From positions 1-57,361 of the forward strand of contig CANQCG010000005.1 of assembly GCA_947589645.1 (NCBI GenBank): a stretch of DNA of 57,361 nt, in the 5' to 3' direction. This DNA is from an uncultured Clostridia bacterium. GTDB lineage: Bacteria; Bacillota; Clostridia; TANB77; CAG-508. Below, piece after piece: positions 1-57,361 of this stretch (the stretch's first letter is position 1; each line of letters starts with the position of its first letter). The position numbers and the translations under genes were made by a program. The notes beneath the pieces were generated by a model, which was given only the letters and a program-made list of their open reading frames with translations, did not search any database and was not told the DNA's origin.

Positions 1-106
1 GAAATGGTTATGACAATATAGAGTATTCAAACTATATATTTTTCAAAAAAGTGTGACATATGTTTGACTAACCTACATGCAGCGAAAAATAATACTTAAA
101 AAACTA

Positions 107-135
107 TTGACAAAACCGTGAAAAAACAGTATAAT
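107..135 (+). promoter_or_regulatory. Promoter of the tRNA-Tyr gene
   Basis: Consensus sigma-A promoter: TTGACA at 107-112, a 17-bp spacer, and TATAAT at 130-135. Transcription would start about 35 bp before the tRNA. Nothing coding is seen in positions 1-106. Confidence 0.85.
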
Positions 136-212
136 AAATTTCGTCGACTAGAGGAAAAGGCAAAATTTTATATTATGGGTAGGTGGCCGAGTGGCTAAAG
201 GCGGCAGACTGT

Positions 213-433
213 AAGCTTTGATTTTATCAAAGAATCAAAAATTGCAGCCTATACAAGAAATTGTATAGTGAAAACTAGGCTAATTCGGGGAAGTCTTAAC
301 AGTGTAGCTGATGATAATCCCGAGCTAGGGAATAATCCCAAGTGTAGAGACTTTATACCTGGTATCTATATAGATAAAGAGAAAGTCCAGACTACAAACA
401 TTTTAAAATGGTAGTGAAAACTATAGTAGTAAG
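213..433 (+). ncRNA. Group I self-splicing intron in the tRNA-Tyr anticodon
   Basis: The 221-nt intervening sequence shows the group I core in order. The P element is AATTCGGGGAA (near 280), the Q element ATAATCCCGAGC (near 315), the R element GTAGAGACTTTA (near 343) and the S element AAGAGAAAGTCC (near 378). P7 pairs GACTTT with AAAGTC. The 5' splice site follows a U. The last four bases of the 5' exon, CTGU, pair with an internal guide GCAG at about 244-247, ending in the required U-G wobble. The intron ends in G (433). The core resembles the IC3 type known from cyanobacterial tRNA-Leu introns. There is no room for a homing endonuclease. Splicing is inferred, not shown. Confidence 0.9.
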
Positions 434-451
434 AAATCTGTTCTCATTTGA

Positions 452-483
452 GTACGATGGTTCGAATCCATCCCTGCCCACCA
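452..483 (+). repeat. Attachment-site-like direct repeat, left copy (tRNA-Tyr 3' end)
   Basis: These 32 bp, comprising the end of the variable arm, the T arm, the acceptor strand and CCA, are repeated identically at 5038-5069. Integrases of the tyrosine recombinase type often use exactly this part of a tRNA gene. Element integration restores the tRNA and displaces the old 3' end. This copy completes the functional tRNA. Confidence 0.75.
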
Positions 484-521
484 ACAATGTATCTGTTCGA
501 ACTATAAAACAGATAAATAGA

Positions 522-555
522 AATATCATTCTGAAAAAGGATGGTATTTTTTATT
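522..555 (+). terminator. Terminator after tRNA-Tyr
   Basis: A hairpin pairs ATATCATTCT with AGGATGGTAT (two G-U pairs) around a short A-rich loop, and is followed by TTTTTT. It lies 40 bp past the tRNA. Confidence 0.7.
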
Positions 556-590
556 ATTTTTTTCAGTATGTATGTACTACGTCATCCCAC

Positions 591-653
591 GAGTTTTGTG
601 CCAATTGTCAAAACTCATAGGGGAGGTAGGACTTGTGGCAAATTCGAAGTCCT
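591..653. other. Two tandem hairpins with complementary loops
   Basis: The 414-bp stretch 484-897 has no convincing gene. It holds the tRNA terminator and then two adjacent hairpins. The first pairs GAGTTTTG with CAAAACTC (591-616) and the second pairs AGGACTT with AAGTCCT (628-653). Loop one contains TGCCA and loop two TGGCA, which are exact complements and could kiss. Function is unknown. Position just inside the island end makes a recombination or replication site possible. Confidence 0.5.
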
Positions 654-806
654 GTTAATATATTTTTAATAAATTTTTTACAATGAATCATAATTTAGTG
701 TATATAATATTGACTTTTGAAATAAAATATAGTTTCATAGTATTATAAAGTAATCAAAAAGGATTGCTATGAAATGGATGAAAAAAACAGTTAAATTGCA
801 ATGAAA

Positions 807-834
807 GATGACCAGCAGTTTACTACTGGTCATC
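807..834 (-). terminator. Probable terminator of the XRE regulator gene
   Basis: A hairpin pairs GATGACCAG with CTGGTCATC with a 10-nt loop, 64 bp past the leftward regulator gene. The following T tract on the minus strand is short, so efficiency is uncertain. Confidence 0.5.
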
Positions 835-897
835 AGTCGTTTTAATTAAAATATAAATTAACAAAAGTACTATAATTTATACATTTATAAGTAAAAA

Positions 898-1161
898 TTA
901 TATTTTTCTATACATATCTACTCGAATAGGTAGTTTTTTTGCTAATTTTGCTGTTTTTTCATCAAATAAAAGAATAGGCTTTATATTAAAGGATTTTGCT
1001 ATAAAATCAATATTTTTACAAGTTAAATTAGCGTTTCCTGTTTCTATTACACTGATATATGCCATTTTAAATTTTGTCTTATTTGCATATTGTTCTTGTG
1101 TTAAATTATTTTGATATCTATACCATTTTGTATTAAGACCTATTAATTCCATAGAAGTCAT
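898..1161 (-). CDS. XRE-family helix-turn-helix regulator
   Basis: This 87-residue protein is almost entirely one Cro/C1-type HTH domain. Its core runs from about residue 19, with LTQEQYANKTKF followed by the recognition-helix region YISVIETGNANLTCKNIDFIAKSFN. It probably binds DNA as a dimer. The start is supported by GGAGGA 8 bp upstream. The divergent region upstream holds a perfect 18-bp-arm palindrome (1179-1216), a plausible operator for autorepression and for control of the rightward gene at 1364. As the only regulator in the island, it could maintain a dormant state, as repressors in small integrated elements do. The target genes are inferred. Confidence 0.85.
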   Translation of the reverse strand: MTSMELIGLNTKWYRYQNNLTQEQYANKTKFKMAYISVIETGNANLTCKNIDFIAKSFNIKPILLFDEKTAKLAKKLPIRVDMYRKI

Positions 1162-1178
1162 TATACATCCTCCTTCTA

Positions 1179-1216
1179 TTTATATATAAATAATTTAAAA
1201 ATTATTTATATATAAA
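1179..1216. promoter_or_regulatory. Perfect 18-bp palindrome, candidate operator
   Basis: Arms at 1179-1196 and 1199-1216 are exact reverse complements separated by AA, in the intergenic space between the leftward XRE gene and the rightward gene at 1364. Pure A/T composition makes palindromes more likely by chance, but a perfect 18-bp arm is long. It overlaps the expected promoter of the XRE gene. Confidence 0.55.
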
Positions 1217-1303
1217 TTATAAAGTTAAAATATAAATAACTTAATACCATTAAATATTATTAAGTTTTATCTAAATAAATATGCATAAATTTGTCAAAAT
1301 ATA

Positions 1304-1332
1304 TTGAATTTACAATTTTTTTATGATATAGT
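1304..1332 (+). promoter_or_regulatory. Promoter for the DUF4190/DUF4352 gene
   Basis: TTGAAT at 1304-1309, a 17-bp spacer, and TATAGT at 1327-1332. It argues that the gene does not start at the TTG codon at 1304 but downstream at 1364. Confidence 0.6.
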
Positions 1333-1363
1333 CTATTTAAATATAAAGGAGTGGAGTATAAAA

Positions 1364-2053
1364 ATGGGAGTTGCGTCTTTAATATTAGGAATAATAAGTT
1401 TTCTAGTGTCTTTTTCAATTTTTAAAGATTTATCTTTAATTTGTGGAGTAATTGCAATAGTTTTAGGAATTATTTCAATCGTTAAGAAAAAAGGAAAAGG
1501 GATGGCTATAGCTGGTGTAATTCTATCAGTATTAGGTTGTATAATTTTATTTTCAGGTTCAAGCTCTGATAATACAGGAACAATCACTAGTAATAGTGAT
1601 TATAATAAAGGAAATAACACACAACCTGTGGCAACACAAACATTAAATGTTGGAGATACATGGACTGTTGATGGTCAATGGAAATTAACAATAGATTCTG
1701 TTACAACTACATCTGATAGAAATCAGTTCGCTGATGAAAATCCACAACAAGTTGTAATTATTACATATAGTTACGAAAATTTAGGATATGAAAGTGATTT
1801 TATGGATGGATTATATTTTGATTTAAGTCAAAATGGAGATGCTTCTGCTGTAGATTCAAATGGAGAAATGGCTATTAGTTATCCAGGACACATCACTAAA
1901 TATCCACAAGCGACACCTGTTGGAGCAAAATGTACTGGGGCTCAAGCTTGTATAGGACTTATGAATACTAGTGATACAATTACAATGACGATTAAAAAAT
2001 ATGATGGAAATAGTAATTCACAATCAGTTAAATGTAACTTAAAGGTAGATTAA
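1364..2053 (+). CDS. Membrane protein with DUF4190 and DUF4352-like domains
   Basis: The 229-residue protein starts at ATG 1364, preceded by AAGGAGTGGAG. The first 65 residues form two membrane segments joined by a short loop with KKKGKG, the DUF4190 pattern. A Ser/Asn/Thr-rich linker follows. The C-terminal 120 residues begin LNVGDTWTVDGQWKLTID and look like an extracellular immunoglobulin-like DUF4352 domain (VVIITYSYENLGY). Such proteins are common small cell-surface proteins of Firmicutes without an assigned role. It lies inside the tRNA-flanked island and may be cargo, perhaps lipid- or membrane-anchored display. No enzymatic motif is visible. Confidence 0.75.
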   Translation: MGVASLILGIISFLVSFSIFKDLSLICGVIAIVLGIISIVKKKGKGMAIAGVILSVLGCIILFSGSSSDNTGTITSNSDYNKGNNTQPVATQTLNVGDTWTVDGQWKLTIDSVTTTSDRNQFADENPQQVVIITYSYENLGYESDFMDGLYFDLSQNGDASAVDSNGEMAISYPGHITKYPQATPVGAKCTGAQACIGLMNTSDTITMTIKKYDGNSNSQSVKCNLKVD

Positions 2054-2148
2054 ATTTAATATCTAAATAAATTGATTGGTATTTGTATCAATTGTTAAGA
2101 GTACTAACGAGTTATAAATATGTATGTCATTATCACCAAACTTATATT

Positions 2149-2178
2149 AAACTCGGACTTTTGTAGTTCGAGTTTTAA
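2149..2178 (+). terminator. Terminator after the DUF4352 gene
   Basis: AAACTCG pairs with CGAGTTT around a 13-nt loop, followed by TTTTAAT. Confidence 0.5.
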
Positions 2179-2189
2179 TCTAGTGGGAA

Positions 2190-2316
2190 ATGACATTAGA
2201 AGAAAAAATGGTCATATTTAATCTTTTTGATGAAGCAAAAAATTATAGACGAAAAATACAATCCTGATGGATATAATATTGCAATGAATCTAGGAGAAAA
2301 AGATGGAAGAAAATGA
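2190..2316 (+). pseudogene. Remnant of a HIT-family (histidine triad) nucleotide-binding protein
   Basis: ATG 2190 opens a frame reading MTLEEKMVIFNLFDEAK, then an A-run near 2241 shifts frame. The continuation reads IIDEKYNPDGYNIAMNLGE and stops at 2314. The PDGYNI-MN-GE block is characteristic of the HIT fold just before the catalytic His-x-His-x-His, which is absent. The gene is therefore broken twice: a frameshift and loss of the catalytic half. Its end overlaps the start of the next gene, whose ribosome-binding site lies in the remnant. Confidence 0.7.
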
Positions 2317-3565
2317 AACAAATATAAAAATAAACAAAACAAATAAAGTAAAAAATATTATTAGATGGATTGTTACAATAATATTTATATTATTCACTAT
2401 AATCTATATTTGCAATAGGGATTGGATTGGAACTATTTTATTTGGTATTGCAGCTATGTTAATATGTCCTTTAATTGAAAACAAAATATTAAAACATTTT
2501 CCTAAATTTCCAACAAAAATTAAATATGTATGGATTAGTGCTACTTTAATTTTATTTATAATAGCGATGTTTTTTAGTTATAAAAACCAAGTAGAAGAGA
2601 GTAATCATCAATTCAAAGAATTATTATTAGAAACAGGAACAAATATTTATATTCGTGAAAAATATTCAGAAGAATTATGCAAAGATATTTTAGAAGCATG
2701 GGATGATGCAATATATAGCCACAAAGATTTTACGGACGAAGTATTAAAAGTTATTGACTCATATAAAAATTCAGGATTATATGATGAATTTGTAGAGTGT
2801 AAAACAAAAATAGATGTAAATATGAATAATCTATCTAAAAAGGAAAATTCAATTTATCAAAATGAATATAATAAATTATTGAATCTGTATGATAAATATT
2901 GTGATTTATATTACATTTCAATCAATCCTTCTGGTTCATATTATGCTTATTCAAATGATTACAATAAATTTACTAAAGATTTTTCAAATGCTTATAGTCA
3001 ATTTAAGGTTGCTGTTCCTGAAATTGAGGAAAAAGTTGATGAAACACTAAAGCAGATAGAAGCAGAAAGTAATAGACTTGCAAAATTGCTTTTTAAAGAA
3101 GAAACACTTTTAGAACATGCAAAAAAAATTGAAGATCAAATTCATAGTTCTTTTGTTGAAATTTTTCAACGCGACTTTTTGTTAACTTTTGATAGTATTA
3201 TATATGGAACAGATAAAACTGAAGGTGAAGTTTTTGTAAATTATATTTTTGGAGATGATAAGGTTGATCTTACGATGATTTTTGACTATGATTATAATTT
3301 ACAATCTATTCATATAAGTGATTACACAGAAAGAACAGAAATGGGACTTGATTATTTTGTACTTTGTTGTGCTATATGTGAGGTAGACGAATTTGGATAT
3401 AATAAAATTGAAAAAATTCATGCCCAATCTCAATTAACCACTCCTCATGAAGTAGAGTATTGTTTGATCTATGTTGGTAAAACTAGCATCCTTTCAAATT
3501 ACTATATTGATAGAAGTGAACCACACATATTTTTAGGCTCAATTTCTATAAAAGAAGAAAAATAG
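2303..3565 (+). CDS. Membrane-anchored protein of unknown function
   Basis: I do not recognise this 420-residue protein. It begins with a short Asn/Lys-rich cytoplasmic tail. Three hydrophobic segments lie at about residues 20-36, 42-57 and 76-91. A long, mostly helical, acidic extracytoplasmic or cytoplasmic region follows (residues 95-270, with likely coiled coil around EEKVDETLKQIEAESNRLAKL). The C-terminal part is mixed alpha/beta. AGGAG lies 12 bp upstream of the ATG. It sits within the island, and the gene start overlaps a dead HIT gene, which suggests that a recombination event placed it here. A stop-terminator pair follows near 3640. Confidence 0.6.
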   Translation: MEENETNIKINKTNKVKNIIRWIVTIIFILFTIIYICNRDWIGTILFGIAAMLICPLIENKILKHFPKFPTKIKYVWISATLILFIIAMFFSYKNQVEESNHQFKELLLETGTNIYIREKYSEELCKDILEAWDDAIYSHKDFTDEVLKVIDSYKNSGLYDEFVECKTKIDVNMNNLSKKENSIYQNEYNKLLNLYDKYCDLYYISINPSGSYYAYSNDYNKFTKDFSNAYSQFKVAVPEIEEKVDETLKQIEAESNRLAKLLFKEETLLEHAKKIEDQIHSSFVEIFQRDFLLTFDSIIYGTDKTEGEVFVNYIFGDDKVDLTMIFDYDYNLQSIHISDYTERTEMGLDYFVLCCAICEVDEFGYNKIEKIHAQSQLTTPHEVEYCLIYVGKTSILSNYYIDRSEPHIFLGSISIKEEK

Positions 3566-3639
3566 CATTTTTACTTAGAAAAAAATATATAATAAAACAA
3601 TGTGAAAATTTTTATCAGTGCACCAGACGAAAAATGATT

Positions 3640-3669
3640 TAATCGACTGTAAAAGGTCGATTTTTTTCG
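3640..3669 (+). terminator. Terminator after the membrane protein gene
   Basis: AATCGAC pairs with GTCGATT around a loop of about 8 nt, followed by a run of seven T. Confidence 0.75.
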
Positions 3670-3776
3670 TGCCTTACTAATAATTTACAAGAACACAAAA
3701 TGTGTACAAAAATTAAATTTTATGATATTATATTTTTGAAAAGTAGAATTTTGTCAAATGATAGGAGGTGTAAAAA

Positions 3777-4190
3777 ATGGACGAAAATAACATTATAGTC
3801 TGTGAGAAATGCTATGAAGAAAATGAAAGCTCAAGAACTACTTGTAAGTATTGTGGTGCGAAATTATATAAAAACGATGTATCTAATAAAGAATATAAGA
3901 ATAGTAAAGATTTAGAAGTCAATGAAGAAGAACAGAGTGAAGATACTTGGATAGAAAATACTACAATAAAAAATAAAATTGCTAATAAATTTAAAATAGT
4001 AGCAAATATTTTAAAATTTATTGGATATGGAGGAGCATTTATATTTACAATTATATATATGTCAGCAGACGAAATAGGATTTGCAATATTAGGAGCAATA
4101 GTGATTGTTATCGCAACTTGGTTTTCTTGTCTATTTTGGGAAGCTATTTCAGAAGTTTTACAATTGCTTGAAGATATAAAAAATAAATAG
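3777..4190 (+). CDS. Zinc-ribbon membrane protein
   Basis: The 137-residue protein carries an N-terminal zinc ribbon: Cys-x2-Cys at CEKC and Cys-x2-Cys at CKYC, 14 residues apart. This is the zinc_ribbon_2 type often fused to membrane segments. An acidic linker (residues 45-62) follows, then two hydrophobic segments at about 80-97 and 100-124. AGGAGG lies 7 bp before the ATG. The topology suggests a cytosolic metal-binding head on the membrane. The partner is unknown. It is the last conventional gene of the island before the toxin-like module. Confidence 0.7.
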   Translation: MDENNIIVCEKCYEENESSRTTCKYCGAKLYKNDVSNKEYKNSKDLEVNEEEQSEDTWIENTTIKNKIANKFKIVANILKFIGYGGAFIFTIIYMSADEIGFAILGAIVIVIATWFSCLFWEAISEVLQLLEDIKNK

Positions 4191-4324
4191 ATTTTAAAAA
4201 TTAAAAAAAGAGATATAAAAAATGGTACTAATTAGATGAAGTGAATAAAGTAATTAATGAATAATTTGTCGAATTAGATATTTTGTGAATTTATGAACGG
4301 AATTATAGATTTTTTGAATGTATG

Positions 4325-4365
4325 AAAAGTCCTGAACGCTCATTGTAAAATATGATTACAATATA
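4325..4365 (+). repeat. Imperfect repeat, left flank of the toxin-like module
   Basis: About 40 bp matching 4801-4843, including the identical core AAAATATGATTACAAT. This copy contains the inverted repeat ATTGTAA-N7-TTACAAT. The 333-bp gap 4191-4523 otherwise holds only this repeat and the toxin promoter and leader. Confidence 0.5.
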
Positions 4366-4405
4366 AATATTGCTAATTAAAAAATAAAAATTTTTTAATG
4401 TTCGC

Positions 4406-4434
4406 TTGTAAATTGTAAGAAAATGTTGTATAGT
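4406..4434 (+). promoter_or_regulatory. Promoter of the toxin-like mRNA
   Basis: TTGTAA at 4406-4411, 17-bp spacer, TATAGT at 4429-4434. The predicted transcript starts near 4441, just before AGGAAATGAAC. Confidence 0.6.
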
Positions 4435-4523
4435 AGCTTGCATAGGAAATGAACTAAAAAGCAGATGTGAGTGTTGCCACTTTACTACATAGCGATTTGC
4501 TATGAGAAAGTGAGGTGGTATTT

Positions 4524-4628
4524 ATGGTAGATTTTTTACTATTCCTAATTTTAGGATTTATGATTTCTTTAACTATAAATATAGCCTTATTGACAATTAT
4601 ATACATAGTATTGACAAATAAGGTATAA
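4524..4628 (+). CDS. Small hydrophobic peptide, candidate type I toxin
   Basis: This is a 34-residue peptide: MVDF, one continuous membrane segment of about 25 residues, and the tail TNKV. Translation is supported by GAGGTGG before the ATG. The 83-nt leader folds into a hairpin: CATAGC/GCTATG within CACTTT/AAAGTG. Alternatively, TGCCAC (4475-4480) pairs with GTGGTA beside the ribosome-binding site, which would hide it. A convergent antisense RNA overlaps the 3' end. Size, single membrane helix and RNA layout match type I toxins such as the Fst or holin-like families, but I see no clear sequence identity with a named family. It would act on the inner face of the membrane. Toxicity is inferred. 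Confidence 0.7.
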   Translation: MVDFLLFLILGFMISLTINIALLTIIYIVLTNKV

Positions 4629-4629
4629 A

Positions 4630-4714
4630 TAAAAACACTACATTTTGCTTTGGACGGCAATGTAGTGTTTATCATAATATCGTGGTAACACACATTTCTG
4701 TATGTTCATTTCCT
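4630..4714 (-). ncRNA. Convergent antisense RNA, candidate antitoxin
   Basis: A strong leftward promoter starts transcription near 4714, and the RNA runs about 85 nt to the shared terminator at 4632-4671. Its 5' end repeats the toxin leader's start (AGGAAATGAAC) and carries GTGTTACCAC. The UACCAC portion is complementary to GUGGUA beside the toxin's ribosome-binding site, so it could block translation. No ORF is present in it. The layout (convergent RNAs, shared bidirectional terminator, short complementarity at the toxin start) parallels the par/fst locus. The pairing mode is inference. Confidence 0.65.
4632..4671. terminator. Bidirectional terminator shared by toxin and antisense RNAs
   Basis: AAACACTACATT pairs with AATGTAGTGTTT, with T-rich sequence on both sides, so it can end both convergent transcripts. 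Confidence 0.75.
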
Positions 4715-4720
4715 ATAATT

Positions 4721-4749
4721 ATTATACACAAATCTTTTCTATATGTCAA
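4721..4749 (-). promoter_or_regulatory. Strong promoter of the antisense RNA
   Basis: On the minus strand, TTGACA (4749-4744), a 17-bp spacer and TATAAT (4726-4721) match the consensus at every position. It is stronger than the toxin promoter, as expected for an antitoxin RNA. Confidence 0.85.
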
Positions 4750-4800
4750 ATGCAATTCCAAAAAATTTGTTTCTACACATAATTTCTAACTTGTTCGAAA

Positions 4801-4843
4801 AAAAACTCCTTAACATTCATTACAAAATATGATTACAATGTGG
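4801..4843 (+). repeat. Imperfect repeat, right flank of the toxin-like module
   Basis: Partner of 4325-4365; shares CTCCT-AAC-TCATT and AAAATATGATTACAAT. Positions 4629-5133 otherwise contain the antisense RNA, its promoter and the right attachment-like repeat, with no gene I can support. Confidence 0.5.
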
Positions 4844-5037
4844 TAAAAAGCATTAGAATTTCAATAGATTAATTACTATATATTATTCCCAAAAAATCCT
4901 TAAGTTTGACCTGATAAATAGTCAATGTTTATATATATAAAATACAAACACATTTTTTTTACAAATTTTTGTAAGATTTATGTATGTAACGAATCATCAT
5001 ATTTTATATATGTTTTTGCAGAGTTAATTTTATTAAG

Positions 5038-5069
5038 GTACGATGGTTCGAATCCATCCCTGCCCACCA
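5038..5069 (+). repeat. Attachment-site-like direct repeat, right copy
   Basis: Exact 32-bp copy of the tRNA-Tyr 3' end (452-483), without the rest of a tRNA. It is best read as the displaced original tRNA end marking the right boundary of an integrated element of about 4.6 kb. Confidence 0.75.
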
Positions 5070-5133
5070 TAAAAACAAGGCAACTTGTTTTTATTTTTGA
5101 GATTAAAACAAACATATATTCGGAGGAGATAGC

Positions 5134-5241
5134 ATGAAATTTGATACAAATAAAGAAATATATATATTACCAACAAAAGCAATTAATAATAAAACGACCA
5201 TTAATATATGTGAGAAATACAAAAAATATAGAGTATATTAA
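5134..5241 (+). CDS. Small hypothetical protein (35 residues)
   Basis: ATG 5134 is preceded by CGGAGGAG at ideal spacing, which is the main reason to call it. The peptide is polar and Lys/Asn/Ile-rich, beginning MKFDTNKEIYILP, and has one Cys. It lies just outside the island's right boundary and ahead of dinB. No family is recognised. Upstream ORFs through the tRNA remnant are spurious. Confidence 0.4.
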   Translation: MKFDTNKEIYILPTKAINNKTTINICEKYKKYRVY

Positions 5242-5255
5242 TATCAAAATATAAA

Positions 5256-5284
5256 AAGGTAGGTGTTTTTTTAGCACCTACCTT
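5256..5284. terminator. Hairpin between the small ORF and dinB
   Basis: AAGGTAGGTG pairs exactly with CACCTACCTT. The T run lies on the minus-strand side, so it could end leftward transcription better than rightward. The dinB promoter begins inside its right arm. Confidence 0.5.
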
Positions 5285-5311
5285 GACAATACCAAACAAA
5301 AGTTTTAAAAT
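5283..5311 (+). promoter_or_regulatory. Promoter of dinB-like gene
   Basis: TTGACA at 5283-5288, 17-bp spacer, TAAAAT at 5306-5311. No LexA box is obvious. Confidence 0.6.
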
Positions 5312-5327
5312 ACTTATAGGTGATATT

Positions 5328-6542
5328 ATGGAGAGACAAATATTACACATAGATGTTAATAATGCCTTTTTAAGTTGGACAGCAATAGAACTACTAAAAA
5401 AAGGCTCAAAAATAGATATAAGAACAATTCCAGCCATAATAGGTGGAGATGAAACTAGAAGGTCAGGAATAGTACTTGCCAAAAGCATGAAAGCGAAGGA
5501 ATTTGGCATAGTTACTGGAGAAACAATATATTCAGCAAAACAAAAATGCCCTAGTTTACAAGTGTTTCAAGGCACATATAGTAAATACAAAGAATATTCA
5601 AACAAATTATATAATCTTTTATTAGAATATACAGATAAGATAGAAAGATATAGTATAGATGAATGCTTTTTAGATATGACTAATTATTTAATGAATGCAA
5701 AATTAATAGATAAAGCATATGAAATAAAAAGAAGAGTAAAAGAAGAGTTAGGCTTTACAGTAAATATTGGAGTATCAAACAATAAATTATTAGCAAAAAT
5801 GGCATCGGATTTTAAAAAGCCAGACATGGTGCACACCTTATATCCAAGTGAAATACCATCAAAAATGTGGAATTTGCCAGTATCAGATTTATTTATGTTA
5901 GGTAGAAAAACTGTACCTAAATTAGATTCAATGAGAATAAAAACAATAGGAGACTTAGCGAAAACCGATAAGCTAAAATTAATCAAAAAGTTTGGAAAAC
6001 ATGGAAGCTTGATGTGGGAATATGCAAATGGAATAGATAACTCAGAGGTAAATAGCAAAGTAGAAAAGCCAAAAGGCATAGGAAATTCTACTACTTTGCC
6101 AGTTGATATATCAGAAATAGAAAAGATAGATGAAGTAGTACTAGCTTTAACAGAACATGTAGCATATAGACTTAGAAAATATGGTATGCTGGCTAATGTA
6201 GTAAATGTGCAGTTAAGAACTAATGAATTCAAAGATTTGACGCATCAAAGCAAATTAAATTCAGCAACATGTAGTACAAAAGTTATATATGCAAAAGCAA
6301 AATCACTAGTTCATGAAATGTTAAAAGAAAAAAAGCAAATTAGGTTAGTAGGTGTTCGAGTTGATGGTCTAGTAGAAAAAGATGAGCTACAAATGTCACT
6401 TTTTAGTAACGAAAATTCCGAAAAATTAGAAAAATTAGACAGTGTTTTAGATTCAATAAATCAAAAGTATGGCTATAATTCAGTTACTAGAGCAGGTAAG
6501 ATGGAGGTAGAAAAATTAGTAAAGTTAAAAGATAGTCAATAA
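5328..6542 (+). CDS. dinB: Y-family DNA polymerase (DinB/Pol IV type)
   Basis: The 404-residue protein carries out error-prone synthesis past damaged bases. The start is ATG 5328 with AGGTGAT upstream; the in-frame TTG at 5283 is part of the promoter. The N-terminal catalytic motif reads HIDVNNAFLSW: Asp9 is the metal ligand and Phe14 fits the steric-gate position. The usual second Asp of the DxD is Asn, as in a clostridial subgroup of this family. The second metal site is SIDECFLDMT near residue 104. IGVSNNKLLAKMASDFKKP is the conserved palm/finger block. Helix-hairpin-helix and little-finger domains follow. The C-terminal 'LRLVGVRVDGL' strand is present, and the clamp-binding motif is probably QMSLF. 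It stands alone between the island and an amidase gene. Confidence 0.93.
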   Translation: MERQILHIDVNNAFLSWTAIELLKKGSKIDIRTIPAIIGGDETRRSGIVLAKSMKAKEFGIVTGETIYSAKQKCPSLQVFQGTYSKYKEYSNKLYNLLLEYTDKIERYSIDECFLDMTNYLMNAKLIDKAYEIKRRVKEELGFTVNIGVSNNKLLAKMASDFKKPDMVHTLYPSEIPSKMWNLPVSDLFMLGRKTVPKLDSMRIKTIGDLAKTDKLKLIKKFGKHGSLMWEYANGIDNSEVNSKVEKPKGIGNSTTLPVDISEIEKIDEVVLALTEHVAYRLRKYGMLANVVNVQLRTNEFKDLTHQSKLNSATCSTKVIYAKAKSLVHEMLKEKKQIRLVGVRVDGLVEKDELQMSLFSNENSEKLEKLDSVLDSINQKYGYNSVTRAGKMEVEKLVKLKDSQ

Positions 6543-6544
6543 AA

Positions 6545-6650
6545 AGCATATAGAAAATTCATAAGACATTGGCAATAAAAAACATATATAGAAAATTAAT
6601 AAGATATAAGCAAAAAATATAGAAAATTATAAAAATCAGTTAAAGGCATT
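6545..6650. repeat. Degenerate tandem repeat after dinB
   Basis: Three imperfect copies of a unit of about 40 bp containing ATATAGAAAATT and ATAAGA. Noncoding and very AT-rich. Confidence 0.5.
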
Positions 6651-6668
6651 TTGCACTAATTAATAACA

Positions 6669-6704
6669 AATTCCCCTTAATATAATATTATATTAGGGGG
6701 AATT
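6669..6704 (+). promoter_or_regulatory. Hairpin enclosing the amidase ribosome-binding site
   Basis: Arms 6669-6684 and 6689-6704 pair over 16 bp (one G-U). The right arm contains AGGGGG, the only ribosome-binding site for the GTG at 6708. The hairpin is followed by TTTTT, so it could act as a dinB terminator, a translation-blocking structure, or both. Confidence 0.55.
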
Positions 6705-6707
6705 TTT

Positions 6708-7199
6708 GTGAGAGAGAAGCAATATCAAAGAGAAAAGGCAGTCGAATATGCAATCAAATGGGCGCATGGTAGAAATCCTAAATATTACAATTTTGATCCA
6801 GTTGGTGGAGATTGTACAAGTTTTATATCACAGTGCATATATGCAGGAAGCGGGGTTATGAATTATGACCTATATGGGTGGTATTATAAAAATGGAAATA
6901 ACAAATCGGCATCATGGAGTGGAGTTGAATATTTATATGATTTCTTAACTAAAAATAAGGGAGCAGGCCCTTATGGAGAAGAAGTAACCATAGATAAAAT
7001 ACAAAGAGGGGATATAGCACAATTAAGCTTTGATGGAAAAGTATTTGCACATTCTTTATTTATTATTGAAACTTCTCCAAATCATAATATAAGTCAAACT
7101 TTAATTGCAACACATACTCAGGATGCACTTAGAAGGAGCATAGACTCTTATAATTTTAATAAAATTAGGTTTATTCATATAACTAATGTTAGACTGTGA
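6708..7199 (+). CDS. Amidase-like protein (Amidase_6, putative cell-wall amidase domain)
   Basis: The 163-residue protein starts at GTG 6708 with AGGGGG 7 bp upstream. It is a single domain of the Amidase_6 type (papain-like fold). REKAVEYAIKWA and YYNFDPVGGDCTSFISQC contain the expected nucleophile Cys within GGDCTSF. The His is in FAHSLFII, within 'DGKVFAHSLFIIE'. In sporulating Firmicutes such domains are usually secreted or spore-associated hydrolases of peptide bonds in peptidoglycan. No signal peptide is present here, so a cytoplasmic, mother-cell or spore location is possible. Translation may be controlled by the hairpin around its ribosome-binding site. Confidence 0.8.
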   Translation: MREKQYQREKAVEYAIKWAHGRNPKYYNFDPVGGDCTSFISQCIYAGSGVMNYDLYGWYYKNGNNKSASWSGVEYLYDFLTKNKGAGPYGEEVTIDKIQRGDIAQLSFDGKVFAHSLFIIETSPNHNISQTLIATHTQDALRRSIDSYNFNKIRFIHITNVRL

Positions 7200-7257
7200 A
7201 ACATTATTTATATATTGGTCTCAGAAGGACCAAACGCGAGTAGAAGCAAGACATAGC

Positions 7258-7287
7258 AAAAGCCATTCTTAATAGAATGGCTTTTAA
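7258..7287. terminator. Bidirectional terminator between convergent genes
   Basis: AAAAGCCATTC pairs with GAATGGCTTTT, T-rich on both strands; placed between the stop codons of the amidase gene and the leftward gene. Confidence 0.85.
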
Positions 7288-7288
7288 T

Positions 7289-7627
7289 TTAATTATGGGA
7301 CTCGGCCCATCTTAGCATCTTTATACTTTTATATTTTTCTAATATTACATTGTATTTATCATATTCTTCCTCCCACAAGGCAGAAGGTATTTTGTCAAAA
7401 GCCTCGAAGATTCTTTCGGCCTCCATTAAGAAAATTACTTGTTGTTGAGCAGACAATTTATCAAATTTCTGTGAATAAGCATATAATCTATCTAAAACTT
7501 GGTTTGCTTCGATGAAGCTCCAAAAATCTTTTACATTCATTCCAAATAATTTAATTTGTAAAACGGCATATGCAATTAATGCGAATATAATAAATATTAA
7601 CAAATATATTACATATAGTAATACCAT
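7289..7627 (-). CDS. Small membrane-anchored protein of unknown function
   Basis: The 112-residue protein begins at ATG 7627 with GAGG 8 bp upstream; the in-frame GTG three codons earlier overlaps that site. A single N-terminal hydrophobic segment (about residues 1-26) is followed by an alpha-helical soluble domain. That domain has conserved-looking Trp residues (FWSFIEAN, ALWEEEYDKY, MLRWAESHN). I do not recognise a family. It is a monocistronic gene between convergent and divergent neighbours. The soluble part is most likely cytoplasmic or cell-wall facing; the sequence does not settle which. Confidence 0.6.
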   Translation of the reverse strand: MVLLYVIYLLIFIIFALIAYAVLQIKLFGMNVKDFWSFIEANQVLDRLYAYSQKFDKLSAQQQVIFLMEAERIFEAFDKIPSALWEEEYDKYNVILEKYKSIKMLRWAESHN

Positions 7628-7734
7628 TTCAAACACCTCATTTGTAATTTAAAAATATTCCACTACAAATTATACCATAATATGACAAAAAATGCAATAT
7701 TTATCAAAATTATGTAAATTTAACCAATTATTGA

Positions 7735-7845
7735 TTTGGCACAAAATTGCCTGAGCTAAAAAAGTATTTGGTGCAAAATTCATTTAGATAAAAAAGTATT
7801 TGGCGCAAAATTCATTTAAATAAAAAATTGATTTAGCTGAATCAA
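7735..7845. repeat. Tandem repeat (about 33 bp, three copies)
   Basis: Three copies beginning TTTGGYRCAAAATT and ending TAAAAAAGTA or a variant, in the intergenic region ahead of the CDF gene. Confidence 0.6.
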
Positions 7846-7916
7846 TCAAATTTATTAAATGATTGATTTACAAAAAAATATATGCTATAATGCGCAGATA
7901 AGGAGTCGTGATATTA

Positions 7917-8795
7917 ATGGACGATAGAACTAAACAAACGAAAAATGCTGGAATTTATGGCATAATTGGGAATATATTTTTGCTTATAATAAAAGCCATA
8001 ATAGGTTTTGCAAGTAAAAGTCAAGCAATGATAGCAGACAGTATAAACAGTGCAGGAGATATATTTGCATCTTTAATGACTTTTATAGGAAACAAAATAG
8101 CAAGTAATCCAAATGACGAAGATCACAATTTTGGACATGGAAAAGCAGAATACATATTTTCAATGTTTATAAGTATATCAATGGTTTTAGTTTCAGCCAA
8201 ATTATTATATGATTCAATTTTAACATTAATATTCGGCAGTGAACTTAACTTTTCATGGTTTTTAGTAATAGTATGTATAACGACTATAGTAATAAAAATT
8301 ATCTTATATATCTATGTAAAAAGTATTCATAAAAAATATAAAAACATATTACTTGAAGCGAACATGCAAGACCATAAAAATGACTGCATTGTAACAACTT
8401 TCACATTAATATCAGTATTACTTACAAGAATAAATATATATTGGTTTGATAGTGTAGTAGGAATTGGAATATCATTATGGATTTGCTATACCGGCATAAA
8501 AATATTTTTAGAAAGCTACAATGTTTTAATGGATAGATCAGTGGACGAAAAAACAAAAGATATAATTCTAGATGTAGCGCATAGCTACAAAGATATTAAA
8601 AAAGTAAAAGATTTAAGTTCTTCACCAGTAGGTTATAAATATATGATTTTCCTAACAATACAAGTAGATGGCGAGATGTCAACAAAAAATAGTCACAATT
8701 TAGCAGACTGCTTAGAACTAGACATATCAAAACTAGAAAATGTATATAAAGCAATAGTTCATGTAGAGCCATATAATGAAAAAGAATCAGCGTAG
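7917..8795 (+). CDS. Cation diffusion facilitator, probably a Mn(II) exporter (MntE-like)
   Basis: The 292-residue membrane protein is of the CDF family: six membrane helices followed by a cytoplasmic ferredoxin-like domain (from about residue 205). The start chosen is ATG 7917, since GTG 7908 is only 3 nt from the AAGGAG. The transport site can be read directly: Asn44 and Asp48 (ADSINSAGD, helix 2) with Asp152 and Asp156 (QDHKND, helix 5). Zinc CDFs have His in this set. An Asn-Asp-Asp-Asp site is the pattern described for the streptococcal manganese exporter MntE. The likely role is proton-coupled export of excess Mn(II). Metal choice is inference from these residues. The HNFGHGKAEY loop is also typical of the family. 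Confidence 0.9.
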   Translation: MDDRTKQTKNAGIYGIIGNIFLLIIKAIIGFASKSQAMIADSINSAGDIFASLMTFIGNKIASNPNDEDHNFGHGKAEYIFSMFISISMVLVSAKLLYDSILTLIFGSELNFSWFLVIVCITTIVIKIILYIYVKSIHKKYKNILLEANMQDHKNDCIVTTFTLISVLLTRINIYWFDSVVGIGISLWICYTGIKIFLESYNVLMDRSVDEKTKDIILDVAHSYKDIKKVKDLSSSPVGYKYMIFLTIQVDGEMSTKNSHNLADCLELDISKLENVYKAIVHVEPYNEKESA

Positions 8796-8822
8796 AGCCA
8801 TGTAATACAGAAAAAATAAAAG

Positions 8823-8851
8823 AACCAACTTCATAAAAAGTTGGTTTTTAT
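8823..8851 (+). terminator. Terminator of the CDF gene
   Basis: AACCAACT pairs with AGTTGGTT, followed by TTTTATATT. Confidence 0.8.
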
Positions 8852-8875
8852 ATTATTATAGTAATGTACGAAATC

Positions 8876-9093
8876 ATATATCTTTTCTAAAATGAGGCCT
8901 TTTCTAGTCGTTTCACATTTAGATTAATATATTTCTTCTGAAAAAATGGCCTTTTCTAGTCCGATTCATTTTTTGGATTAATATATTTCTTTTGCAAAAA
9001 CACCCCTTTTCTACAAGCTAGCATTATAACTTTACATAAAAATAAAATGCTAGCTTGTAGAAAAGGCCTATTTTTGAAAAAGATATATATAAT
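8876..9093. repeat. Palindromic repeat element, locus A
   Basis: Two units of about 54 bp (AATATATTTCTTTTGC-like segment, then CCTTTTCTAGTC, then a T-rich tail) lead into a perfect 21-bp inverted repeat. Its arms are 9005-9025 and 9046-9066. The loop contains ACTTTACATAAAA. A half-unit in opposite orientation (GAAAAAGATATATA) closes it. This accounts for most of the 8796-9249 gap. Related loci lie at 40270, 47047 and 48740. Confidence 0.8.
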
Positions 9094-9121
9094 TTTCATA
9101 TATTATAATAAAAAATAAAAA

Positions 9122-9145
9122 CCACCCATGAAACGGGTGGCTATT
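9122..9145. terminator. Hairpin ACCACCC/GGGTGGC, probable SPFH operon terminator
   Basis: AACCACCCATGAAACGGGTGGCT forms a short hairpin with T-rich sequence in the minus direction (TTTTTATTTT). It is about 100 bp beyond the SPFH stop, after the AT-repeat. Confidence 0.6.
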
Positions 9146-9159
9146 ATTTTTCGCTTTAA

Positions 9160-9256
9160 TATTAATGATTAATTATTAGTTATTAATTATTAGTTATTAA
9201 TTATTAGTTATTAATTATTTATTATTTATTATTAATTATTTATTATTAATTATTTA
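9160..9256. repeat. AT-only tandem repeat (TTAATTATTAG type)
   Basis: Short units TAATTATTAGT and TATTATTTAT repeat up to and over the stop codon of the SPFH gene. This is a likely slippage site and it sets the exact C-terminus. Confidence 0.75.
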
Positions 9257-10149
9257 TTATCTTTTAAAACTTCTTTAATTGCACCTAAGCTACTTAAAGC
9301 ACTTGTTGCTTCAAAAGGAATAAATACTTTATTAGCTTCTCCATCAGCAACTTTCTCTAAAGCTTCTAGAGATTTTAATTGAACTAATTTTTCATCAGGA
9401 TTTGCATTTTTAATAGCTTCATAAACTAATTTAATTTCTTTAGCCTTAGCTTCAGCAACCTCTTTTATAGCTTCTGCTTGACCAGCGGCTCTTCTTATAG
9501 CAGCTTCTTTATCAGCATCAGCCTCTAAGATAGCAGCTTCTTTTTTACCTTCAGCAATAGTGATTGCAGATTGTCTTTGAGCTTCAGCTTCAAGAATTAA
9601 AGCTCTTTTATTTCTTTCTGCATTCATTTGTTTTTCCATTGCATCTCTAATATCAGCTGGAGGGTTGATATCTTTAATTTCAACTCTATCTATTTTACAT
9701 CCCCATCTGTCAGTAGCTTCATCAAGAATTACTCTTAATTTTTGGTTTATAGCATCTCTTGAACTAAATGTTTCATCTAAGTCCATTTTACCAACAATAT
9801 CACGAATTGTTGTAATTGCTAAATATTCAATACCTTTCTTTAAGCTTTGAATTTCATAAACTGCTTTAGCAGGGTCAGTTATTTGATAGAATACAACTGT
9901 ATCTATAGTAATTGTAACATTATCTTTAGTAATAACTCCTTGAGGTGGAATATCCATTGTTTGTTGTTTCAAACTAACAACACTTCTTACTTGATCTAAG
10001 AATGGAAATATTATTGTAAGACCGGCATCTGCTACTTTATGGAATTTACCCAATCTTTCAATAATGTAAACCTCAGCTTGTTTAACAACTTTAATTGATT
10101 TAAATGCGATAACTAATACTATAATTAGTAAAACGATTAAAAACCACAT
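9250..10149 (-). CDS. SPFH/Band 7 membrane protein (stomatin/slipin family)
   Basis: This 299-residue protein has an N-terminal membrane segment (residues 2-18) and then the Band 7 domain, with EVYIIERLGKFHKVADAGL and RSVVSLKQQTMDIPPQGVITKDNV. A long Ala/Glu-rich coiled coil (about 185-255) follows, and then a short conserved tail FIPFEA. These proteins oligomerise into large ring-like assemblies on the inner membrane face and organise membrane domains. The start has GGGAGG upstream. It is transcribed after the NfeD gene, and NfeD/SPFH pairs are a well-known conserved partnership. It probably acts in membrane stress or quality control; the exact client is unknown. Confidence 0.92.
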   Translation of the reverse strand: MWFLIVLLIIVLVIAFKSIKVVKQAEVYIIERLGKFHKVADAGLTIIFPFLDQVRSVVSLKQQTMDIPPQGVITKDNVTITIDTVVFYQITDPAKAVYEIQSLKKGIEYLAITTIRDIVGKMDLDETFSSRDAINQKLRVILDEATDRWGCKIDRVEIKDINPPADIRDAMEKQMNAERNKRALILEAEAQRQSAITIAEGKKEAAILEADADKEAAIRRAAGQAEAIKEVAEAKAKEIKLVYEAIKNANPDEKLVQLKSLEALEKVADGEANKVFIPFEATSALSSLGAIKEVLKDNK

Positions 10150-10216
10150 TTTAAAAAACCTCCCTTTGTAGCTTTTAAGCTACTATATATTTAAAAAATA
10201 TTAAAAACTAATTTTG

Positions 10217-10278
10217 CCAACTTTGAATTTAGTCAAAGTGCGAATGAATTGTTTAAACTTTGAATTTTAATCAAAGTT
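10217..10278. other. Two small hairpins between the NfeD and SPFH genes
   Basis: ACTTTGA-TCAAAGT type hairpins occur at about 10217-10238 and 10256-10278, with TTTAAACTTT repeated down to 10330. This could be an mRNA processing or stability region between the two genes. No other signal is seen in the 198-bp gap. Confidence 0.4.
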
Positions 10279-10347
10279 CCAATTAATGTTTAAACTTTGT
10301 ATAAAAACAAATCAATGTTTAAACTTTACATAAAAACAAAACTAATA

Positions 10348-10791
10348 TTAATTTTGTGTGCTTGGAACTTTTATTGGTTCAACAAAAGCTTTAACACCTT
10401 GAATTTTAACAATTCTAACTTTAGAATCTTTTGGAATAACTAAATTTGATTCGCAAGTTGCAGACCAAACTTCTCCACCAACTTTAATTTGACCTTTTCC
10501 ATCTTCTACATTAATTTCTTCAATTACAGTTGCAGTTTTTCCATTTAATGTATAAACATTTGTAGGAACTGAATCTTTTTTAGTAAATTTATCCGCAAAA
10601 GATTTAGTACATAAAATTAATGTTATAGAAGAAAAGACAAAAGCTGCTGTCTGAATAAATATATTGCTTGTAAATATGCTAACAACTAAAGCAATTAAAG
10701 CACCAATACCTAGCCAAAAAATTAAAAAGCCAACAGTTAAGATTTCACCTATAAAAAATATTCCAGCGGCAATTAACCAAAACAACCACAT
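10348..10791 (-). CDS. NfeD-like membrane protein
   Basis: The 147-residue protein has two to three N-terminal hydrophobic segments (MWLFWLIAAGIFFIGEIL; IFWLGIGALIALVVSIF; IFIQTAAFVFSSITLIL). A C-terminal OB-fold domain of the NfeD type follows (GKTATVIEEINVEDGKGQIKVGGEVWSA). This is the short, protease-less NfeD class that interacts with SPFH proteins. It is upstream of and in one probable transcript with the SPFH gene. AAAGGAATGG lies before the ATG. Role: membrane partner of the SPFH assembly. Confidence 0.9.
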   Translation of the reverse strand: MWLFWLIAAGIFFIGEILTVGFLIFWLGIGALIALVVSIFTSNIFIQTAAFVFSSITLILCTKSFADKFTKKDSVPTNVYTLNGKTATVIEEINVEDGKGQIKVGGEVWSATCESNLVIPKDSKVRIVKIQGVKAFVEPIKVPSTQN

Positions 10792-10991
10792 ATTAATACC
10801 ATTCCTTTCTTGCTCTGCTCACCAAAGCACACATAAAATAAAAAATATTCTTTTTAAACCAATATTTTCTAAAGCGTATACATAAATATTATACTATATA
10901 TTTCCAAAAAATTAAATAGATTTATTTAAAATTATTGTAAAAAAAATAAAAAAATGATAAAATTCAAAAAAAGATTGTGGAGGAATTAACT

Positions 10992-12056
10992 TTGAAATTA
11001 GAACAAATCTTAGAAAAATCAAACATAAGCAAAGAGTCCATATATTATAATGAACCAATGAGTAAACATACGAGTTTCAAAATTGGAGGAACGGCGGAAT
11101 GTTATATAAGAGTAGACAGCCTAGAAAATTTGCAAGAAATTTTAAAGCTATCAAACGAAAACAATATACCTCTAACAATAATTGGCAATGGAACAAATAT
11201 ACTTGTTAAAGATGAAGGCATAAAAGGAATTGTAGCAAAAATAAACATAAAAAGCATTGAAATATATAAAAATAATGTAGCAACCAGCGTAGGTGCCGAA
11301 AGCACAGAGGCAGAAACAAGTAACAAAAGCGTTACAGCAAAAGCAGGAGCCGAAAGCACTATGGAAGAAGCGGTGCAAAGCACAGTGACACAAGTAGGAG
11401 CCGAAAGCACAGAGGCAGAAACAAGTAACGAAAGCGTTACAGCCAAAGTAGGTGCCGGAAGCACTATGGCAGAAGTAGCGCAAGCATTGTGCAAAAATGG
11501 ACTTACTGGTTTTGAGGAACTATCAGGAATTCCAGGCACAATTGGCGGAGCCATAAGGATGAATGCCGGAGCACATGGTAAAGAAATAAAAGATGTAGTT
11601 ATAAATGTAACAGCTATAGATTATAAAGGAAACATTAAAAAATTTAGCAACGAAGAAATGCAATTTGAATACAGAAACAGCATTTTTTCTAAAGAAAAAT
11701 ACATAATTATAGGTGCGGAGTTAAAATTATCAAAAGGAAACAAGCAAGAAATAGAAGAAAAAATGAAACAATACATGACTTGGAGAAAAGAGCACCAGCC
11801 ATTAGAATACCCAAATGCAGGAAGTACCTTTAAAAGAGGGGCAGATTTTGTAACAGCACAGCTTATTGATGAATGTGGTTTAAAAGGTTATACAATAGGT
11901 GGAGCACAAATTTCAACAAAACATGCAGGATTTATAATAAATAAAGAAAATGCAAAAGCTCAAGATGTCTTAAAATTAGTAGAGCATACAAAAAAAGAAG
12001 TCTTAAAAAAATTTGGAAAGCAAATAGAATTAGAAATAGAAGTAATAGGCGACTAA
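10992..12056 (+). CDS. murB: UDP-N-acetylenolpyruvoylglucosamine reductase MurB with internal insertion
   Basis: This FAD enzyme reduces UDP-GlcNAc-enolpyruvate to UDP-MurNAc in peptidoglycan synthesis. The start is TTG 10992, 8 bp after TGGAGG; the GTG at 10977 lies in that site. Of 354 residues, the usual 300 or so are clear. They include HTSFKIGG, the FAD block LTIIGNGTNILV, SGIPGTIGGAIRMNAGAHG, EYRNSIF, and the catalytic-region YPNAGSTFKR with C-terminal Glu motifs. An additional stretch of about 55 residues (11289-11453) interrupts the FAD domain just before GAGSTMAEVAQ. It is made of copies of a GAEST-x-SVTAK unit, apparently duplicated from the native strand. Whether the enzyme tolerates it is unknown, but the frame is intact and this is the only murB seen. 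Confidence 0.93.
   Translation: MKLEQILEKSNISKESIYYNEPMSKHTSFKIGGTAECYIRVDSLENLQEILKLSNENNIPLTIIGNGTNILVKDEGIKGIVAKINIKSIEIYKNNVATSVGAESTEAETSNKSVTAKAGAESTMEEAVQSTVTQVGAESTEAETSNESVTAKVGAGSTMAEVAQALCKNGLTGFEELSGIPGTIGGAIRMNAGAHGKEIKDVVINVTAIDYKGNIKKFSNEEMQFEYRNSIFSKEKYIIIGAELKLSKGNKQEIEEKMKQYMTWRKEHQPLEYPNAGSTFKRGADFVTAQLIDECGLKGYTIGGAQISTKHAGFIINKENAKAQDVLKLVEHTKKEVLKKFGKQIELEIEVIGD
11289..11453 (+). repeat. 105-bp tandem duplication inside murB
   Basis: GTAGGTGCCGAAAGCACAGA at 11289 recurs almost unchanged at 11394, a 105-bp period (35 codons), with a half-unit between and a diverged native copy at 11450. All copies keep the frame. Confidence 0.8.
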
Positions 12057-12119
12057 AGAACATAACACTAATAAAAAAATTAACAATAAATCCAGAAAAA
12101 TAGATAGGAGAATACAAAA

Positions 12120-13778
12120 ATGAAAGGTTTTTTACAATGGTTTAAATCAAGTTCAAAAATGAAAAGATGGATGTTATTAATATTAGTAGGAATCATACTA
12201 GCATGCTATGGAATAGCACAAGTTTTAGTTTATGATGTAGTAGATGCAACCTTCGAAGCCATAGGAAAAATTGTCATAACATTTGTAATTGGTTTTACTT
12301 GTATAGTGCTAGGTTTAGTATTTTTAAATAAAAGAACCCTAGAAATATTAGTTGAATCAACAGACGAGCGAATGGCCAATAAGAAAAATGTAAATGTAAA
12401 ATCATTAATATTCAATAAAACCATATATGACGAAGGACCAAATGTTGTAGTAATAGGTGGAGGAAGCGGTTTAAACACTGTACTTACAGGGCTTAAAAAC
12501 TATACTAAAAATATAACTGCAATAGTAACAGTATCAAGCTATGGGGAGCAAATGTCAGACTCTAGGAGAGATTTAGGAACTTTACCAGTAGAAGACATAA
12601 AAGACAGCATGATAGCACTAAATATGCATAACGAAGAAATGCAAAAATTGTTTAACCATAATTTCTCAACTGGAAGGCTAAAAGGACTTTCATTTGCAGA
12701 CATATATTTTCTTGGCATGAAAGAAGTAAACAAAGACTTTTCAGAAGCCATAGTAAAGAGTAACGAAATATTAAATATAGTAGGAAAAGTATTACCAGCC
12801 ACTTTAGAAGAAATACAAATTTCTGCAGAATTAAATAATGGTTATGTAGTAAATGACAGATCAAAAATTTCTGAAGTTGTAACAGATAAATTCGCAAAAA
12901 TAAACAGAGTATATATAACTCCATCTAACTGTAAACCAGCACCAGGAGTAATCGAAGCAATTCAAAATGCAGACAGCATAATAATAGGACCAGGAAGTTT
13001 ATACACAAATGTAATTCCAAACCTACTTGTAAATGGTGTAGCTAAAGCAATTAAAGATAGCAAAGCAATAAAAATTTATGTTAGCAACATAATGACAGAG
13101 CAAGGACAAACCGACGATTACTCAGTTTCAGACCATATAAACGCAATAATTGAGCACTGTGGAGAAGGGTTAATTGATTACTGTATTTATGATACAGGAG
13201 AAATAATTCCAGAATACATAAAAAGATATAACCAAGAAGGTGCAGACTTAGTTGAACAAAACATTGATCAAATAAAAACCAAAGGAATTAAGTTTATACA
13301 TAAAAATATCTCTATGATATCAGATGGAAGAATAAGACATGATGCATCATTAGTTGCAAGTTCAGTAATAGAGCTAATATGTAACGACTTAAAATATCAA
13401 GATAAGCAAAATGATCCACAATACATGTTGTTAAATTCTAAATTAGAATCTGATAAACGAATTAATAAATTAAAAAAGAAACAAGAAAGACAAGTCAAGA
13501 AAAAAGATAAAAGCGAGAGCGAAGGAAAAAGACAAAAAGGAAAACAAAGTAAATTTAGCGCTAAATATCAAGATAGAATTAAATCTATTAAAGAGTCAGA
13601 TAGCAAAATGAAAGAAAGAAAAGCAGGAAGACCAGCAACAAGAAGAAGTACAACCACACATATTGCAAACACGCACACAGCAAACACGCACACAGCAAAC
13701 ACGCACACTGCAGGCACGCACACAACAAGTGCACATACAGCAAACACATACAGCAAAAATACGCAGAAAAAGAAATAG
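12120..13778 (+). CDS. yvcK: YvcK-like gluconeogenesis factor (CofD family) with membrane anchor and His-Thr tail
   Basis: The 552-residue protein has two N-terminal membrane segments (residues 17-35, 43-66). The CofD/YvcK domain follows, with the nucleotide-binding start VVVIGGGSGLNTVLTGLK at about 104. Other family blocks are SSYGEQMSDSRRDLGTLPVEDIKD, GPGSLYTNVIPNLLV and NIMTEQGQTDDYSVSDHI. YvcK is needed for correct cell shape and growth on gluconeogenic carbon in Bacillus and binds UDP-GlcNAc. Its position right after murB fits a cell-wall link. The C-terminus is unusual: a Lys/Arg-rich stretch, then seven ANTHT-type pentapeptides. GGAGA precedes the ATG. Confidence 0.93.
   Translation: MKGFLQWFKSSSKMKRWMLLILVGIILACYGIAQVLVYDVVDATFEAIGKIVITFVIGFTCIVLGLVFLNKRTLEILVESTDERMANKKNVNVKSLIFNKTIYDEGPNVVVIGGGSGLNTVLTGLKNYTKNITAIVTVSSYGEQMSDSRRDLGTLPVEDIKDSMIALNMHNEEMQKLFNHNFSTGRLKGLSFADIYFLGMKEVNKDFSEAIVKSNEILNIVGKVLPATLEEIQISAELNNGYVVNDRSKISEVVTDKFAKINRVYITPSNCKPAPGVIEAIQNADSIIIGPGSLYTNVIPNLLVNGVAKAIKDSKAIKIYVSNIMTEQGQTDDYSVSDHINAIIEHCGEGLIDYCIYDTGEIIPEYIKRYNQEGADLVEQNIDQIKTKGIKFIHKNISMISDGRIRHDASLVASSVIELICNDLKYQDKQNDPQYMLLNSKLESDKRINKLKKKQERQVKKKDKSESEGKRQKGKQSKFSAKYQDRIKSIKESDSKMKERKAGRPATRRSTTTHIANTHTANTHTANTHTAGTHTTSAHTANTYSKNTQKKK
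13656..13755 (+). repeat. 15-bp tandem repeat encoding ANTHT pentapeptides
   Basis: CA-rich units AACACGCACACAGCA repeat with small changes, encoding seven Ala-Asn-Thr-His-Thr-like units at the YvcK C-terminus. Copy number is likely variable. Confidence 0.85.
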
Positions 13779-13797
13779 CAAAGGAGGAAAAACTTAA

Positions 13798-15816
13798 ATG
13801 GTATTTACCAAAGAAAGTCTAAATTTAGAAAATGGAATACAAAAGGAATGGATAATAACAAATGGTATAGGGGGATATGCTTCATCTACAGCTATTGGAG
13901 TTAACACAAGAAAATATCATGGCTTATTAATAGCTGCCTTAAACCCTCCTGCCAGTAGACATTTGATACTTTCAAAAGTAGACGAAAGTTTGCAAATAGA
14001 AGACGAAAAATACAATTTATATACTAATATAAATAAAAATTATATTTCAGATGGTTACATCTATCAAGAAACATTTGCAAAAGAGTATATACCAACTTTC
14101 ACATACAAAATAAAAAATGTAAAAATTACAAAATCAATCTGTATGGAATATGGAAAAAACACAGTTGCTATTTCTTATAAAGTAAAAAACGGAGCGAAAA
14201 GGGCAACGCTAACATTAGCGCCACTATTAAACTTTAGAGATTATCATAGCACGAGTACAAATCATAAATTTAGCTTCACTCAAGAAATACAAGATAATAA
14301 GTTAAAATATATTATAGATAACAACGAAGCTACGCCTGTTTTTATTTCCGTTCCAAACTCTAAATATGTAATACACAATAACGATTCTTTTAATAACATG
14401 TTCTATTTAGAAGAAGAAAAAAGAGGCTTTATATCAGAAGAAAATCATCTAATACCAGGAGTATTTGAAATAACAATAGAGCCAAAAGAAGAAAAGGAAA
14501 TATCATTTATTTGTTCACTAGAACAAGACATAGAAAAGAAAACGGCTAAAAAAATAATCGAAAAAGAAGTTACAAGGTTAAACAAAATAATTAACCAAAC
14601 AGAATTAATAGATAATAAACTATCAAAAACAGACGAAGAACTTATAAAAAGTTTAATTATTGCAACAGACAATTTTGTAGCGCATAGATTAAGCCCTGAC
14701 GCATATACAATAATTGCGGGTTACCCATGGTTTATAGATTGGGCAAGAGACACATTAATTTCATTTGAAGGAATTTTATTAATAACTAAAAGATATGATA
14801 TAGCAAAACAAATATTACTAACTATCACAAAAGACATAAAAAATGGTCTTATTCCGAATTGTTATTCAGACTTTGATAATAAGCCATTATTTAATAGTGC
14901 AGATAGTTCATTATTACTTTTTGAACAAGTGCAAAAATATTTGCAATACACAGATGACTACAAATTTATAAAAGAAAACCTATATGAACATTTAAAATCT
15001 ATTATAGAAAATTATACATGTGGAATAGATATAGATAACAATAATATTTATTTAGACTATGATAATTTAATAGTTTCAGGAACAGAAGAAACACAAAACA
15101 CATGGATGGATGCAAAATATGATGGAAAACCAATTACTCCTAGAAATGGAAAAGTAGTAGAGATAAATGCTCTATGGTACAATGCGCTTAGAATTATGGC
15201 AGATTTAGAAAACAAAATAGGAAAAAAGGCAAAAGCTAAGCAATACAAAGATTTAGCAGATAGAACCAAATTTTCTTTTAACGAAAAGTTCTACAATAAA
15301 AAAAGAAGATGTTTATTTGATGTATTAGGAGATCCAAAAATTCGTCCAAATCAATTATTTGCTTTAAGTTTAACTTACCCAGTAGTAGATCCTGACTCAG
15401 AAGAAGCAAAAAATATCTTAGACATAGTAGAGAAAAAGCTATTAAACAGTTATGGGCTAAAAACACTTGCTAAGGGCGAAGAAAACTATGAAGAAGTATA
15501 CGAGGGAGACGGCTTTAAAAGGGACTCTTGCTATCATCAAGGAATTACATGGGTATGGCTTTTAGGACTATATTATAATACTTTAAGAAATATGATTAGC
15601 ATGCAAAAAAATAAAAAAGAAAAAGAAAGACTAGAAAAAGTTTTAAAACAATTTAAAAGCGATGTGAAAAACACTTTCGAAGAAGAAATTTCTTCAAGAG
15701 GTTGTATTGGAGGAATAGCAGAAATTTACGATTCTAAAAAGCCACAACTACCTAAAGGAGCAACAAATCAAGCATGGAGTGTGGCAGAGGTACTTAGAAT
15801 TATTACAGCCAAATAA
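13798..15816 (+). CDS. Glycogen debranching enzyme (amylo-alpha-1,6-glucosidase, GH133 type)
   Basis: The 672-residue cytosolic enzyme hydrolyses alpha-1,6 branch glucose from glycogen. The N-terminal GDE_N beta domain begins EWIITNGIGGYASSTAIGVNTRKYHGLL, the family signature. The C-terminal (alpha/alpha)6 barrel has YPWFIDWARDTLISFEG (about 309), NTWMDAKYDGKPITPRNGK, and FKRDSCYHQGITWVWLLGLY. The Asp/Glu residues in WARD and TWMDA are probable catalytic or substrate residues. It starts 19 bp after yvcK with AAAGGAGG, so the two are probably cotranscribed, joining wall-precursor and storage-carbon functions. Confidence 0.93.
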   Translation: MVFTKESLNLENGIQKEWIITNGIGGYASSTAIGVNTRKYHGLLIAALNPPASRHLILSKVDESLQIEDEKYNLYTNINKNYISDGYIYQETFAKEYIPTFTYKIKNVKITKSICMEYGKNTVAISYKVKNGAKRATLTLAPLLNFRDYHSTSTNHKFSFTQEIQDNKLKYIIDNNEATPVFISVPNSKYVIHNNDSFNNMFYLEEEKRGFISEENHLIPGVFEITIEPKEEKEISFICSLEQDIEKKTAKKIIEKEVTRLNKIINQTELIDNKLSKTDEELIKSLIIATDNFVAHRLSPDAYTIIAGYPWFIDWARDTLISFEGILLITKRYDIAKQILLTITKDIKNGLIPNCYSDFDNKPLFNSADSSLLLFEQVQKYLQYTDDYKFIKENLYEHLKSIIENYTCGIDIDNNNIYLDYDNLIVSGTEETQNTWMDAKYDGKPITPRNGKVVEINALWYNALRIMADLENKIGKKAKAKQYKDLADRTKFSFNEKFYNKKRRCLFDVLGDPKIRPNQLFALSLTYPVVDPDSEEAKNILDIVEKKLLNSYGLKTLAKGEENYEEVYEGDGFKRDSCYHQGITWVWLLGLYYNTLRNMISMQKNKKEKERLEKVLKQFKSDVKNTFEEEISSRGCIGGIAEIYDSKKPQLPKGATNQAWSVAEVLRIITAK

Positions 15817-15833
15817 ATAAGGCGTGGTGTCAA

Positions 15834-16853
15834 ATGGTAAAAATCGATGAACTAGAAAAAAACTTAAAACTAAACAACTTATCAAGTTTATATCTACTTT
15901 ACGGAAAAGAAAAATACTTAATAGAAAATAGCTTAAAAAAAATAAAAACAGCCTTTGGCGAGTGTACTAAGGGCATAAATTATATTTGTATTGATCAAGA
16001 TTCGGTTTCGGCAATAGTAGAAGAATTAAGCATGCCAGCATTTGGCTACCCTAAAAAGCTAATTATAGCAAAAAACACAGGGCTATTTAAAAAAGAAGCC
16101 AAAAAAAAGCAATCTGAGCTAAGCAATATAAAAGATGCAATAAATTCTTACATTACTGAAAATATCGAAACAATTAAACAAACCACTATATTAGTATTTG
16201 TCGAAGAAGAAGTAGACAAAACAGAACTTTATTTAACCATAGAAAAGTACGGTACAGTATGCGAAGTGCCTTTGCAAAAACCATTTGAATTAAAAAATAG
16301 GCTAATGCAAATATGCAAAGCATATAAAGTAAATGTAAACGATAGAACAATGCAATATTTTATAGAATGTTGCGGAACAGACTTGCAAACATTAATAAAC
16401 GAAATAAGAAAGTTAATAGAATATGTAGGGCAAAATGGCACTATAACCAATGAATTAATAGACGCATTATCAATAAAACAAATTGAAAGTGTAATATTTG
16501 ATTTAACAGATAATCTTGGGCAAAAAAAAGTAAAAGAAGCCTTTCAAGTATTGCACAATTTAATTTATGCAAAAGAGCCTGTGCAAAAAATTCTAATTAC
16601 ACTTTATAATCATTTCAAAAAATTATATATAGTAAAATTATGCGAAAAATATAATAAAGACATTGCGGGAGCTTTAAAATTATCTCCAAATCAAATGTTT
16701 TTAATAAACAAGTACAAAAATCAAGCGAGGTTTTTTAAAGAGCAAGAGCTAGAAAATATTACTAGAGAATTAAGAAATTTAGATTACAAATATAAAATAG
16801 GTTTAATCGATTTACAATTAGGGTTAGAAGCTATTTTATGTGCATATGTATAA
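15834..16853 (+). CDS. holA: DNA polymerase III delta subunit
   Basis: The 339-residue protein opens the sliding clamp within the clamp-loader complex. Family features: LYLLYGKEKYLIENSLKKI at the N-terminus, a degenerate AAA+ fold, KPFELKNRLMQICKAYKV in the middle, FIECCGTDLQTLINEIRKL (the conserved G-D-L-x-x-L-x-N-E-x-x-K block), and a C-terminal collar domain ending DLQLGLEAILCAY. It begins 17 bp after the debranching enzyme gene, the last gene of this rightward run before the hydrolase. Confidence 0.92.
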   Translation: MVKIDELEKNLKLNNLSSLYLLYGKEKYLIENSLKKIKTAFGECTKGINYICIDQDSVSAIVEELSMPAFGYPKKLIIAKNTGLFKKEAKKKQSELSNIKDAINSYITENIETIKQTTILVFVEEEVDKTELYLTIEKYGTVCEVPLQKPFELKNRLMQICKAYKVNVNDRTMQYFIECCGTDLQTLINEIRKLIEYVGQNGTITNELIDALSIKQIESVIFDLTDNLGQKKVKEAFQVLHNLIYAKEPVQKILITLYNHFKKLYIVKLCEKYNKDIAGALKLSPNQMFLINKYKNQARFFKEQELENITRELRNLDYKYKIGLIDLQLGLEAILCAYV

Positions 16854-16928
16854 TCAAATCTCATATAATCTGTATAAAAAGCTATTTTTTGTGTATATGT
16901 ATAATTATAAATAACATGTATAAAAGAG

Positions 16929-16970
16929 CCACTTTTGGTAAAAATAATAACAAATTTTTATCAAAGGTGG
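16929..16970 (+). promoter_or_regulatory. Hairpin enclosing the ribosome-binding site of the SleB-like gene
   Basis: Arms 16929-16945 and 16954-16970 pair over 17 bp with two G-U pairs. The right arm ends in AAAGGTGG, the ribosome-binding site, 8 bp before GTG 16979. No T run follows, so a terminator role is weak. The same arrangement precedes the amidase at 6708. Confidence 0.6.
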
Positions 16971-16978
16971 TTTAATTA

Positions 16979-17677
16979 GTGAAAAACTATTTTTCAAAAC
17001 ATAAAATTAAAATTATAATTTGTTTATTAGTAATTTTTGGCATAGCAATCTCTATATTAGCAATATGTGCTAAAAATAATAATGTAGAAGCATTATCAAA
17101 ATATGGCTCTAGGGGCAGTGAAGTTAGACAAATTCAAGAAAAATTAAAAAGATGGGGCTATTATAATGGTAGTGTAGATGGAATATATGGAAGCCAAACA
17201 ACGGCAGCAGTCAAAAGTTTTCAAAGAAAAAATGGCTTAACTGTTGATGGAATAGCAGGTACTAAAACCTTACAAGCAATGGGAATATATACCTCTAGTA
17301 GTTCATCATCATCTTCTAGTAGCCATTCATCAGATGTTAATTTGCTTGCAAGGCTAATATATGGCGAAGCAAGAGGCGAGCCATATACAGGGCAAGTTGC
17401 TGTTGGAGCAGTTGTGTTAAATAGAGTTAAAAGTAGCAAATTTCCAAACACTATAGCAGGTGTAATTTATCAAGCAGGAGCTTTTGATGTAGTATCAGAT
17501 GGTCAAATTAATATGACGCCAGATTCTACAGCCAAAAAGGCTGCGTCAGATGCTATAAATGGATGGGACCCAAGCTATGGATCAATATATTATTTTAACC
17601 CAGCCACAGCTACAAATGCATGGATTTGGTCAAGACCACATACAGTAACTATTGGTAAGCATAGATTTTGTAAATAA
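16979..17677 (+). CDS. SleB-like cell-wall/spore-cortex hydrolase with peptidoglycan-binding domain
   Basis: The 232-residue secreted protein has an N-terminal signal segment (KIIICLLVIFGIAISILAIC, residues 10-29). A PG_binding_1 domain follows, with GSRGSEVRQIQEKLKRWGYY...VDGIYGSQTTAAVKSFQRKNGL (about 43-85). Next come a Ser-rich linker and a Hydrolase_2 (SleB/CwlJ) domain. The hydrolase starts LLARLIYGEARGEPYTGQVAVGAVVLNR, in which the Glu of GEARGE is the catalytic acid. It ends with the typical RPHTVTIGKHRFCK. SleB is a lytic transglycosylase acting on spore cortex at germination. This protein could be SleB itself or a vegetative relative. Its start is GTG with a hairpin-buried ribosome-binding site. 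Confidence 0.92.
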   Translation: MKNYFSKHKIKIIICLLVIFGIAISILAICAKNNNVEALSKYGSRGSEVRQIQEKLKRWGYYNGSVDGIYGSQTTAAVKSFQRKNGLTVDGIAGTKTLQAMGIYTSSSSSSSSSSHSSDVNLLARLIYGEARGEPYTGQVAVGAVVLNRVKSSKFPNTIAGVIYQAGAFDVVSDGQINMTPDSTAKKAASDAINGWDPSYGSIYYFNPATATNAWIWSRPHTVTIGKHRFCK

Positions 17678-17706
17678 AGGCAATTTCTAATTTGATGTTA
17701 TATATT

Positions 17707-17750
17707 AAAAATTTCCCAATTTTAAGCAAAAAAATGGGGAAATTTTTTTT
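17707..17750 (+). terminator. Terminator of the SleB-like gene
   Basis: AAAATTTCCC pairs with GGGGAAATTTT, followed by eight T. Confidence 0.85.
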
Positions 17751-17807
17751 GACAATTTTTGAAATTAATAATAGAAGAAAATGGCACTTAAAATATCGCA
17801 ATAATAC

Positions 17808-17836
17808 TTGAAACTAAAAAGTTACTGTGATAAAAT
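17808..17836 (+). promoter_or_regulatory. Promoter of the giant surface-protein gene
   Basis: TTGAAA at 17808-17813, 17-bp spacer, TAAAAT at 17831-17836, about 45 bp before the ATG at 17881. Confidence 0.55.
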
Positions 17837-17880
17837 AAAAATGTAGAAAAAAGTTGAAAAATGTAAAGAGGTACATAGCG

Positions 17881-19377
17881 ATGAGAAAAGGTATTTTGGG
17901 CAGACATGCTTTAAAAAGACATAGATTAAAAAGAAGATTATCCAACATATTATTACTATTAATTTTATTAGTAATATTTATTGGAGTTTATTATAATATT
18001 AATAATTCAAAAGCAGAAGATGTAATTTCTGTAAAAGCGGTAGCCATAGATAAATATGGCTATTTAAGCGATGAAGAAATTAGTTTAACAGCAAAATATT
18101 TATATGATGATTTATATAGTTTAGAACTACCAGAAAATATTAATGGTAAGAAAATTAATAATTTACTTAGTGTATCAATAGGAGATGATAAGGCAGCATT
18201 AAACGAAGAAAATGCAGAAGAAAACGTAGAAACAAACGAGGAAGAAAATGTAGAAGAAAACAATGCATTTGAAGTAATAGATAATGCTATACAACTTACA
18301 AAAGAACAACTAGAAAACATAAGCATAAATTTAGAAGTAGAATATGATGTAGCAATACTAGAACAAAACGAAGAAGGAGAGTACAATAAAAACTTATTAT
18401 CAGAAAAAACAGAAGAAGAAAGACAAGCAATAGAAATAACAGAAGACACGAAAGTTTTATATAAAAAAGACTTAAAATATGAAGATGAGAGCCAAGCAAA
18501 AGTTGTAGAATTAATAGGCTATTTACCAAAAGATGCAGAGCTAAGAGTAGCCCCAGTTGCAATAGAAGACATACAAAGTTTATTTGAAGGAAAAACAGTA
18601 AAAACAGCATATGATATTAAGATAGTAGTACCACAAATAAACGAAAATGAAAAAATAGAATATATAGAAATAAACCCAGAAGACTTTGGAGAAACATGCG
18701 AAGTTTCAATACAAGATTCAAACATTGTACAAGACGCCCAAGTATATCACATAAAAGAAGATAACACAGTTGAAGAAGTAGAAGTAAAAGAAAATGTAGA
18801 AGAAAACGTAACCTTTGATGCAGGTAATTTTTCTATTTATGCGGTTACAGCAAACAGTGATATTAGTCCGATGGCAGTTGATGATATTGTAATTAGTGAT
18901 GTTATAATATATGGGGAACCGTACGCGCCAGTGCTAAGTGATAATAAGCTTAGAGTAAATATAAAGATTCTAAATGGTACAAAGAATTTGGTAAAAGAAC
19001 AAGTAACTTGGTTAAAAACAACTGGAGGAGTAGCAGGGGGTAGATTTAACCCTACAACTCTTGTTACGCAAGAAGCAGGCAAACACTATTATTTTGATTT
19101 GGATCCTGTTCCTGGAGGATCTATTAGCAGTAACAATTATAGAATTGTACTTTGGGAGGACAGTAGCTTATCAAAGGAAATTAGAAGTGTTGTATTAACC
19201 GTTGGGTATACACAAATAGAATTTAATGCAAATGGAGGAAATCTTGTTAATAGCGATGGTAGCACTATGGCTTTTAGTAGTACTGTTTACAGTTTTGCCC
19301 GAGGAGGTGATACGGATTTTACCTTACGATCAGTCAAGAATCGGAGGCTCATTCTATGGGTGGTGTACGGTATCTAG
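17881..19377 (+). CDS. Giant surface protein, N-terminal fragment (frameshifted)
   Basis: The start is ATG 17881, 9 bp after AGAGG; the in-frame TTG at 17854 has no such site. The N-terminus is strongly basic (KRHRLKRRL) followed by one membrane segment of 20 residues, a signal peptide or anchor. Then come an acidic spacer rich in EEN repeats (about 18195-18270), a beta-rich N-terminal region ending FDAGNFSIYAVTANS, and a start of an InlB/B-repeat-like unit (IEFNANGG). After 19320 the frame reads about 19 unrelated residues and stops. Deleting one T from TTTT 19317-19320 joins it to the next ORF, giving TDLPYDQSRIGGSFYGW, the expected B-repeat ending. This is therefore one gene with the following two ORFs. 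Confidence 0.75.
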   Translation: MRKGILGRHALKRHRLKRRLSNILLLLILLVIFIGVYYNINNSKAEDVISVKAVAIDKYGYLSDEEISLTAKYLYDDLYSLELPENINGKKINNLLSVSIGDDKAALNEENAEENVETNEEENVEENNAFEVIDNAIQLTKEQLENISINLEVEYDVAILEQNEEGEYNKNLLSEKTEEERQAIEITEDTKVLYKKDLKYEDESQAKVVELIGYLPKDAELRVAPVAIEDIQSLFEGKTVKTAYDIKIVVPQINENEKIEYIEINPEDFGETCEVSIQDSNIVQDAQVYHIKEDNTVEEVEVKENVEENVTFDAGNFSIYAVTANSDISPMAVDDIVISDVIIYGEPYAPVLSDNKLRVNIKILNGTKNLVKEQVTWLKTTGGVAGGRFNPTTLVTQEAGKHYYFDLDPVPGGSISSNNYRIVLWEDSSLSKEIRSVVLTVGYTQIEFNANGGNLVNSDGSTMAFSSTVYSFARGGDTDFTLRSVKNRRLILWVVYGI

Positions 19378-22300
19378 CGCTACGCCTGGAGGAGAATTTG
19401 AAAATATTATATTTCGTGGTAATAAGAGTCGTAGGGTGTTGACAGACGGTGTGAAAATGACCTACTATGCTATTTACGGGGCAGATACGACAGGACCAAT
19501 AGTAGAAATCGACCCACCTAGCTGCACATGGAGAAATACGGCCTTACCGTTAAAAATTACTGTAGAGGATGAGGTGAATGGATCATTGAACGGGGTATGT
19601 TACGTATCTACAAGTGACACAACACAGACCTCTGATGAATGGCATTGGACGCCGGAGCTGACTTCTTTACAGCCAACCCAAGCAGGCACATATTATATAT
19701 TTGTAGCTAGATTACGAGACAGAGCAGGCAACCTTAGCACATCAGAAACAGCTTATAAAACAACGGATCAATGGCATATATTTGGACCATATCGATTTAA
19801 ATTCGAAGCACCAACGATTTCGATAGACCCACCTAGTTGTACATGGAGGAATTCTGAATTGAGTGTGGAGTTTTTTGGAGACGATGAGGGGGCGGCGTTC
19901 AAAGATTTAGAGTGGAACTACTCTACTTCCGAATCTGTTCTGGACCTAGTACGCCCTAATTGGACGATAGCTCGTAGGTGTGATTTGGGTAATAGTCCCA
20001 TATCAGACGCCGACACATATTATGTATTTATAAAAAGAGTACGAGACAGGGCAGGAAATCTTAGCGAATCGAAAACAGCCTATAAGACAACAGATGAATA
20101 TCATATATATGGACCGTACCAATTTGATTGGGCGGGACCAACAGTATCAGCTACAGTATCAAATCAAAGTGCATGGACTAATACAGATAAAACAATAACA
20201 ATTACAGCAAGTGATGCAGACGTAGGAACAATAAGTGGCTACTATATATCAACACAACAAACCACACCAACAGGAGCATCAACAGAACAATGGCAAGCAG
20301 GAGGAAGCCCAAAAACAATAACAAAAGGATTAGGAACATATTATATATGGGCTAAAGACGGTCTAGGAAACATATCTGCAAGTTATGCAACAGTAAACGT
20401 TACAAAAATAGAAAAAACAGGACCAACAATAACTTTAAGTGCGGATAATAATAACAATACATGGGCTAGAACAGTAAGTGTAACAGTAACAATACGAGAC
20501 ACAGAAAGTGGACTAAAAAAAGGAGCAGATATAAGCTATGGCTGGACAGAAAGTAATACAGCACCATCAAGTTGGACGCCAGCACAGCTAAGTAGTTATA
20601 ACGATGGAGAAACAGGACCAGTAACATTTAAAGCAGAGAAGACTACAGGAACAGGCAAATTCTATTTATGGGTAAGACCAAAAACATTACAAGACAGGGC
20701 AGGAAATAGTACAACAGTAGATAAAAAATCAACAGGACAGTTTTATATAGATAACACCGGACCGGTATCATTAAGTGTATCAATAACCCCAACAGGATGG
20801 ACAAACAAAAATAAAACAATAACAATATCTGCAAAAGATGACAATGTAGGGGTAGTAAATGGCTACTATATATCAAATACAGATGTAACACCAACAACGA
20901 CAACAGGTGCTGGATGGCAAACTGAAAACACAACAACAAAACCAATGGGAAATTATTATATTTGGGCAAAAGACAGTTTAGGAAATATATCAGCAAGCCG
21001 TGTAGTAGCATCAGTAACACAAATAGAGACAGAACCACCAACAATAACAGTAACACCAGCAAACACTCAATCATATGTACAAAACACAAAGGTAACAATA
21101 AAAGTAGCAGATACAGGAGGATCAGGCTTAGCAAGTACTAACTTACAATTTTATGTATCAACATCAGCTACAACAGGAACACCACAAGCTTTTCAATCAG
21201 ATGGAACATACACAATAGGAACAGGGCTTTCAGGAACATATTACTTATTTGTAAGTCAAGTAAAAGATAATGCAGGAAACTTAAGCACTGGAACGGTATC
21301 AGGTTTAAATGGAGGACAATACCAAAGATTTGGACCATATTATTTCGATAATACACCACCATCAGAACCAACAACTATGGAATTTGTATATTGGGATTGG
21401 TCAAGATATACGCAAAATACATGGGCTAATCAAACTGTATGTGCCGCATATTTAAATGAACAACCTGGACCAAGTGGAGCAACAGATGGTCTTAGTGGAA
21501 TATCAAAATACCAAATATCTGAAGATAATTCATCATGGGTAGATTATGCATATGATTATTCTAAGTCATTATATAATATGAGTACACAAGGCACACACAA
21601 TAGATATTTTAGAGCAGTAGATGGCGCAGGAAACCCAGGACCATCAATACTTAGAACAGCTAAAATAGATTTAACAGTTCCAACAATAACAGTAACTCCA
21701 ACAAGTTGCGGATGGCGAAATACCTCACAAAGTATAACAATATCAGTATCAGAATCAGGAGGCTCTGACTTAAAGAGTCCATTGTATCAGTATTATTTAT
21801 CAACAAGTAACACAACCTTAACTGGAGGTACAGGTAAATGGGTAGAATATTCACAAGGTAAAGCATTTACAATAGATCCAGCAACATCAGGAACATATTA
21901 CTTGTTTGTAAGAAAATTAACAGACAATGCAGGAAATGTAAGCACAGCAAGTGGTGGAACAGATATAAATGCAGGAGACGTTGCATGCCACAGATTTGGA
22001 ACATACCAATTCGATAAAGATGCTCCAACAGGAACTGTAACTGCAAGTAAAACAGTAACAAATGAGTCAACAGTAACAATATATGTATCTGCATCAGATA
22101 CAGGTGGCTCAGGCGTAAGTAGAGTTGAAATAAATGGATGGTTTGGAGGAAACTATGCAACATATCTAACTGAAATAGATGGAAAATTAGATTCATCAAA
22201 TAGATATTATGCAACATTTAATTTTAAAGATATAAAGCATACAACAACTGGCAACACAAATAATGGAAATGGAACATATAAATTTGACGCTCATATATAT

Positions 22301-25300
22301 GATGTAGCAGGAAATCGAAAAGTAGCAACAGCTATTAATGTAGTATATGACACAACTTCACCAACAATAAAAGTAAGTCAAGAAAGTTGCGGATGGAGAA
22401 ATTCTGCACTAAGCATAACAATAACAGTAACCGAGACTGGAGGGGCAAGTTTAAGTAGTCCAGTATATGAATATTGCTTATCAACAAATACAACAAGCTT
22501 TACAGGAAGTTGGACAACTTATCAAACAGGTGTGCCAATTTCATTAAACCCTCCTGCAGATGGCAAATATTATTTATTTGTAAAACAAGTAAAAGATACA
22601 GCTGGCAACACAAGTACAGGAGGAACAGTTGACACTGTAGCAGGTGTTGCATGTCATAGATGGGGAACATACAATTTTGATAAAACAGCGCCAACAATAA
22701 AAGTAAGTCCAGCAAATTACAACACATCATGGACACAATCACTAAAAATAACAATAACAACTGAAGATACAGGAGGCTCTACTTTAAATACACCATCTTA
22801 TCAATATTTCTTATCAACAACCAAAACAGGCCTAACTGGTGGAGAGTGGAAACCTTATGTAAGTGGAACAGCATTTGATGTAACAGGCTTAAGTGGCACA
22901 TATTACTTATTTGTAAAAAGAGTAACAGACTATGCAGGAAACACAAGTATTGCAGATGGAACAGTAGCAAATGTAAGTGGCACAAATTATCAAGTATTTG
23001 GAGAATACCAATTTGATAATACAAACCCAGTCGCAGCAACCTTAATAATGAGGTTAGGCAGTGAGTCTGGTAGTCCTTACCAAAACGAATCATGGACAGC
23101 CTCAAATGTATATATAGCATTAACAGGGGGCGAAGATGCACACTCTGGAGTACAATCTTCAGTATATTCAGTAAATGGACAGGCAGCAACATCTAAACCA
23201 CAAACTCTAACAGGAACAGGCACATATAATATAACAGTAACAACAACAGATAATGTAGGCTTAAAACATCAAAGAACATATACAGTAAAAATAGACCAAA
23301 CAAAACCAGAAGTAGGAATCTTAACAATGAAATTAAAGGACTCATCAGGAGATCCTTATGCGAGTGGAACATGGACAAACCAAAGTGTATATATATCATT
23401 GGCAAATGGAAAAGATTTAGAATCTGGACATAACACAACTAAATATTCAGTAAATAATGGAACAGCAAAAACAGGCTCAGAAATACTAACATCAGAAGCA
23501 AAATACACAATAGTAGTAACAACAACAGATATGGTAGGAAATCAAAGTCAACACACATATTATGTATATATAGATAAAACAGCACCAACAATTTCAGTAA
23601 GTACAACAAGTTGTGGATGGAGAAAAGCAGCCTTAAGTGTAACAATAACAGTAACAGAAGCAGGAGGATCAAATTTAAGTACTCCGGTAGCATATGAATA
23701 TTGTTTGTCTACAACTACATCAAGTTTCACAGGAAATTGGACAACTTATCAATCAGGTAAACCAATTACATTAGATCCAACAGATGGAACATATTATTTA
23801 TTTGTAAAACAAGTAAGAGATGTAGCAGGAAATACAAGTACAGGAGGAGAAGTTGCAACAGTAGCAACTATTCCATGCCATAGATGGGGAACTTACAACT
23901 TTGATAAAACAGGGCCAACAATAAGCTTTGATCCAAATGTACAAGATACATGGACAAAATCTACAGCAGTAAAAGTAACAGCACAAGACTCACTTTCAGG
24001 CTTAATAGCAGGTGCAAAAATACAGTATCAATGGGTACTAAGTACTGGAACACCAGGAAATTCATGGACAGAGTTAGCAGCAACAAATAATGCAGGAGAA
24101 AAATCTGTAACATGGACAGTTCCAGCACAAGCATCAAGCGCATTGTCAGGAATATATAAATTATATATAAAAGCAGGAGTAACACAAGACAATATAACAG
24201 ATGCAACTAAAAATACAAATGCCCAAGCAAGTACTAATACATTCAAATTTGATAACACAAAACCAACAGTAACATTATCACCATCAGCGCAAGACGATAC
24301 AAGATATGTAAAAGGTGGAACAGCAATAACAGTAACAGTAGCAGATGCACATTCAGGCTTAATAGCAGCTGCAGAATTCCAATATCAATGGGTATTAGAG
24401 GGGCAAAGTCCAGCTGTAGGCAGTTGGGTATCAGTAAAATTAACCAATTCAGCAGGACTAGGAAGTACCACATACACAATACCAGCATCAGCATCAAGCA
24501 ATTTAAATGGTAGATATAAATTATATATAAGAGATACAATAACAAAAGATAATGTAACCGAAGCTACTAAAAATACTAATGCTCAAACAATATCAGGTCT
24601 ATTCTATTTTGATAATACAGCACCAGTAATTAAATTTAGCCCAAATACACAAACACAATGGTCAAGAGCTGGGGCAGAAATAACTGTTACAATAGATGAT
24701 AAATATCAAGGCACTGGAACAGATGTAGCAGGTCTACCAGAAAATATAACTATACAGTATCAATGGGTAAAATCAGATGGAACTCTAACAAACAATTGGC
24801 AAAATATTACAGGAAAAAATGCAGCAGGAGCAGCAAATACAACAAGAACAATACCAGCAGCAGCTTCAAAAGACTTTACAGGAGTATATTATTTATATGT
24901 TAGAGCAGGTTGCGTAAGTGATTACGTAAAAACAACTGTAGCAAACCAAAATATACAAACGAAGTCAGATTTATTTAATTTTGATAATACAAGTCCTACT
25001 ATAAGATTTGTGCCAAATAATCAAACAACATACTCAAAATCAGGATCAGAAGTAGTAGTACATATTGCAGATCCAGATGCAGGTTTGTTACAAGATGTAA
25101 CTATACAATATCAATGGGTAATAGATGGAAGTGCACCAGTAGAGGCAAATTGGAAACAGATTACAGGAGGAATAAACTCTCTAGGCGCACATTCAACAAC
25201 AAGAACAATACCAGCAGATGCATCAAATGGGCTTACAGGAAAATACTATTTGTACATAAGGGAAGGTACAGTAGGAGATAATGTAAAAGACGAAACAAAA

Positions 25301-28300
25301 AATACAAATGCCAGAGCACAATCTGGAGAATTCTATTTTGATAATACAACAGCCCAAATAGAGTTTACGCCATCTTCACAATCAAATTGGACAAAAGGAA
25401 CAACAGTAACAATAAAAGCAACAGATGCAAACGCAGGTTTAGAGCAAAATGCAACAGTTAAATATCAATGGGTAAAATCAGGAGAATCACCAGTAGATGC
25501 AAATTGGACAACAGCAAAATCAACAAACCCAGCAGGAGCAACATCTACAACATGGATAGTACAACAAACAGAATCAAATGCATATTCAGGAACATATAAT
25601 TTATATGTAAAAGGCGGAGTAGTAAAAGATAATGTACCAGAAACAAGCGGAAACTTCAGTGCAGAAGTAAAATCTGGAGAGTTTAACTTTGATGCTACAA
25701 AACCAGTAATAACATTATCACCAAATGACCAAAAAGATTATTATACAATAAAAGGAAAAGATGTAACAGTAAATATAAAAGATGCCCATGCAGGACTATC
25801 AGCAAATGTAGCAATAAAATATCAATGGGTATTAAAAGGTTCAGAAGTATCAAGTTCAGCATGGAAAGAAATTAAAGGAAGTAATGGTGCAGGGGATAAA
25901 TCTACAACAAGAACAATACCAGCATCAGAATCAAATAACTTTACCGGTATATATTATTTATATATACAAGCAGGATGTGTAAGAGATAATATAACAAATC
26001 CTGTAACAGAAAACGTAAATATTCAAGTACAATCAGGAGAATTCCATTTTGATAATATAAAACCTACTATACAATTTGACCCAAATACACAAACATCATA
26101 TACAAGAAGAAGAACAGCAGTAACAGTAACAGTATCAGATGCAAATGCAGGATTAGCAGAAAATGTTGCAATACAATATCAATGGGCAAAATCAAGTGCA
26201 GATTTAAAAGAAGCAGGATGGTTAATAGCAAAAGGATCAAATGCAGCAGCTGCACCTTCTACAAAAATACTAGTACCATCAAGTGATGAAGCAAACTTAA
26301 CAGGACAATATTACTTATTTATAAAAGAAGGCTGTGTAAGAGATAACGTACATGATAGTACAACTCAAAACTCAAATGTACAAACTAATTCATCAGTATT
26401 TAATTTTGATAATACAAAGCCAGTAGTTTCAAAATTTGAGCCAAATAGCCAAACAGAATCATGGAGTAGAGGTACAGAGGTAAAAGTAACAGCAACAGAT
26501 GCAGATGCAGGTTTTGTAGTAAATGCAAAAATGCAATATCAATGGGTATTAAAAGGACAAAGTCCAAATAATAACAATTGGAAAGAATTAACATCAAATA
26601 ATGTAGCAGCAGCTAAAACTGCAACATGGACAGTTCCAAAATCAGAATCAAGTAATCTAAGCGGAACATATATATTGTATATAAGAGCAGACATAATCAA
26701 AGATAATGTAACAGATACCACCAAAAATGGTAATATTGTAAAAGCATCAGGAGAATTCCAGTTTGATAACGAGAAGCCAGTAATCAAGCTAACACCAGAT
26801 ACAACAGGAACAAATTGGGTAAAAGATGGAAGCAAGGTAACAGTAACAGCAACGGATGATTATGCTGGAATGATGGCAGGTGCACAAGTACAATATCAAT
26901 GGGTAGTAAGTACAGGAACACCAAGTGCAACCGCATGGACTACATTAGCAGCAAACAATGAAGCAGGAACAAATAGTGTAACATGGATAGTACCAGCAGA
27001 AAAATCAAAAGCGTTTAATGGCTTATACAAGTTATATATAAAAGCAGGAGTAACCAAAGATAATATTACAGATACAACAAAGAATGAAAACAACGAAGTA
27101 GTATCAAAAATATTCCAATTTGATAATGAAAAACCAGAAATAACATTTAACATGACTACATTAACAACTTGGAAAAAAGGTGGACAAGAGGTAACAGTAA
27201 CAGCAAAGGATACTTATGCTGGACTAATAGCAGGTGCACAAATTGAGTATCAATGGGTACTAGAAAATGCTACGCCAGCAGAAAGCTCATGGACTCCATT
27301 AACAGCAAAAAATAATGCAGGAGAACATTCTACAACATGGACAGTTCCAGCATCAGCATCAAGCACATTAACAGGTAAATATAAGTTATATATAAGAGCT
27401 GGAATAACAAAAGACAATGTAGTAAACACAGACAAAAATACAAACGTTGAGACTCATACAGATTTATTCTTCTTTGATAATACAAAGCCAGTAGTTTCAA
27501 AATTTGAACCACAAAGTCAAACAACATCATGGAGTAGAGGAACACAAGTTGTTGTAACAGCAACAGATCCAAATGCAGGTTTAGTAGCAAAAGCACAAAT
27601 ACAATATCAATGGGTATTAAGTACAGGAACACCAAGTGCAAGCGGATGGACTACATTAACAGCAAATAATGAAGCAGGAGCAACAAGTGTAAGCTGGACA
27701 GTAGAAAAATCAGCATCAAGCACTTTAAATGGAAAATATAAATTATATATAAAAGAAGGAATAATACAAGATAATGTAAGTGATGCTACTAAGAACGTAA
27801 ACGAACAAAAAGTATCAGGAGAGTTCTATTTTGATAACGAAAAGCCAGTCATCGCTTTATCACCAACTACAACAGGAAACGACTGGGTAAAAGATGGAAG
27901 AGCAGTAACAGTTACAGCAACAGATAATTATGCCGGAATGATAGCAAGTGCACAAGTACAGTATCAATGGGTATTAGGCGAAGGAGCACCAGCAGAAGGT
28001 TCATGGAACACACTAACAGCAAATAATGAAGCAGGAAAAAGTCCTGTAACATGGACAGTGCCAGCAGAAGCATCAAGTAAATTAAATGGCTTATACAAAT
28101 TATATATAAAAGCAGGAGAAACCAAAGATAATATTACAGATGCAACAAAGAATGTAAATAATCAAGTAGTATCTCAAGTATTTAAATTTGATAACGAAAG
28201 ACCAGCAATAACATTTAGTATGGATACATTAACAACATGGAAAAAGGATGGACAGCAAATAATAGTAACAGCAAAAGATAATTATGCTGGACTAATAGCA

Positions 28301-31300
28301 AGTGCACAAATTGAGTATCAATGGGTATTAGATGGACAAAGTCCAAACAATGATAATTGGGCAGGTTTAACATCAAATAACACAGCAGGGCAGTCAACTA
28401 CAACGTGGACAGTTCCAGCATCAGCATCAAGCAAATTAACAGGTAAATATAGATTATATATAAGAGCTGGAATAACAAAAGACAATGTAGTAAACACAGA
28501 CAAAAATACAAACCTTGAGACTCATACAGATTTATTCTTCTTTGATAATACAAAACCAGTAGTTTCAACATTTGAACCAGATAGCCAAACAGAATCATGG
28601 AGCAGAGGAACTCAGGTAGTAGTAACAGCAAAAGATCCAAATGCAGGTTTTGTAGTAAATGCAAAAATGCAATATCAATGGGTAGCAAGTAATGGAACAC
28701 CAGACCCAAATGCATGGACTCCATTAATAGCAGACAATGAAGCAGGAGCAAATACTGTAAGTTGGACAGTAGAAAAATCAGCATCAAGCAAGCTAAACGG
28801 AAAGTATAAATTGTATATAAAAGATGGAGTTATACAAGATAATGTAAGTGACACTACTAAGAACGTAAACGAACAAAAAGTATCAGGAGAATTCTATTTT
28901 GATAATGAAAAACCAGCTATTTCTTTATCACCAACTACAACAGGAGACGAGTGGGTAAAAGCTGGAAGGGTAGTAACAGTAACAGCAACAGATGATTATG
29001 CTGGAATGATAGTGGGTGCACAAATTGAGTATCAATGGGTATTAAAAGATGGATCACCAGCAGAGAAATCATGGATTCCATTAACAGCAACAAATAAAGC
29101 AGGAGCAAATAGTGTAACATGGACAGTACCAGTAGAAGCATCAAATGAATTAAATGGCTTATACAAATTATATATAAAAGAAGGAGTAACCCAAGATAAT
29201 ATTACAGATGAACCAAAGAATGTAAACAATCAAGTAGTATCAGACATATTTAAATTTGATAATGAAAGGCCAGAAATAACATTTGAACCAAACTCACAAC
29301 CAACATGGGTAAAATCAGAAGCAGTAACAGTAAAAGCAACAGATGGTTATGCGGGACTAATAGAAAATGCGCAAGCACAATATCAATGGGTACTAGAAAA
29401 CAAAGAGCCAGATGACAATAATTGGAAAGATTTAGCATCAAATAATAAAGCAGGAGATAAATCTACAACATGGCTTGTTCCAGCAGATGCATCAAGTACA
29501 CTAACAGGTATATATAGGCTATATATAAGAGCTGGAATAACAAAAGACAATGTAGTAAATGATGTAGTAAAAGATGAAAAGAATACAAACGTTGAAACAT
29601 ATACAGATTTATTCTACTTTGATAATACGAACCCAGTAGTAGGAACGTTACAAATGCATTTAGATACCATAGATGGCGAAACATATAATTCTGGAACATG
29701 GACGAAACATAGTGTATTTATACATAAGGTAGATGGAGACGATGCACATAGTGGACATAGAGAGACAAGATACACTGTTTTAAAAGACCAAGCACCATAT
29801 GTAACCGACGAAACAGGAGATATAACATTAGAACAAACAGGTGTATATGACATAACAGTTACAACAGAAGATAATTTGTATAATACATCAACAAGTACTT
29901 ATCAAGTAAAAATAGACAAAGTTGACCCAATAGCCGGAACCATGGATATGAGAGTTGATAATGCACAAGGAGAAGAGTATCCAAATGGCAAATGGATAAA
30001 TAGAAGTGTATATATAAACAAAGTAGATGGTAAAGATGATCATTCAGGACATTTACTAACAAATTACACAGTAACGAAAGATGGAAAGCCATTTGTAAAT
30101 GACAAAACAACATTTACTATACTAGAAGAAGATGGAGTATATGAAATAGTAGTAACAACCGAGGATAAATCTGGTATAGAATATGATGAGGTAGGACATA
30201 AAACATCAAATAGTTATACAGTAAGAATAGATAAAACACCACCAGAATCAATAATAACAGGAGAAGCAACAGGTGTAACAGATGGTTTAGTAAGACATTT
30301 TGATGCAAATAACAATATGGGAAACGGACATTCAAAAGATACAAAAACATGGAAAGATTTATCATTAAGCAATAAAGATGCAAATCTTAATGGCGGAACA
30401 TTTGAAGATGCATACTTAAACTTAAATGGAACAAGTGACTGGGTAAACTTAGGAGAAGTAAGTTTAACAACAGCGGCAACCATAGAGGCACAAATTAAGA
30501 TAAATGAGATACAATCAGGGGAAAAAACAATATTGTGCAACTATGAAGCAGGTGGAATGGGAATAGCCTTAAGGGATGGAAAACCTGAGACTTCAGTATA
30601 TGTTAATGGAATCTATCAGAGAGTTATGTTAGATGAAGTATTAGATACAGATAGAATATACAATATATCAGGAACATATGATGGAAAGGCATTAAATTTA
30701 TATATAGATGGTGTATTACATGCAACTAAGACTATATCTGGTACAATAGGACAGCCAGTAAGCAACACAGTAATGGCAATAGGAGCAAACCCAAGCGGTA
30801 GCACTGCAGATGGTAATTTTGCAAATATCAAGGTATATTCAGCAAGAATATACAATAAAGCACTATCACAAACAGAAATAAAGAAAAACTTAAATGCAGA
30901 CAGAATAAACCCAGAAAAATTAGTAGCAAACGATGGCACAGTAACACTATCATTTATCTTCACAGAAGATGTATATAATTTTGATGCAGAAGATATAACA
31001 ATAACAAATGGAACAAAAGGAAAATTCACTAGAATATCCGACTCAGAATACACATTAGAAGTAACCGGCATAGTAGCAGAGCAAGACTTATTAGTAGAAG
31101 TTGCAAAAGATAGTTATGAAGATAGAGCCGGAAACCATGGCAATGCACCAACAACAACAAGAAAGAGAGACACAATAAACCCAACAGTAACAATTACTTC
31201 AAATGCACCAAAAGACCCAACAAATGTACCAACACTAACATATACATTTGAATTTAGTGAACCAACAGTTGGCTTTACTACAGATGACATAACAGTAACT

Positions 31301-32578
31301 AATGGAAATAAAGGAGAATTTAAACAAATATCAAGTTCAAAATTCACATTAGTAGTAACCAATGAACATTCTTATATACAAAAAGTAACAGTACCAAATG
31401 GAGCATGTAATGATGATAGTGGAAACTTAAATGAAGCAAAAAGTGCACAAGTACAAATAGATAGAACAAAGCCAACAATTGAAGGCATATCATCAAAACC
31501 ATCATCAGAAACAACCTATAGAATAACAGTAACCGGAATACAAGATCCAATGGACAACGAAGTTCAATCAGGCTTAAGAGGTTACTATGTAAGCAAAGAA
31601 CCAAACGCACCACTACCATCAAGTGATGAATGGGTAGCAAGCGACAAAGAAACAGTAGAATTAGATAATATGGAAGAAGCTACAACATATTATTTCTGGG
31701 TAATAGACAACGCAGATAACATATCAGATGTAATATCAATAACAACAAAAACAATCTACTATGGACTAAATAACGAAGCATGGTTTGAAACATTTGCAGA
31801 ATTAATGGCAGAGGCTTCAAGTGATAGAGTAAACGACATAAAAGTATTAAAAGATGTAACGGAAAATACAAGTGCAGCAGTATATCAAGATGCAAAACTA
31901 AATACAAACGGAAAAACCATGACAACCAACACAGGAATAACAGTACAAAAAGGAAAAACGTTAGAAATAGTAGGAACAGGAACAATACAAAAAGGAACAG
32001 CAAATTACGCAACACAAAACGAAGCAAATTCTACCACTACATTAAATGGAGCAACAATAAATGGAAAAATGTATGCTAGTGGAGGAACTATTAACATTGT
32101 TTTGGGACATGTAAATGGTAATATATATGGAGGATCCCTTGTTGAAAGCCAAGATGTAGACACTTCAAACATAAACATAAAAGGTGGAACAATAACAGGA
32201 AATATACATGGAGGACACTGTTATGGCACAGGAACTGTAAAGACAGTCAATATAGAAATGACCGGAGGCACAGTAGAATGGAGTATACAAGGTGGTGCTG
32301 AAGGCGGATCAGGCTCTGTGCAAACAGCAAACATAAATGTGTCTGGTGGAACCATACAGGATTACATTGCTGGAGGAGGATCACGTGGTACCGGAAGAGT
32401 AGATACAGCAATAATAAACATATCAGGAGGAGAAATTTGGGATGACGTTTGTGCTGGAGAAATCTTCGGTTCTGGATCTGTAGGAACGGCAACATTGACT
32501 ATGACGAAAGGAACAGTACGCGGAAGCGTATATGGAGGAGGACACAAATTTACAGGGGCAGAAACTCGGAAATGTTGA
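19226..32578 (+). CDS. Giant surface protein, central fragment: Ig-like repeats, LamG, beta-helix start
   Basis: The true coding sense of this frame begins at about 19319; the first 31 codons are out-of-frame reading. It carries roughly 33 tandem Ig-like domains (19490-30240). Each starts with a D-N/K-T/E-x-P motif and contains alternating-Thr strands and YYLFVK or YKLYIKAG strands. Cys-containing variants (SCGWRN) occur early. From 22 onward, domains form a three-domain super-repeat. Then follow a LamG/concanavalin-like domain (30270-30895, with TIEAQIKI and GTYDGKALNLYIDG), two Big_12-like domains (DITITNG blocks), and an FN3-like domain (31470-31755). The first turns of a parallel beta-helix with GGTxxGxxxGG repeats follow. 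It is predicted to be an extended cell-surface adhesin. An extra G at 32555-32558 ends the frame. Confidence 0.8.
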   Translation: MQMEEILLIAMVALWLLVVLFTVLPEEVIRILPYDQSRIGGSFYGWCTVSSATPGGEFENIIFRGNKSRRVLTDGVKMTYYAIYGADTTGPIVEIDPPSCTWRNTALPLKITVEDEVNGSLNGVCYVSTSDTTQTSDEWHWTPELTSLQPTQAGTYYIFVARLRDRAGNLSTSETAYKTTDQWHIFGPYRFKFEAPTISIDPPSCTWRNSELSVEFFGDDEGAAFKDLEWNYSTSESVLDLVRPNWTIARRCDLGNSPISDADTYYVFIKRVRDRAGNLSESKTAYKTTDEYHIYGPYQFDWAGPTVSATVSNQSAWTNTDKTITITASDADVGTISGYYISTQQTTPTGASTEQWQAGGSPKTITKGLGTYYIWAKDGLGNISASYATVNVTKIEKTGPTITLSADNNNNTWARTVSVTVTIRDTESGLKKGADISYGWTESNTAPSSWTPAQLSSYNDGETGPVTFKAEKTTGTGKFYLWVRPKTLQDRAGNSTTVDKKSTGQFYIDNTGPVSLSVSITPTGWTNKNKTITISAKDDNVGVVNGYYISNTDVTPTTTTGAGWQTENTTTKPMGNYYIWAKDSLGNISASRVVASVTQIETEPPTITVTPANTQSYVQNTKVTIKVADTGGSGLASTNLQFYVSTSATTGTPQAFQSDGTYTIGTGLSGTYYLFVSQVKDNAGNLSTGTVSGLNGGQYQRFGPYYFDNTPPSEPTTMEFVYWDWSRYTQNTWANQTVCAAYLNEQPGPSGATDGLSGISKYQISEDNSSWVDYAYDYSKSLYNMSTQGTHNRYFRAVDGAGNPGPSILRTAKIDLTVPTITVTPTSCGWRNTSQSITISVSESGGSDLKSPLYQYYLSTSNTTLTGGTGKWVEYSQGKAFTIDPATSGTYYLFVRKLTDNAGNVSTASGGTDINAGDVACHRFGTYQFDKDAPTGTVTASKTVTNESTVTIYVSASDTGGSGVSRVEINGWFGGNYATYLTEIDGKLDSSNRYYATFNFKDIKHTTTGNTNNGNGTYKFDAHIYDVAGNRKVATAINVVYDTTSPTIKVSQESCGWRNSALSITITVTETGGASLSSPVYEYCLSTNTTSFTGSWTTYQTGVPISLNPPADGKYYLFVKQVKDTAGNTSTGGTVDTVAGVACHRWGTYNFDKTAPTIKVSPANYNTSWTQSLKITITTEDTGGSTLNTPSYQYFLSTTKTGLTGGEWKPYVSGTAFDVTGLSGTYYLFVKRVTDYAGNTSIADGTVANVSGTNYQVFGEYQFDNTNPVAATLIMRLGSESGSPYQNESWTASNVYIALTGGEDAHSGVQSSVYSVNGQAATSKPQTLTGTGTYNITVTTTDNVGLKHQRTYTVKIDQTKPEVGILTMKLKDSSGDPYASGTWTNQSVYISLANGKDLESGHNTTKYSVNNGTAKTGSEILTSEAKYTIVVTTTDMVGNQSQHTYYVYIDKTAPTISVSTTSCGWRKAALSVTITVTEAGGSNLSTPVAYEYCLSTTTSSFTGNWTTYQSGKPITLDPTDGTYYLFVKQVRDVAGNTSTGGEVATVATIPCHRWGTYNFDKTGPTISFDPNVQDTWTKSTAVKVTAQDSLSGLIAGAKIQYQWVLSTGTPGNSWTELAATNNAGEKSVTWTVPAQASSALSGIYKLYIKAGVTQDNITDATKNTNAQASTNTFKFDNTKPTVTLSPSAQDDTRYVKGGTAITVTVADAHSGLIAAAEFQYQWVLEGQSPAVGSWVSVKLTNSAGLGSTTYTIPASASSNLNGRYKLYIRDTITKDNVTEATKNTNAQTISGLFYFDNTAPVIKFSPNTQTQWSRAGAEITVTIDDKYQGTGTDVAGLPENITIQYQWVKSDGTLTNNWQNITGKNAAGAANTTRTIPAAASKDFTGVYYLYVRAGCVSDYVKTTVANQNIQTKSDLFNFDNTSPTIRFVPNNQTTYSKSGSEVVVHIADPDAGLLQDVTIQYQWVIDGSAPVEANWKQITGGINSLGAHSTTRTIPADASNGLTGKYYLYIREGTVGDNVKDETKNTNARAQSGEFYFDNTTAQIEFTPSSQSNWTKGTTVTIKATDANAGLEQNATVKYQWVKSGESPVDANWTTAKSTNPAGATSTTWIVQQTESNAYSGTYNLYVKGGVVKDNVPETSGNFSAEVKSGEFNFDATKPVITLSPNDQKDYYTIKGKDVTVNIKDAHAGLSANVAIKYQWVLKGSEVSSSAWKEIKGSNGAGDKSTTRTIPASESNNFTGIYYLYIQAGCVRDNITNPVTENVNIQVQSGEFHFDNIKPTIQFDPNTQTSYTRRRTAVTVTVSDANAGLAENVAIQYQWAKSSADLKEAGWLIAKGSNAAAAPSTKILVPSSDEANLTGQYYLFIKEGCVRDNVHDSTTQNSNVQTNSSVFNFDNTKPVVSKFEPNSQTESWSRGTEVKVTATDADAGFVVNAKMQYQWVLKGQSPNNNNWKELTSNNVAAAKTATWTVPKSESSNLSGTYILYIRADIIKDNVTDTTKNGNIVKASGEFQFDNEKPVIKLTPDTTGTNWVKDGSKVTVTATDDYAGMMAGAQVQYQWVVSTGTPSATAWTTLAANNEAGTNSVTWIVPAEKSKAFNGLYKLYIKAGVTKDNITDTTKNENNEVVSKIFQFDNEKPEITFNMTTLTTWKKGGQEVTVTAKDTYAGLIAGAQIEYQWVLENATPAESSWTPLTAKNNAGEHSTTWTVPASASSTLTGKYKLYIRAGITKDNVVNTDKNTNVETHTDLFFFDNTKPVVSKFEPQSQTTSWSRGTQVVVTATDPNAGLVAKAQIQYQWVLSTGTPSASGWTTLTANNEAGATSVSWTVEKSASSTLNGKYKLYIKEGIIQDNVSDATKNVNEQKVSGEFYFDNEKPVIALSPTTTGNDWVKDGRAVTVTATDNYAGMIASAQVQYQWVLGEGAPAEGSWNTLTANNEAGKSPVTWTVPAEASSKLNGLYKLYIKAGETKDNITDATKNVNNQVVSQVFKFDNERPAITFSMDTLTTWKKDGQQIIVTAKDNYAGLIASAQIEYQWVLDGQSPNNDNWAGLTSNNTAGQSTTTWTVPASASSKLTGKYRLYIRAGITKDNVVNTDKNTNLETHTDLFFFDNTKPVVSTFEPDSQTESWSRGTQVVVTAKDPNAGFVVNAKMQYQWVASNGTPDPNAWTPLIADNEAGANTVSWTVEKSASSKLNGKYKLYIKDGVIQDNVSDTTKNVNEQKVSGEFYFDNEKPAISLSPTTTGDEWVKAGRVVTVTATDDYAGMIVGAQIEYQWVLKDGSPAEKSWIPLTATNKAGANSVTWTVPVEASNELNGLYKLYIKEGVTQDNITDEPKNVNNQVVSDIFKFDNERPEITFEPNSQPTWVKSEAVTVKATDGYAGLIENAQAQYQWVLENKEPDDNNWKDLASNNKAGDKSTTWLVPADASSTLTGIYRLYIRAGITKDNVVNDVVKDEKNTNVETYTDLFYFDNTNPVVGTLQMHLDTIDGETYNSGTWTKHSVFIHKVDGDDAHSGHRETRYTVLKDQAPYVTDETGDITLEQTGVYDITVTTEDNLYNTSTSTYQVKIDKVDPIAGTMDMRVDNAQGEEYPNGKWINRSVYINKVDGKDDHSGHLLTNYTVTKDGKPFVNDKTTFTILEEDGVYEIVVTTEDKSGIEYDEVGHKTSNSYTVRIDKTPPESIITGEATGVTDGLVRHFDANNNMGNGHSKDTKTWKDLSLSNKDANLNGGTFEDAYLNLNGTSDWVNLGEVSLTTAATIEAQIKINEIQSGEKTILCNYEAGGMGIALRDGKPETSVYVNGIYQRVMLDEVLDTDRIYNISGTYDGKALNLYIDGVLHATKTISGTIGQPVSNTVMAIGANPSGSTADGNFANIKVYSARIYNKALSQTEIKKNLNADRINPEKLVANDGTVTLSFIFTEDVYNFDAEDITITNGTKGKFTRISDSEYTLEVTGIVAEQDLLVEVAKDSYEDRAGNHGNAPTTTRKRDTINPTVTITSNAPKDPTNVPTLTYTFEFSEPTVGFTTDDITVTNGNKGEFKQISSSKFTLVVTNEHSYIQKVTVPNGACNDDSGNLNEAKSAQVQIDRTKPTIEGISSKPSSETTYRITVTGIQDPMDNEVQSGLRGYYVSKEPNAPLPSSDEWVASDKETVELDNMEEATTYYFWVIDNADNISDVISITTKTIYYGLNNEAWFETFAELMAEASSDRVNDIKVLKDVTENTSAAVYQDAKLNTNGKTMTTNTGITVQKGKTLEIVGTGTIQKGTANYATQNEANSTTTLNGATINGKMYASGGTINIVLGHVNGNIYGGSLVESQDVDTSNINIKGGTITGNIHGGHCYGTGTVKTVNIEMTGGTVEWSIQGGAEGGSGSVQTANINVSGGTIQDYIAGGGSRGTGRVDTAIINISGGEIWDDVCAGEIFGSGSVGTATLTMTKGTVRGSVYGGGHKFTGAETRKC
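26411..29623 (+). repeat. Higher-order repeat: three Ig-like domains, period 1,068 bp
   Basis: The domain-start motif encoding NTKPVVS-FEP occurs at 26411, 27479 and 28547, exactly 1,068 bp (356 codons) apart. The next boundary is at 29624 (1,077 bp, from a three-codon insertion). Each period holds three domains of about 119 residues with different opening motifs, so the block has expanded by three-domain duplications. Confidence 0.85.
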
Positions 32579-35500
32579 CGAAGTAACCATAAACTTAAAT
32601 GGCGGAACAGTAAATGGCAGCGTATTTGGAGGAGCCAACGGAGGCTCAGGAACAGTAGGCACAGCAACCATAAACATAGAAGAAGGTACAACAGTATCTG
32701 GAAACGTATTTGGTGGAGCAAATGGAGACACAGGAGCAGTAGACACAGCAACCATAAACATAGAAGAAGGTACAACAGTATCTGGAAACGTATATGGCGG
32801 AGCGAACGAAGGCTCAGGCTCAGTAGGAGAAGCAACCATAAACCTAAACGGCGGAGTAGTAGCTGGCTGGATATTAGGAGGATCAGCTTACGGAACAGGA
32901 ACAGTAGGAACAACTAACATAAACCTAAAAGGCGGAACAGTATCTGGATATGTATTTGGAGGAGCGTGTGAAGGCTCAGGAACAGTAGAAACAGTAATTA
33001 TAAATCAAGAGGGTACAACTATAGGTGAGAAAGTATTTGCAGGAGGCTACAATGGCGCCGGAATTGTAGGCACAGCAACTATAAATCTAAAAAAAGGAAA
33101 AATAAATGAAATTTATGGAGGAGCCAAGCATCATACTGAAACAGTGAAAACTTCAACCATAAACTTAGAAGGCGGTGAAGTAGATTTTGTGTTTGGAGGC
33201 GGAGAAGGATGCTCTGGAACAGTAGAAAATGTAAATATAATAGTAGATGGAGTCACACATTGTGGTCACATAATATGTGGACCTTATTTCTCACCAGGAT
33301 TAGTAAAACAAGTAGATTTACTGTTAAAAGCTCGTAATAATTTGACGATTGATCAAATATTTGGGGGAGGATGGAATTCATCTGTAGGAACAGTAAATAT
33401 AGAAATGAATGGAAATTTAACTGTTAATGCTATGATTGCAGGATGTAGAGAAAACTCTGGAGATGTAGAGGAAGCCAATATAAATTTAATATCAGGAACA
33501 ATATTATCAGTAGCTGGTGGAGGTGATTCTGGAAATGTAAAAAAAGTAAATATACAATCAAATGGAGCTTCAATTGGAGAAATATGTGGCGGTCGTGGAG
33601 GAACGGTAGAAGAAGCAACCATCAACTTAAACAGTGGAATAATATCTGGCAATATATATGGCGGAGCAGACGGTGGTTCAGGAACAGTAGAAACAGCAAA
33701 CATAAACCTAAACGGCGGAACAGTAACTGGAAGCATATATGGAGGAGCAAATAGAGACACAGGAACAGTAGAAACAGCAAACATAAACCTAAAAGGTGCA
33801 ACAGTAAATGGTAATATATATGGAGGATCAAGTGCGGGCTCAGGCTCAGTAGGAACATTAACCATAAAATCAGACGCTGGAGAAGTAAAAGGAGACATAT
33901 ATGGAGGAGCAAACGCAGGCTCAGGTACAGTACAAACAGCAAGCATAACCGTAAATGGAGGAACAGTATCTGGAAGCATATACGGAGGAGCAAACGCAAG
34001 CTCAGGTACAGTACAAACTGCAAGCATAACCGTAAATGGTGGAACAGTATCTGGAAGCGTATATGGTGGAGGTATAAGATCTACCATAGGAACTAAAGAC
34101 ACAGCAGGAAAGACTACATTAAATATTGTAGGAGGAACTATAGAAGGAAGCGTATTTGGAGGCTCTAAAAATGGCACAGTATATGGAAATGTAGCAATAA
34201 ATATAGGAAAAGGAGCAACCGAAATTGATGATTCAGTAGCAAATAGCTTAGAAATCAAAGGAGATATATATGGTGGAGGAAACCTAGACACAGCAACTAA
34301 TTATACAGACAAATTAGTAACAGGAGCATCTACCATAAATATAGACGGAAAAGATTATACAAACTTTAAAGTAAATGGCAACATATTTGGTTCAGGCAGA
34401 TACAGTACAGTAAATAGTTCAACTATTACAATCAAAAATGTAGGTGCAAACAAAGCTCCACATCTAATACAATCAGTACAAAGAACAGACCTATTAACCA
34501 TAGATAAATCAAATGTAGAAATAATAGGTGCATCAGACTCAACGAACTTAAATGTTGAGATAGCCTTCACACTAAATAGAATAGAAGACTTAAAAATAAA
34601 GAATGGAACAACATTACATGTAAGAAGAGGCTTTAACCAAGTAGAACAATTTGATTCTTTAGTAGATATAGACGGAAAAGAAACCAAGGCCGAAGTAAAA
34701 ATAGAGAATAATAATGCAATAGCTTCACAAAATGTAATAAACAGAGTATACATGTACGAAGGCGTAAACTTAATAATAGCAAAAGAACAATATGTACAAA
34801 ACAAAGAGCTAACATTATATGGAAAAGTAAGTGGAATGACCTTCTTAGGAATGTATGCAAGAGATAGAGAAAATGACGAATTAAAATATGATGTGTATGA
34901 CCCAGACAAACCAAGCAATGGAAACTTATTCAAACTAGGAGGCTATGTAGAAGGACTATATGATGAGAATAAAGCAATAAAAGTAGATGGCTTCTATACA
35001 AACGAATTAGAAAAACTAGATGATCCAAACTCAAATATAGTTCAAAAATATGTAGATGTCATAACAAATCAACCAATAAGTCAAGATTGGATAATAGGAA
35101 TGACAACATACTTCCACCGAGAAACATTAATAGCAAAGAGAAGCAAAGATAAAATACATGCTGAAGTACCACTAGCCCAATTAAATGAAGAAGGAGTAGG
35201 CTATAACGTAAACTTATTCTCAATAAACAGCTTAGAAAGTGGAATAAACTTAATAGATAAGTCACAAATACCAACAATGGCAGAAACTTCAGAAAAGGCA
35301 AATACAACCTTTGCGCTAACAATGAGAAACGGAAAATCAGGCTGGAAGACACAAGGAGAAACAAACTTCTACTCATCAGAAGAAACACCAATATTAGGAA
35401 CAAGACAATACTTAACAGATGATAGCGGAAATGTACCAACAATAGACCTATACTTATATAATTCAATAAATATAAGCGAAACAAGTGATGCAGGTTTAGT

Positions 35501-37043
35501 AAGTATAATGTTAATAGTAAAAGAAATAAATAATAGTGACTTAACTCAAGGTGGGGTATTTAGAATAATGATAACTGTAAACATACAAACCTTGGTAGAA
35601 GACTTAAATGATTTTTCAACAGAAACACATATAGATAAAGGACAAAACTATGATTTATTTGCACTAAATAGCACACATATAAGCGAAAGAAGTTCTATGA
35701 CATTAGCAACAACAGTATACCCATTAGGAGTTTTCGCAGATTCAGATTACAGAGCATTAGTATCAACATGCAAATTACCTATAAAGACTGAAATAACAAT
35801 GATTGATTATGTAAGAGATAGCAAACCAACAATCTACTATTATGAAGTAACTAAAGATCCAGATGGTACAACTACAGATGGAAAATACATTTATAAATTG
35901 TCTAACTTCACATTGATGGGAAGTACAAGCGGAAATGCAAATTACGATAACCCAAATGCAACATACAAGCAAAAAGAATATGAGGAATATAGATTTATTC
36001 TAGACTTCAAAGATGCAACTATCCCAGAAGATTTAACAGATCAAACTATAACATTAGAAATAATGAATGCATCAAACCAAGCTAAGTCAGAACAATTAAA
36101 TGATATAGACTTTAACATATACGTAAATAAGAACTCTAGCTTATCATTAAATGTTACAAAAGATTCTAACAATGTTTATGAAATAATAAGCGAAGGTAAA
36201 CTAGTATTTGACGTAACAACAGACTTAACAGTACAAAAAGTAAATGACGAAGTTGTAAATGACACATATTATGATAATAAGCATTTAGGAATTGGAATAT
36301 CATTATATGATTTAGAGAAGAAAAATAGAATCTCATATGAAAAGATAAAGGGAAGTTACTTAATAATGGATGGAATAATGTATTATCCAGACAAGACAGG
36401 AGTAATAAGAATTTATCTATCAGACAACATAGTAAATGTAAAGAAACACATAGAATTATATATCAAAGGAAATCTAATAGACAGTGGAGATTATCAAATA
36501 AGAATAGAAGACTTCGCATCAGATAATGGAACATTCTATGGACTAGATGGAGAACAACAAGATTATACACAAATACATGTAATAGATTTAGAGCATGGCT
36601 TAAGTGTTGAGGTGTCAGATGACGACAGAGTAATAGATGCAAATGCAGGTTTAAATTACAACGGAGAAGGAGAAATAAACTTCGATATAAAAGCATCAGA
36701 CGTAGTAAAGAATGCAAATATAAGGATGATATTATATAGAAGAGATTTAACCTATAACGGTGATTTAACGTATGCAGATGTAACCTATTCAGAAGTCGAC
36801 CTAAGTGAATATGTAACAACAGAATTATCACATCCAAGTGCAGAATTACATCCATCAAGTCAAAACGAATATTTAGTAAACGACCAAGTAGAAGAAGAAG
36901 CATTAACACAGCTAACACTAAACTTAAAAGATAATTTAACGACAGGTGGTTATAAACTAGTATTCGAATTATATAGTGGAGATGTTCTATTAGGAAAGGT
37001 AGAAAGACATTTTGTAGTAACAGATTTAATAAATGTACCATAG
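32532..37043 (+). CDS. Giant surface protein, C-terminal fragment: beta-helix and unique C-terminus
   Basis: Genuine sense starts at 32559, where removing one G of GGGG joins it to the previous frame (HKFTG-QKLGNVDEVTINLNGG). About 20 turns of 30-35 residues (32570-34450) share ATINLNGGTVxGxVYGGANxGSGTV, predicted to build a right-handed beta-helix (pectin-lyase-like). The remaining 860 residues or so are a mixed region without recognised domains, ending VERHFVVTDLINVP. No LPXTG, S-layer homology, choline- or GW-type anchor is visible. Retention at the surface would therefore depend on the N-terminal membrane segment or on non-covalent or crosslinked attachment. A hairpin follows at 37056. 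Confidence 0.75.
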   Translation: MEEDTNLQGQKLGNVDEVTINLNGGTVNGSVFGGANGGSGTVGTATINIEEGTTVSGNVFGGANGDTGAVDTATINIEEGTTVSGNVYGGANEGSGSVGEATINLNGGVVAGWILGGSAYGTGTVGTTNINLKGGTVSGYVFGGACEGSGTVETVIINQEGTTIGEKVFAGGYNGAGIVGTATINLKKGKINEIYGGAKHHTETVKTSTINLEGGEVDFVFGGGEGCSGTVENVNIIVDGVTHCGHIICGPYFSPGLVKQVDLLLKARNNLTIDQIFGGGWNSSVGTVNIEMNGNLTVNAMIAGCRENSGDVEEANINLISGTILSVAGGGDSGNVKKVNIQSNGASIGEICGGRGGTVEEATINLNSGIISGNIYGGADGGSGTVETANINLNGGTVTGSIYGGANRDTGTVETANINLKGATVNGNIYGGSSAGSGSVGTLTIKSDAGEVKGDIYGGANAGSGTVQTASITVNGGTVSGSIYGGANASSGTVQTASITVNGGTVSGSVYGGGIRSTIGTKDTAGKTTLNIVGGTIEGSVFGGSKNGTVYGNVAINIGKGATEIDDSVANSLEIKGDIYGGGNLDTATNYTDKLVTGASTINIDGKDYTNFKVNGNIFGSGRYSTVNSSTITIKNVGANKAPHLIQSVQRTDLLTIDKSNVEIIGASDSTNLNVEIAFTLNRIEDLKIKNGTTLHVRRGFNQVEQFDSLVDIDGKETKAEVKIENNNAIASQNVINRVYMYEGVNLIIAKEQYVQNKELTLYGKVSGMTFLGMYARDRENDELKYDVYDPDKPSNGNLFKLGGYVEGLYDENKAIKVDGFYTNELEKLDDPNSNIVQKYVDVITNQPISQDWIIGMTTYFHRETLIAKRSKDKIHAEVPLAQLNEEGVGYNVNLFSINSLESGINLIDKSQIPTMAETSEKANTTFALTMRNGKSGWKTQGETNFYSSEETPILGTRQYLTDDSGNVPTIDLYLYNSINISETSDAGLVSIMLIVKEINNSDLTQGGVFRIMITVNIQTLVEDLNDFSTETHIDKGQNYDLFALNSTHISERSSMTLATTVYPLGVFADSDYRALVSTCKLPIKTEITMIDYVRDSKPTIYYYEVTKDPDGTTTDGKYIYKLSNFTLMGSTSGNANYDNPNATYKQKEYEEYRFILDFKDATIPEDLTDQTITLEIMNASNQAKSEQLNDIDFNIYVNKNSSLSLNVTKDSNNVYEIISEGKLVFDVTTDLTVQKVNDEVVNDTYYDNKHLGIGISLYDLEKKNRISYEKIKGSYLIMDGIMYYPDKTGVIRIYLSDNIVNVKKHIELYIKGNLIDSGDYQIRIEDFASDNGTFYGLDGEQQDYTQIHVIDLEHGLSVEVSDDDRVIDANAGLNYNGEGEINFDIKASDVVKNANIRMILYRRDLTYNGDLTYADVTYSEVDLSEYVTTELSHPSAELHPSSQNEYLVNDQVEEEALTQLTLNLKDNLTTGGYKLVFELYSGDVLLGKVERHFVVTDLINVP

Positions 37044-37055
37044 CTTTCTATAATT

Positions 37056-37093
37056 ATTAAAGGCTTAAGCTTAAATTGGCTTAAGCCTTTAAT
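37056..37093 (+). terminator. Hairpin after the giant gene
   Basis: ATTAAAGGCTTAAGC pairs with GCTTAAGCCTTTAAT. The stem is long but lacks a clear T run. It may protect the mRNA end or terminate weakly. Confidence 0.5.
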
Positions 37094-37099
37094 ACATCA

Positions 37100-37197
37100 A
37101 TTTAAAAGTTATAATTATTGACATCATAAAATATATGATGCTTGGTATATAAAATAAATAAATGTTGAAGCTTTAAAAGTTATAATTATTGACATCG
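37100..37197 (+). repeat. Duplicated promoter-like segment upstream of the transglutaminase gene
   Basis: TAAAAGTTATAATTATTGAC occurs at about 37103 and again at about 37174 (71 bp apart). Each copy includes TTGACATC, a -35-like element, suggesting tandem promoters. Confidence 0.5.
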
Positions 37198-37253
37198 GGA
37201 TCAATAAATATTAAAATATATTATAGAAGCCTTAATACAAAGGAGGCCAATTT

Positions 37254-38408
37254 ATGAGAAAAGAAGATGTTAAATCAATTCTTTTAATATTTTTTATTCT
37301 ATTACTAATATCTGCAATTTCTATTCTAGGAATAAATGTATATCTTAATGTTATAAACAAAAGTCAAAGTGATGCGCCATTATACGAGGGAAATATCGTT
37401 ACAACACCAGATAAAAATAATACTAATACTAATAATACTAATAATACTATAGTTGTAGAACATTCAGATGATATATTAAACCAAGTTACTTCAGCAGGGC
37501 AAAATACTCAAACAGCTAATTCTAATACATATGCAGATCAACAAAATGGATATTATTACAACCAGTTAAATGACTATTCAAAGATAATTTATGATGCACT
37601 TAAAAATAATAAAGAAAACTTAAAAACAGGAACATATAAATTAGAATTTAACAATGTATTTGATAAATTGTTATCAACCGAAGGTGGCACTGAACTATTG
37701 CAAAGCTACTATCAGTCAGCAATGGAGACATATTTATATGATAACCCTGATATATTTTACTTAGACCCAAATAAAATGTATATAAATATACGAACCATTA
37801 AAAAAATATTTAGTACGACTTACGAAGTGTTTATAGATTGTGGCAATAATTCTAATTATTTTACAAAAGATTATACTTCCAAACAGCAAATTGTAGAATA
37901 TGAGAATCAGATAAATAAAGAAGTTCAAAAGATTTTATCTTTAGCAAATGGAAAAAGCGACTATCAGAAAATACAAATTGTGCATGATTATTTAATTGAT
38001 AGCATCACTTATGAGAGCAGTATTTCTAAGCCTAATATATATAATATTTATGGAGCATTAGTAAACAAGGAGTCAGTTTGTGAAGGTTATGCAAAAGCTT
38101 TTAAACATTTAATGAATAATTTAAACATAGAATGTATAATCGTTACAGGAAATGCAATTGATTCAAAGGGTGAATCTCAAAGTCATGCTTGGAATTATAT
38201 AAAATTGAATAATGAATGGTACGCTGTTGATGTAACTTGGGATGATCCTATAATTATAGGCGGAGGTACAGCTTCAGATAAGCATAAATATAAATATTTC
38301 TTAAAGGGAAAAAATACAATGGATGCTGACCATATAGTATCTTTTACATTTGTAGATAATGGCAAACAATATACTCATCCAAATTTAAATGAAAGAGATT
38401 ATGTTTAA
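37254..38408 (+). CDS. Membrane-anchored transglutaminase-like protein
   Basis: The 384-residue protein has an N-terminal membrane segment (about 9-33), an Asn/Thr-rich linker (50-95), a helical region, and a C-terminal transglutaminase-like core. The catalytic triad is readable: Cys276 (NKESVCEGYAKAF), His311 (SQSHAWNYI) and Asp326 (YAVDVTWDDP). Bacterial members are surface proteases, peptide transferases or crosslinkers. Starting 210 bp after the giant surface gene, and facing the same side of the membrane, it could process or crosslink that protein. That link is inference from position only. AAAGGAGG precedes the ATG. Confidence 0.88.
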   Translation: MRKEDVKSILLIFFILLLISAISILGINVYLNVINKSQSDAPLYEGNIVTTPDKNNTNTNNTNNTIVVEHSDDILNQVTSAGQNTQTANSNTYADQQNGYYYNQLNDYSKIIYDALKNNKENLKTGTYKLEFNNVFDKLLSTEGGTELLQSYYQSAMETYLYDNPDIFYLDPNKMYINIRTIKKIFSTTYEVFIDCGNNSNYFTKDYTSKQQIVEYENQINKEVQKILSLANGKSDYQKIQIVHDYLIDSITYESSISKPNIYNIYGALVNKESVCEGYAKAFKHLMNNLNIECIIVTGNAIDSKGESQSHAWNYIKLNNEWYAVDVTWDDPIIIGGGTASDKHKYKYFLKGKNTMDADHIVSFTFVDNGKQYTHPNLNERDYV

Positions 38409-38500
38409 ATATAAGCTGAATATAAATAATAAATATAACTTGAATATAAATAATAAATATAACTTGAATATAAATAATAGATGTAAGCTAAATTTAAACT
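38405..38500. repeat. Tandem repeat after the transglutaminase gene
   Basis: Three to four units of ATATAACTTGAATATAAATA with about 27-bp period, noncoding. Confidence 0.7.
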
Positions 38501-38512
38501 GAATTAAATAGG

Positions 38513-38542
38513 CCCCCTCATTTGTGTGAGGGGGTTTATAAT
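38513..38542. terminator. Bidirectional terminator between transglutaminase gene and spoIVA
   Basis: CCCCCTCA pairs with TGAGGGGG, the most GC-rich hairpin of the area, between convergent genes. Confidence 0.8.
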
Positions 38543-38611
38543 TTCTTGCTATTTTTTTATTTATATTAAAAATATGAAATCGTAAAATTTTAAAAGACAA
38601 AATTTATAGTA

Positions 38612-40090
38612 TTATAATATTATGCAAATTAGTCCGCCACTGCCTTCGTTTACAATTCTTTCCAATGTTTCTTGAAGTTTTGCTTGTGCTTCATCTGGCA
38701 TTTTAGAAAGTTTAGTTTGTAATCCTTCATTTACAAGGTCATGCAAGCTTTTTCCAAATATATTTGAATCCCATATTTGTTTTGGATCATTTTCAAATTC
38801 TGAAAGTAGATAATTTACAAGTTCTTCTGATTGTTTTTCTGAGCCGACAATTGGAGAAACTTCGGTTTCAATATTAGCACGTATCATATGTATAGAAGGA
38901 GCGGTGGCATGCAATTTTACTCCAAATCTTGAGCCTTGTTTTACCATTTCTGGCTCATCTAAAACAAGTTCATCAATAGAAGGCGTAACAATTCCATAAC
39001 CTTTAGCATTTACTTCTTCTAACGCGTAAGCAATTTTATCATATTTCTTTTTAGCCACAGATAAAGTAGAAATTGTTGAAAATAAGTCGCCTTCATTACA
39101 AATTTGAACTCCCGTCATTTCAGAAAGCACTTTATAGAATAATTCTTCTTTTACATTAATGTTTACGCAAACATTTCCTGTTCCAAGCATGATGTCAGTT
39201 GGCACAGCAGATACAATTATTTCTGATGCCCCAAAAGAATTTATGCAAGAACTTATTTCTTTTAACACTCTTACATCTTTAAAAGCTTCTTTAATTTCTT
39301 TAAAAATCTCGGTCTTTAGTGGATGGGCAAAGTCTAAACCATCAATCCATTTAGGTAGATTAATAGAAATTTGTTCAATTGGAAATTCATATAAAACTTT
39401 TGAAAACATGTCATTAATATCTTCAATTGAAAGTTCTTCACAATTTATTGGTATAACTTGAACATCATATTTACTACTTAATTGATCTGCAAGAGCTTGA
39501 GCTTCTTCTGAGTGTGGCTGGCTAGAGTTAAGTAAAATTATAAAAGGTTTTTTTAGACTTTTTAATTCAGAGACTACACGTTCTTCTGCTTCGACATAGT
39601 CTTCTCTTGGAATATCTGTTATAGAGCCATCTGTTGTAACTACTATTCCAATAGTAGAATGTTCTTCAATAACTTTTTTAGTTCCAATTTCTGCTGCCTT
39701 TTCAAAAGGAATTTCTTCATCAAACCAAGGTGTTTTTACCATTCTTGGCATGTCGTCTTCTAAATAACCAATTGCGTTATTAACTAAATAGCCAACACAA
39801 TCAACTAAACGAGTTTTTAATTTTAAATTGTTGTCAATAGTAATTTCTATAGCCTCATTTGGAACAAATTTTGGCTCTGTTGTCATTATAGTACGACCTC
39901 CAGCACTTTGAGGGAGTTCGTCTTTAGCGCGTTCCTTTTTATATTCATTATCGATGTTTGGAATAACAAGTAAATTCATAAATTTTTTTATAAAAGTTGA
40001 TTTACCAGTTCTAACAGGGCCGACAACTCCAACATAAATATCACCATCAGTTCTTTTGGCTATATCTTGATATAAATTCAAGTTTTCCAT
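38612..40090 (-). CDS. spoIVA: Stage IV sporulation protein A
   Basis: The 492-residue ATPase polymerises on the forespore outer membrane to form the basement layer of the spore coat. It is full length for the family. The N-terminus shows MENLNLYQDIAKRTDGDIYVGVVGPVRTGKSTFIKKF with the Walker A motif at residues 24-31. The IDNEYKKERAKDELPQSAGG(R)TIMTTEPKFVP block is characteristic. The C-terminal ending is the conserved Gly-Gly-Leu-Ile-Cys-Ile-Ile-Leu type. AAGGAGG precedes the ATG. Expression is expected from sigma-E in the mother cell; I did not identify the promoter. It shows that the organism makes or descends from spore formers. Confidence 0.97.
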   Translation of the reverse strand: MENLNLYQDIAKRTDGDIYVGVVGPVRTGKSTFIKKFMNLLVIPNIDNEYKKERAKDELPQSAGGRTIMTTEPKFVPNEAIEITIDNNLKLKTRLVDCVGYLVNNAIGYLEDDMPRMVKTPWFDEEIPFEKAAEIGTKKVIEEHSTIGIVVTTDGSITDIPREDYVEAEERVVSELKSLKKPFIILLNSSQPHSEEAQALADQLSSKYDVQVIPINCEELSIEDINDMFSKVLYEFPIEQISINLPKWIDGLDFAHPLKTEIFKEIKEAFKDVRVLKEISSCINSFGASEIIVSAVPTDIMLGTGNVCVNINVKEELFYKVLSEMTGVQICNEGDLFSTISTLSVAKKKYDKIAYALEEVNAKGYGIVTPSIDELVLDEPEMVKQGSRFGVKLHATAPSIHMIRANIETEVSPIVGSEKQSEELVNYLLSEFENDPKQIWDSNIFGKSLHDLVNEGLQTKLSKMPDEAQAKLQETLERIVNEGSGGLICIIL

Positions 40091-40103
40091 TAAAATACCT
40101 CCT

Positions 40104-40195
40104 TATTTTTTGAGCTAATTTTGCTTATTTTTGGGCTAATTTTGCTTATTTTCGAGCTAATCTTGCACAAATGTGAGCTAATCTTGCTCAAAAGT
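40104..40195. repeat. Tandem repeat upstream of spoIVA
   Basis: Four copies of a unit of about 24 bp containing GAGCTAATYTTGC, in the spoIVA upstream region. The 766-bp gap 40091-40856 holds this repeat, the palindromic element at 40270-40740, and the glmU upstream region. Confidence 0.65.
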
Positions 40196-40269
40196 TTGTA
40201 CCATAAACTTTTATTAATGTATATTGGAATAAATTCAAAATTATGATTAAATCTTAAAAAACATTTGAA

Positions 40270-40740
40270 ATTTTATATTTCTTTTGTAAAATATATGCCT
40301 TTCTAGTCCGGTTCATTTTTTATTTTTATATATCTTTTTCAAAATGAGGCCTTTTCTAGTCCGGTTCATTTTTGAATCTTATATTTCTTTTCCAAAATAC
40401 ATGCTTTTCTAGACCGGTTCATTTTTGAATTGTAAATAATATTAGTAGCAATTTTAAGAAAATTTAATATATCTTTCTTTGATTTAACCCTTTTCTCATC
40501 TATAAATCTTTATTTTTTTATGTAAAGTTAATGATTTCTAGACGAGAAAAGGGCATAATTTCAAAAACAAATATAAAAATTCTAGTGTGAAACGACTAGA
40601 AAAGCATGTATTTTGGAAGAGAAATATAAAACTTAAGTGTGAAACGATTAGAAAAGCATGTTTTTTGCAAAAGATATATATAATCTAAAAAAATGAATCG
40701 GACTAGAAAAGCATGTTTTTTCAAAAAGAAATATATTATC
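40270..40740. repeat. Palindromic repeat element, locus B (largest copy)
   Basis: Three rightward units (CTAGTCCGG or CTAGACCGG cores at about 40303, 40357 and 40411) lie left of a central hairpin. Its arms are 40488-40508 and 40533-40553, 19 of 21 paired, and its loop carries TTTTATGTAAAG. Three leftward units follow (CTAGAAAAGC type, ending at about 40603, 40656 and 40712). The whole locus is thus a 470-bp inverted arrangement. The central motif is the reverse complement of that in loci A, C and D. Confidence 0.8.
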
Positions 40741-40856
40741 TGTACCAATTTTACTAATAATGTATTGATTTAATAAAATAAATATGATAATATTCGAAAT
40801 AGTTAAATATTTTAGGAATATAATAATATATAAAATAAATGAAACGGAGGAACAAA

Positions 40857-41822
40857 ATGCAAGAAGATGTTTTGGCTATTGTAATGGCTGCTGGAAAGGG
40901 AACTAGAATGAAATCTAAAAATTCAAAGCTATTACATAAAATATATGGAAAAGAAATAATAAAAAGAGCAGTTGAAAATGTAAAAAAGGCAGGAATTGAT
41001 GAAGTAATTACAGTTGTTGGGTATAAAAGAGAAGAGGTTCAAGATGTGTTAAAAGATACTGTAAAATATGCAATACAAGAGGAACAATTAGGAACAGGTC
41101 ATGCAGTAATGCAAGCAGCAAAGTTTTTGGAAGGAACAACAGGAAAAGTTTTAGTTTTAAATGGCGATCATCCAATTATGAGACCTGAAACTTTGAGAAA
41201 TATCGTAGAAACTTCATGCCAAAGAGGAGAAAGTGCTACTATATTAACAATGGTTTGTGATGATGATATTTTACCTTATGGAAGAGTAATACATGATAAA
41301 GATGGAAAAGTAAGAGAAATAATTGAACAAAAAGATTGTAATGAAGAACAATTTAAAATAAAAGAAGTTAACTTAGGAATGTATTGCTTTGATGTTCAAG
41401 AACTGATAAAAGCTCTAAAATTATTAAAAAATGACAATGCTCAAAAAGAATATTATTTAACCGATGTAATTAAAATAATGTATGATAAAGGTTTAAAAAC
41501 TGGTTCAATTGTAGTATCTGATAATGATGAAGTTATTGGCGTAAATGATAGAATAGATTTACAAATTTTAACAAAAGCATTGCAACTAAGAATTAATAGA
41601 GAATTTATGAAAGATGGAATTACAATAGAAGATATAAATTCAACTTACATATATGATGATGTAAAAATTGGCAGAGACACAATAATTCATCCAAATACTA
41701 CAATTAAGTCAGGTGTAGAAATAGGGGAAGATTGCGAAATTGGACCTTATGCTTTAATTGATGAAAATTGCAAAATACCTGATGGACAAAAAATCGGTAG
41801 CTTTGTTGAAATAAAAAAATAA
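40857..41822 (+). CDS. glmU: GlmU-like UDP-GlcNAc pyrophosphorylase, truncated C-terminus
   Basis: The start is ATG 40857, after CGGAGG; an ATG at 40839 lies upstream of that site. The N-terminal nucleotidyltransferase is intact: AIVMAAGKGTRMKSKNSKLLH, VLNGDHPIM, LPYGRVI and VNLGMYCFD. It makes UDP-GlcNAc from GlcNAc-1-phosphate. The protein has 321 residues against about 455 for bifunctional GlmU. It stops after only three to four turns of the left-handed beta-helix (IYDDVKIGRDTIIHPNTTIKSGVEIG), so the acetyltransferase active site is missing. The last 26 bp of the coding end recur just after the stop, a sign of a local rearrangement. Either another acetyltransferase supplies GlcNAc-1-P or the gene is damaged. 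Confidence 0.85.
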   Translation: MQEDVLAIVMAAGKGTRMKSKNSKLLHKIYGKEIIKRAVENVKKAGIDEVITVVGYKREEVQDVLKDTVKYAIQEEQLGTGHAVMQAAKFLEGTTGKVLVLNGDHPIMRPETLRNIVETSCQRGESATILTMVCDDDILPYGRVIHDKDGKVREIIEQKDCNEEQFKIKEVNLGMYCFDVQELIKALKLLKNDNAQKEYYLTDVIKIMYDKGLKTGSIVVSDNDEVIGVNDRIDLQILTKALQLRINREFMKDGITIEDINSTYIYDDVKIGRDTIIHPNTTIKSGVEIGEDCEIGPYALIDENCKIPDGQKIGSFVEIKK

Positions 41823-41853
41823 TTTAATCGGTAGCTTTGTTGAAATAAAAAAA
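41795..41853 (+). repeat. Direct duplication at the glmU 3' end
   Basis: AATCGGTAGCTTTGTTGAAA with the following A tract occurs at about 41795-41821 (coding end) and again at about 41827-41853 (after the stop). Confidence 0.85.
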
Positions 41854-41937
41854 AAATTTAATTTGTATTTTCGCAAAAATAAAAGATAATTATATAAGAA
41901 GCTTCTTGAAATAAAAAGTAATAAAAGTAATAAAAGA

Positions 41938-41984
41938 AAGCTCGCTTGTTAAACAATATGTTTAATAAGTGAGCTATTTTTTTA
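41938..41984. terminator. Terminator between glmU and the holin-like gene
   Basis: AAGCTCGCTTGTTAAAC pairs with GTTTAATAAGTGAGCT, followed by seven T; it serves the rightward gene and possibly both. Confidence 0.8.
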
Positions 41985-41994
41985 CTATAATTTT

Positions 41995-42366
41995 TTACAT
42001 AGATTGGTTACCAGGTATAAAGTAATCAATAACGCCATAAATTAAAGCACCGATTATAGCAGCCATCCAAGAAATTGTATATCCTGCTACAAAGAATTGT
42101 GTAACATATAAAATTACAGCAGCTAAAGCAAATCCTACGAATCCTTTTCCAAATGGACTTGCATGTAAACCAGTAAATTTAACAATTAAATAATCTAAAA
42201 CTGTTAAAACTATAGCAGCTATTGCTAGTGTCCAAAAATTATTAATATGGAAACCAGGTGTAAAGAAAGCAGTTATAGCTAAAACTATAGCAGCAGCAAC
42301 TAATCTACCAATTACTTGCCAAACTGTACTTGTACCAGTATTAGTATTGCTTTGAGTATTTGACAT
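41995..42366 (-). CDS. Phage-holin-4_2 family (YvlD-like) membrane protein
   Basis: The 123-residue protein has a polar Asn/Ser/Thr N-terminus and then four hydrophobic segments: VIGRLVAAAIVLAITAFF, NFWTLAIAAIVLTVLDYLIV, GFVGFALAAVILYVTQFFV and SWMAAIIGALIYGVIDYF. The last three are internally similar. The family is named for phage holins, but most chromosomal members are unlinked to phage and have no proven lytic role; no phage gene is near. AAAGGAGG precedes the ATG. Confidence 0.8.
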   Translation of the reverse strand: MSNTQSNTNTGTSTVWQVIGRLVAAAIVLAITAFFTPGFHINNFWTLAIAAIVLTVLDYLIVKFTGLHASPFGKGFVGFALAAVILYVTQFFVAGYTISWMAAIIGALIYGVIDYFIPGNQSM

Positions 42367-42520
42367 GATACAAAACCTCCTTTTTGTTTATTCTAAATTT
42401 ATTAAATGTAAATTAATACAAGGTTACAAAGTTATTATTGACAATAAAAAAATATTTATTCAATCAATGTGAATAAATAGATAAAATTTGTTCAAAATAA
42501 ACTTGTGAGGAGAAATTTCA

Positions 42521-43195
42521 ATGTTAATAACTTTTTTTAGATCAATAATTTTATACATAGTTGTATTAATTGTTATGAGATTAATGGGAAAAAGAGAAAT
42601 AGGACAATTACAACCATTCGAACTTGCAATATCAATTATGATTGCGGACTTAGCATCAAGTCCAATGACAGAGGTTGGAATTCCTATAAGTAATGGAATA
42701 ATACCAATTTTGGGATTATTAGTTATGCATTTGCTAATTTCATTAATGAATTTAAAAAGTAACAGAGCAAGAGAAATTATTTGTGGAAAGCCAAGAATTT
42801 TAATGTATAGAGGAAAAATAGATGAGAAAGCGCTAAAAAAGGAAAGATTTTCAATAAATGAATTACAAGAAAGACTAAGAAACAATAATATAATGCACCT
42901 AGGAGATGTAGAATTTGCAATTTTAGAAACAAGTGGGCAAATAACTGTAATTCAAAAGCCGAATAAAAGAAACACAACTCCAGAAGATTTTGGCATAATG
43001 CCTGAATACGAAGGAATACCTTATGATTTAATAGTTGATGGAAAAACGATGACAGAAAATTTACAAAAAATAGGAAAAAATTATGAATGGCTTAGAAGAC
43101 AAGTAGAAAAATTTGGATTAAAGCCAGAAGAGGTTTTAGTTGCTACAATTGATGGAAAAGGACAATTTTTCTGCCAGAAAAGAGCAAAAAAATAA
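42521..43195 (+). CDS. DUF421/YetF family membrane protein
   Basis: The 224-residue protein begins with three membrane helices, including IVVLIVMRLMGKREIGQLQPFELAISIMIADLASSPM, the DUF421 signature. A cytoplasmic domain follows with CGKPRILMYRGKIDEKALKKERFS and LRNNNIMHLGDVEFAILETSGQITVI. Spore-forming Firmicutes carry several such proteins, some spore-membrane associated; biochemical function is unsettled. The DUF4363 gene immediately downstream is its usual neighbour in Clostridia. GAGGAG precedes the ATG. Confidence 0.9.
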   Translation: MLITFFRSIILYIVVLIVMRLMGKREIGQLQPFELAISIMIADLASSPMTEVGIPISNGIIPILGLLVMHLLISLMNLKSNRAREIICGKPRILMYRGKIDEKALKKERFSINELQERLRNNNIMHLGDVEFAILETSGQITVIQKPNKRNTTPEDFGIMPEYEGIPYDLIVDGKTMTENLQKIGKNYEWLRRQVEKFGLKPEEVLVATIDGKGQFFCQKRAKK

Positions 43196-43289
43196 AGCTT
43201 TTCAAACATAATATTATTGTCTAAAGCCAATTTTTTATACAAAAACGCAATGCATTTTAAAAATGAATCGGAGGGAGTTTAGAAAGTTT

Positions 43290-43670
43290 ATGGTAAAAGA
43301 ATTAGTAATTTCTATAATAATTGTAATTAGTATAGTTTCAGTTGATTTTATTACGCAAAATTACACCAATGATAGCATCGCACAAACAAGTGCAATGCTA
43401 AATAATTTAAAAGATCAAGTTAATAAAGAGCAAGATAATTTGCAAGATAATATAGAGCAAATTTCTAGCACATGGGAGGACAAGACCCATAAATTAGCAT
43501 ATTTTATTGAGCATGATGAACTAGAAAAAGTAGAAACTAACTTAACTAATATAAAAAGTTTTATAAAAGTAGGGGATACTAACATGATTATTAAAAGCAT
43601 AGAAGAAGCAGAATTTTTGTTAGATCATATAAAAGATAAAAATGCTCTAAGTTTAGAGAATATATTTTAA
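43290..43670 (+). CDS. DUF4363 family protein
   Basis: The 126-residue protein has an N-terminal membrane helix (ELVISIIIVISIVSVDF) and a helical extracytoplasmic domain with repeated heptad spacing, containing THKLAYFIEHDEL and LTNIKSFIKVGDT. The start chosen is ATG 43290, because the ATG at 43263 lies ahead of the only ribosome-binding site (CGGAGGGAG, 43267-43275). Spacing is rather long, so 43263 stays possible. It pairs with the upstream YetF-type gene, and joint function in the spore or cell envelope is inferred from that common arrangement. Confidence 0.75.
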   Translation: MVKELVISIIIVISIVSVDFITQNYTNDSIAQTSAMLNNLKDQVNKEQDNLQDNIEQISSTWEDKTHKLAYFIEHDELEKVETNLTNIKSFIKVGDTNMIIKSIEEAEFLLDHIKDKNALSLENIF

Positions 43671-43737
43671 AAAATTTTTATATTAAATTATATTTAAAAT
43701 AGTAAATAAATTTTTATCGCAAATATATTTTAAAAAA

Positions 43738-43786
43738 TAAAGAGATTTTCTATTACAACGCAATGTTAAATAGACAATCTCTTTTA
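43738..43786. terminator. Bidirectional terminator between DUF4363 gene and dapA
   Basis: AAAGAGATT pairs with AATCTCTTT across a loop of about 29 nt; T-rich on both sides. Confidence 0.65.
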
Positions 43787-43790
43787 AGCT

Positions 43791-44666
43791 TTATATATTT
43801 TCTAATTCTTTTTTCAAAATTTTTTTATTTGCCTCTTGCATCTCAACTAATGGAAGTCTTGGTTTTCCAAAATCGAAGCCAATCATTTTTAGAGCTGCTT
43901 TAACAGGGATAGGGTTAACTTCTGAAAATAGTGCTTTAGTTAGTGGAATAGAATCTAATTGTAACTTAATAGCTTTTAAAATATCTCCACTAAAAAAGCT
44001 ATCTACCATATCACTTACAAGTTTTGGCTTTACATTAGAAAGTACAGAAATTACACCTTTTCCACCTAAAGACAAAACAGGAAGAATTTGATCATCATTG
44101 CCAGAATAAATATATAAGTTATCTTTGCAGAGATGGGCGATTTCTGCAACTTGTGATAAATTGCCACTAGCTTCTTTTATTGCAACAATGTTATCTATTT
44201 TTGAAAGTTCTAAGCAAGTTTTAGGAGAAATATTTAGACCGGTTCTTCCAGGAACATTATATAAAATGATAGGAAGTTTAGTAGAGTGCGCTATAGCAGA
44301 GTAATGTGCAACAAGACCTTCTTGTGTAGTTTTATTATAATAAGGTGTAACAATTAGTAAACCATCTACTCCGAGTTCTTCGCATGTCTTGCACATTTCT
44401 ATTGCTTGAGCAGTATTGTTACTTCCTGCTCCTGCAATAATTGGTATTCTACCATTAGAACATTCTACTGCACATTTTATTGTATCAATTTTTTCTAGTA
44501 TTGTCATAGTACTTGCTTCACCTGTAGTACCACAAACAATGATTGCGTCTACTCCATTTGAAATTTGAAATTCAATTAATCTTTTAAATTCTTCAAAATT
44601 CACACCATTTTCTGTAAAAGGTGTAGCAATTGCTGTACCACAACCTGTAAATAATAATTTTTTCAT
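43791..44666 (-). CDS. dapA: 4-hydroxy-tetrahydrodipicolinate synthase
   Basis: The 291-residue TIM-barrel aldolase condenses pyruvate with aspartate semialdehyde, the first committed step to diaminopimelate, lysine and (in spores) dipicolinate. Signature blocks are VDAIIVCGTTGEASTMT, ILYNVPGRTGLNISP (catalytic Tyr) and NIVAIKEASGN (Schiff-base Lys). The start is ATG 44666 (MKKLLFTGCGTAIATPF), 8 nt after AAAGGA; the ATG three codons earlier overlaps that site. It lies 5 bp after asd in one operon, so enzyme and substrate supplier are co-expressed. Confidence 0.96.
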   Translation of the reverse strand: MKKLLFTGCGTAIATPFTENGVNFEEFKRLIEFQISNGVDAIIVCGTTGEASTMTILEKIDTIKCAVECSNGRIPIIAGAGSNNTAQAIEMCKTCEELGVDGLLIVTPYYNKTTQEGLVAHYSAIAHSTKLPIILYNVPGRTGLNISPKTCLELSKIDNIVAIKEASGNLSQVAEIAHLCKDNLYIYSGNDDQILPVLSLGGKGVISVLSNVKPKLVSDMVDSFFSGDILKAIKLQLDSIPLTKALFSEVNPIPVKAALKMIGFDFGKPRLPLVEMQEANKKILKKELENI

Positions 44667-44671
44667 AAAAT

Positions 44672-45673
44672 TCATCCTTTCTTTTCATTAATCAATTTTT
44701 CCAAAATCTGAACGGCATTACTTGCAGCACCTTTTCTAATATTATCAGCTACAACCCAAATATTCAGACCATTTTGAATACTAAAATCTCGTCTAATTCT
44801 TCCAACTAAGACATTATCTTGACCTGTTGCAATAGTTGCTAAAGGGTAAATATTTTTTTGTGGTTCATCTAAAACAGTAATTCCAGGAGATTTAGAAAGT
44901 AAAGCTTTTACTTCTTCTATTTCAAATGGCTTTTCAAACTCTATATTTATAGATTCACTATGGCTGTTTTGGACAGGGACTCTAACTGCTGTTGCTGTGA
45001 TTTTTAAATTAGGCTTATGCAAAATTTTTCGAGTTTCATTTATCATTTTAATTTCTTCTTTAGTATAGCCATCCTCCAAAAATACATCTATATGAGGGAG
45101 ACAATTATTATAAATAGGATGTGCAAACTTTTGAGGAGCAATACTTTTAGCTCCATTTTCTAAATCTAACAAGCCCTGCCTTCCGCTACCTGAAACAGCT
45201 TGATATGTAGAGTAAACTATTCTTTTTATATTATATTTATCGTCTAAAGGCTTTAAAGCCACCACAGCTTGTATTGTAGAACAATTAGGGTTTGCAATAA
45301 TACCATTGTTTAAAAATATATCTTCTGGATTAACCTCTGGCACAACTAAAGGGATATTTTCATACATTCTAAATGCACTACTATTATCAATTACAATACA
45401 TCCTTTTGCCACGGCAATTGGTGCAAAGTGTTTAGCAGTATCTCCACCGGCTGAAAAAATTGCATAATCAAAGCCAGCATCAAAAGAATTGTCTTTTAAT
45501 TCTTGTAAGACATAGTCTTTACCTAAAAATTTTATTTTATTTCCAGCTGATTTGGCCGAGCAAAATAATGTGTATTCAAAATTTTCAACCTCTTTTTCTT
45601 CTAAAACTTGTAACATCGTCCTTCCAACTAAACCACTGGCTCCAACAATAGCTATTCTGTACTTTTTATTCAT
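44672..45673 (-). CDS. asd: Aspartate-semialdehyde dehydrogenase
   Basis: The 333-residue enzyme reduces aspartyl phosphate to aspartate semialdehyde with NADPH. It starts at ATG 45673 after AAAGGAAC; 18 in-frame codons upstream lie before that site and are not expected in the protein. Motifs are IAIVGASGLVGRTML (nucleotide loop), VIDNSSAFRM, ANPNCSTIQAV (catalytic Cys) and AHPIYNNCLPHID. It feeds DapA encoded next. Confidence 0.96.
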   Translation of the reverse strand: MNKKYRIAIVGASGLVGRTMLQVLEEKEVENFEYTLFCSAKSAGNKIKFLGKDYVLQELKDNSFDAGFDYAIFSAGGDTAKHFAPIAVAKGCIVIDNSSAFRMYENIPLVVPEVNPEDIFLNNGIIANPNCSTIQAVVALKPLDDKYNIKRIVYSTYQAVSGSGRQGLLDLENGAKSIAPQKFAHPIYNNCLPHIDVFLEDGYTKEEIKMINETRKILHKPNLKITATAVRVPVQNSHSESINIEFEKPFEIEEVKALLSKSPGITVLDEPQKNIYPLATIATGQDNVLVGRIRRDFSIQNGLNIWVVADNIRKGAASNAVQILEKLINEKKG

Positions 45674-45790
45674 ATTAAGTTCCTTTCTCAAAGGAATACA
45701 TAGATCCGAAAGATTGCTTCGTTTCATACTAGTCTCCTTGTAAATAATTTGTATATTATATTAGTAAATGTAAAAAAAGTTTAAAAAATA

Positions 45791-45820
45791 TTGAAAAAAT
45801 TGTATAATGTTTGCTATAAT
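45791..45820 (+). promoter_or_regulatory. Promoter of the L,D-transpeptidase gene
   Basis: TTGAAA at 45791-45796, 18-bp spacer, TATAAT at 45815-45820. Confidence 0.6.
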
Positions 45821-45851
45821 AAATTTAGCATATAATAAGGAGAAATAAATT

Positions 45852-47006
45852 ATGTTTAAAAAATTACAAAAGTTAGGTAATTTACCATTAATAATAGCAT
45901 TAGCTGTTGTTGTTGTTTTAGCAGTTGTATTAGTAATTGTTAAAAGTGTAACAGCAAAAGATGCAAGTGCTAATACTAATATAGAAGAAACTGCAAAAGA
46001 GGAATTTCCAAAAGAAGAAGACCAAATTTATGTGCAGGAAAATTATGATGATCAAGAAGAACCAAATGATGATACTCTTGAAACACCAGTAGATATTAAA
46101 TATTTTATAAGAATAAATTATGGACAAAATGTTGTAACTATATATGAAAAAGACACTAACGGAGAATATACAAAGGCTGTTAAAGCAATGGTATGCTCAA
46201 CAGGTACTGCAACTCCAACAAGTGGAACCTATGCAATAAGTGATAAATACACTTGGGGTGTACTAAATGGTGGAGTGTGCGGACAATATTGTTCAAGAAT
46301 AGTTAAAAGTATATTATTCCATTCAGTTCCATATCTAACATATGGTGATAAAAGTTCACTAGAGTATTGGGAATATGATAGATTAGGTACAAAAGCTTCA
46401 GCAGGATGTATTCGTTTAACAGTACAAGATGCAAAATGGATTTTTGAAAATTGCGTAAAAGGCACAAAAGTAGAATTTTATACAGATTCAAACCCAGGAC
46501 CTCTTGGAAAACCAGAGGCACAAAAGATTTCAGGAGATACAGCTGTTAGAGGATGGGATCCAACAGACCCAGATGCAAGAAACCCTTGGAAAACATATAC
46601 TCCATCTCAGCAGACGCCAACGACACCAACTACACCAACAACTCCAACCACTCCAAGCAACCCAACAAACCCATCTACATCAACAGAACCAACACCAACG
46701 GAGCCAACAGATCCAACTCCAACAGATCCAACTACGCCAGATAATCCTGATACACCACCAGTAGACCCAGATGATGAAGATAATCCACCATCAAATCCAG
46801 ACGAAGAAACTGGCGGAAATCAAGGTGGAGAACAAGGAGGAGGTCAAGGCGAACAAACTCCAAAACCAGATGATGGAAATACTGGAGGTACTGGAGACCA
46901 AGGCGATGATGAAGGAAAAGGTTCAGGAGGAACTGAAGAACCAGATGAGCCAGGAGAAGGCGGAGCAGATGAAGGACAACCAAATGTAGGAGAAAATGAA
47001 GAGTAA
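45852..47006 (+). CDS. Membrane-anchored L,D-transpeptidase (YkuD) with long disordered tail
   Basis: The 384-residue protein has one N-terminal membrane segment (12-33), an acidic linker and a YkuD domain (about 83-215). The catalytic motif is HSVPYLTY (His157) and SAGCIRLT (Cys186). Such enzymes make 3-3 crosslinks in peptidoglycan or attach proteins to it. The last 150 residues or so are low complexity: TPT/PTTP repeats, then Glu/Gly/Asp-rich sequence ending GENEE. This is a wall-spanning or spacer tail rather than a known domain. AAGGAG precedes the ATG. Confidence 0.92.
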   Translation: MFKKLQKLGNLPLIIALAVVVVLAVVLVIVKSVTAKDASANTNIEETAKEEFPKEEDQIYVQENYDDQEEPNDDTLETPVDIKYFIRINYGQNVVTIYEKDTNGEYTKAVKAMVCSTGTATPTSGTYAISDKYTWGVLNGGVCGQYCSRIVKSILFHSVPYLTYGDKSSLEYWEYDRLGTKASAGCIRLTVQDAKWIFENCVKGTKVEFYTDSNPGPLGKPEAQKISGDTAVRGWDPTDPDARNPWKTYTPSQQTPTTPTTPTTPTTPSNPTNPSTSTEPTPTEPTDPTPTDPTTPDNPDTPPVDPDDEDNPPSNPDEETGGNQGGEQGGGQGEQTPKPDDGNTGGTGDQGDDEGKGSGGTEEPDEPGEGGADEGQPNVGENEE

Positions 47007-47046
47007 AATATCGCAATAATTCAATTAAAAATATATATTAATTGTG

Positions 47047-47126
47047 TGATTTAATGCTTTTTTAGTCTAAAAATCGTAAACTTTACATAAAATTATCTAT
47101 TTCTATACTAAAAAAGCATCAAATCA
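47047..47126. repeat. Palindromic repeat element, locus C (hairpin only)
   Basis: Arms 47047-47069 and 47104-47126 pair at 21 of 23 positions. The loop contains AACTTTACATAAAA, as in locus A, but the stem sequence is different (GCTTTTTTAGT). No flanking 54-bp units. It may double as the transpeptidase gene's terminator. Confidence 0.7.
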
Positions 47127-47203
47127 TGCAAGGAAATATATTTAAAAGAAAGAAATTTTGAATGAACATATGTAAAAAAAAACATATATTAAGATTTATA
47201 GAC

Positions 47204-47232
47204 TTGAAAAATGTCAAAAACTGTAGTATAAT
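47204..47232 (+). promoter_or_regulatory. Promoter of the riboswitch-metK transcript
   Basis: TTGAAA at 47204-47209, 17-bp spacer, TATAAT at 47227-47232. Confidence 0.75.
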
Positions 47233-47245
47233 ATCAAAAGTTAAT

Positions 47246-47350
47246 AAATTTTATTAAGAGTGGACGAGAGAATCGGCTTTATGACTCCACAGCAACCTGT
47301 GAAAGCAAGGTGCTAAAACCGACAAAGCAAAGCTTTGAATAATAAATAAA
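47246..47350 (+). promoter_or_regulatory. SAM-I (S-box) riboswitch aptamer controlling metK
   Basis: The conserved S-box order is present: AAGAGTGGA, then GCTTTATGACTCCAC, then AGCAACCTGTGAAAGCAAGG and TGCTAAAACC. P1 can pair TTTATTA with TAATAAA and P2 pairs GTGGA with TCCAC. The aptamer binds S-adenosylmethionine. Since metK makes SAM, high SAM would end transcription at the hairpin 47361-47388. This region and the hairpins explain most of the 543-bp gap before metK. Confidence 0.92.
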
Positions 47351-47360
47351 TTGTTTATTA

Positions 47361-47388
47361 AACCTTTGCTTGCGAGCGAAGGTTTTTT
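47361..47388 (+). terminator. Riboswitch expression-platform terminator
   Basis: AACCTTTGCT pairs with AGCGAAGGTT, followed by TTTTTT, directly after the S-box aptamer. Confidence 0.85.
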
Positions 47389-47512
47389 GATTGTATATAA
47401 TCTTCTGGCTTCCAACTATGCCGGCAGAAACATTATTAAAAAATTAACATTTTGTAGCAAAGCATCGTTTTAGAAATTCTAAAGCGTTTTAATTATTTAT
47501 TGCAAAAAAGAA

Positions 47513-47552
47513 AGGGGGAAATGTTAGTTAAAAACTAACATAACTAAAAATG
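47513..47552 (+). promoter_or_regulatory. Ribosome-binding site separated from the metK start by a hairpin
   Basis: AGGGGG (47513-47518) lies 31 nt from ATG 47550, too far in linear sequence. A perfect 9-bp hairpin (47521-47529 with 47533-47541) fills the gap and, if looped out, leaves about 10 nt. The same design precedes dnaJ. Confidence 0.6.
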
Positions 47553-48659
47553 AAAAAATATTATTTTACGTCAGAAAGTGTAACAGAGGGACATCCAGAT
47601 AAATTATGTGATTCTATATCAGATGCAGTTTTAGATGAATGTTTAAAACAAGACGAAAATTCAAGAGTTGCAATAGAAACTTTTGCAACAAATGATACAA
47701 TTACAATAGCTGGACAACTTACAACAAATGCACAAGTAGATATTGAAAAAATTGTAAGAGCAAGAATAAAAGAAATCGGTTTTGACAATAAAGAAACAGA
47801 CATAGATTACAGAACTTGTAAAATATTAATAGATATAACAAAACAAAGCCCTGACATAGCATTGGGAGTTGATATTGGTGGAGCAGGAGACCAAGGAATT
47901 ATGTTTGGCTATGCTTGTGATGAAACTGAAAGTTATATGCCTTATGCAATTGATATGGCTCACAAATTGTCAAAAAGATTAACTGAAGTAAGAAAAGCAG
48001 GAATTGTACCATTTATAAGACCAGATGGAAAAACTCAAGTAACTGTAGAATATGATGGGGATGCCCCAAAAAGAATAGAAACAATACTTGTTTCTACGCA
48101 ACATTTAGATTCTGTTTCTACTGAACAAGTGAGAGAAGCAGTAATTAAAAATGTAATAAAAGCAGTTATTCCGCAAAACATGATTGATGAAAAAACTAAA
48201 ATATATATAAATCCAACTGGAAGATTTGTAATTGGTGGACCTTTGGGAGATACTGGTTTAACCGGAAGAAAAATAATTGTTGACACTTATGGGGGTTATG
48301 CTCGTCATGGTGGAGGTGCTTTTTCTGGAAAAGATGCAAGTAAGGTAGATCGTTCAGCAGCATATATGTTGAGGCATATTGCTAAAAACATAGTTGCAAA
48401 TGGCTACGCAAAAAAATGTGAAATTCAAGTAGCTTATGCAATAGGAATAAAAGAGCCTCTTTCTATATGTGTTGATACTTTCGGAACAGGCAATATCGCA
48501 GAAGAACAATTAGCCCAAATTATAAAAAATAAATTTGACTTAACTCCAGCAGGCATTATAAAATACTTAAATCTAAAACAACCAATATATTCAGAAACAA
48601 CCAATTATGGACATTTTGGAAAAGAAAACTTACCATGGGAAAAAATCATAAAAATGTAG
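47550..48659 (+). CDS. metK: S-adenosylmethionine synthetase
   Basis: The 369-residue enzyme makes SAM from methionine and ATP. Motifs are [24 protein letters not shown] (ATP-binding His), [40 protein letters not shown], and [20 protein letters not shown] (phosphate loop). It is somewhat shorter than the usual 390-400 residues, from small loop deletions, but no motif is lost. It is controlled by an S-box riboswitch and has the unusual hairpin between ribosome-binding site and start. Confidence 0.97.
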
Positions 48660-48671
48660 CACTATACAAAA

Positions 48672-48701
48672 AGCAATCTCTAAATTAAGAGATTGTTTTT
48701 A
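48672..48701 (+). terminator. metK terminator
   Basis: CAATCTCT pairs with AGAGATTG around a 6-nt loop, followed by TTTTTATT. Confidence 0.85.
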
Positions 48702-48739
48702 TTATCTATGATAAAATCTATATAAAATCTATATACAAA

Positions 48740-48992
48740 TTTATAAGGCTTTTCTAGACCGATTCATTTTTTAAAATTTTATATATTTTTTCCAAAAAAC
48801 ATGCTTTTCTAGACCGATTCATTTTTTGAAATTTTATATATCTTTTTCAAAAAACATGCTTTTCTAGACCGATTCATTTTTTAAATTAATATATTTCCTC
48901 CCAAAAACATGGCTTTTCTACAAGCTAGCATTATAAATTTACATAAAAATAAAATGCTAGCTTGTAGAAAAGGGTGTATTTTAGAAAAGAAA
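48740..48992. repeat. Palindromic repeat element, locus D
   Basis: Three rightward units of about 54 bp (CTTTTCTAGACCGATTCATT cores at 48749, 48803 and 48858) precede a hairpin. Its arms are 48913-48932 and 48953-48972, 20 bp perfect, with a loop holding ATTTACATAAAA. The stem is almost identical to that of locus A, 40 kb away. Confidence 0.8.
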
Positions 48993-49043
48993 TATATAAA
49001 ATCGCATAAAAGCATATTAATTAATAATTTTAAACTCAAAAAT

Positions 49044-49187
49044 TTAATTTTCTAATTTTTTATAATCACTTTTTATAAAATATGCACAATCAGAACTAGA
49101 AGATATTTTGCTAACATCTACTAATTCATAATTACATTTCCCATCTTTTTGATAAATACAATTTGAAGTACAATTTATATTTGTCAA
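49044..49187 (-). CDS. Small Cys-rich conserved clostridial protein
   Basis: This 47-residue ORF starts at TTG 49187 with GAGGTGAT 5 bp upstream. The sequence has four Cys in the pattern NCTSNC-x7-C-x15-C (INCTSNCIYQKDGKC, then SSDCAYF). It resembles a family of short clostridial proteins, often given misleading names in databases, that probably bind metal through the cysteines. It lies between a repeat element and nth, and function is unknown. Confidence 0.7.
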   Translation of the reverse strand: MTNINCTSNCIYQKDGKCNYELVDVSKISSSSDCAYFIKSDYKKLEN

Positions 49188-49301
49188 AAATATCACCTCA
49201 AAAAGTAGTATTTCAAAAACAAATAAAAATATACAAAAATATAAATATGCAATAAATGAGCAATATATTATTCAAAAAATATATTATTCAAAATAAATAT
49301 T

Positions 49302-49940
49302 CTATTTTGAATTGAAAGTTTTGCAGTATTTTTTAATCGTACAAATTTCGCAAGTAGGTTTAATTGCTTTGCAAGTATTTCTGCCGTGCCATACTAAAAG
49401 ATGATTTATATATTTTAAATCTTGTTTATCAAATATTTTTAGCAAGTCTTGTTCGATTTTTTCCGGGTCTGAATTAGAAGACAAACCAAGTTTATTAGAA
49501 ATACGTTTAGCGTGTGTATCAACAGCTATTCCATTTGCAATTCCAAAAACTTCAAGAAGAACAACATTTGCAGTTTTTCTACCAACACCTGGCAAGCATA
49601 AAAGTTCTTCCATAGTAGATGGAACCTCACCGTCAAATTTTTCTAAAACTTGTTTGGCACAAGCTTTAATGTTATTAGCTTTGTTTTTATAAAATCCGCA
49701 AGGATGAATTAAATCTTCTAATTCTTTAATATCAATATCTACAAAATCTTGAACTGTTTTACATCTTTTAAATAAAGCAGGAGTAGTTTTATTAACTCTT
49801 TCGTCAGTGCATTGAGCTGATAGAATAACAGCAACAACTGCTTCAAAAGGAGTTTTAAAATCTAAACTACAGGTTGCATCTGGATATGTTTTTCGTAAAA
49901 TTTCTACAATTTGTTTTGCGTCTTTTTTTGTAATTTTCAT
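49302..49940 (-). CDS. nth: Endonuclease III
   Basis: The 212-residue base-excision repair glycosylase/AP lyase removes oxidised pyrimidines. It starts at ATG 49940 after AGGTGAT. The helix-hairpin-helix reads LCLPGVGRKTANVVL with catalytic Lys in GRKTA, and catalytic Asp in VDTHAKRISNKLGL. The C-terminal [4Fe-4S] loop is Cys-x6-Cys-x2-Cys-x5-Cys (CKAIKPTCEICTIKKYC). It is divergent from the heat-shock operon. Confidence 0.96.
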   Translation of the reverse strand: MKITKKDAKQIVEILRKTYPDATCSLDFKTPFEAVVAVILSAQCTDERVNKTTPALFKRCKTVQDFVDIDIKELEDLIHPCGFYKNKANNIKACAKQVLEKFDGEVPSTMEELLCLPGVGRKTANVVLLEVFGIANGIAVDTHAKRISNKLGLSSNSDPEKIEQDLLKIFDKQDLKYINHLLVWHGRNTCKAIKPTCEICTIKKYCKTFNSK

Positions 49941-50055
49941 TATAATCACCTAAAAATATTATACATTAAAAACACCATCAAATCAATACTTACAAGATGC
50001 CAACAACACTATTTATATGAATCTAAAAATAATAACACAAATAAAAATAAAAATT

Positions 50056-50097
50056 TTAGCACAAACTATTGACAAGTGCTAAAAAAAGTTATACTAT
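50056..50097 (+). promoter_or_regulatory. Heat-shock promoter overlapped by a CIRCE-type operator
   Basis: TTAGCAC (50056-50062) and GTGCTAA (50076-50082) form the 27-bp CIRCE inverted repeat with the inner two base pairs of the consensus (TC/GA) replaced by AA/AA. TTGACA (50069-50074), 17 bp and TACTAT (50092-50097) give the promoter, so bound HrcA would cover the -35 box. Confidence 0.85.
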
Positions 50098-50152
50098 ATT
50101 TGAAGTTAGCAAACCAAAAGCAAGACTGCTAAAAATGAAAGGAGCTTTGAAA

Positions 50153-51184
50153 TTGCTAAGTGATAGAAAAAAGAAAGTTTTACAAGCTATTGTAGAAGAA
50201 TATGTAAATACTGCTGAGCCAGTCAGCTCTAATTCATTAGTAAATAATTATGGACTAGATTTTAGTAGTGCAACAATCAGAAACGAAATGGCTGAGCTTG
50301 AAAAAATGGGCTATTTAGATAAAACCCATACATCAAGTGGTAGAATTCCATCAGAAAAAGGTTACAGATTCTATGTTGATGAACTAATAAAAGAAGATAA
50401 TATTAGTGTAGAAGAAATCAAATATATTAGTTCAAAGCTAGAAACAAAAGTAAATGAAATTGAAGAGTTAACACAAATAACAGCCAATACAATTTCAGAA
50501 GTAACGCATTATGCAACAGTATCTATTGGACCAAAAAATGATGAGCAAAAAATCGAACAAATTAAATTTGTATTACTTGGTGCTAGAATGCTACTTACAG
50601 TTATTCTTACAGATACAGGCTTAGTAAAAGAAACCATTATAAAATTTGATGAAGACATAAACGAAAATCAAGTTCAAACATTAAATTTAATGTTCAATAA
50701 CAAATTAAAAGGAAAACCATTAGATGACATAAAAGGTAAATTAGAAGAATATCTTTATGACGAAATGAAATATAGCGTAAAAGTTATCAAGCCAATTATT
50801 GAGCAAATAAAAAAAGTGTTAGAAAGTGAAGAACAAGTTCATTTAGAAGGAGCAAATAGAGCTTTTGAATTACCAGAATTTAATAGCTTAGAAATAACTA
50901 AAAATTTTATAAATGTATTAGATACAAAGGACATAATGACAGACATATTAAATACAGGTTTAGCCCAAGATATAAATGTATATATAGGTGAAGAAAGCGA
51001 AAAAGAAGAGCTAAAAGATTTTAGTATTATCACATTTAAGCATAGAGTTGGAAATAAAGATTTGGGGACGATTGGAATTATAGGACCTAAAAGAATGAAT
51101 TATTCTAAAGTAATCTCTGTTATGAAATATATAAGCAAAAAGCTTAACGAAAACAGAGAGCTTAATGATGATAATAAGCAATAA
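50153..51184 (+). CDS. hrcA: Heat-inducible transcription repressor HrcA
   Basis: The 343-residue protein represses the dnaK operon by binding CIRCE and depends on chaperonin for activity. The likely start is TTG 50153 (MLSDRKKKVLQAIVEEYV), 8 nt after AAAGGAG; the in-frame TTG at 50147 is too close, and codons before it are leader. The winged-helix DNA-binding block has SSATIRNEMAELEKMGYLDKTHTSSGRIPSEKGYRFYVD, and the GAF-like sensor part ends IGIIGPKRMNY. First gene of hrcA-grpE-dnaK-dnaJ. Confidence 0.95.
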   Translation: MLSDRKKKVLQAIVEEYVNTAEPVSSNSLVNNYGLDFSSATIRNEMAELEKMGYLDKTHTSSGRIPSEKGYRFYVDELIKEDNISVEEIKYISSKLETKVNEIEELTQITANTISEVTHYATVSIGPKNDEQKIEQIKFVLLGARMLLTVILTDTGLVKETIIKFDEDINENQVQTLNLMFNNKLKGKPLDDIKGKLEEYLYDEMKYSVKVIKPIIEQIKKVLESEEQVHLEGANRAFELPEFNSLEITKNFINVLDTKDIMTDILNTGLAQDINVYIGEESEKEELKDFSIITFKHRVGNKDLGTIGIIGPKRMNYSKVISVMKYISKKLNENRELNDDNKQ

Positions 51185-51258
51185 GACAATAGACAACAAG
51201 ACAATACACAATAAGCAATAAGACAATAGACAATAAAACAATAAGCAATAAAATAAGG
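51185..51258. repeat. Low-complexity tandem repeat between hrcA and grpE
   Basis: Units of ACAATAAGCAATAAG/ACAATAGACAATAA repeat about five times across the intergenic gap. Confidence 0.75.
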
Positions 51259-51292
51259 AACTAATAAGCAGTTCTTGGAAGGAAGGTATAAA

Positions 51293-51943
51293 ATGTCAGA
51301 AGAAAAGCAAAATAATGAAGAGACCGTAAACAAATATACAAACTCTGCAGAAAATCAAAAAGAACAAAACGAAACGAGCAAAGCTGGAGCAAGTTATAAT
51401 GATACAAACAAAAATCAAACAAGTAATTCAGAAACCGGCAAATCAGAAGCAAATAATAATGCTCAAAATAATAAACCAGAAGAAAATAAAATCGAAGACC
51501 CAAAAACAGAGTTACAACAAAAGAAAGAAGAACTAGAAGAATTAACAGACAGATATAAAAGAGTTATGGCAGAATTTGAAAATTACAAAAAAAGAGCACA
51601 GAAAGAAAGAGAATCACTTTATAATATGACTCTTTCAGATGTTATAGAAGCAATCTTACCAGTAATGGACAACTTAGAAAATGCTGCAAAAGCAGAAACA
51701 CAAGATGAAAGTTATAAGCAAGGCGTACAAATGGTATTAAAACAATTAAAAGACGTATTAGAATCTAAAGGTGTAAAAGAAATTCCAGCAGTTGGAGAAA
51801 CATTTGATCCAAGCTTACATGAAGCAGTAAGTAGTGTAGATGATCCAAATACAGAATCACAAAAAATAGTTCAAGAATATAGAAAAGGCTACAAAATTGG
51901 AAGCAGAGTTATACGTCATTCAATGGTAGTTGTAGCAAATTAA
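51293..51943 (+). CDS. grpE: GrpE nucleotide-exchange factor
   Basis: The 216-residue protein releases ADP from DnaK. It starts at ATG 51293 after GGAAGG (the TTG at 51275 is ahead of that site). The first 75 residues are an Asn/Glu/Ser-rich disordered tail. Then comes the long dimerising helix (LQQKKEELEELTDRYKRVMAEFENYKKR) and the C-terminal beta wing with DPSLHEAVSSVDD and GYKIGSRVIRHSMVVVAN, the GrpE signature. Confidence 0.95.
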   Translation: MSEEKQNNEETVNKYTNSAENQKEQNETSKAGASYNDTNKNQTSNSETGKSEANNNAQNNKPEENKIEDPKTELQQKKEELEELTDRYKRVMAEFENYKKRAQKERESLYNMTLSDVIEAILPVMDNLENAAKAETQDESYKQGVQMVLKQLKDVLESKGVKEIPAVGETFDPSLHEAVSSVDDPNTESQKIVQEYRKGYKIGSRVIRHSMVVVAN

Positions 51944-52118
51944 AATCATATGCAATTTAATAGTAATGCACAAAATTATGCACCAACTAATTGATCAAAC
52001 ACAAGCAAACTAAAAATTTAAGTAGTTATTAATTTTAGTTTTTGCAATTTAGCAAAAACTTGTAAAATATAAAAAAGTTAAAAATTTAGGGGCAAAGCCT
52101 CATATAGAAAGGAAGTAA

Positions 52119-53990
<1,872 letters not shown>

Positions 53991-54081
53991 ATTTAAAATG
54001 AGTAGATGCTAGGCATCAAATAGACTTTAAACCAAATAGAATCATCTCAACAAATAAATATAATAATATAAATTTAATTTG

Positions 54082-54110
54082 CAACTGAGAAAAGATAATT
54101 TTCTCAGTTC
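54082..54110. terminator. Hairpin between dnaK and the membrane protein gene
   Basis: AACTGAGAAAA pairs with TTTTCTCAGTT (54082-54110). No immediate T run, so possibly an mRNA-processing or partial termination site after dnaK. Confidence 0.45.
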
Positions 54111-54147
54111 AAATTAAGTTTAGTAAATTTTTTTGTACGAGGGAAAA

Positions 54148-54681
54148 ATGAATAAAAAATTTGAAGAATTAAAAGAAAAATTTATAAAAATTCAAAAAAG
54201 ACATGAAGGTGTAGAAGAAAGAGTTAAAAAGAGAAATATAAAAAAAGCAATAATAATAACAAGTGCTATTTTTATATTGGCAGTATTAATAGTAGCAATT
54301 TTTACAATACACCATTTTTTTGGAAATAACAAATACATAACGGCTGATGTCAAAATTTCAAGTTCATCTAAATTATATCAAAATTCAGATCCGGAAGATA
54401 TTGAAGATGTTGGCGAAGGAGCATTATTCATTATTCGTGTGGCTGGAATAAAGCGAGATGATTTTTTAGAAAAATATGAAGTAATGGAAATTGATATAAA
54501 TGGAGAAAAAGTCAATTTAGATGATGCTATATATAAGCATCTAAATAAGGCCTTTAGCATAAAGGTACACAGTAAAAACTATAATTTAGAAAAGGGAAAT
54601 TCTATATTAATATCTATAAAAGAAAAACAAAGTGGAAATATTTTAAGAAAAAGGCTATATCACAAAACAGATATTGTATAA
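54148..54681 (+). CDS. Membrane protein of unknown function inside the heat-shock operon
   Basis: The 177-residue protein starts at ATG 54148 after GAGGGA. A Lys/Glu-rich helical N-terminus (residues 1-32) is followed by one membrane helix (AIIITSAIFILAVLIVAIFTI). A beta-rich extracytoplasmic domain of about 115 residues follows. I do not recognise it. It sits between dnaK and dnaJ, which are usually adjacent, so it would be under the same CIRCE control. Membrane attachment near a chaperone operon could mean an envelope-stress role, but nothing in the sequence shows this. Confidence 0.65.
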   Translation: MNKKFEELKEKFIKIQKRHEGVEERVKKRNIKKAIIITSAIFILAVLIVAIFTIHHFFGNNKYITADVKISSSSKLYQNSDPEDIEDVGEGALFIIRVAGIKRDDFLEKYEVMEIDINGEKVNLDDAIYKHLNKAFSIKVHSKNYNLEKGNSILISIKEKQSGNILRKRLYHKTDIV

Positions 54682-54711
54682 ATTATATATAGCCTCATAA
54701 ATTTAAAGTGT

Positions 54712-54757
54712 AAGGAGGATATGCTAGTTTTTTAAAACTAGCATAAGCTAAGCTATG
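54712..54757 (+). promoter_or_regulatory. Ribosome-binding site separated from the dnaJ start by a hairpin
   Basis: AAGGAGG (54712-54718) is 36 nt from ATG 54755. A hairpin (ATGCTAGTTTT 54721-54731 with 54734-54744) fills the gap; looped out, about 12 nt remain. Its left arm closely matches the one at metK (ATGTTAGTT). Confidence 0.6.
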
Positions 54758-55915
54758 GCAAATAAAAGAGACTATTATGAAGTATTAGGAGTAGAAAAAA
54801 CTGCCAGTGACGAAGAAATAAAAAAAGCATATAGAAGGCTTGCAAAAAAATATCATCCAGATGCTAACCCAGACAATAAACAGGAAGCAGAAGCTAAGTT
54901 TAAAGAAGTTAATGAAGCATATGAAAATTTATCTGATCCACAAAAAAGAAAGATGTATGATCAATTTGGATTTGATGGACCTCAAGGACCATTTGGTGGC
55001 CAAGGACCTTTTGGTCAAGGTGGATATTATTCTTATACAAGTTCTGGATTTGATGGCTTTTCAGATTTTGGAGACTTGGGAGATATATTTTCAAGCTTTT
55101 TTGGAGGAGGAGCAAGAACTTCAAGCTCTAGGAGAAATAATGGACCACGCAAAGGTGCAGATTTAAATTTAAATTTAGAAATATCATTCGAAGAAGCATT
55201 TTTAGGTGTAGAAAAAAATATTACAATAACAAGAAACGAAACTTGTACAGTTTGCCATGGAAGCGGTGCTAAACCAGGAACATCAGTTACAAAATGTACT
55301 GTATGTAATGGTACTGGTCAAGTAAGGCAAGTGCAAAATACGATACTTGGACAAATGCAAACTACAAGAACTTGTTCAAATTGTCACGGAACTGGTGAAG
55401 TAATAAAAGAACCTTGCGAAAATTGTAGAGGTAAAGGAACAGTAAGGAAACAACCAAAAATAAAAGTAAAAATTCCAGCAGGAATAGATAATGATCAAAC
55501 TGTAGTATTAAGAAATGAGGGAGACCCGGGCGAAAAAGGTGGACCAAATGGAGATTTATACATTACAGTTAGAGTGAAAAAACATTCAATTTTTACACGA
55601 AAAGGGTTGAATGTATTTTGCAATATTCCAATTACAATAACACAAGCATCATTAGGAGCAGAACTTGAGATACCTATGGTGGATGGAAGTAAACAAAAAT
55701 ATAGAATACCAGAAGCGACCCAAACAGGTGAGAAATTTACTATAAAAAATAAGGGCTTTAAATCTTTAAATTCAAGTGTTGTTGGAGATTTTGTATTTAC
55801 AGTTTCAGTGCAAACGCCAAAAAGGCTAACCTCAGAGCAAAGAGAGCTTTTAGAAAAATTAGCTAGAACAATGAATGAGCAACCAGCAATTAAGAAAAAA
55901 AGTTTTTGGGGATAA
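54755..55915 (+). CDS. dnaJ: Chaperone DnaJ (Hsp40)
   Basis: The 386-residue type I J-protein has a J domain ([31 protein letters not shown] with the HPD motif at 33-35). A Gly/Phe-rich region and four CxxCxGxG zinc repeats follow, beginning [24 protein letters not shown] and CENCRGKG (the last one with Lys). C-terminal substrate-binding domains complete it. It stimulates DnaK ATPase. Translation start has the unusual hairpin spacer. rlmN follows after 4 bp. Confidence 0.97.
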
Positions 55916-55919
55916 ATAA

Positions 55920-56969
55920 ATGAAAAATATTAAAGATTATAATTTAGAAGAATTAAAGCAAGAGTTTATAGCAATGGGAGAAAAACCATTTAGAGCTGAG
56001 CAGGTTTTTAAATGGATATTTGAAGCAAATGTTACAAGTTTTGACGAAATGACGAATCTATCATTAGAACTTCGTGAAAAGCTAAAGCAAAATTATACAT
56101 TATGCATTTACAAGATATTAAAAAAACAAGTTGCTTCTGATGGAACAAAAAAATATTTATTTGATGTATTAGATGGCAATGCTATAGAAACTGTACTAAT
56201 GGAATATCATCATGGTTATAGCATATGTGTATCTTCTCAAATTGGTTGCAAGATGGGATGTAAATTTTGTGCATCAACAGGAATACAATTTGCACGAAAT
56301 TTAAGCTCCGGCGAAATTGTAGAACAAATACTTGCTGTAGAAAGAGAAGAAAATATAAAAATTTCAAATGTTGTTTTTATGGGAATCGGAGAGCCTTTAG
56401 ATAATTATGATAATGTGGTAAATGCCATAAGAATAATAAATAATCAAAAAGGAATTAATATTGGCGCAAGGCACATAAGCATTTCAACAAGTGGGATAGT
56501 TCCTAAAATATACAAACTAGCAGAAGAAAATATACAATGTACTCTTTCAATTTCTTTACATGCAACAACAAACGAAAAGCGAAGCAGTATGATGCCAGTA
56601 AATGATGCATATAATCTGGAGGAACTTTTAAAAGCTTGTAAAGATTATATAGAAAAGACAAATAGAAGAATATCATTTGAATATGCTTTGGCAAAAGACA
56701 ATAATGACAATTTAGAGGATGCTCAAAGGTTAGTAAAATTGTTAAAAGGAATGTTATGCCATGTTAATTTAATTCCTATTAATAAAATCGAAAATGGAGC
56801 TTATGTTAAAAGTTCTAATGAAAATATAATAAAATTTAGAGATTATTTAAATGAACATGGAATAGTAGCAACAATAAGAAGAGAATTGGGATCAGATATT
56901 GATGCAGCCTGTGGACAATTAAGAAGAAAAAATTTACAAGAAACAAAAATCTCAAAAAATAAAGTATAA
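55920..56969 (+). CDS. rlmN: Dual-specificity 23S rRNA/tRNA adenine-2 methyltransferase RlmN
   Basis: The 349-residue radical SAM enzyme methylates C2 of A2503 in 23S rRNA and A37 in some tRNAs. The N-terminus GEKPFRAEQVFKWIFE is family-typical. The radical SAM cluster is Cys-x3-Cys-x2-Cys in QIGCKMGCKFCASTG. FMGIGEPLDNYDNV follows, and the methyl-carrying Cys is in AACGQLRR near the end. It starts 4 bp after dnaJ, so it is translationally coupled or at least cotranscribed with the heat-shock genes. Confidence 0.96.
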   Translation: MKNIKDYNLEELKQEFIAMGEKPFRAEQVFKWIFEANVTSFDEMTNLSLELREKLKQNYTLCIYKILKKQVASDGTKKYLFDVLDGNAIETVLMEYHHGYSICVSSQIGCKMGCKFCASTGIQFARNLSSGEIVEQILAVEREENIKISNVVFMGIGEPLDNYDNVVNAIRIINNQKGINIGARHISISTSGIVPKIYKLAEENIQCTLSISLHATTNEKRSSMMPVNDAYNLEELLKACKDYIEKTNRRISFEYALAKDNNDNLEDAQRLVKLLKGMLCHVNLIPINKIENGAYVKSSNENIIKFRDYLNEHGIVATIRRELGSDIDAACGQLRRKNLQETKISKNKV

Positions 56970-57077
56970 CAAAGAATAAATGCAAGAACAATTAGAAAAT
57001 AATTAAGAAAGTTAAAATCAGGCGATAAAACCTTAATATGCATGTAATAAAAACGTAATAGAGATGTAACGAAATCT

Positions 57078-57119
57078 TAATACAATATTAATTGAAATTT
57101 GTATTAATAATAGTATAAT
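57078..57119 (+). promoter_or_regulatory. Promoter with inverted repeat ahead of the leader peptide
   Basis: TTGAAA at 57092-57097, 16-bp spacer, TATAAT at 57114-57119. TTAATACA and TGTATTAA flank the -35 box and form an 8-bp inverted repeat that could be an operator. Confidence 0.6.
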
Positions 57120-57206
57120 AAAATATAGGAATATGTAGAAATTTGACGAAAATACTATAAATTACATAGTAGTATATAATGCATATAACAAAAGGAGACA
57201 AAGCAA

Positions 57207-57272
57207 ATGATAAACGCTATAACCCTTGGCGCTGTACACACACACACACACACACACACAGATAACCGTTAA
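57207..57272 (+). CDS. His/Thr-rich leader peptide
   Basis: A 21-codon ORF follows AAGGAG at good spacing. It reads MINAITLGA then VHTHTHTHTDNR: four His and four Thr codons alternate in a CA dinucleotide tract, immediately before a terminator hairpin. This is the arrangement of amino-acid attenuator leaders (compare enteric his and thr leaders): ribosome stalling at scarce His- or Thr-tRNA would let transcription proceed. The controlled genes lie beyond the window. A chance CA microsatellite is the main alternative. Confidence 0.6.
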   Translation: MINAITLGAVHTHTHTHTDNR

Positions 57273-57299
57273 TAATAAAATAAAAAACCAAAAACACAT

Positions 57300-57361
57300 A
57301 AGGCTATTTAGCAATATGTTTTTTAGCAATTCTAAAAACATACTGCTAAGTAGTCTTTTTT
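57300..57361 (+). terminator. Candidate attenuator terminator after the leader peptide
   Basis: A long hairpin pairs AGGCTATTTAGCAATATG with CATACTGCTAAGTAGTCT (with G-U pairs and an extended T/A stem), followed by TTTTTT at the window edge. Confidence 0.75.

Follow-up and report, generated by a model that had tools for sequence, protein, structure and literature searches.

Introduction

According to a 2014 review, group I introns in bacterial tRNA genes are limited to the cyanobacteria and some alpha- and beta-proteobacteria (PMC4033280). The tRNAscan-SE 2.0 paper adds tRNA-fMet and tRNA-Ile2 cases and states that the tool was not designed for these introns (PMC8450103), and a 2017 paper claims short examples in the Arg, Gly, and Lys tRNAs of cyanobacteria (PMC5733544). 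In phages, all introns known to Hausner et al. in their 2014 review were in protein genes, despite the many tRNA genes that phages carry; the same authors saw little to indicate horizontal movement from one bacterial species to another (PMC3984707). Our literature search on group I introns in tRNA-Tyr, in Clostridia and other Firmicutes, in the rumen, and in phage tRNA genes, most subscription papers being outside its reach, yielded no description of the family reported here.

The intron that we analyzed splits a tRNA-Tyr gene at the start of a 57,361-nt stretch of DNA, hereafter called the window, from an uncultured gut bacterium of the Clostridia. Like the bacterial tRNA introns already known (cyanobacterial Leu(UAA) and fMet, Azoarcus Ile, Agrobacterium Arg), it is a short ribozyme-type insert in the anticodon loop with a U-G pair at the 5′ splice site, a terminal G, and a GNRA loop on P2. 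Unlike them, it and its relatives reside in Clostridia, Bacilli, and phages, and in tRNAs for Tyr, Thr, Asn, and Lys.

Results

The split tRNA-Tyr gene and its boundaries

When introns were allowed, ARAGORN reported a tRNA-Tyr(gta) gene at 177-483 whose nucleotide 36 is followed by a 221-nt intron; with introns disallowed, it reported nothing in the window. The joined exons form a canonical class II tRNA-Tyr(GUA) with an encoded CCA (ARAGORN score 118.9), and this 86-mer agrees at every position with the tRNA-Tyr of three congeners that have no intron there (L031, L033, and L035), which bears out the perfect tRNA claimed in a preliminary description of the locus. The exact 30-nt exon junction is also present in 11 relatives. 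The boundaries U212|A213 and G433|A434 are therefore fixed by empty sites and not only by the splice rule; the join search over the relatives did impose a rule of U before and G at the end of the intron (the U/G rule), while the sites in the window rest on the empty alleles instead. The same alleles confirm the U at the 5′ splice site and the terminal G, which had been read earlier from the letters alone, as had the guide pairing with its U-G wobble described below.

Group I identity

Positions 226-407 match the Rfam group I model RF00028; the alignment covers the full 253 positions of the model and scores 41.3 bits (E = 3.3e-9). The covariance search that had been proposed as a check thus gave a low E-value, but the score is under the curated gathering score of 50, and default annotation consequently misses the intron. 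Because a whole-genome search with Rfam's own model missed the Tyr and Asn copies, we built our own family models. The one used here, R2, has a nested structure checked by hand and scores the window intron at 134.6 bits; another, R1, based on an RNAalifold structure, was set aside on account of a doubtful hairpin over the R element.

Covariation was scored for P3, P4, P5, P6, the pseudoknotted P7, and P8 in an alignment of 32 related but diverse cores. Standard pairs occupy 97.9% of the cells versus 78.5% in shuffles, 15 of the 24 pairs have changed on both sides, and the alignment reaches a covariation score of 0.555, versus 0.174 for shuffled alignments and 0.02-0.10 for slid structures. P3-P6 and P8 are supported by covariation; the P7 pairs are present in 32/32 cores and invariant, hence outside the reach of covariation. 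The pre-tRNA folds 4.9 SD below dinucleotide shuffles, and its minimum-energy structure contains P1 and P2. In 51 of the 53 Tyr introns, P2 forms a hairpin of 8-9 bp; its loop is nearly always of the GNRA type, and its stem occurs in 22 distinct versions across all 53. In P1, the guide pairing CUGU(209-212)/GCAG(244-247) is lengthened by A213-U243 and A214-U242. The guide tracks the exon, with GCAG-CUGU in Tyr and Asn, GGAG-CUCU in Lys(CUU), and GAGU-ACUU in Leu(UAA); such a pairing, varying with the exon, was found in 114/114 parsed introns. With its GUGUAGAGACU core and its GNRA loops L2 and L9, the window intron presumably resembles the IC3 intron of Azoarcus. The match to RF00028, the covariation, and the empty sites uphold the claim that a group I intron interrupts the anticodon of tRNA-Tyr between U35 and A36. 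The features are listed in Table 1.

Table 1. Positions in the window of the tRNA-Tyr gene, its intron, and associated features
Feature	Position	Strand	Details and basis
Putative promoter	107-135	+	TTGACA-17-TATAAT, 12/12 consensus positions; consensus match only
5′ exon, tRNA-Tyr(GUA)	177-212	+	ends ...C32 U33 G34 U35
P1	209-247	+	209-214 with 242-247; U212-G244 wobble at 5′ splice site
Group I intron	213-433	+	221 nt, ORF-less, terminal G433; RF00028, R2, and empty sites
P2	249-268	+	8-bp hairpin, GAAA loop; minimum-energy fold
P3	274-363	+	274-279 with 358-363; 4/6 pairs changed on both sides
P4 and P5	285-323	+	P4 285-289 with 319-323; P5 294-295 with 313-314; covariation alignment
P6	326-341	+	326-341, 328-339, 329-338, 330-337; compensatory changes in 4/4 pairs
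R (342-355) and S (383-388), P7	342-388	+	349-352 with 384-387, G-binding helix; invariant
P8 hairpin	364-375	+	364-366 with 373-375; covariation alignment
P9 region	410-429	+	GUGAAAAC loop; sequence
3′ exon, tRNA-Tyr	434-483	+	A36 through encoded CCA; ARAGORN parse, empty sites
3′ end of tRNA-Tyr (32 nt)	452-483	+	exact repeat at 5038-5069, attachment-site-like
Displaced copy of tRNA-Tyr 3′ end	5038-5069	+	exact 32-nt repeat

Probable dependence of the host on splicing

The host assembly is 97.8% complete and comprises 49 contigs. A genome search with the joined tRNA found no second tRNA-Tyr, only the 32-nt copy of the 3′ end, so the other intact tRNA-Tyr(GUA) gene that would have spoken against the intron did not appear, and splicing is therefore probably essential. 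Besides the Tyr(GUA) intron, the genome contains two others of this family, one in Thr(UGU) and one in Asn(GUU). Searching it with the joined Thr and Asn exons gave no second gene for either isoacceptor, the best other matches being tRNA-Met and tRNA-Thr(CGU). Since no second Tyr or Asn gene was found, the cell's decoding of Tyr and Asn codons probably depends on splicing. Nine congeners, too, have no full tRNA-Tyr match other than the gene with the intron. The host encodes Spo0A, which is consistent with its earlier designation as a spore former but is no proof of sporulation.

A family in five tRNA species

The core pattern occurs at no fewer than 118 places in genome contigs, nearly all of them from Clostridia or Bacilli MAGs. 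Among the matches listed, joining the exons by the U/G rule produced a good tRNA for 114 of 132 unique cores; these 114 parsed introns comprise 53 in Tyr(GUA) at U35|A36, 34 in Thr(UGU) at U36|A37, 19 in Asn(GUU) at U35|U36 (two misparses corrected), four in Lys(CUU) at U35|U36, and four in Leu(UAA) at U34|A35. The first ARAGORN parses had assigned Asn(GUU) introns to Ile, Asp, Phe, or Thr(CGU), readings that the U/G-rule joining ruled out, and one match (L007, in G050) was left out as it had no surrounding tRNA. With the family model, introns were found in 79/238 genomes of the window's order, representing 20 of 41 genera, and in only five of 398 genomes drawn across the phylum, the window's own included. 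A search of plasmids found no similar intron. What had been framed as a single case is instead one member of a broad family that spans five tRNA species of Clostridia and Bacilli and extends to phage tRNA arrays. The main common target is UGU followed by (A/U)A, located at tRNA position 35 or 36; local sequence rather than tRNA position therefore appears to set the site.

Among cultured Clostridia, Ruminococcus albus 8 has an intron (L106) at U34|A35 of tRNA-Leu(UAA), which we take to be the cyanobacterial site; it would make a practical bench model. A related tRNA-Lys(CUU) intron (L121) lies in a MAG labelled Alphaproteobacteria, where either transfer or misbinning is possible. Three Bacilli MAGs (L104, L143, and L146) have adjacent tRNA-Thr(UGU) and tRNA-Tyr(GUA) genes, each with a closely related intron, as though one site had been seeded from the other; some of these introns contain HNH or PDDEXK ORFs.

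Turnover within the genus

Twenty-seven genomes of the same genus have a scored tRNA-Tyr, with the intron present in 10 and absent from 17. On a YvcK tree, presence and absence require 10 changes for the 10 intron-bearing species (shuffled mean 8.3), a parsimony count that covers gains and losses alike without distinguishing direction; at least six of the 10 are forced by starred YvcK branches alone. The closest pair with and without the intron (G034 and G027) shows a precise 228-nt difference between flanks that are 83-85% identical. Between the genome G023 and the window, the tRNA-Tyr exons are only 83% identical and the introns 92%. In G044, which belongs to another family, the intron shares 94-95% identity with the introns of several congeners; MAG contamination is possible. 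Host and intron distances correlate weakly (Mantel r = 0.46, p = 0.03, n = 9), which leaves room for some vertical descent. The intron tree, computed on 180 columns with support values from a short search, groups the introns by target tRNA (13 changes versus 66.6 in shuffles); within it, the Lys introns L010 and L084 fall in the Thr group, and the Bacilli-type Tyr introns fall with the Thr introns. Within the genus, close relatives thus differ at a single site in whether they have the intron, a pattern by which mobile introns are recognized, and the empty sites are precise.

Endonucleases and phage copies

The 221-nt window intron encodes no homing endonuclease and is ORF-less, as had been noted before, and no endonuclease gene was seen in the other Tyr introns of its genus, which are of similar length at about 220-232 nt. 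Relatives do carry such genes. In Bacilli-type tRNA-Tyr introns, the P1 loop contains an ORF with a match to PF11645 (PDDEXK_5, a PD-(D/E)XK endonuclease; E = 5.6e-17), presumably the family of I-Ssp6803I. In this, the introns recall the cyanobacterial tRNA-fMet intron that encodes I-Ssp6803I, from which they differ by the placement of the ORF in the P1 loop of a Bacilli tRNA-Tyr intron, and the window copy by having no ORF. Some tRNA-Thr introns contain, between the P5 strands, an ORF classified in PHROGs as an HNH endonuclease (E = 2.8e-19). One such HNH protein from a Bacilli chromosome (L092) is 64% identical to that of the viral contig L220, where the HNH ORF sits in an intron of the tRNA-Thr type that is part of a tRNA array. 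In L143 and L144, the HNH ORFs of the Thr introns seem to have frameshifts at runs of A, as though they had begun to decay once fixed.

The core also occurs in 39 IMG/VR contigs, whose viral status is that assigned by IMG/VR, a few having been checked for tRNA arrays and phage-like proteins. The parsed introns among them include tRNA-Asn, -Tyr, -Leu, and -Lys(UUU) and a tRNA with a CUA anticodon, and several copies lie in arrays of 6-23 tRNAs. Viral matches that could not be parsed resembled introns of protein genes at first sight, but many have a tRNA 3′ half downstream instead; the unparsed matches may be of either kind. The endonuclease classes found in or beside these phage copies are those of the known phage group I introns with HNH or GIY-YIG genes; unlike those introns, the copies here are inserted in phage tRNA genes. 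Five phage-like contigs (L208, L210, L213, L220, and L243) have arrays of 7-23 tRNA genes in which HNH, GIY-YIG, and PD-(D/E)XK-like endonucleases and intron-split tRNAs are interspersed. The split tRNA with the CUA anticodon, in L223, is possibly an amber suppressor of a recoding phage.

Discussion

We consider it very probable that the insert at 213-433 is an ORF-less group I intron of the self-splicing type at U35|A36 of the only tRNA-Tyr gene found, and an endonuclease-less form of a mobile family. Splicing would follow the known group I reaction. The pre-tRNA would be transcribed from a promoter that is strong by its consensus match, and the guide GCAG would pair with CUGU at the 5′ splice site to form P1. 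A guanosine bound by P7 would then attack after U35, and the freed 5′ exon would attack after the terminal G433, giving tRNA-Tyr(GUA). The scattered distribution would be accounted for by gain at the same site of the same tRNA through homing or recombination, occasional jumps to tRNAs with a UGU(A/U)A-type target, and precise loss. We presume that gain proceeds by homing and that phages serve as vectors; the phage tRNA arrays, which carry relatives of the intron, are a plausible reservoir. A more far-reaching proposal, which we hold to be rather unlikely, is that phage arrays and gut Clostridia and Bacilli share one intron pool, in which phage endonucleases cut intronless tRNA genes of the host or of rival phages at the anticodon, the ORF-less intron protects an essential tRNA, and selection for or against this protection drives the rapid turnover.

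Old vertical inheritance, which the preliminary description had offered as one account of an intron lacking an endonuclease, finds no support as a complete explanation. Taken strictly, as an ancient intron with many losses and no present mobility (as has been argued for some cyanobacterial tRNA-Leu introns), it has in our judgment a small chance of being correct. The introns of the genus are indeed ORF-less, the Tyr introns largely form groups of their own on the intron tree, and host and intron distances do correlate weakly; however, 10 changes on 27 scored congeners, the 94-95% identity of introns across families, the nesting of Lys and Bacilli-type Tyr introns with Thr introns, and the endonuclease genes and phage copies among relatives all argue against it.

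Rivals that deny splicing, or group I splicing, fare worse. That a non-splicing insert marks a pseudogene, the working tRNA-Tyr being encoded by a gene missing from the assembly, is very improbable. The assembly is in 49 contigs, and tRNA genes do lie in repeats that break assemblies; yet the exons retain a perfect tRNA, many introns preserve the catalytic elements, with compensatory substitutions, and nine congeners likewise have the intron in their only full tRNA-Tyr match. Protein-spliced tRNA introns, too, typically sit in the anticodon loop, but a BHB-type intron removed by proteins, like an insert of another kind such as a group II intron or an IStron, can practically be dismissed in view of the group I core, the terminal G, the U-G pair at the splice site, and the covariation; for a group II intron or an IStron, moreover, 221 nt is too short for a maturase or transposase.

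As far as could be checked, what is new lies in the hosts, the tRNAs, the link to phage tRNA genes, and the patchy distribution within one genus. The findings widen the known range of group I introns in bacterial tRNA genes by a new major group of hosts, new tRNAs, and the tRNA genes of phages, contrary to the picture in the reviews (PMC4033280, PMC3984707). Species with the intron have close relatives without it, and together they form a natural system for testing how a ribozyme that sits in an essential gene is gained, lost, and exchanged between phage and host. There is also a gap in annotation: these genes escape tRNA and Rfam searches run at default settings, so a MAG can seem to be without tRNA-Tyr, -Thr, or -Asn, tRNAs that are counted in standards of genome quality.

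The same tRNA had also been proposed as an integration site, and the exact duplication of its 32-nt 3′ end is compatible with this. The two repeats bound about 4.6 kb, in which the ORFs checked (an HTH regulator, DUF4190, a DUF6809-like protein, and a zinc-ribbon protein) include no integrase; the segment is perhaps a remnant or a satellite element. In the genome G031, two contigs, C42 and C56 (L274 and L275), end within the tRNA-Tyr intron and diverge past the tRNA, which suggests that an element is integrated at the 3′ end of the tRNA in some strains and not in others. Farther along the window, at 47248-47348, lies a SAM riboswitch (RF00162, 72.9 bits).

Follow-up and report, generated by a model that had tools for sequence, protein, structure and literature searches.

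What is controlled by a short leader of alternating histidine and threonine codons that stands before a strong terminator at the very end of a contig of an uncultured Clostridia bacterium? The window (the whole stretch of DNA analyzed, 57,361 nucleotides) is the entire contig C5, one of the 49 contigs of a 1.33-Mb genome, and its end falls in the T run of that terminator, so the gene behind this copy is unreadable and the downstream genes are known from paralogs and relatives. The first-pass annotation had read the element as an attenuator sensing His or Thr. The locus comprises the following features:

57092..57119, + strand: sigma-70-like promoter TTGAAA-16-TATAAT, recognized by sequence pattern; kept in the paralogous modules and before the operon of a SipW-like signal peptidase (contig C35)
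57191..57197, + strand: Shine-Dalgarno sequence AAAGGAG; kept in all full copies
57207..57272, + strand: leader ORF MINAITLGAVHTHTHTHTDNR, 21 codons, ATG at 57207 and stop codon ending at 57272; as assembled (n=12), the predicted OFF phase
57237..57260, + strand: (CA)12 tract; 6 to 14 units across paralogs
57261..57361, + strand: predicted ON-phase (n+1) continuation frame ...TQITVNNKIKNQKHIRLFSNMFFSNSKNILLSSLF; open to the contig end in the window copy
57300..57357, + strand: intrinsic terminator hairpin, identified by RNA folding, then a T run to 57361, the contig end

The initiated 21-codon leader and the strong terminator behind it, both claimed by the first-pass annotation, are present. 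The minimum free energy of the hairpin is -25.0 kcal/mol, compared with a mean of -7.7 in 200 shuffles (z -7.9). A rule-based terminator scan gave no match at 57300-57357, presumably because its rules allow only loops of 3-8 nt and an uninterrupted stem; folding shows the hairpin clearly. Elsewhere in the window are: (i) a SAM riboswitch (RF00162, 72.9 bits; 47248-47348), (ii) long tandem repeats with periods of 357, 84 and 81 bp (26587-29392 and 32585-34071), which at the DNA level resemble repeat domains of large surface proteins, and (iii) dispersed repeats of 52-55 bp with CTTTTCTAG(T/A)CCG(A/G)TTCATT on both strands (8896-9000, 40264-40735 and 48748-48920).

The locus belongs to a module of ~315 bp, present in about nine copies in the genome (88-92% identity). 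The copies often sit at contig ends, and these positions suggest that the module repeat broke the assembly. In this genome, CA tracts of at least 8 units are confined to the module context, apart from two that share its CTGTA(CA)n sequence on contig C16. In-silico addition of CA units gave three outcomes: (i) HR and a stop 5 nt past the tract, (ii) DNR and a stop 12 nt past it, and (iii) a frame that stays open for 94 nt and crosses the hairpin; in complete paralogs the stop of this ON-phase continuation lies in the 3' arm. All three frames occur among the assembled paralogs, with four HR-stop copies, four DNR-stop copies (including the window) and one run-through copy (L011, contig C45, n=13), although single tract lengths may be misassembled in a metagenome genome with near-identical paralogs and contigs breaking in the repeat. 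The two tracts of contig C16 (L019, about 4150-4320 and 7160-7600) lie in frame near the 5' ends of two genes, one serine-acetyltransferase-like (hexapeptide acetyltransferase) and the other acyltransferase-like, the latter label coming from a reading of the translation only; these are probably cases of conventional frame-switching of surface polysaccharide genes.

It is very probable, on the strength of the whole analysis, that the window element is a phase-variable, ribosome-controlled attenuator whose frame is set by the CA count. From the module, its repeat-number variation, frame logic, conservation and downstream genes, all read from the sequence, we infer the following course of events in cells, from use of the promoter and translation of the leader to termination, antitermination and switching. 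Transcription would start at about 57126 and the leader ORF would be translated, while the terminator would halt transcription unless a ribosome occupied the hairpin. Slippage in the (CA)n tract at replication would shift the frame 3' of the tract. In two of the three frames the ribosome would stop a few codons past the tract and some 27-35 nt short of the hairpin, which would then form and leave the gene off; in the third, translation into the hairpin would block its folding and the surface-protein gene would be transcribed. The window copy as assembled (n=12) would be off, and n=13 would be on.

Relatives were sampled as 60 contexts taken from related genomes, to which a pattern scan of GTDB species genomes added 111 stretches; deduplication yielded 167 distinct CA tracts (own genome and relatives) in 78 genomes. 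The comparison of leaders, which the first-pass annotation had proposed, revealed a strongly conserved small ORF, with an in-frame Shine-Dalgarno sequence and start codon for 164 of the 167 tracts. A terminator-like hairpin (dG of -15 kcal/mol or better) follows 111 of these 164, vs. 16 of 281 stretches drawn at random from these loci and 2 of 164 shuffled sequences. The arrangement at the locus is far beyond chance, given the repetition of the module, the confinement of long CA tracts to its context and the start sites of the 164 tracts. There were also 21 tracts (of 164) with no clear fit to either the leader-plus-hairpin or the fused-gene class.

The frame logic was examined in those 118 leaders whose hairpin reaches -12 kcal/mol or better; they come from related uncultured Clostridia (50 genomes). 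In 111 of them the hairpin is entered by exactly one of the three frames, compared with a mean of 35 (maximum 50) for shuffled spacers and a mean of 78.6 (maximum 92) for a harder null, in which the spacer was swapped for real DNA of the same locus, coding DNA included. This excess over real DNA indicates that the spacer acts like DNA coding in exactly one frame. When one leader per genome was counted, which corrects for kinship only partly, the rule held for 46.5 of 50 vs. 15.5 for shuffles. The closed frames stop at a median of 35 nt upstream of the hairpin. Five leaders have no hairpin-entering frame, and four of these stop at most 10 nt from the hairpin. As assembled, 96 alleles are predicted to be OFF and 22 ON, and ON is rarer than one third (p = 0.0006, with related copies being non-independent).

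Flanks and hairpins differ between lineages and genomes, and the one-frame rule persists. Within genomes the ON frame is kept despite changing length, as the distance from tract to ON stop changes mostly by multiples of three (101/104/107/110/116 nt in G042, 65/77 in CANQTU and 126/135 in G012); among pairs that differ in length, counted across all genomes, 33 share the frame and 11 do not. Substitutions between tract and hairpin show no third-codon-position bias (72/137/85), which means that the openness of the frame is kept and the peptide sequence is not. A function of the leader peptide was rejected on the same ground, and the peptide seems unimportant.

Phage contigs from IMG/VR (L255, L259, L261, L263, L253, L264, L258 and L260) carry the same leader start (SLEAVHTHT-type) and a CA tract. 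Two of them, L253 and L264, have identical flanks (300+300 nt) and 16 vs. 15 CA units, and the near-identical L255, L259 and L261 have 14, 12 and 11, which indicates that the tract varies in nature; these copies represent a variant design lacking a terminator, and the chromosomal variation was seen between paralogs and not at one leader. Unit numbers differ both among paralogs and among near-identical phage contigs, and the fast mutation of the tract anticipated by the first-pass annotation is supported. No terminator was found in the fetched flank of the phage copies, and in one frame the stop adjoins the start codon of the following gene; for these two reasons they look like a translational-coupling version of the design, and a phage gene may be phase-switched by such coupling. 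One phage neighbour gene (L251) matches PHROG tail proteins, the other phage neighbours giving no matches. In four MAG contigs (L103, L163, L184 and L225), short proteins are preceded at 32-39 nt by CA-tract leaders that lack a strong terminator. The proteins of L163, L184 and L225 have matches among the PHROG tail or tail-fibre families, and that of L103 has none; these are probably prophage genes with the coupling design.

Such copies bear on the possibility that the window element is a translational switch without termination, in which the ON frame would bring ribosomes to the downstream start (coupling) or shield the mRNA, and the hairpin would merely end the previous unit or block Rho. 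A related design does exist in L103, L163, L225 and the phage contigs, where the ON-frame stop overlaps the next start or lies a few nt from it and there is no terminator. In the window family, however, some 50-80 nt separate the ON stop from the next start downstream, the ON stop falls inside the hairpin itself (5' arm, loop or 3' arm) in 99 of the 111 leaders, and each hairpin is followed by a T run, all of which argue against such a switch. We therefore regard a switch of this kind as improbable at the window locus.

The reading as a classical amino-acid attenuator, in which a shortage of charged tRNA would stall ribosomes at His or Thr codons, an antiterminator would form and his or thr genes would be turned on, can draw on the terminator and on the 4 His and 4 Thr codons that the leader ORF has in its tract. 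These codons are present because CACACA encodes His and Thr in any frame. The frame after the tract varies between copies, which is at odds with amino-acid sensing, and the tract acts via its length modulo 3, i.e. the reading frame, and not via a varying number of sensing codons as had been proposed. A ribosome stalled in the tract, 40 nt upstream of the hairpin, would have no antiterminator to favour: a check for a competing fold found none, and the mean probability of upstream pairing of the hairpin 5' arm was 0.30, exceeding 0.5 in only 7 of the 118 leaders. Also against this reading, no Rfam leader or T-box scored above gathering, the hairpin giving only low-scoring microRNA matches, all below the gathering score. 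The his or thr genes expected downstream are absent behind paralogs and relatives, where the genes encode surface proteins (none was found next to module copies among the paralogs with visible genes), and the gene of the window copy lies beyond the contig. The first-pass annotation had named unrelated downstream genes and a non-conserved small ORF as the signs of its own failure: the former were found behind the paralogs, and with them the sensing of His or Thr fails, while the small ORF proved conserved, and ribosome-mediated control as such appears upheld by frame logic and architecture. Amino-acid attenuation is thus highly unlikely. No more credible is a spreading repeat without a regulatory role, with the 315-bp module as a promoter block that has been duplicated and the CA tract as a neutral microsatellite, which is compatible with the about 90% identity of copies within the genome, but not with differing flanks and hairpins under an unchanged one-frame rule in other genomes, with spacer indels that preserve the frame in most families, or with the confinement of CA tracts this long to the leader context in the genome.

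A phase-variable attenuator, the preferred reading, would here govern the production of surface proteins. Complete module copies precede two types of secreted proteins, MEKVKKTVIKFSVGRL...TYSRYV and MKNVIKKL...GTYARYV, for which nothing significant was found in Pfam or NCBIfam. The AlphaFold model of the TYARYV-type protein has a mean pLDDT of 61, and its structural matches are weak and scattered; that of the TYSRYV-type protein (pLDDT 30) was not used, and identification of the two types by fold was abandoned. A homolog of the TYARYV type on contig C35 adjoins the SipW-like signal peptidase, whose operon has the same promoter region as the module, without the CA leader. Only this neighbouring gene points to a possible relationship of the TYARYV-type protein to TasA. 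In L010, L013, L012 and L009, dissimilar N-terminal halves (of the TYSRYV and TYARYV types) are joined to one common C-terminal domain (AINADKYGDEV.GYEC...WRLFYQN), which suggests domain shuffling among the predicted phase-variable surface proteins.

The downstream genes of relatives encode prepilin-like and large surface proteins. A prepilin-like start (e.g. KGITLIALVITIIVLLILAGVSIATL) was present in 50 of the 109 downstream ORFs found, and the Pfam N-methylation motif matched weakly in 9 of 61 downstream proteins scanned. The usual glutamate at position 5 is absent from the prepilin-like segment, and for this reason the name type IV pilin was considered and withheld. Other downstream proteins contain Ig-like, leucine-rich-repeat or Cna B domains (Pfam scan), which are typical for exported surface proteins. 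In two prepilin-like genes of relatives (L081 and L083), CTGTA(CA)n lies in frame at the gene start. In L150 and L205 (contigs CALXAV), the ON frame crosses the terminator hairpin into an ORF of ~750 codons, leader and surface protein thus being fused across the terminator.

Within the order, 77 of 287 genomes and 28 of 45 genera contain the motif CTGTA(CA)8, with a maximum of 29 matches per genome (G137), and its reversed control pattern had no matches in the genomes of the order. In a phylum sample of 299 genomes it occurred in the window's own genome and in none of the 298 others. Named motif records are almost all from metagenome genomes of uncultured Clostridia, many with gut-sample names, and one is from a Candidatus Merdicola. 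Since two genomes of one genus (G042 and G052) retain the architecture without the CTGTA start, motif counts are lower bounds. It appears rather likely that this order of uncultured gut Clostridia uses a homologous CTGTA(CA)n leader-terminator module as a plug-in, with as many as tens of loci in a genome, giving each cell a random on/off mix of pilin-like and other surface proteins, and that phage contigs use the tract before tail-region genes. If so, the CA count, readable from sequence alone, would predict which surface genes are on, cell-to-cell variation in organisms that have never been grown would become testable with existing metagenome reads, and more than 100 natural attenuators would form a comparative set for studying where the stop codon lies with respect to the terminator.

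Among known systems, the his, thr and trp leaders share with the window a leader peptide and translation coupled to a terminator; unlike them, the window family has no sensing, antiterminator or biosynthetic genes, and its switch is a DNA change. Classical phase-variable genes (contingency loci with short 5' repeats) have the tract in the gene start, as do the contig C16 genes, L081 and L083, and the frame switches the protein itself, whereas in the window the tract lies in a separate leader and would act via the terminator. The mechanism proposed here is assigned by architecture, as the same parts and spacing are found in Pil1 of Streptococcus gallolyticus, in which, as described by Danne and colleagues, the number of GCAGA repeats sets the length of the leader peptide (PMC3894217). 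Transcription there is permitted when the peptide ends within the hairpin or adjacent to it, and mutants of the terminator and the start codon behaved as predicted (PMC3894217). In a stop-codon mutant the cells formed one population, with expression slightly higher than the low level, and isolates whose leader stop lay at least 28 nt upstream of the terminator retained a mostly low-expressing profile (PMC3894217). Sequence and folding reveal the Pil1-type features at the window locus, namely a short ORF led by a ribosome-binding site and containing a non-triplet repeat, a premature terminator and a frame-dependent stop. Common to Pil1 (and Pil3) and the window family are a repeat tract in a short translated leader, a premature stem-loop terminator, a frame set by repeat number, an ON state (here predicted) with a longer peptide ending in the hairpin, and control of surface structures (pili there, and here, by prediction, surface-type proteins). 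The repeat unit is a GCAGA pentamer in Pil1 and a CA dinucleotide here, neither being a multiple of three, and the high frames are two of three in Pil1 of strain UCN34 (21 and 23 repeats) and, by prediction, one of three here. The downstream proteins differ from those of Pil1, and the likeness is drawn from architecture. A literature search, without bioRxiv and most subscription journals, found no published CA-tract leader attenuators in Clostridia. Two loci (Pil1 and Pil3) are reported in UCN34, whereas the motif here occurs across an order and reaches 29 copies in a genome; a mechanism so far described at two pilus loci in a single streptococcus would thus be employed genome-wide, at many loci and with CA as the repeat unit.
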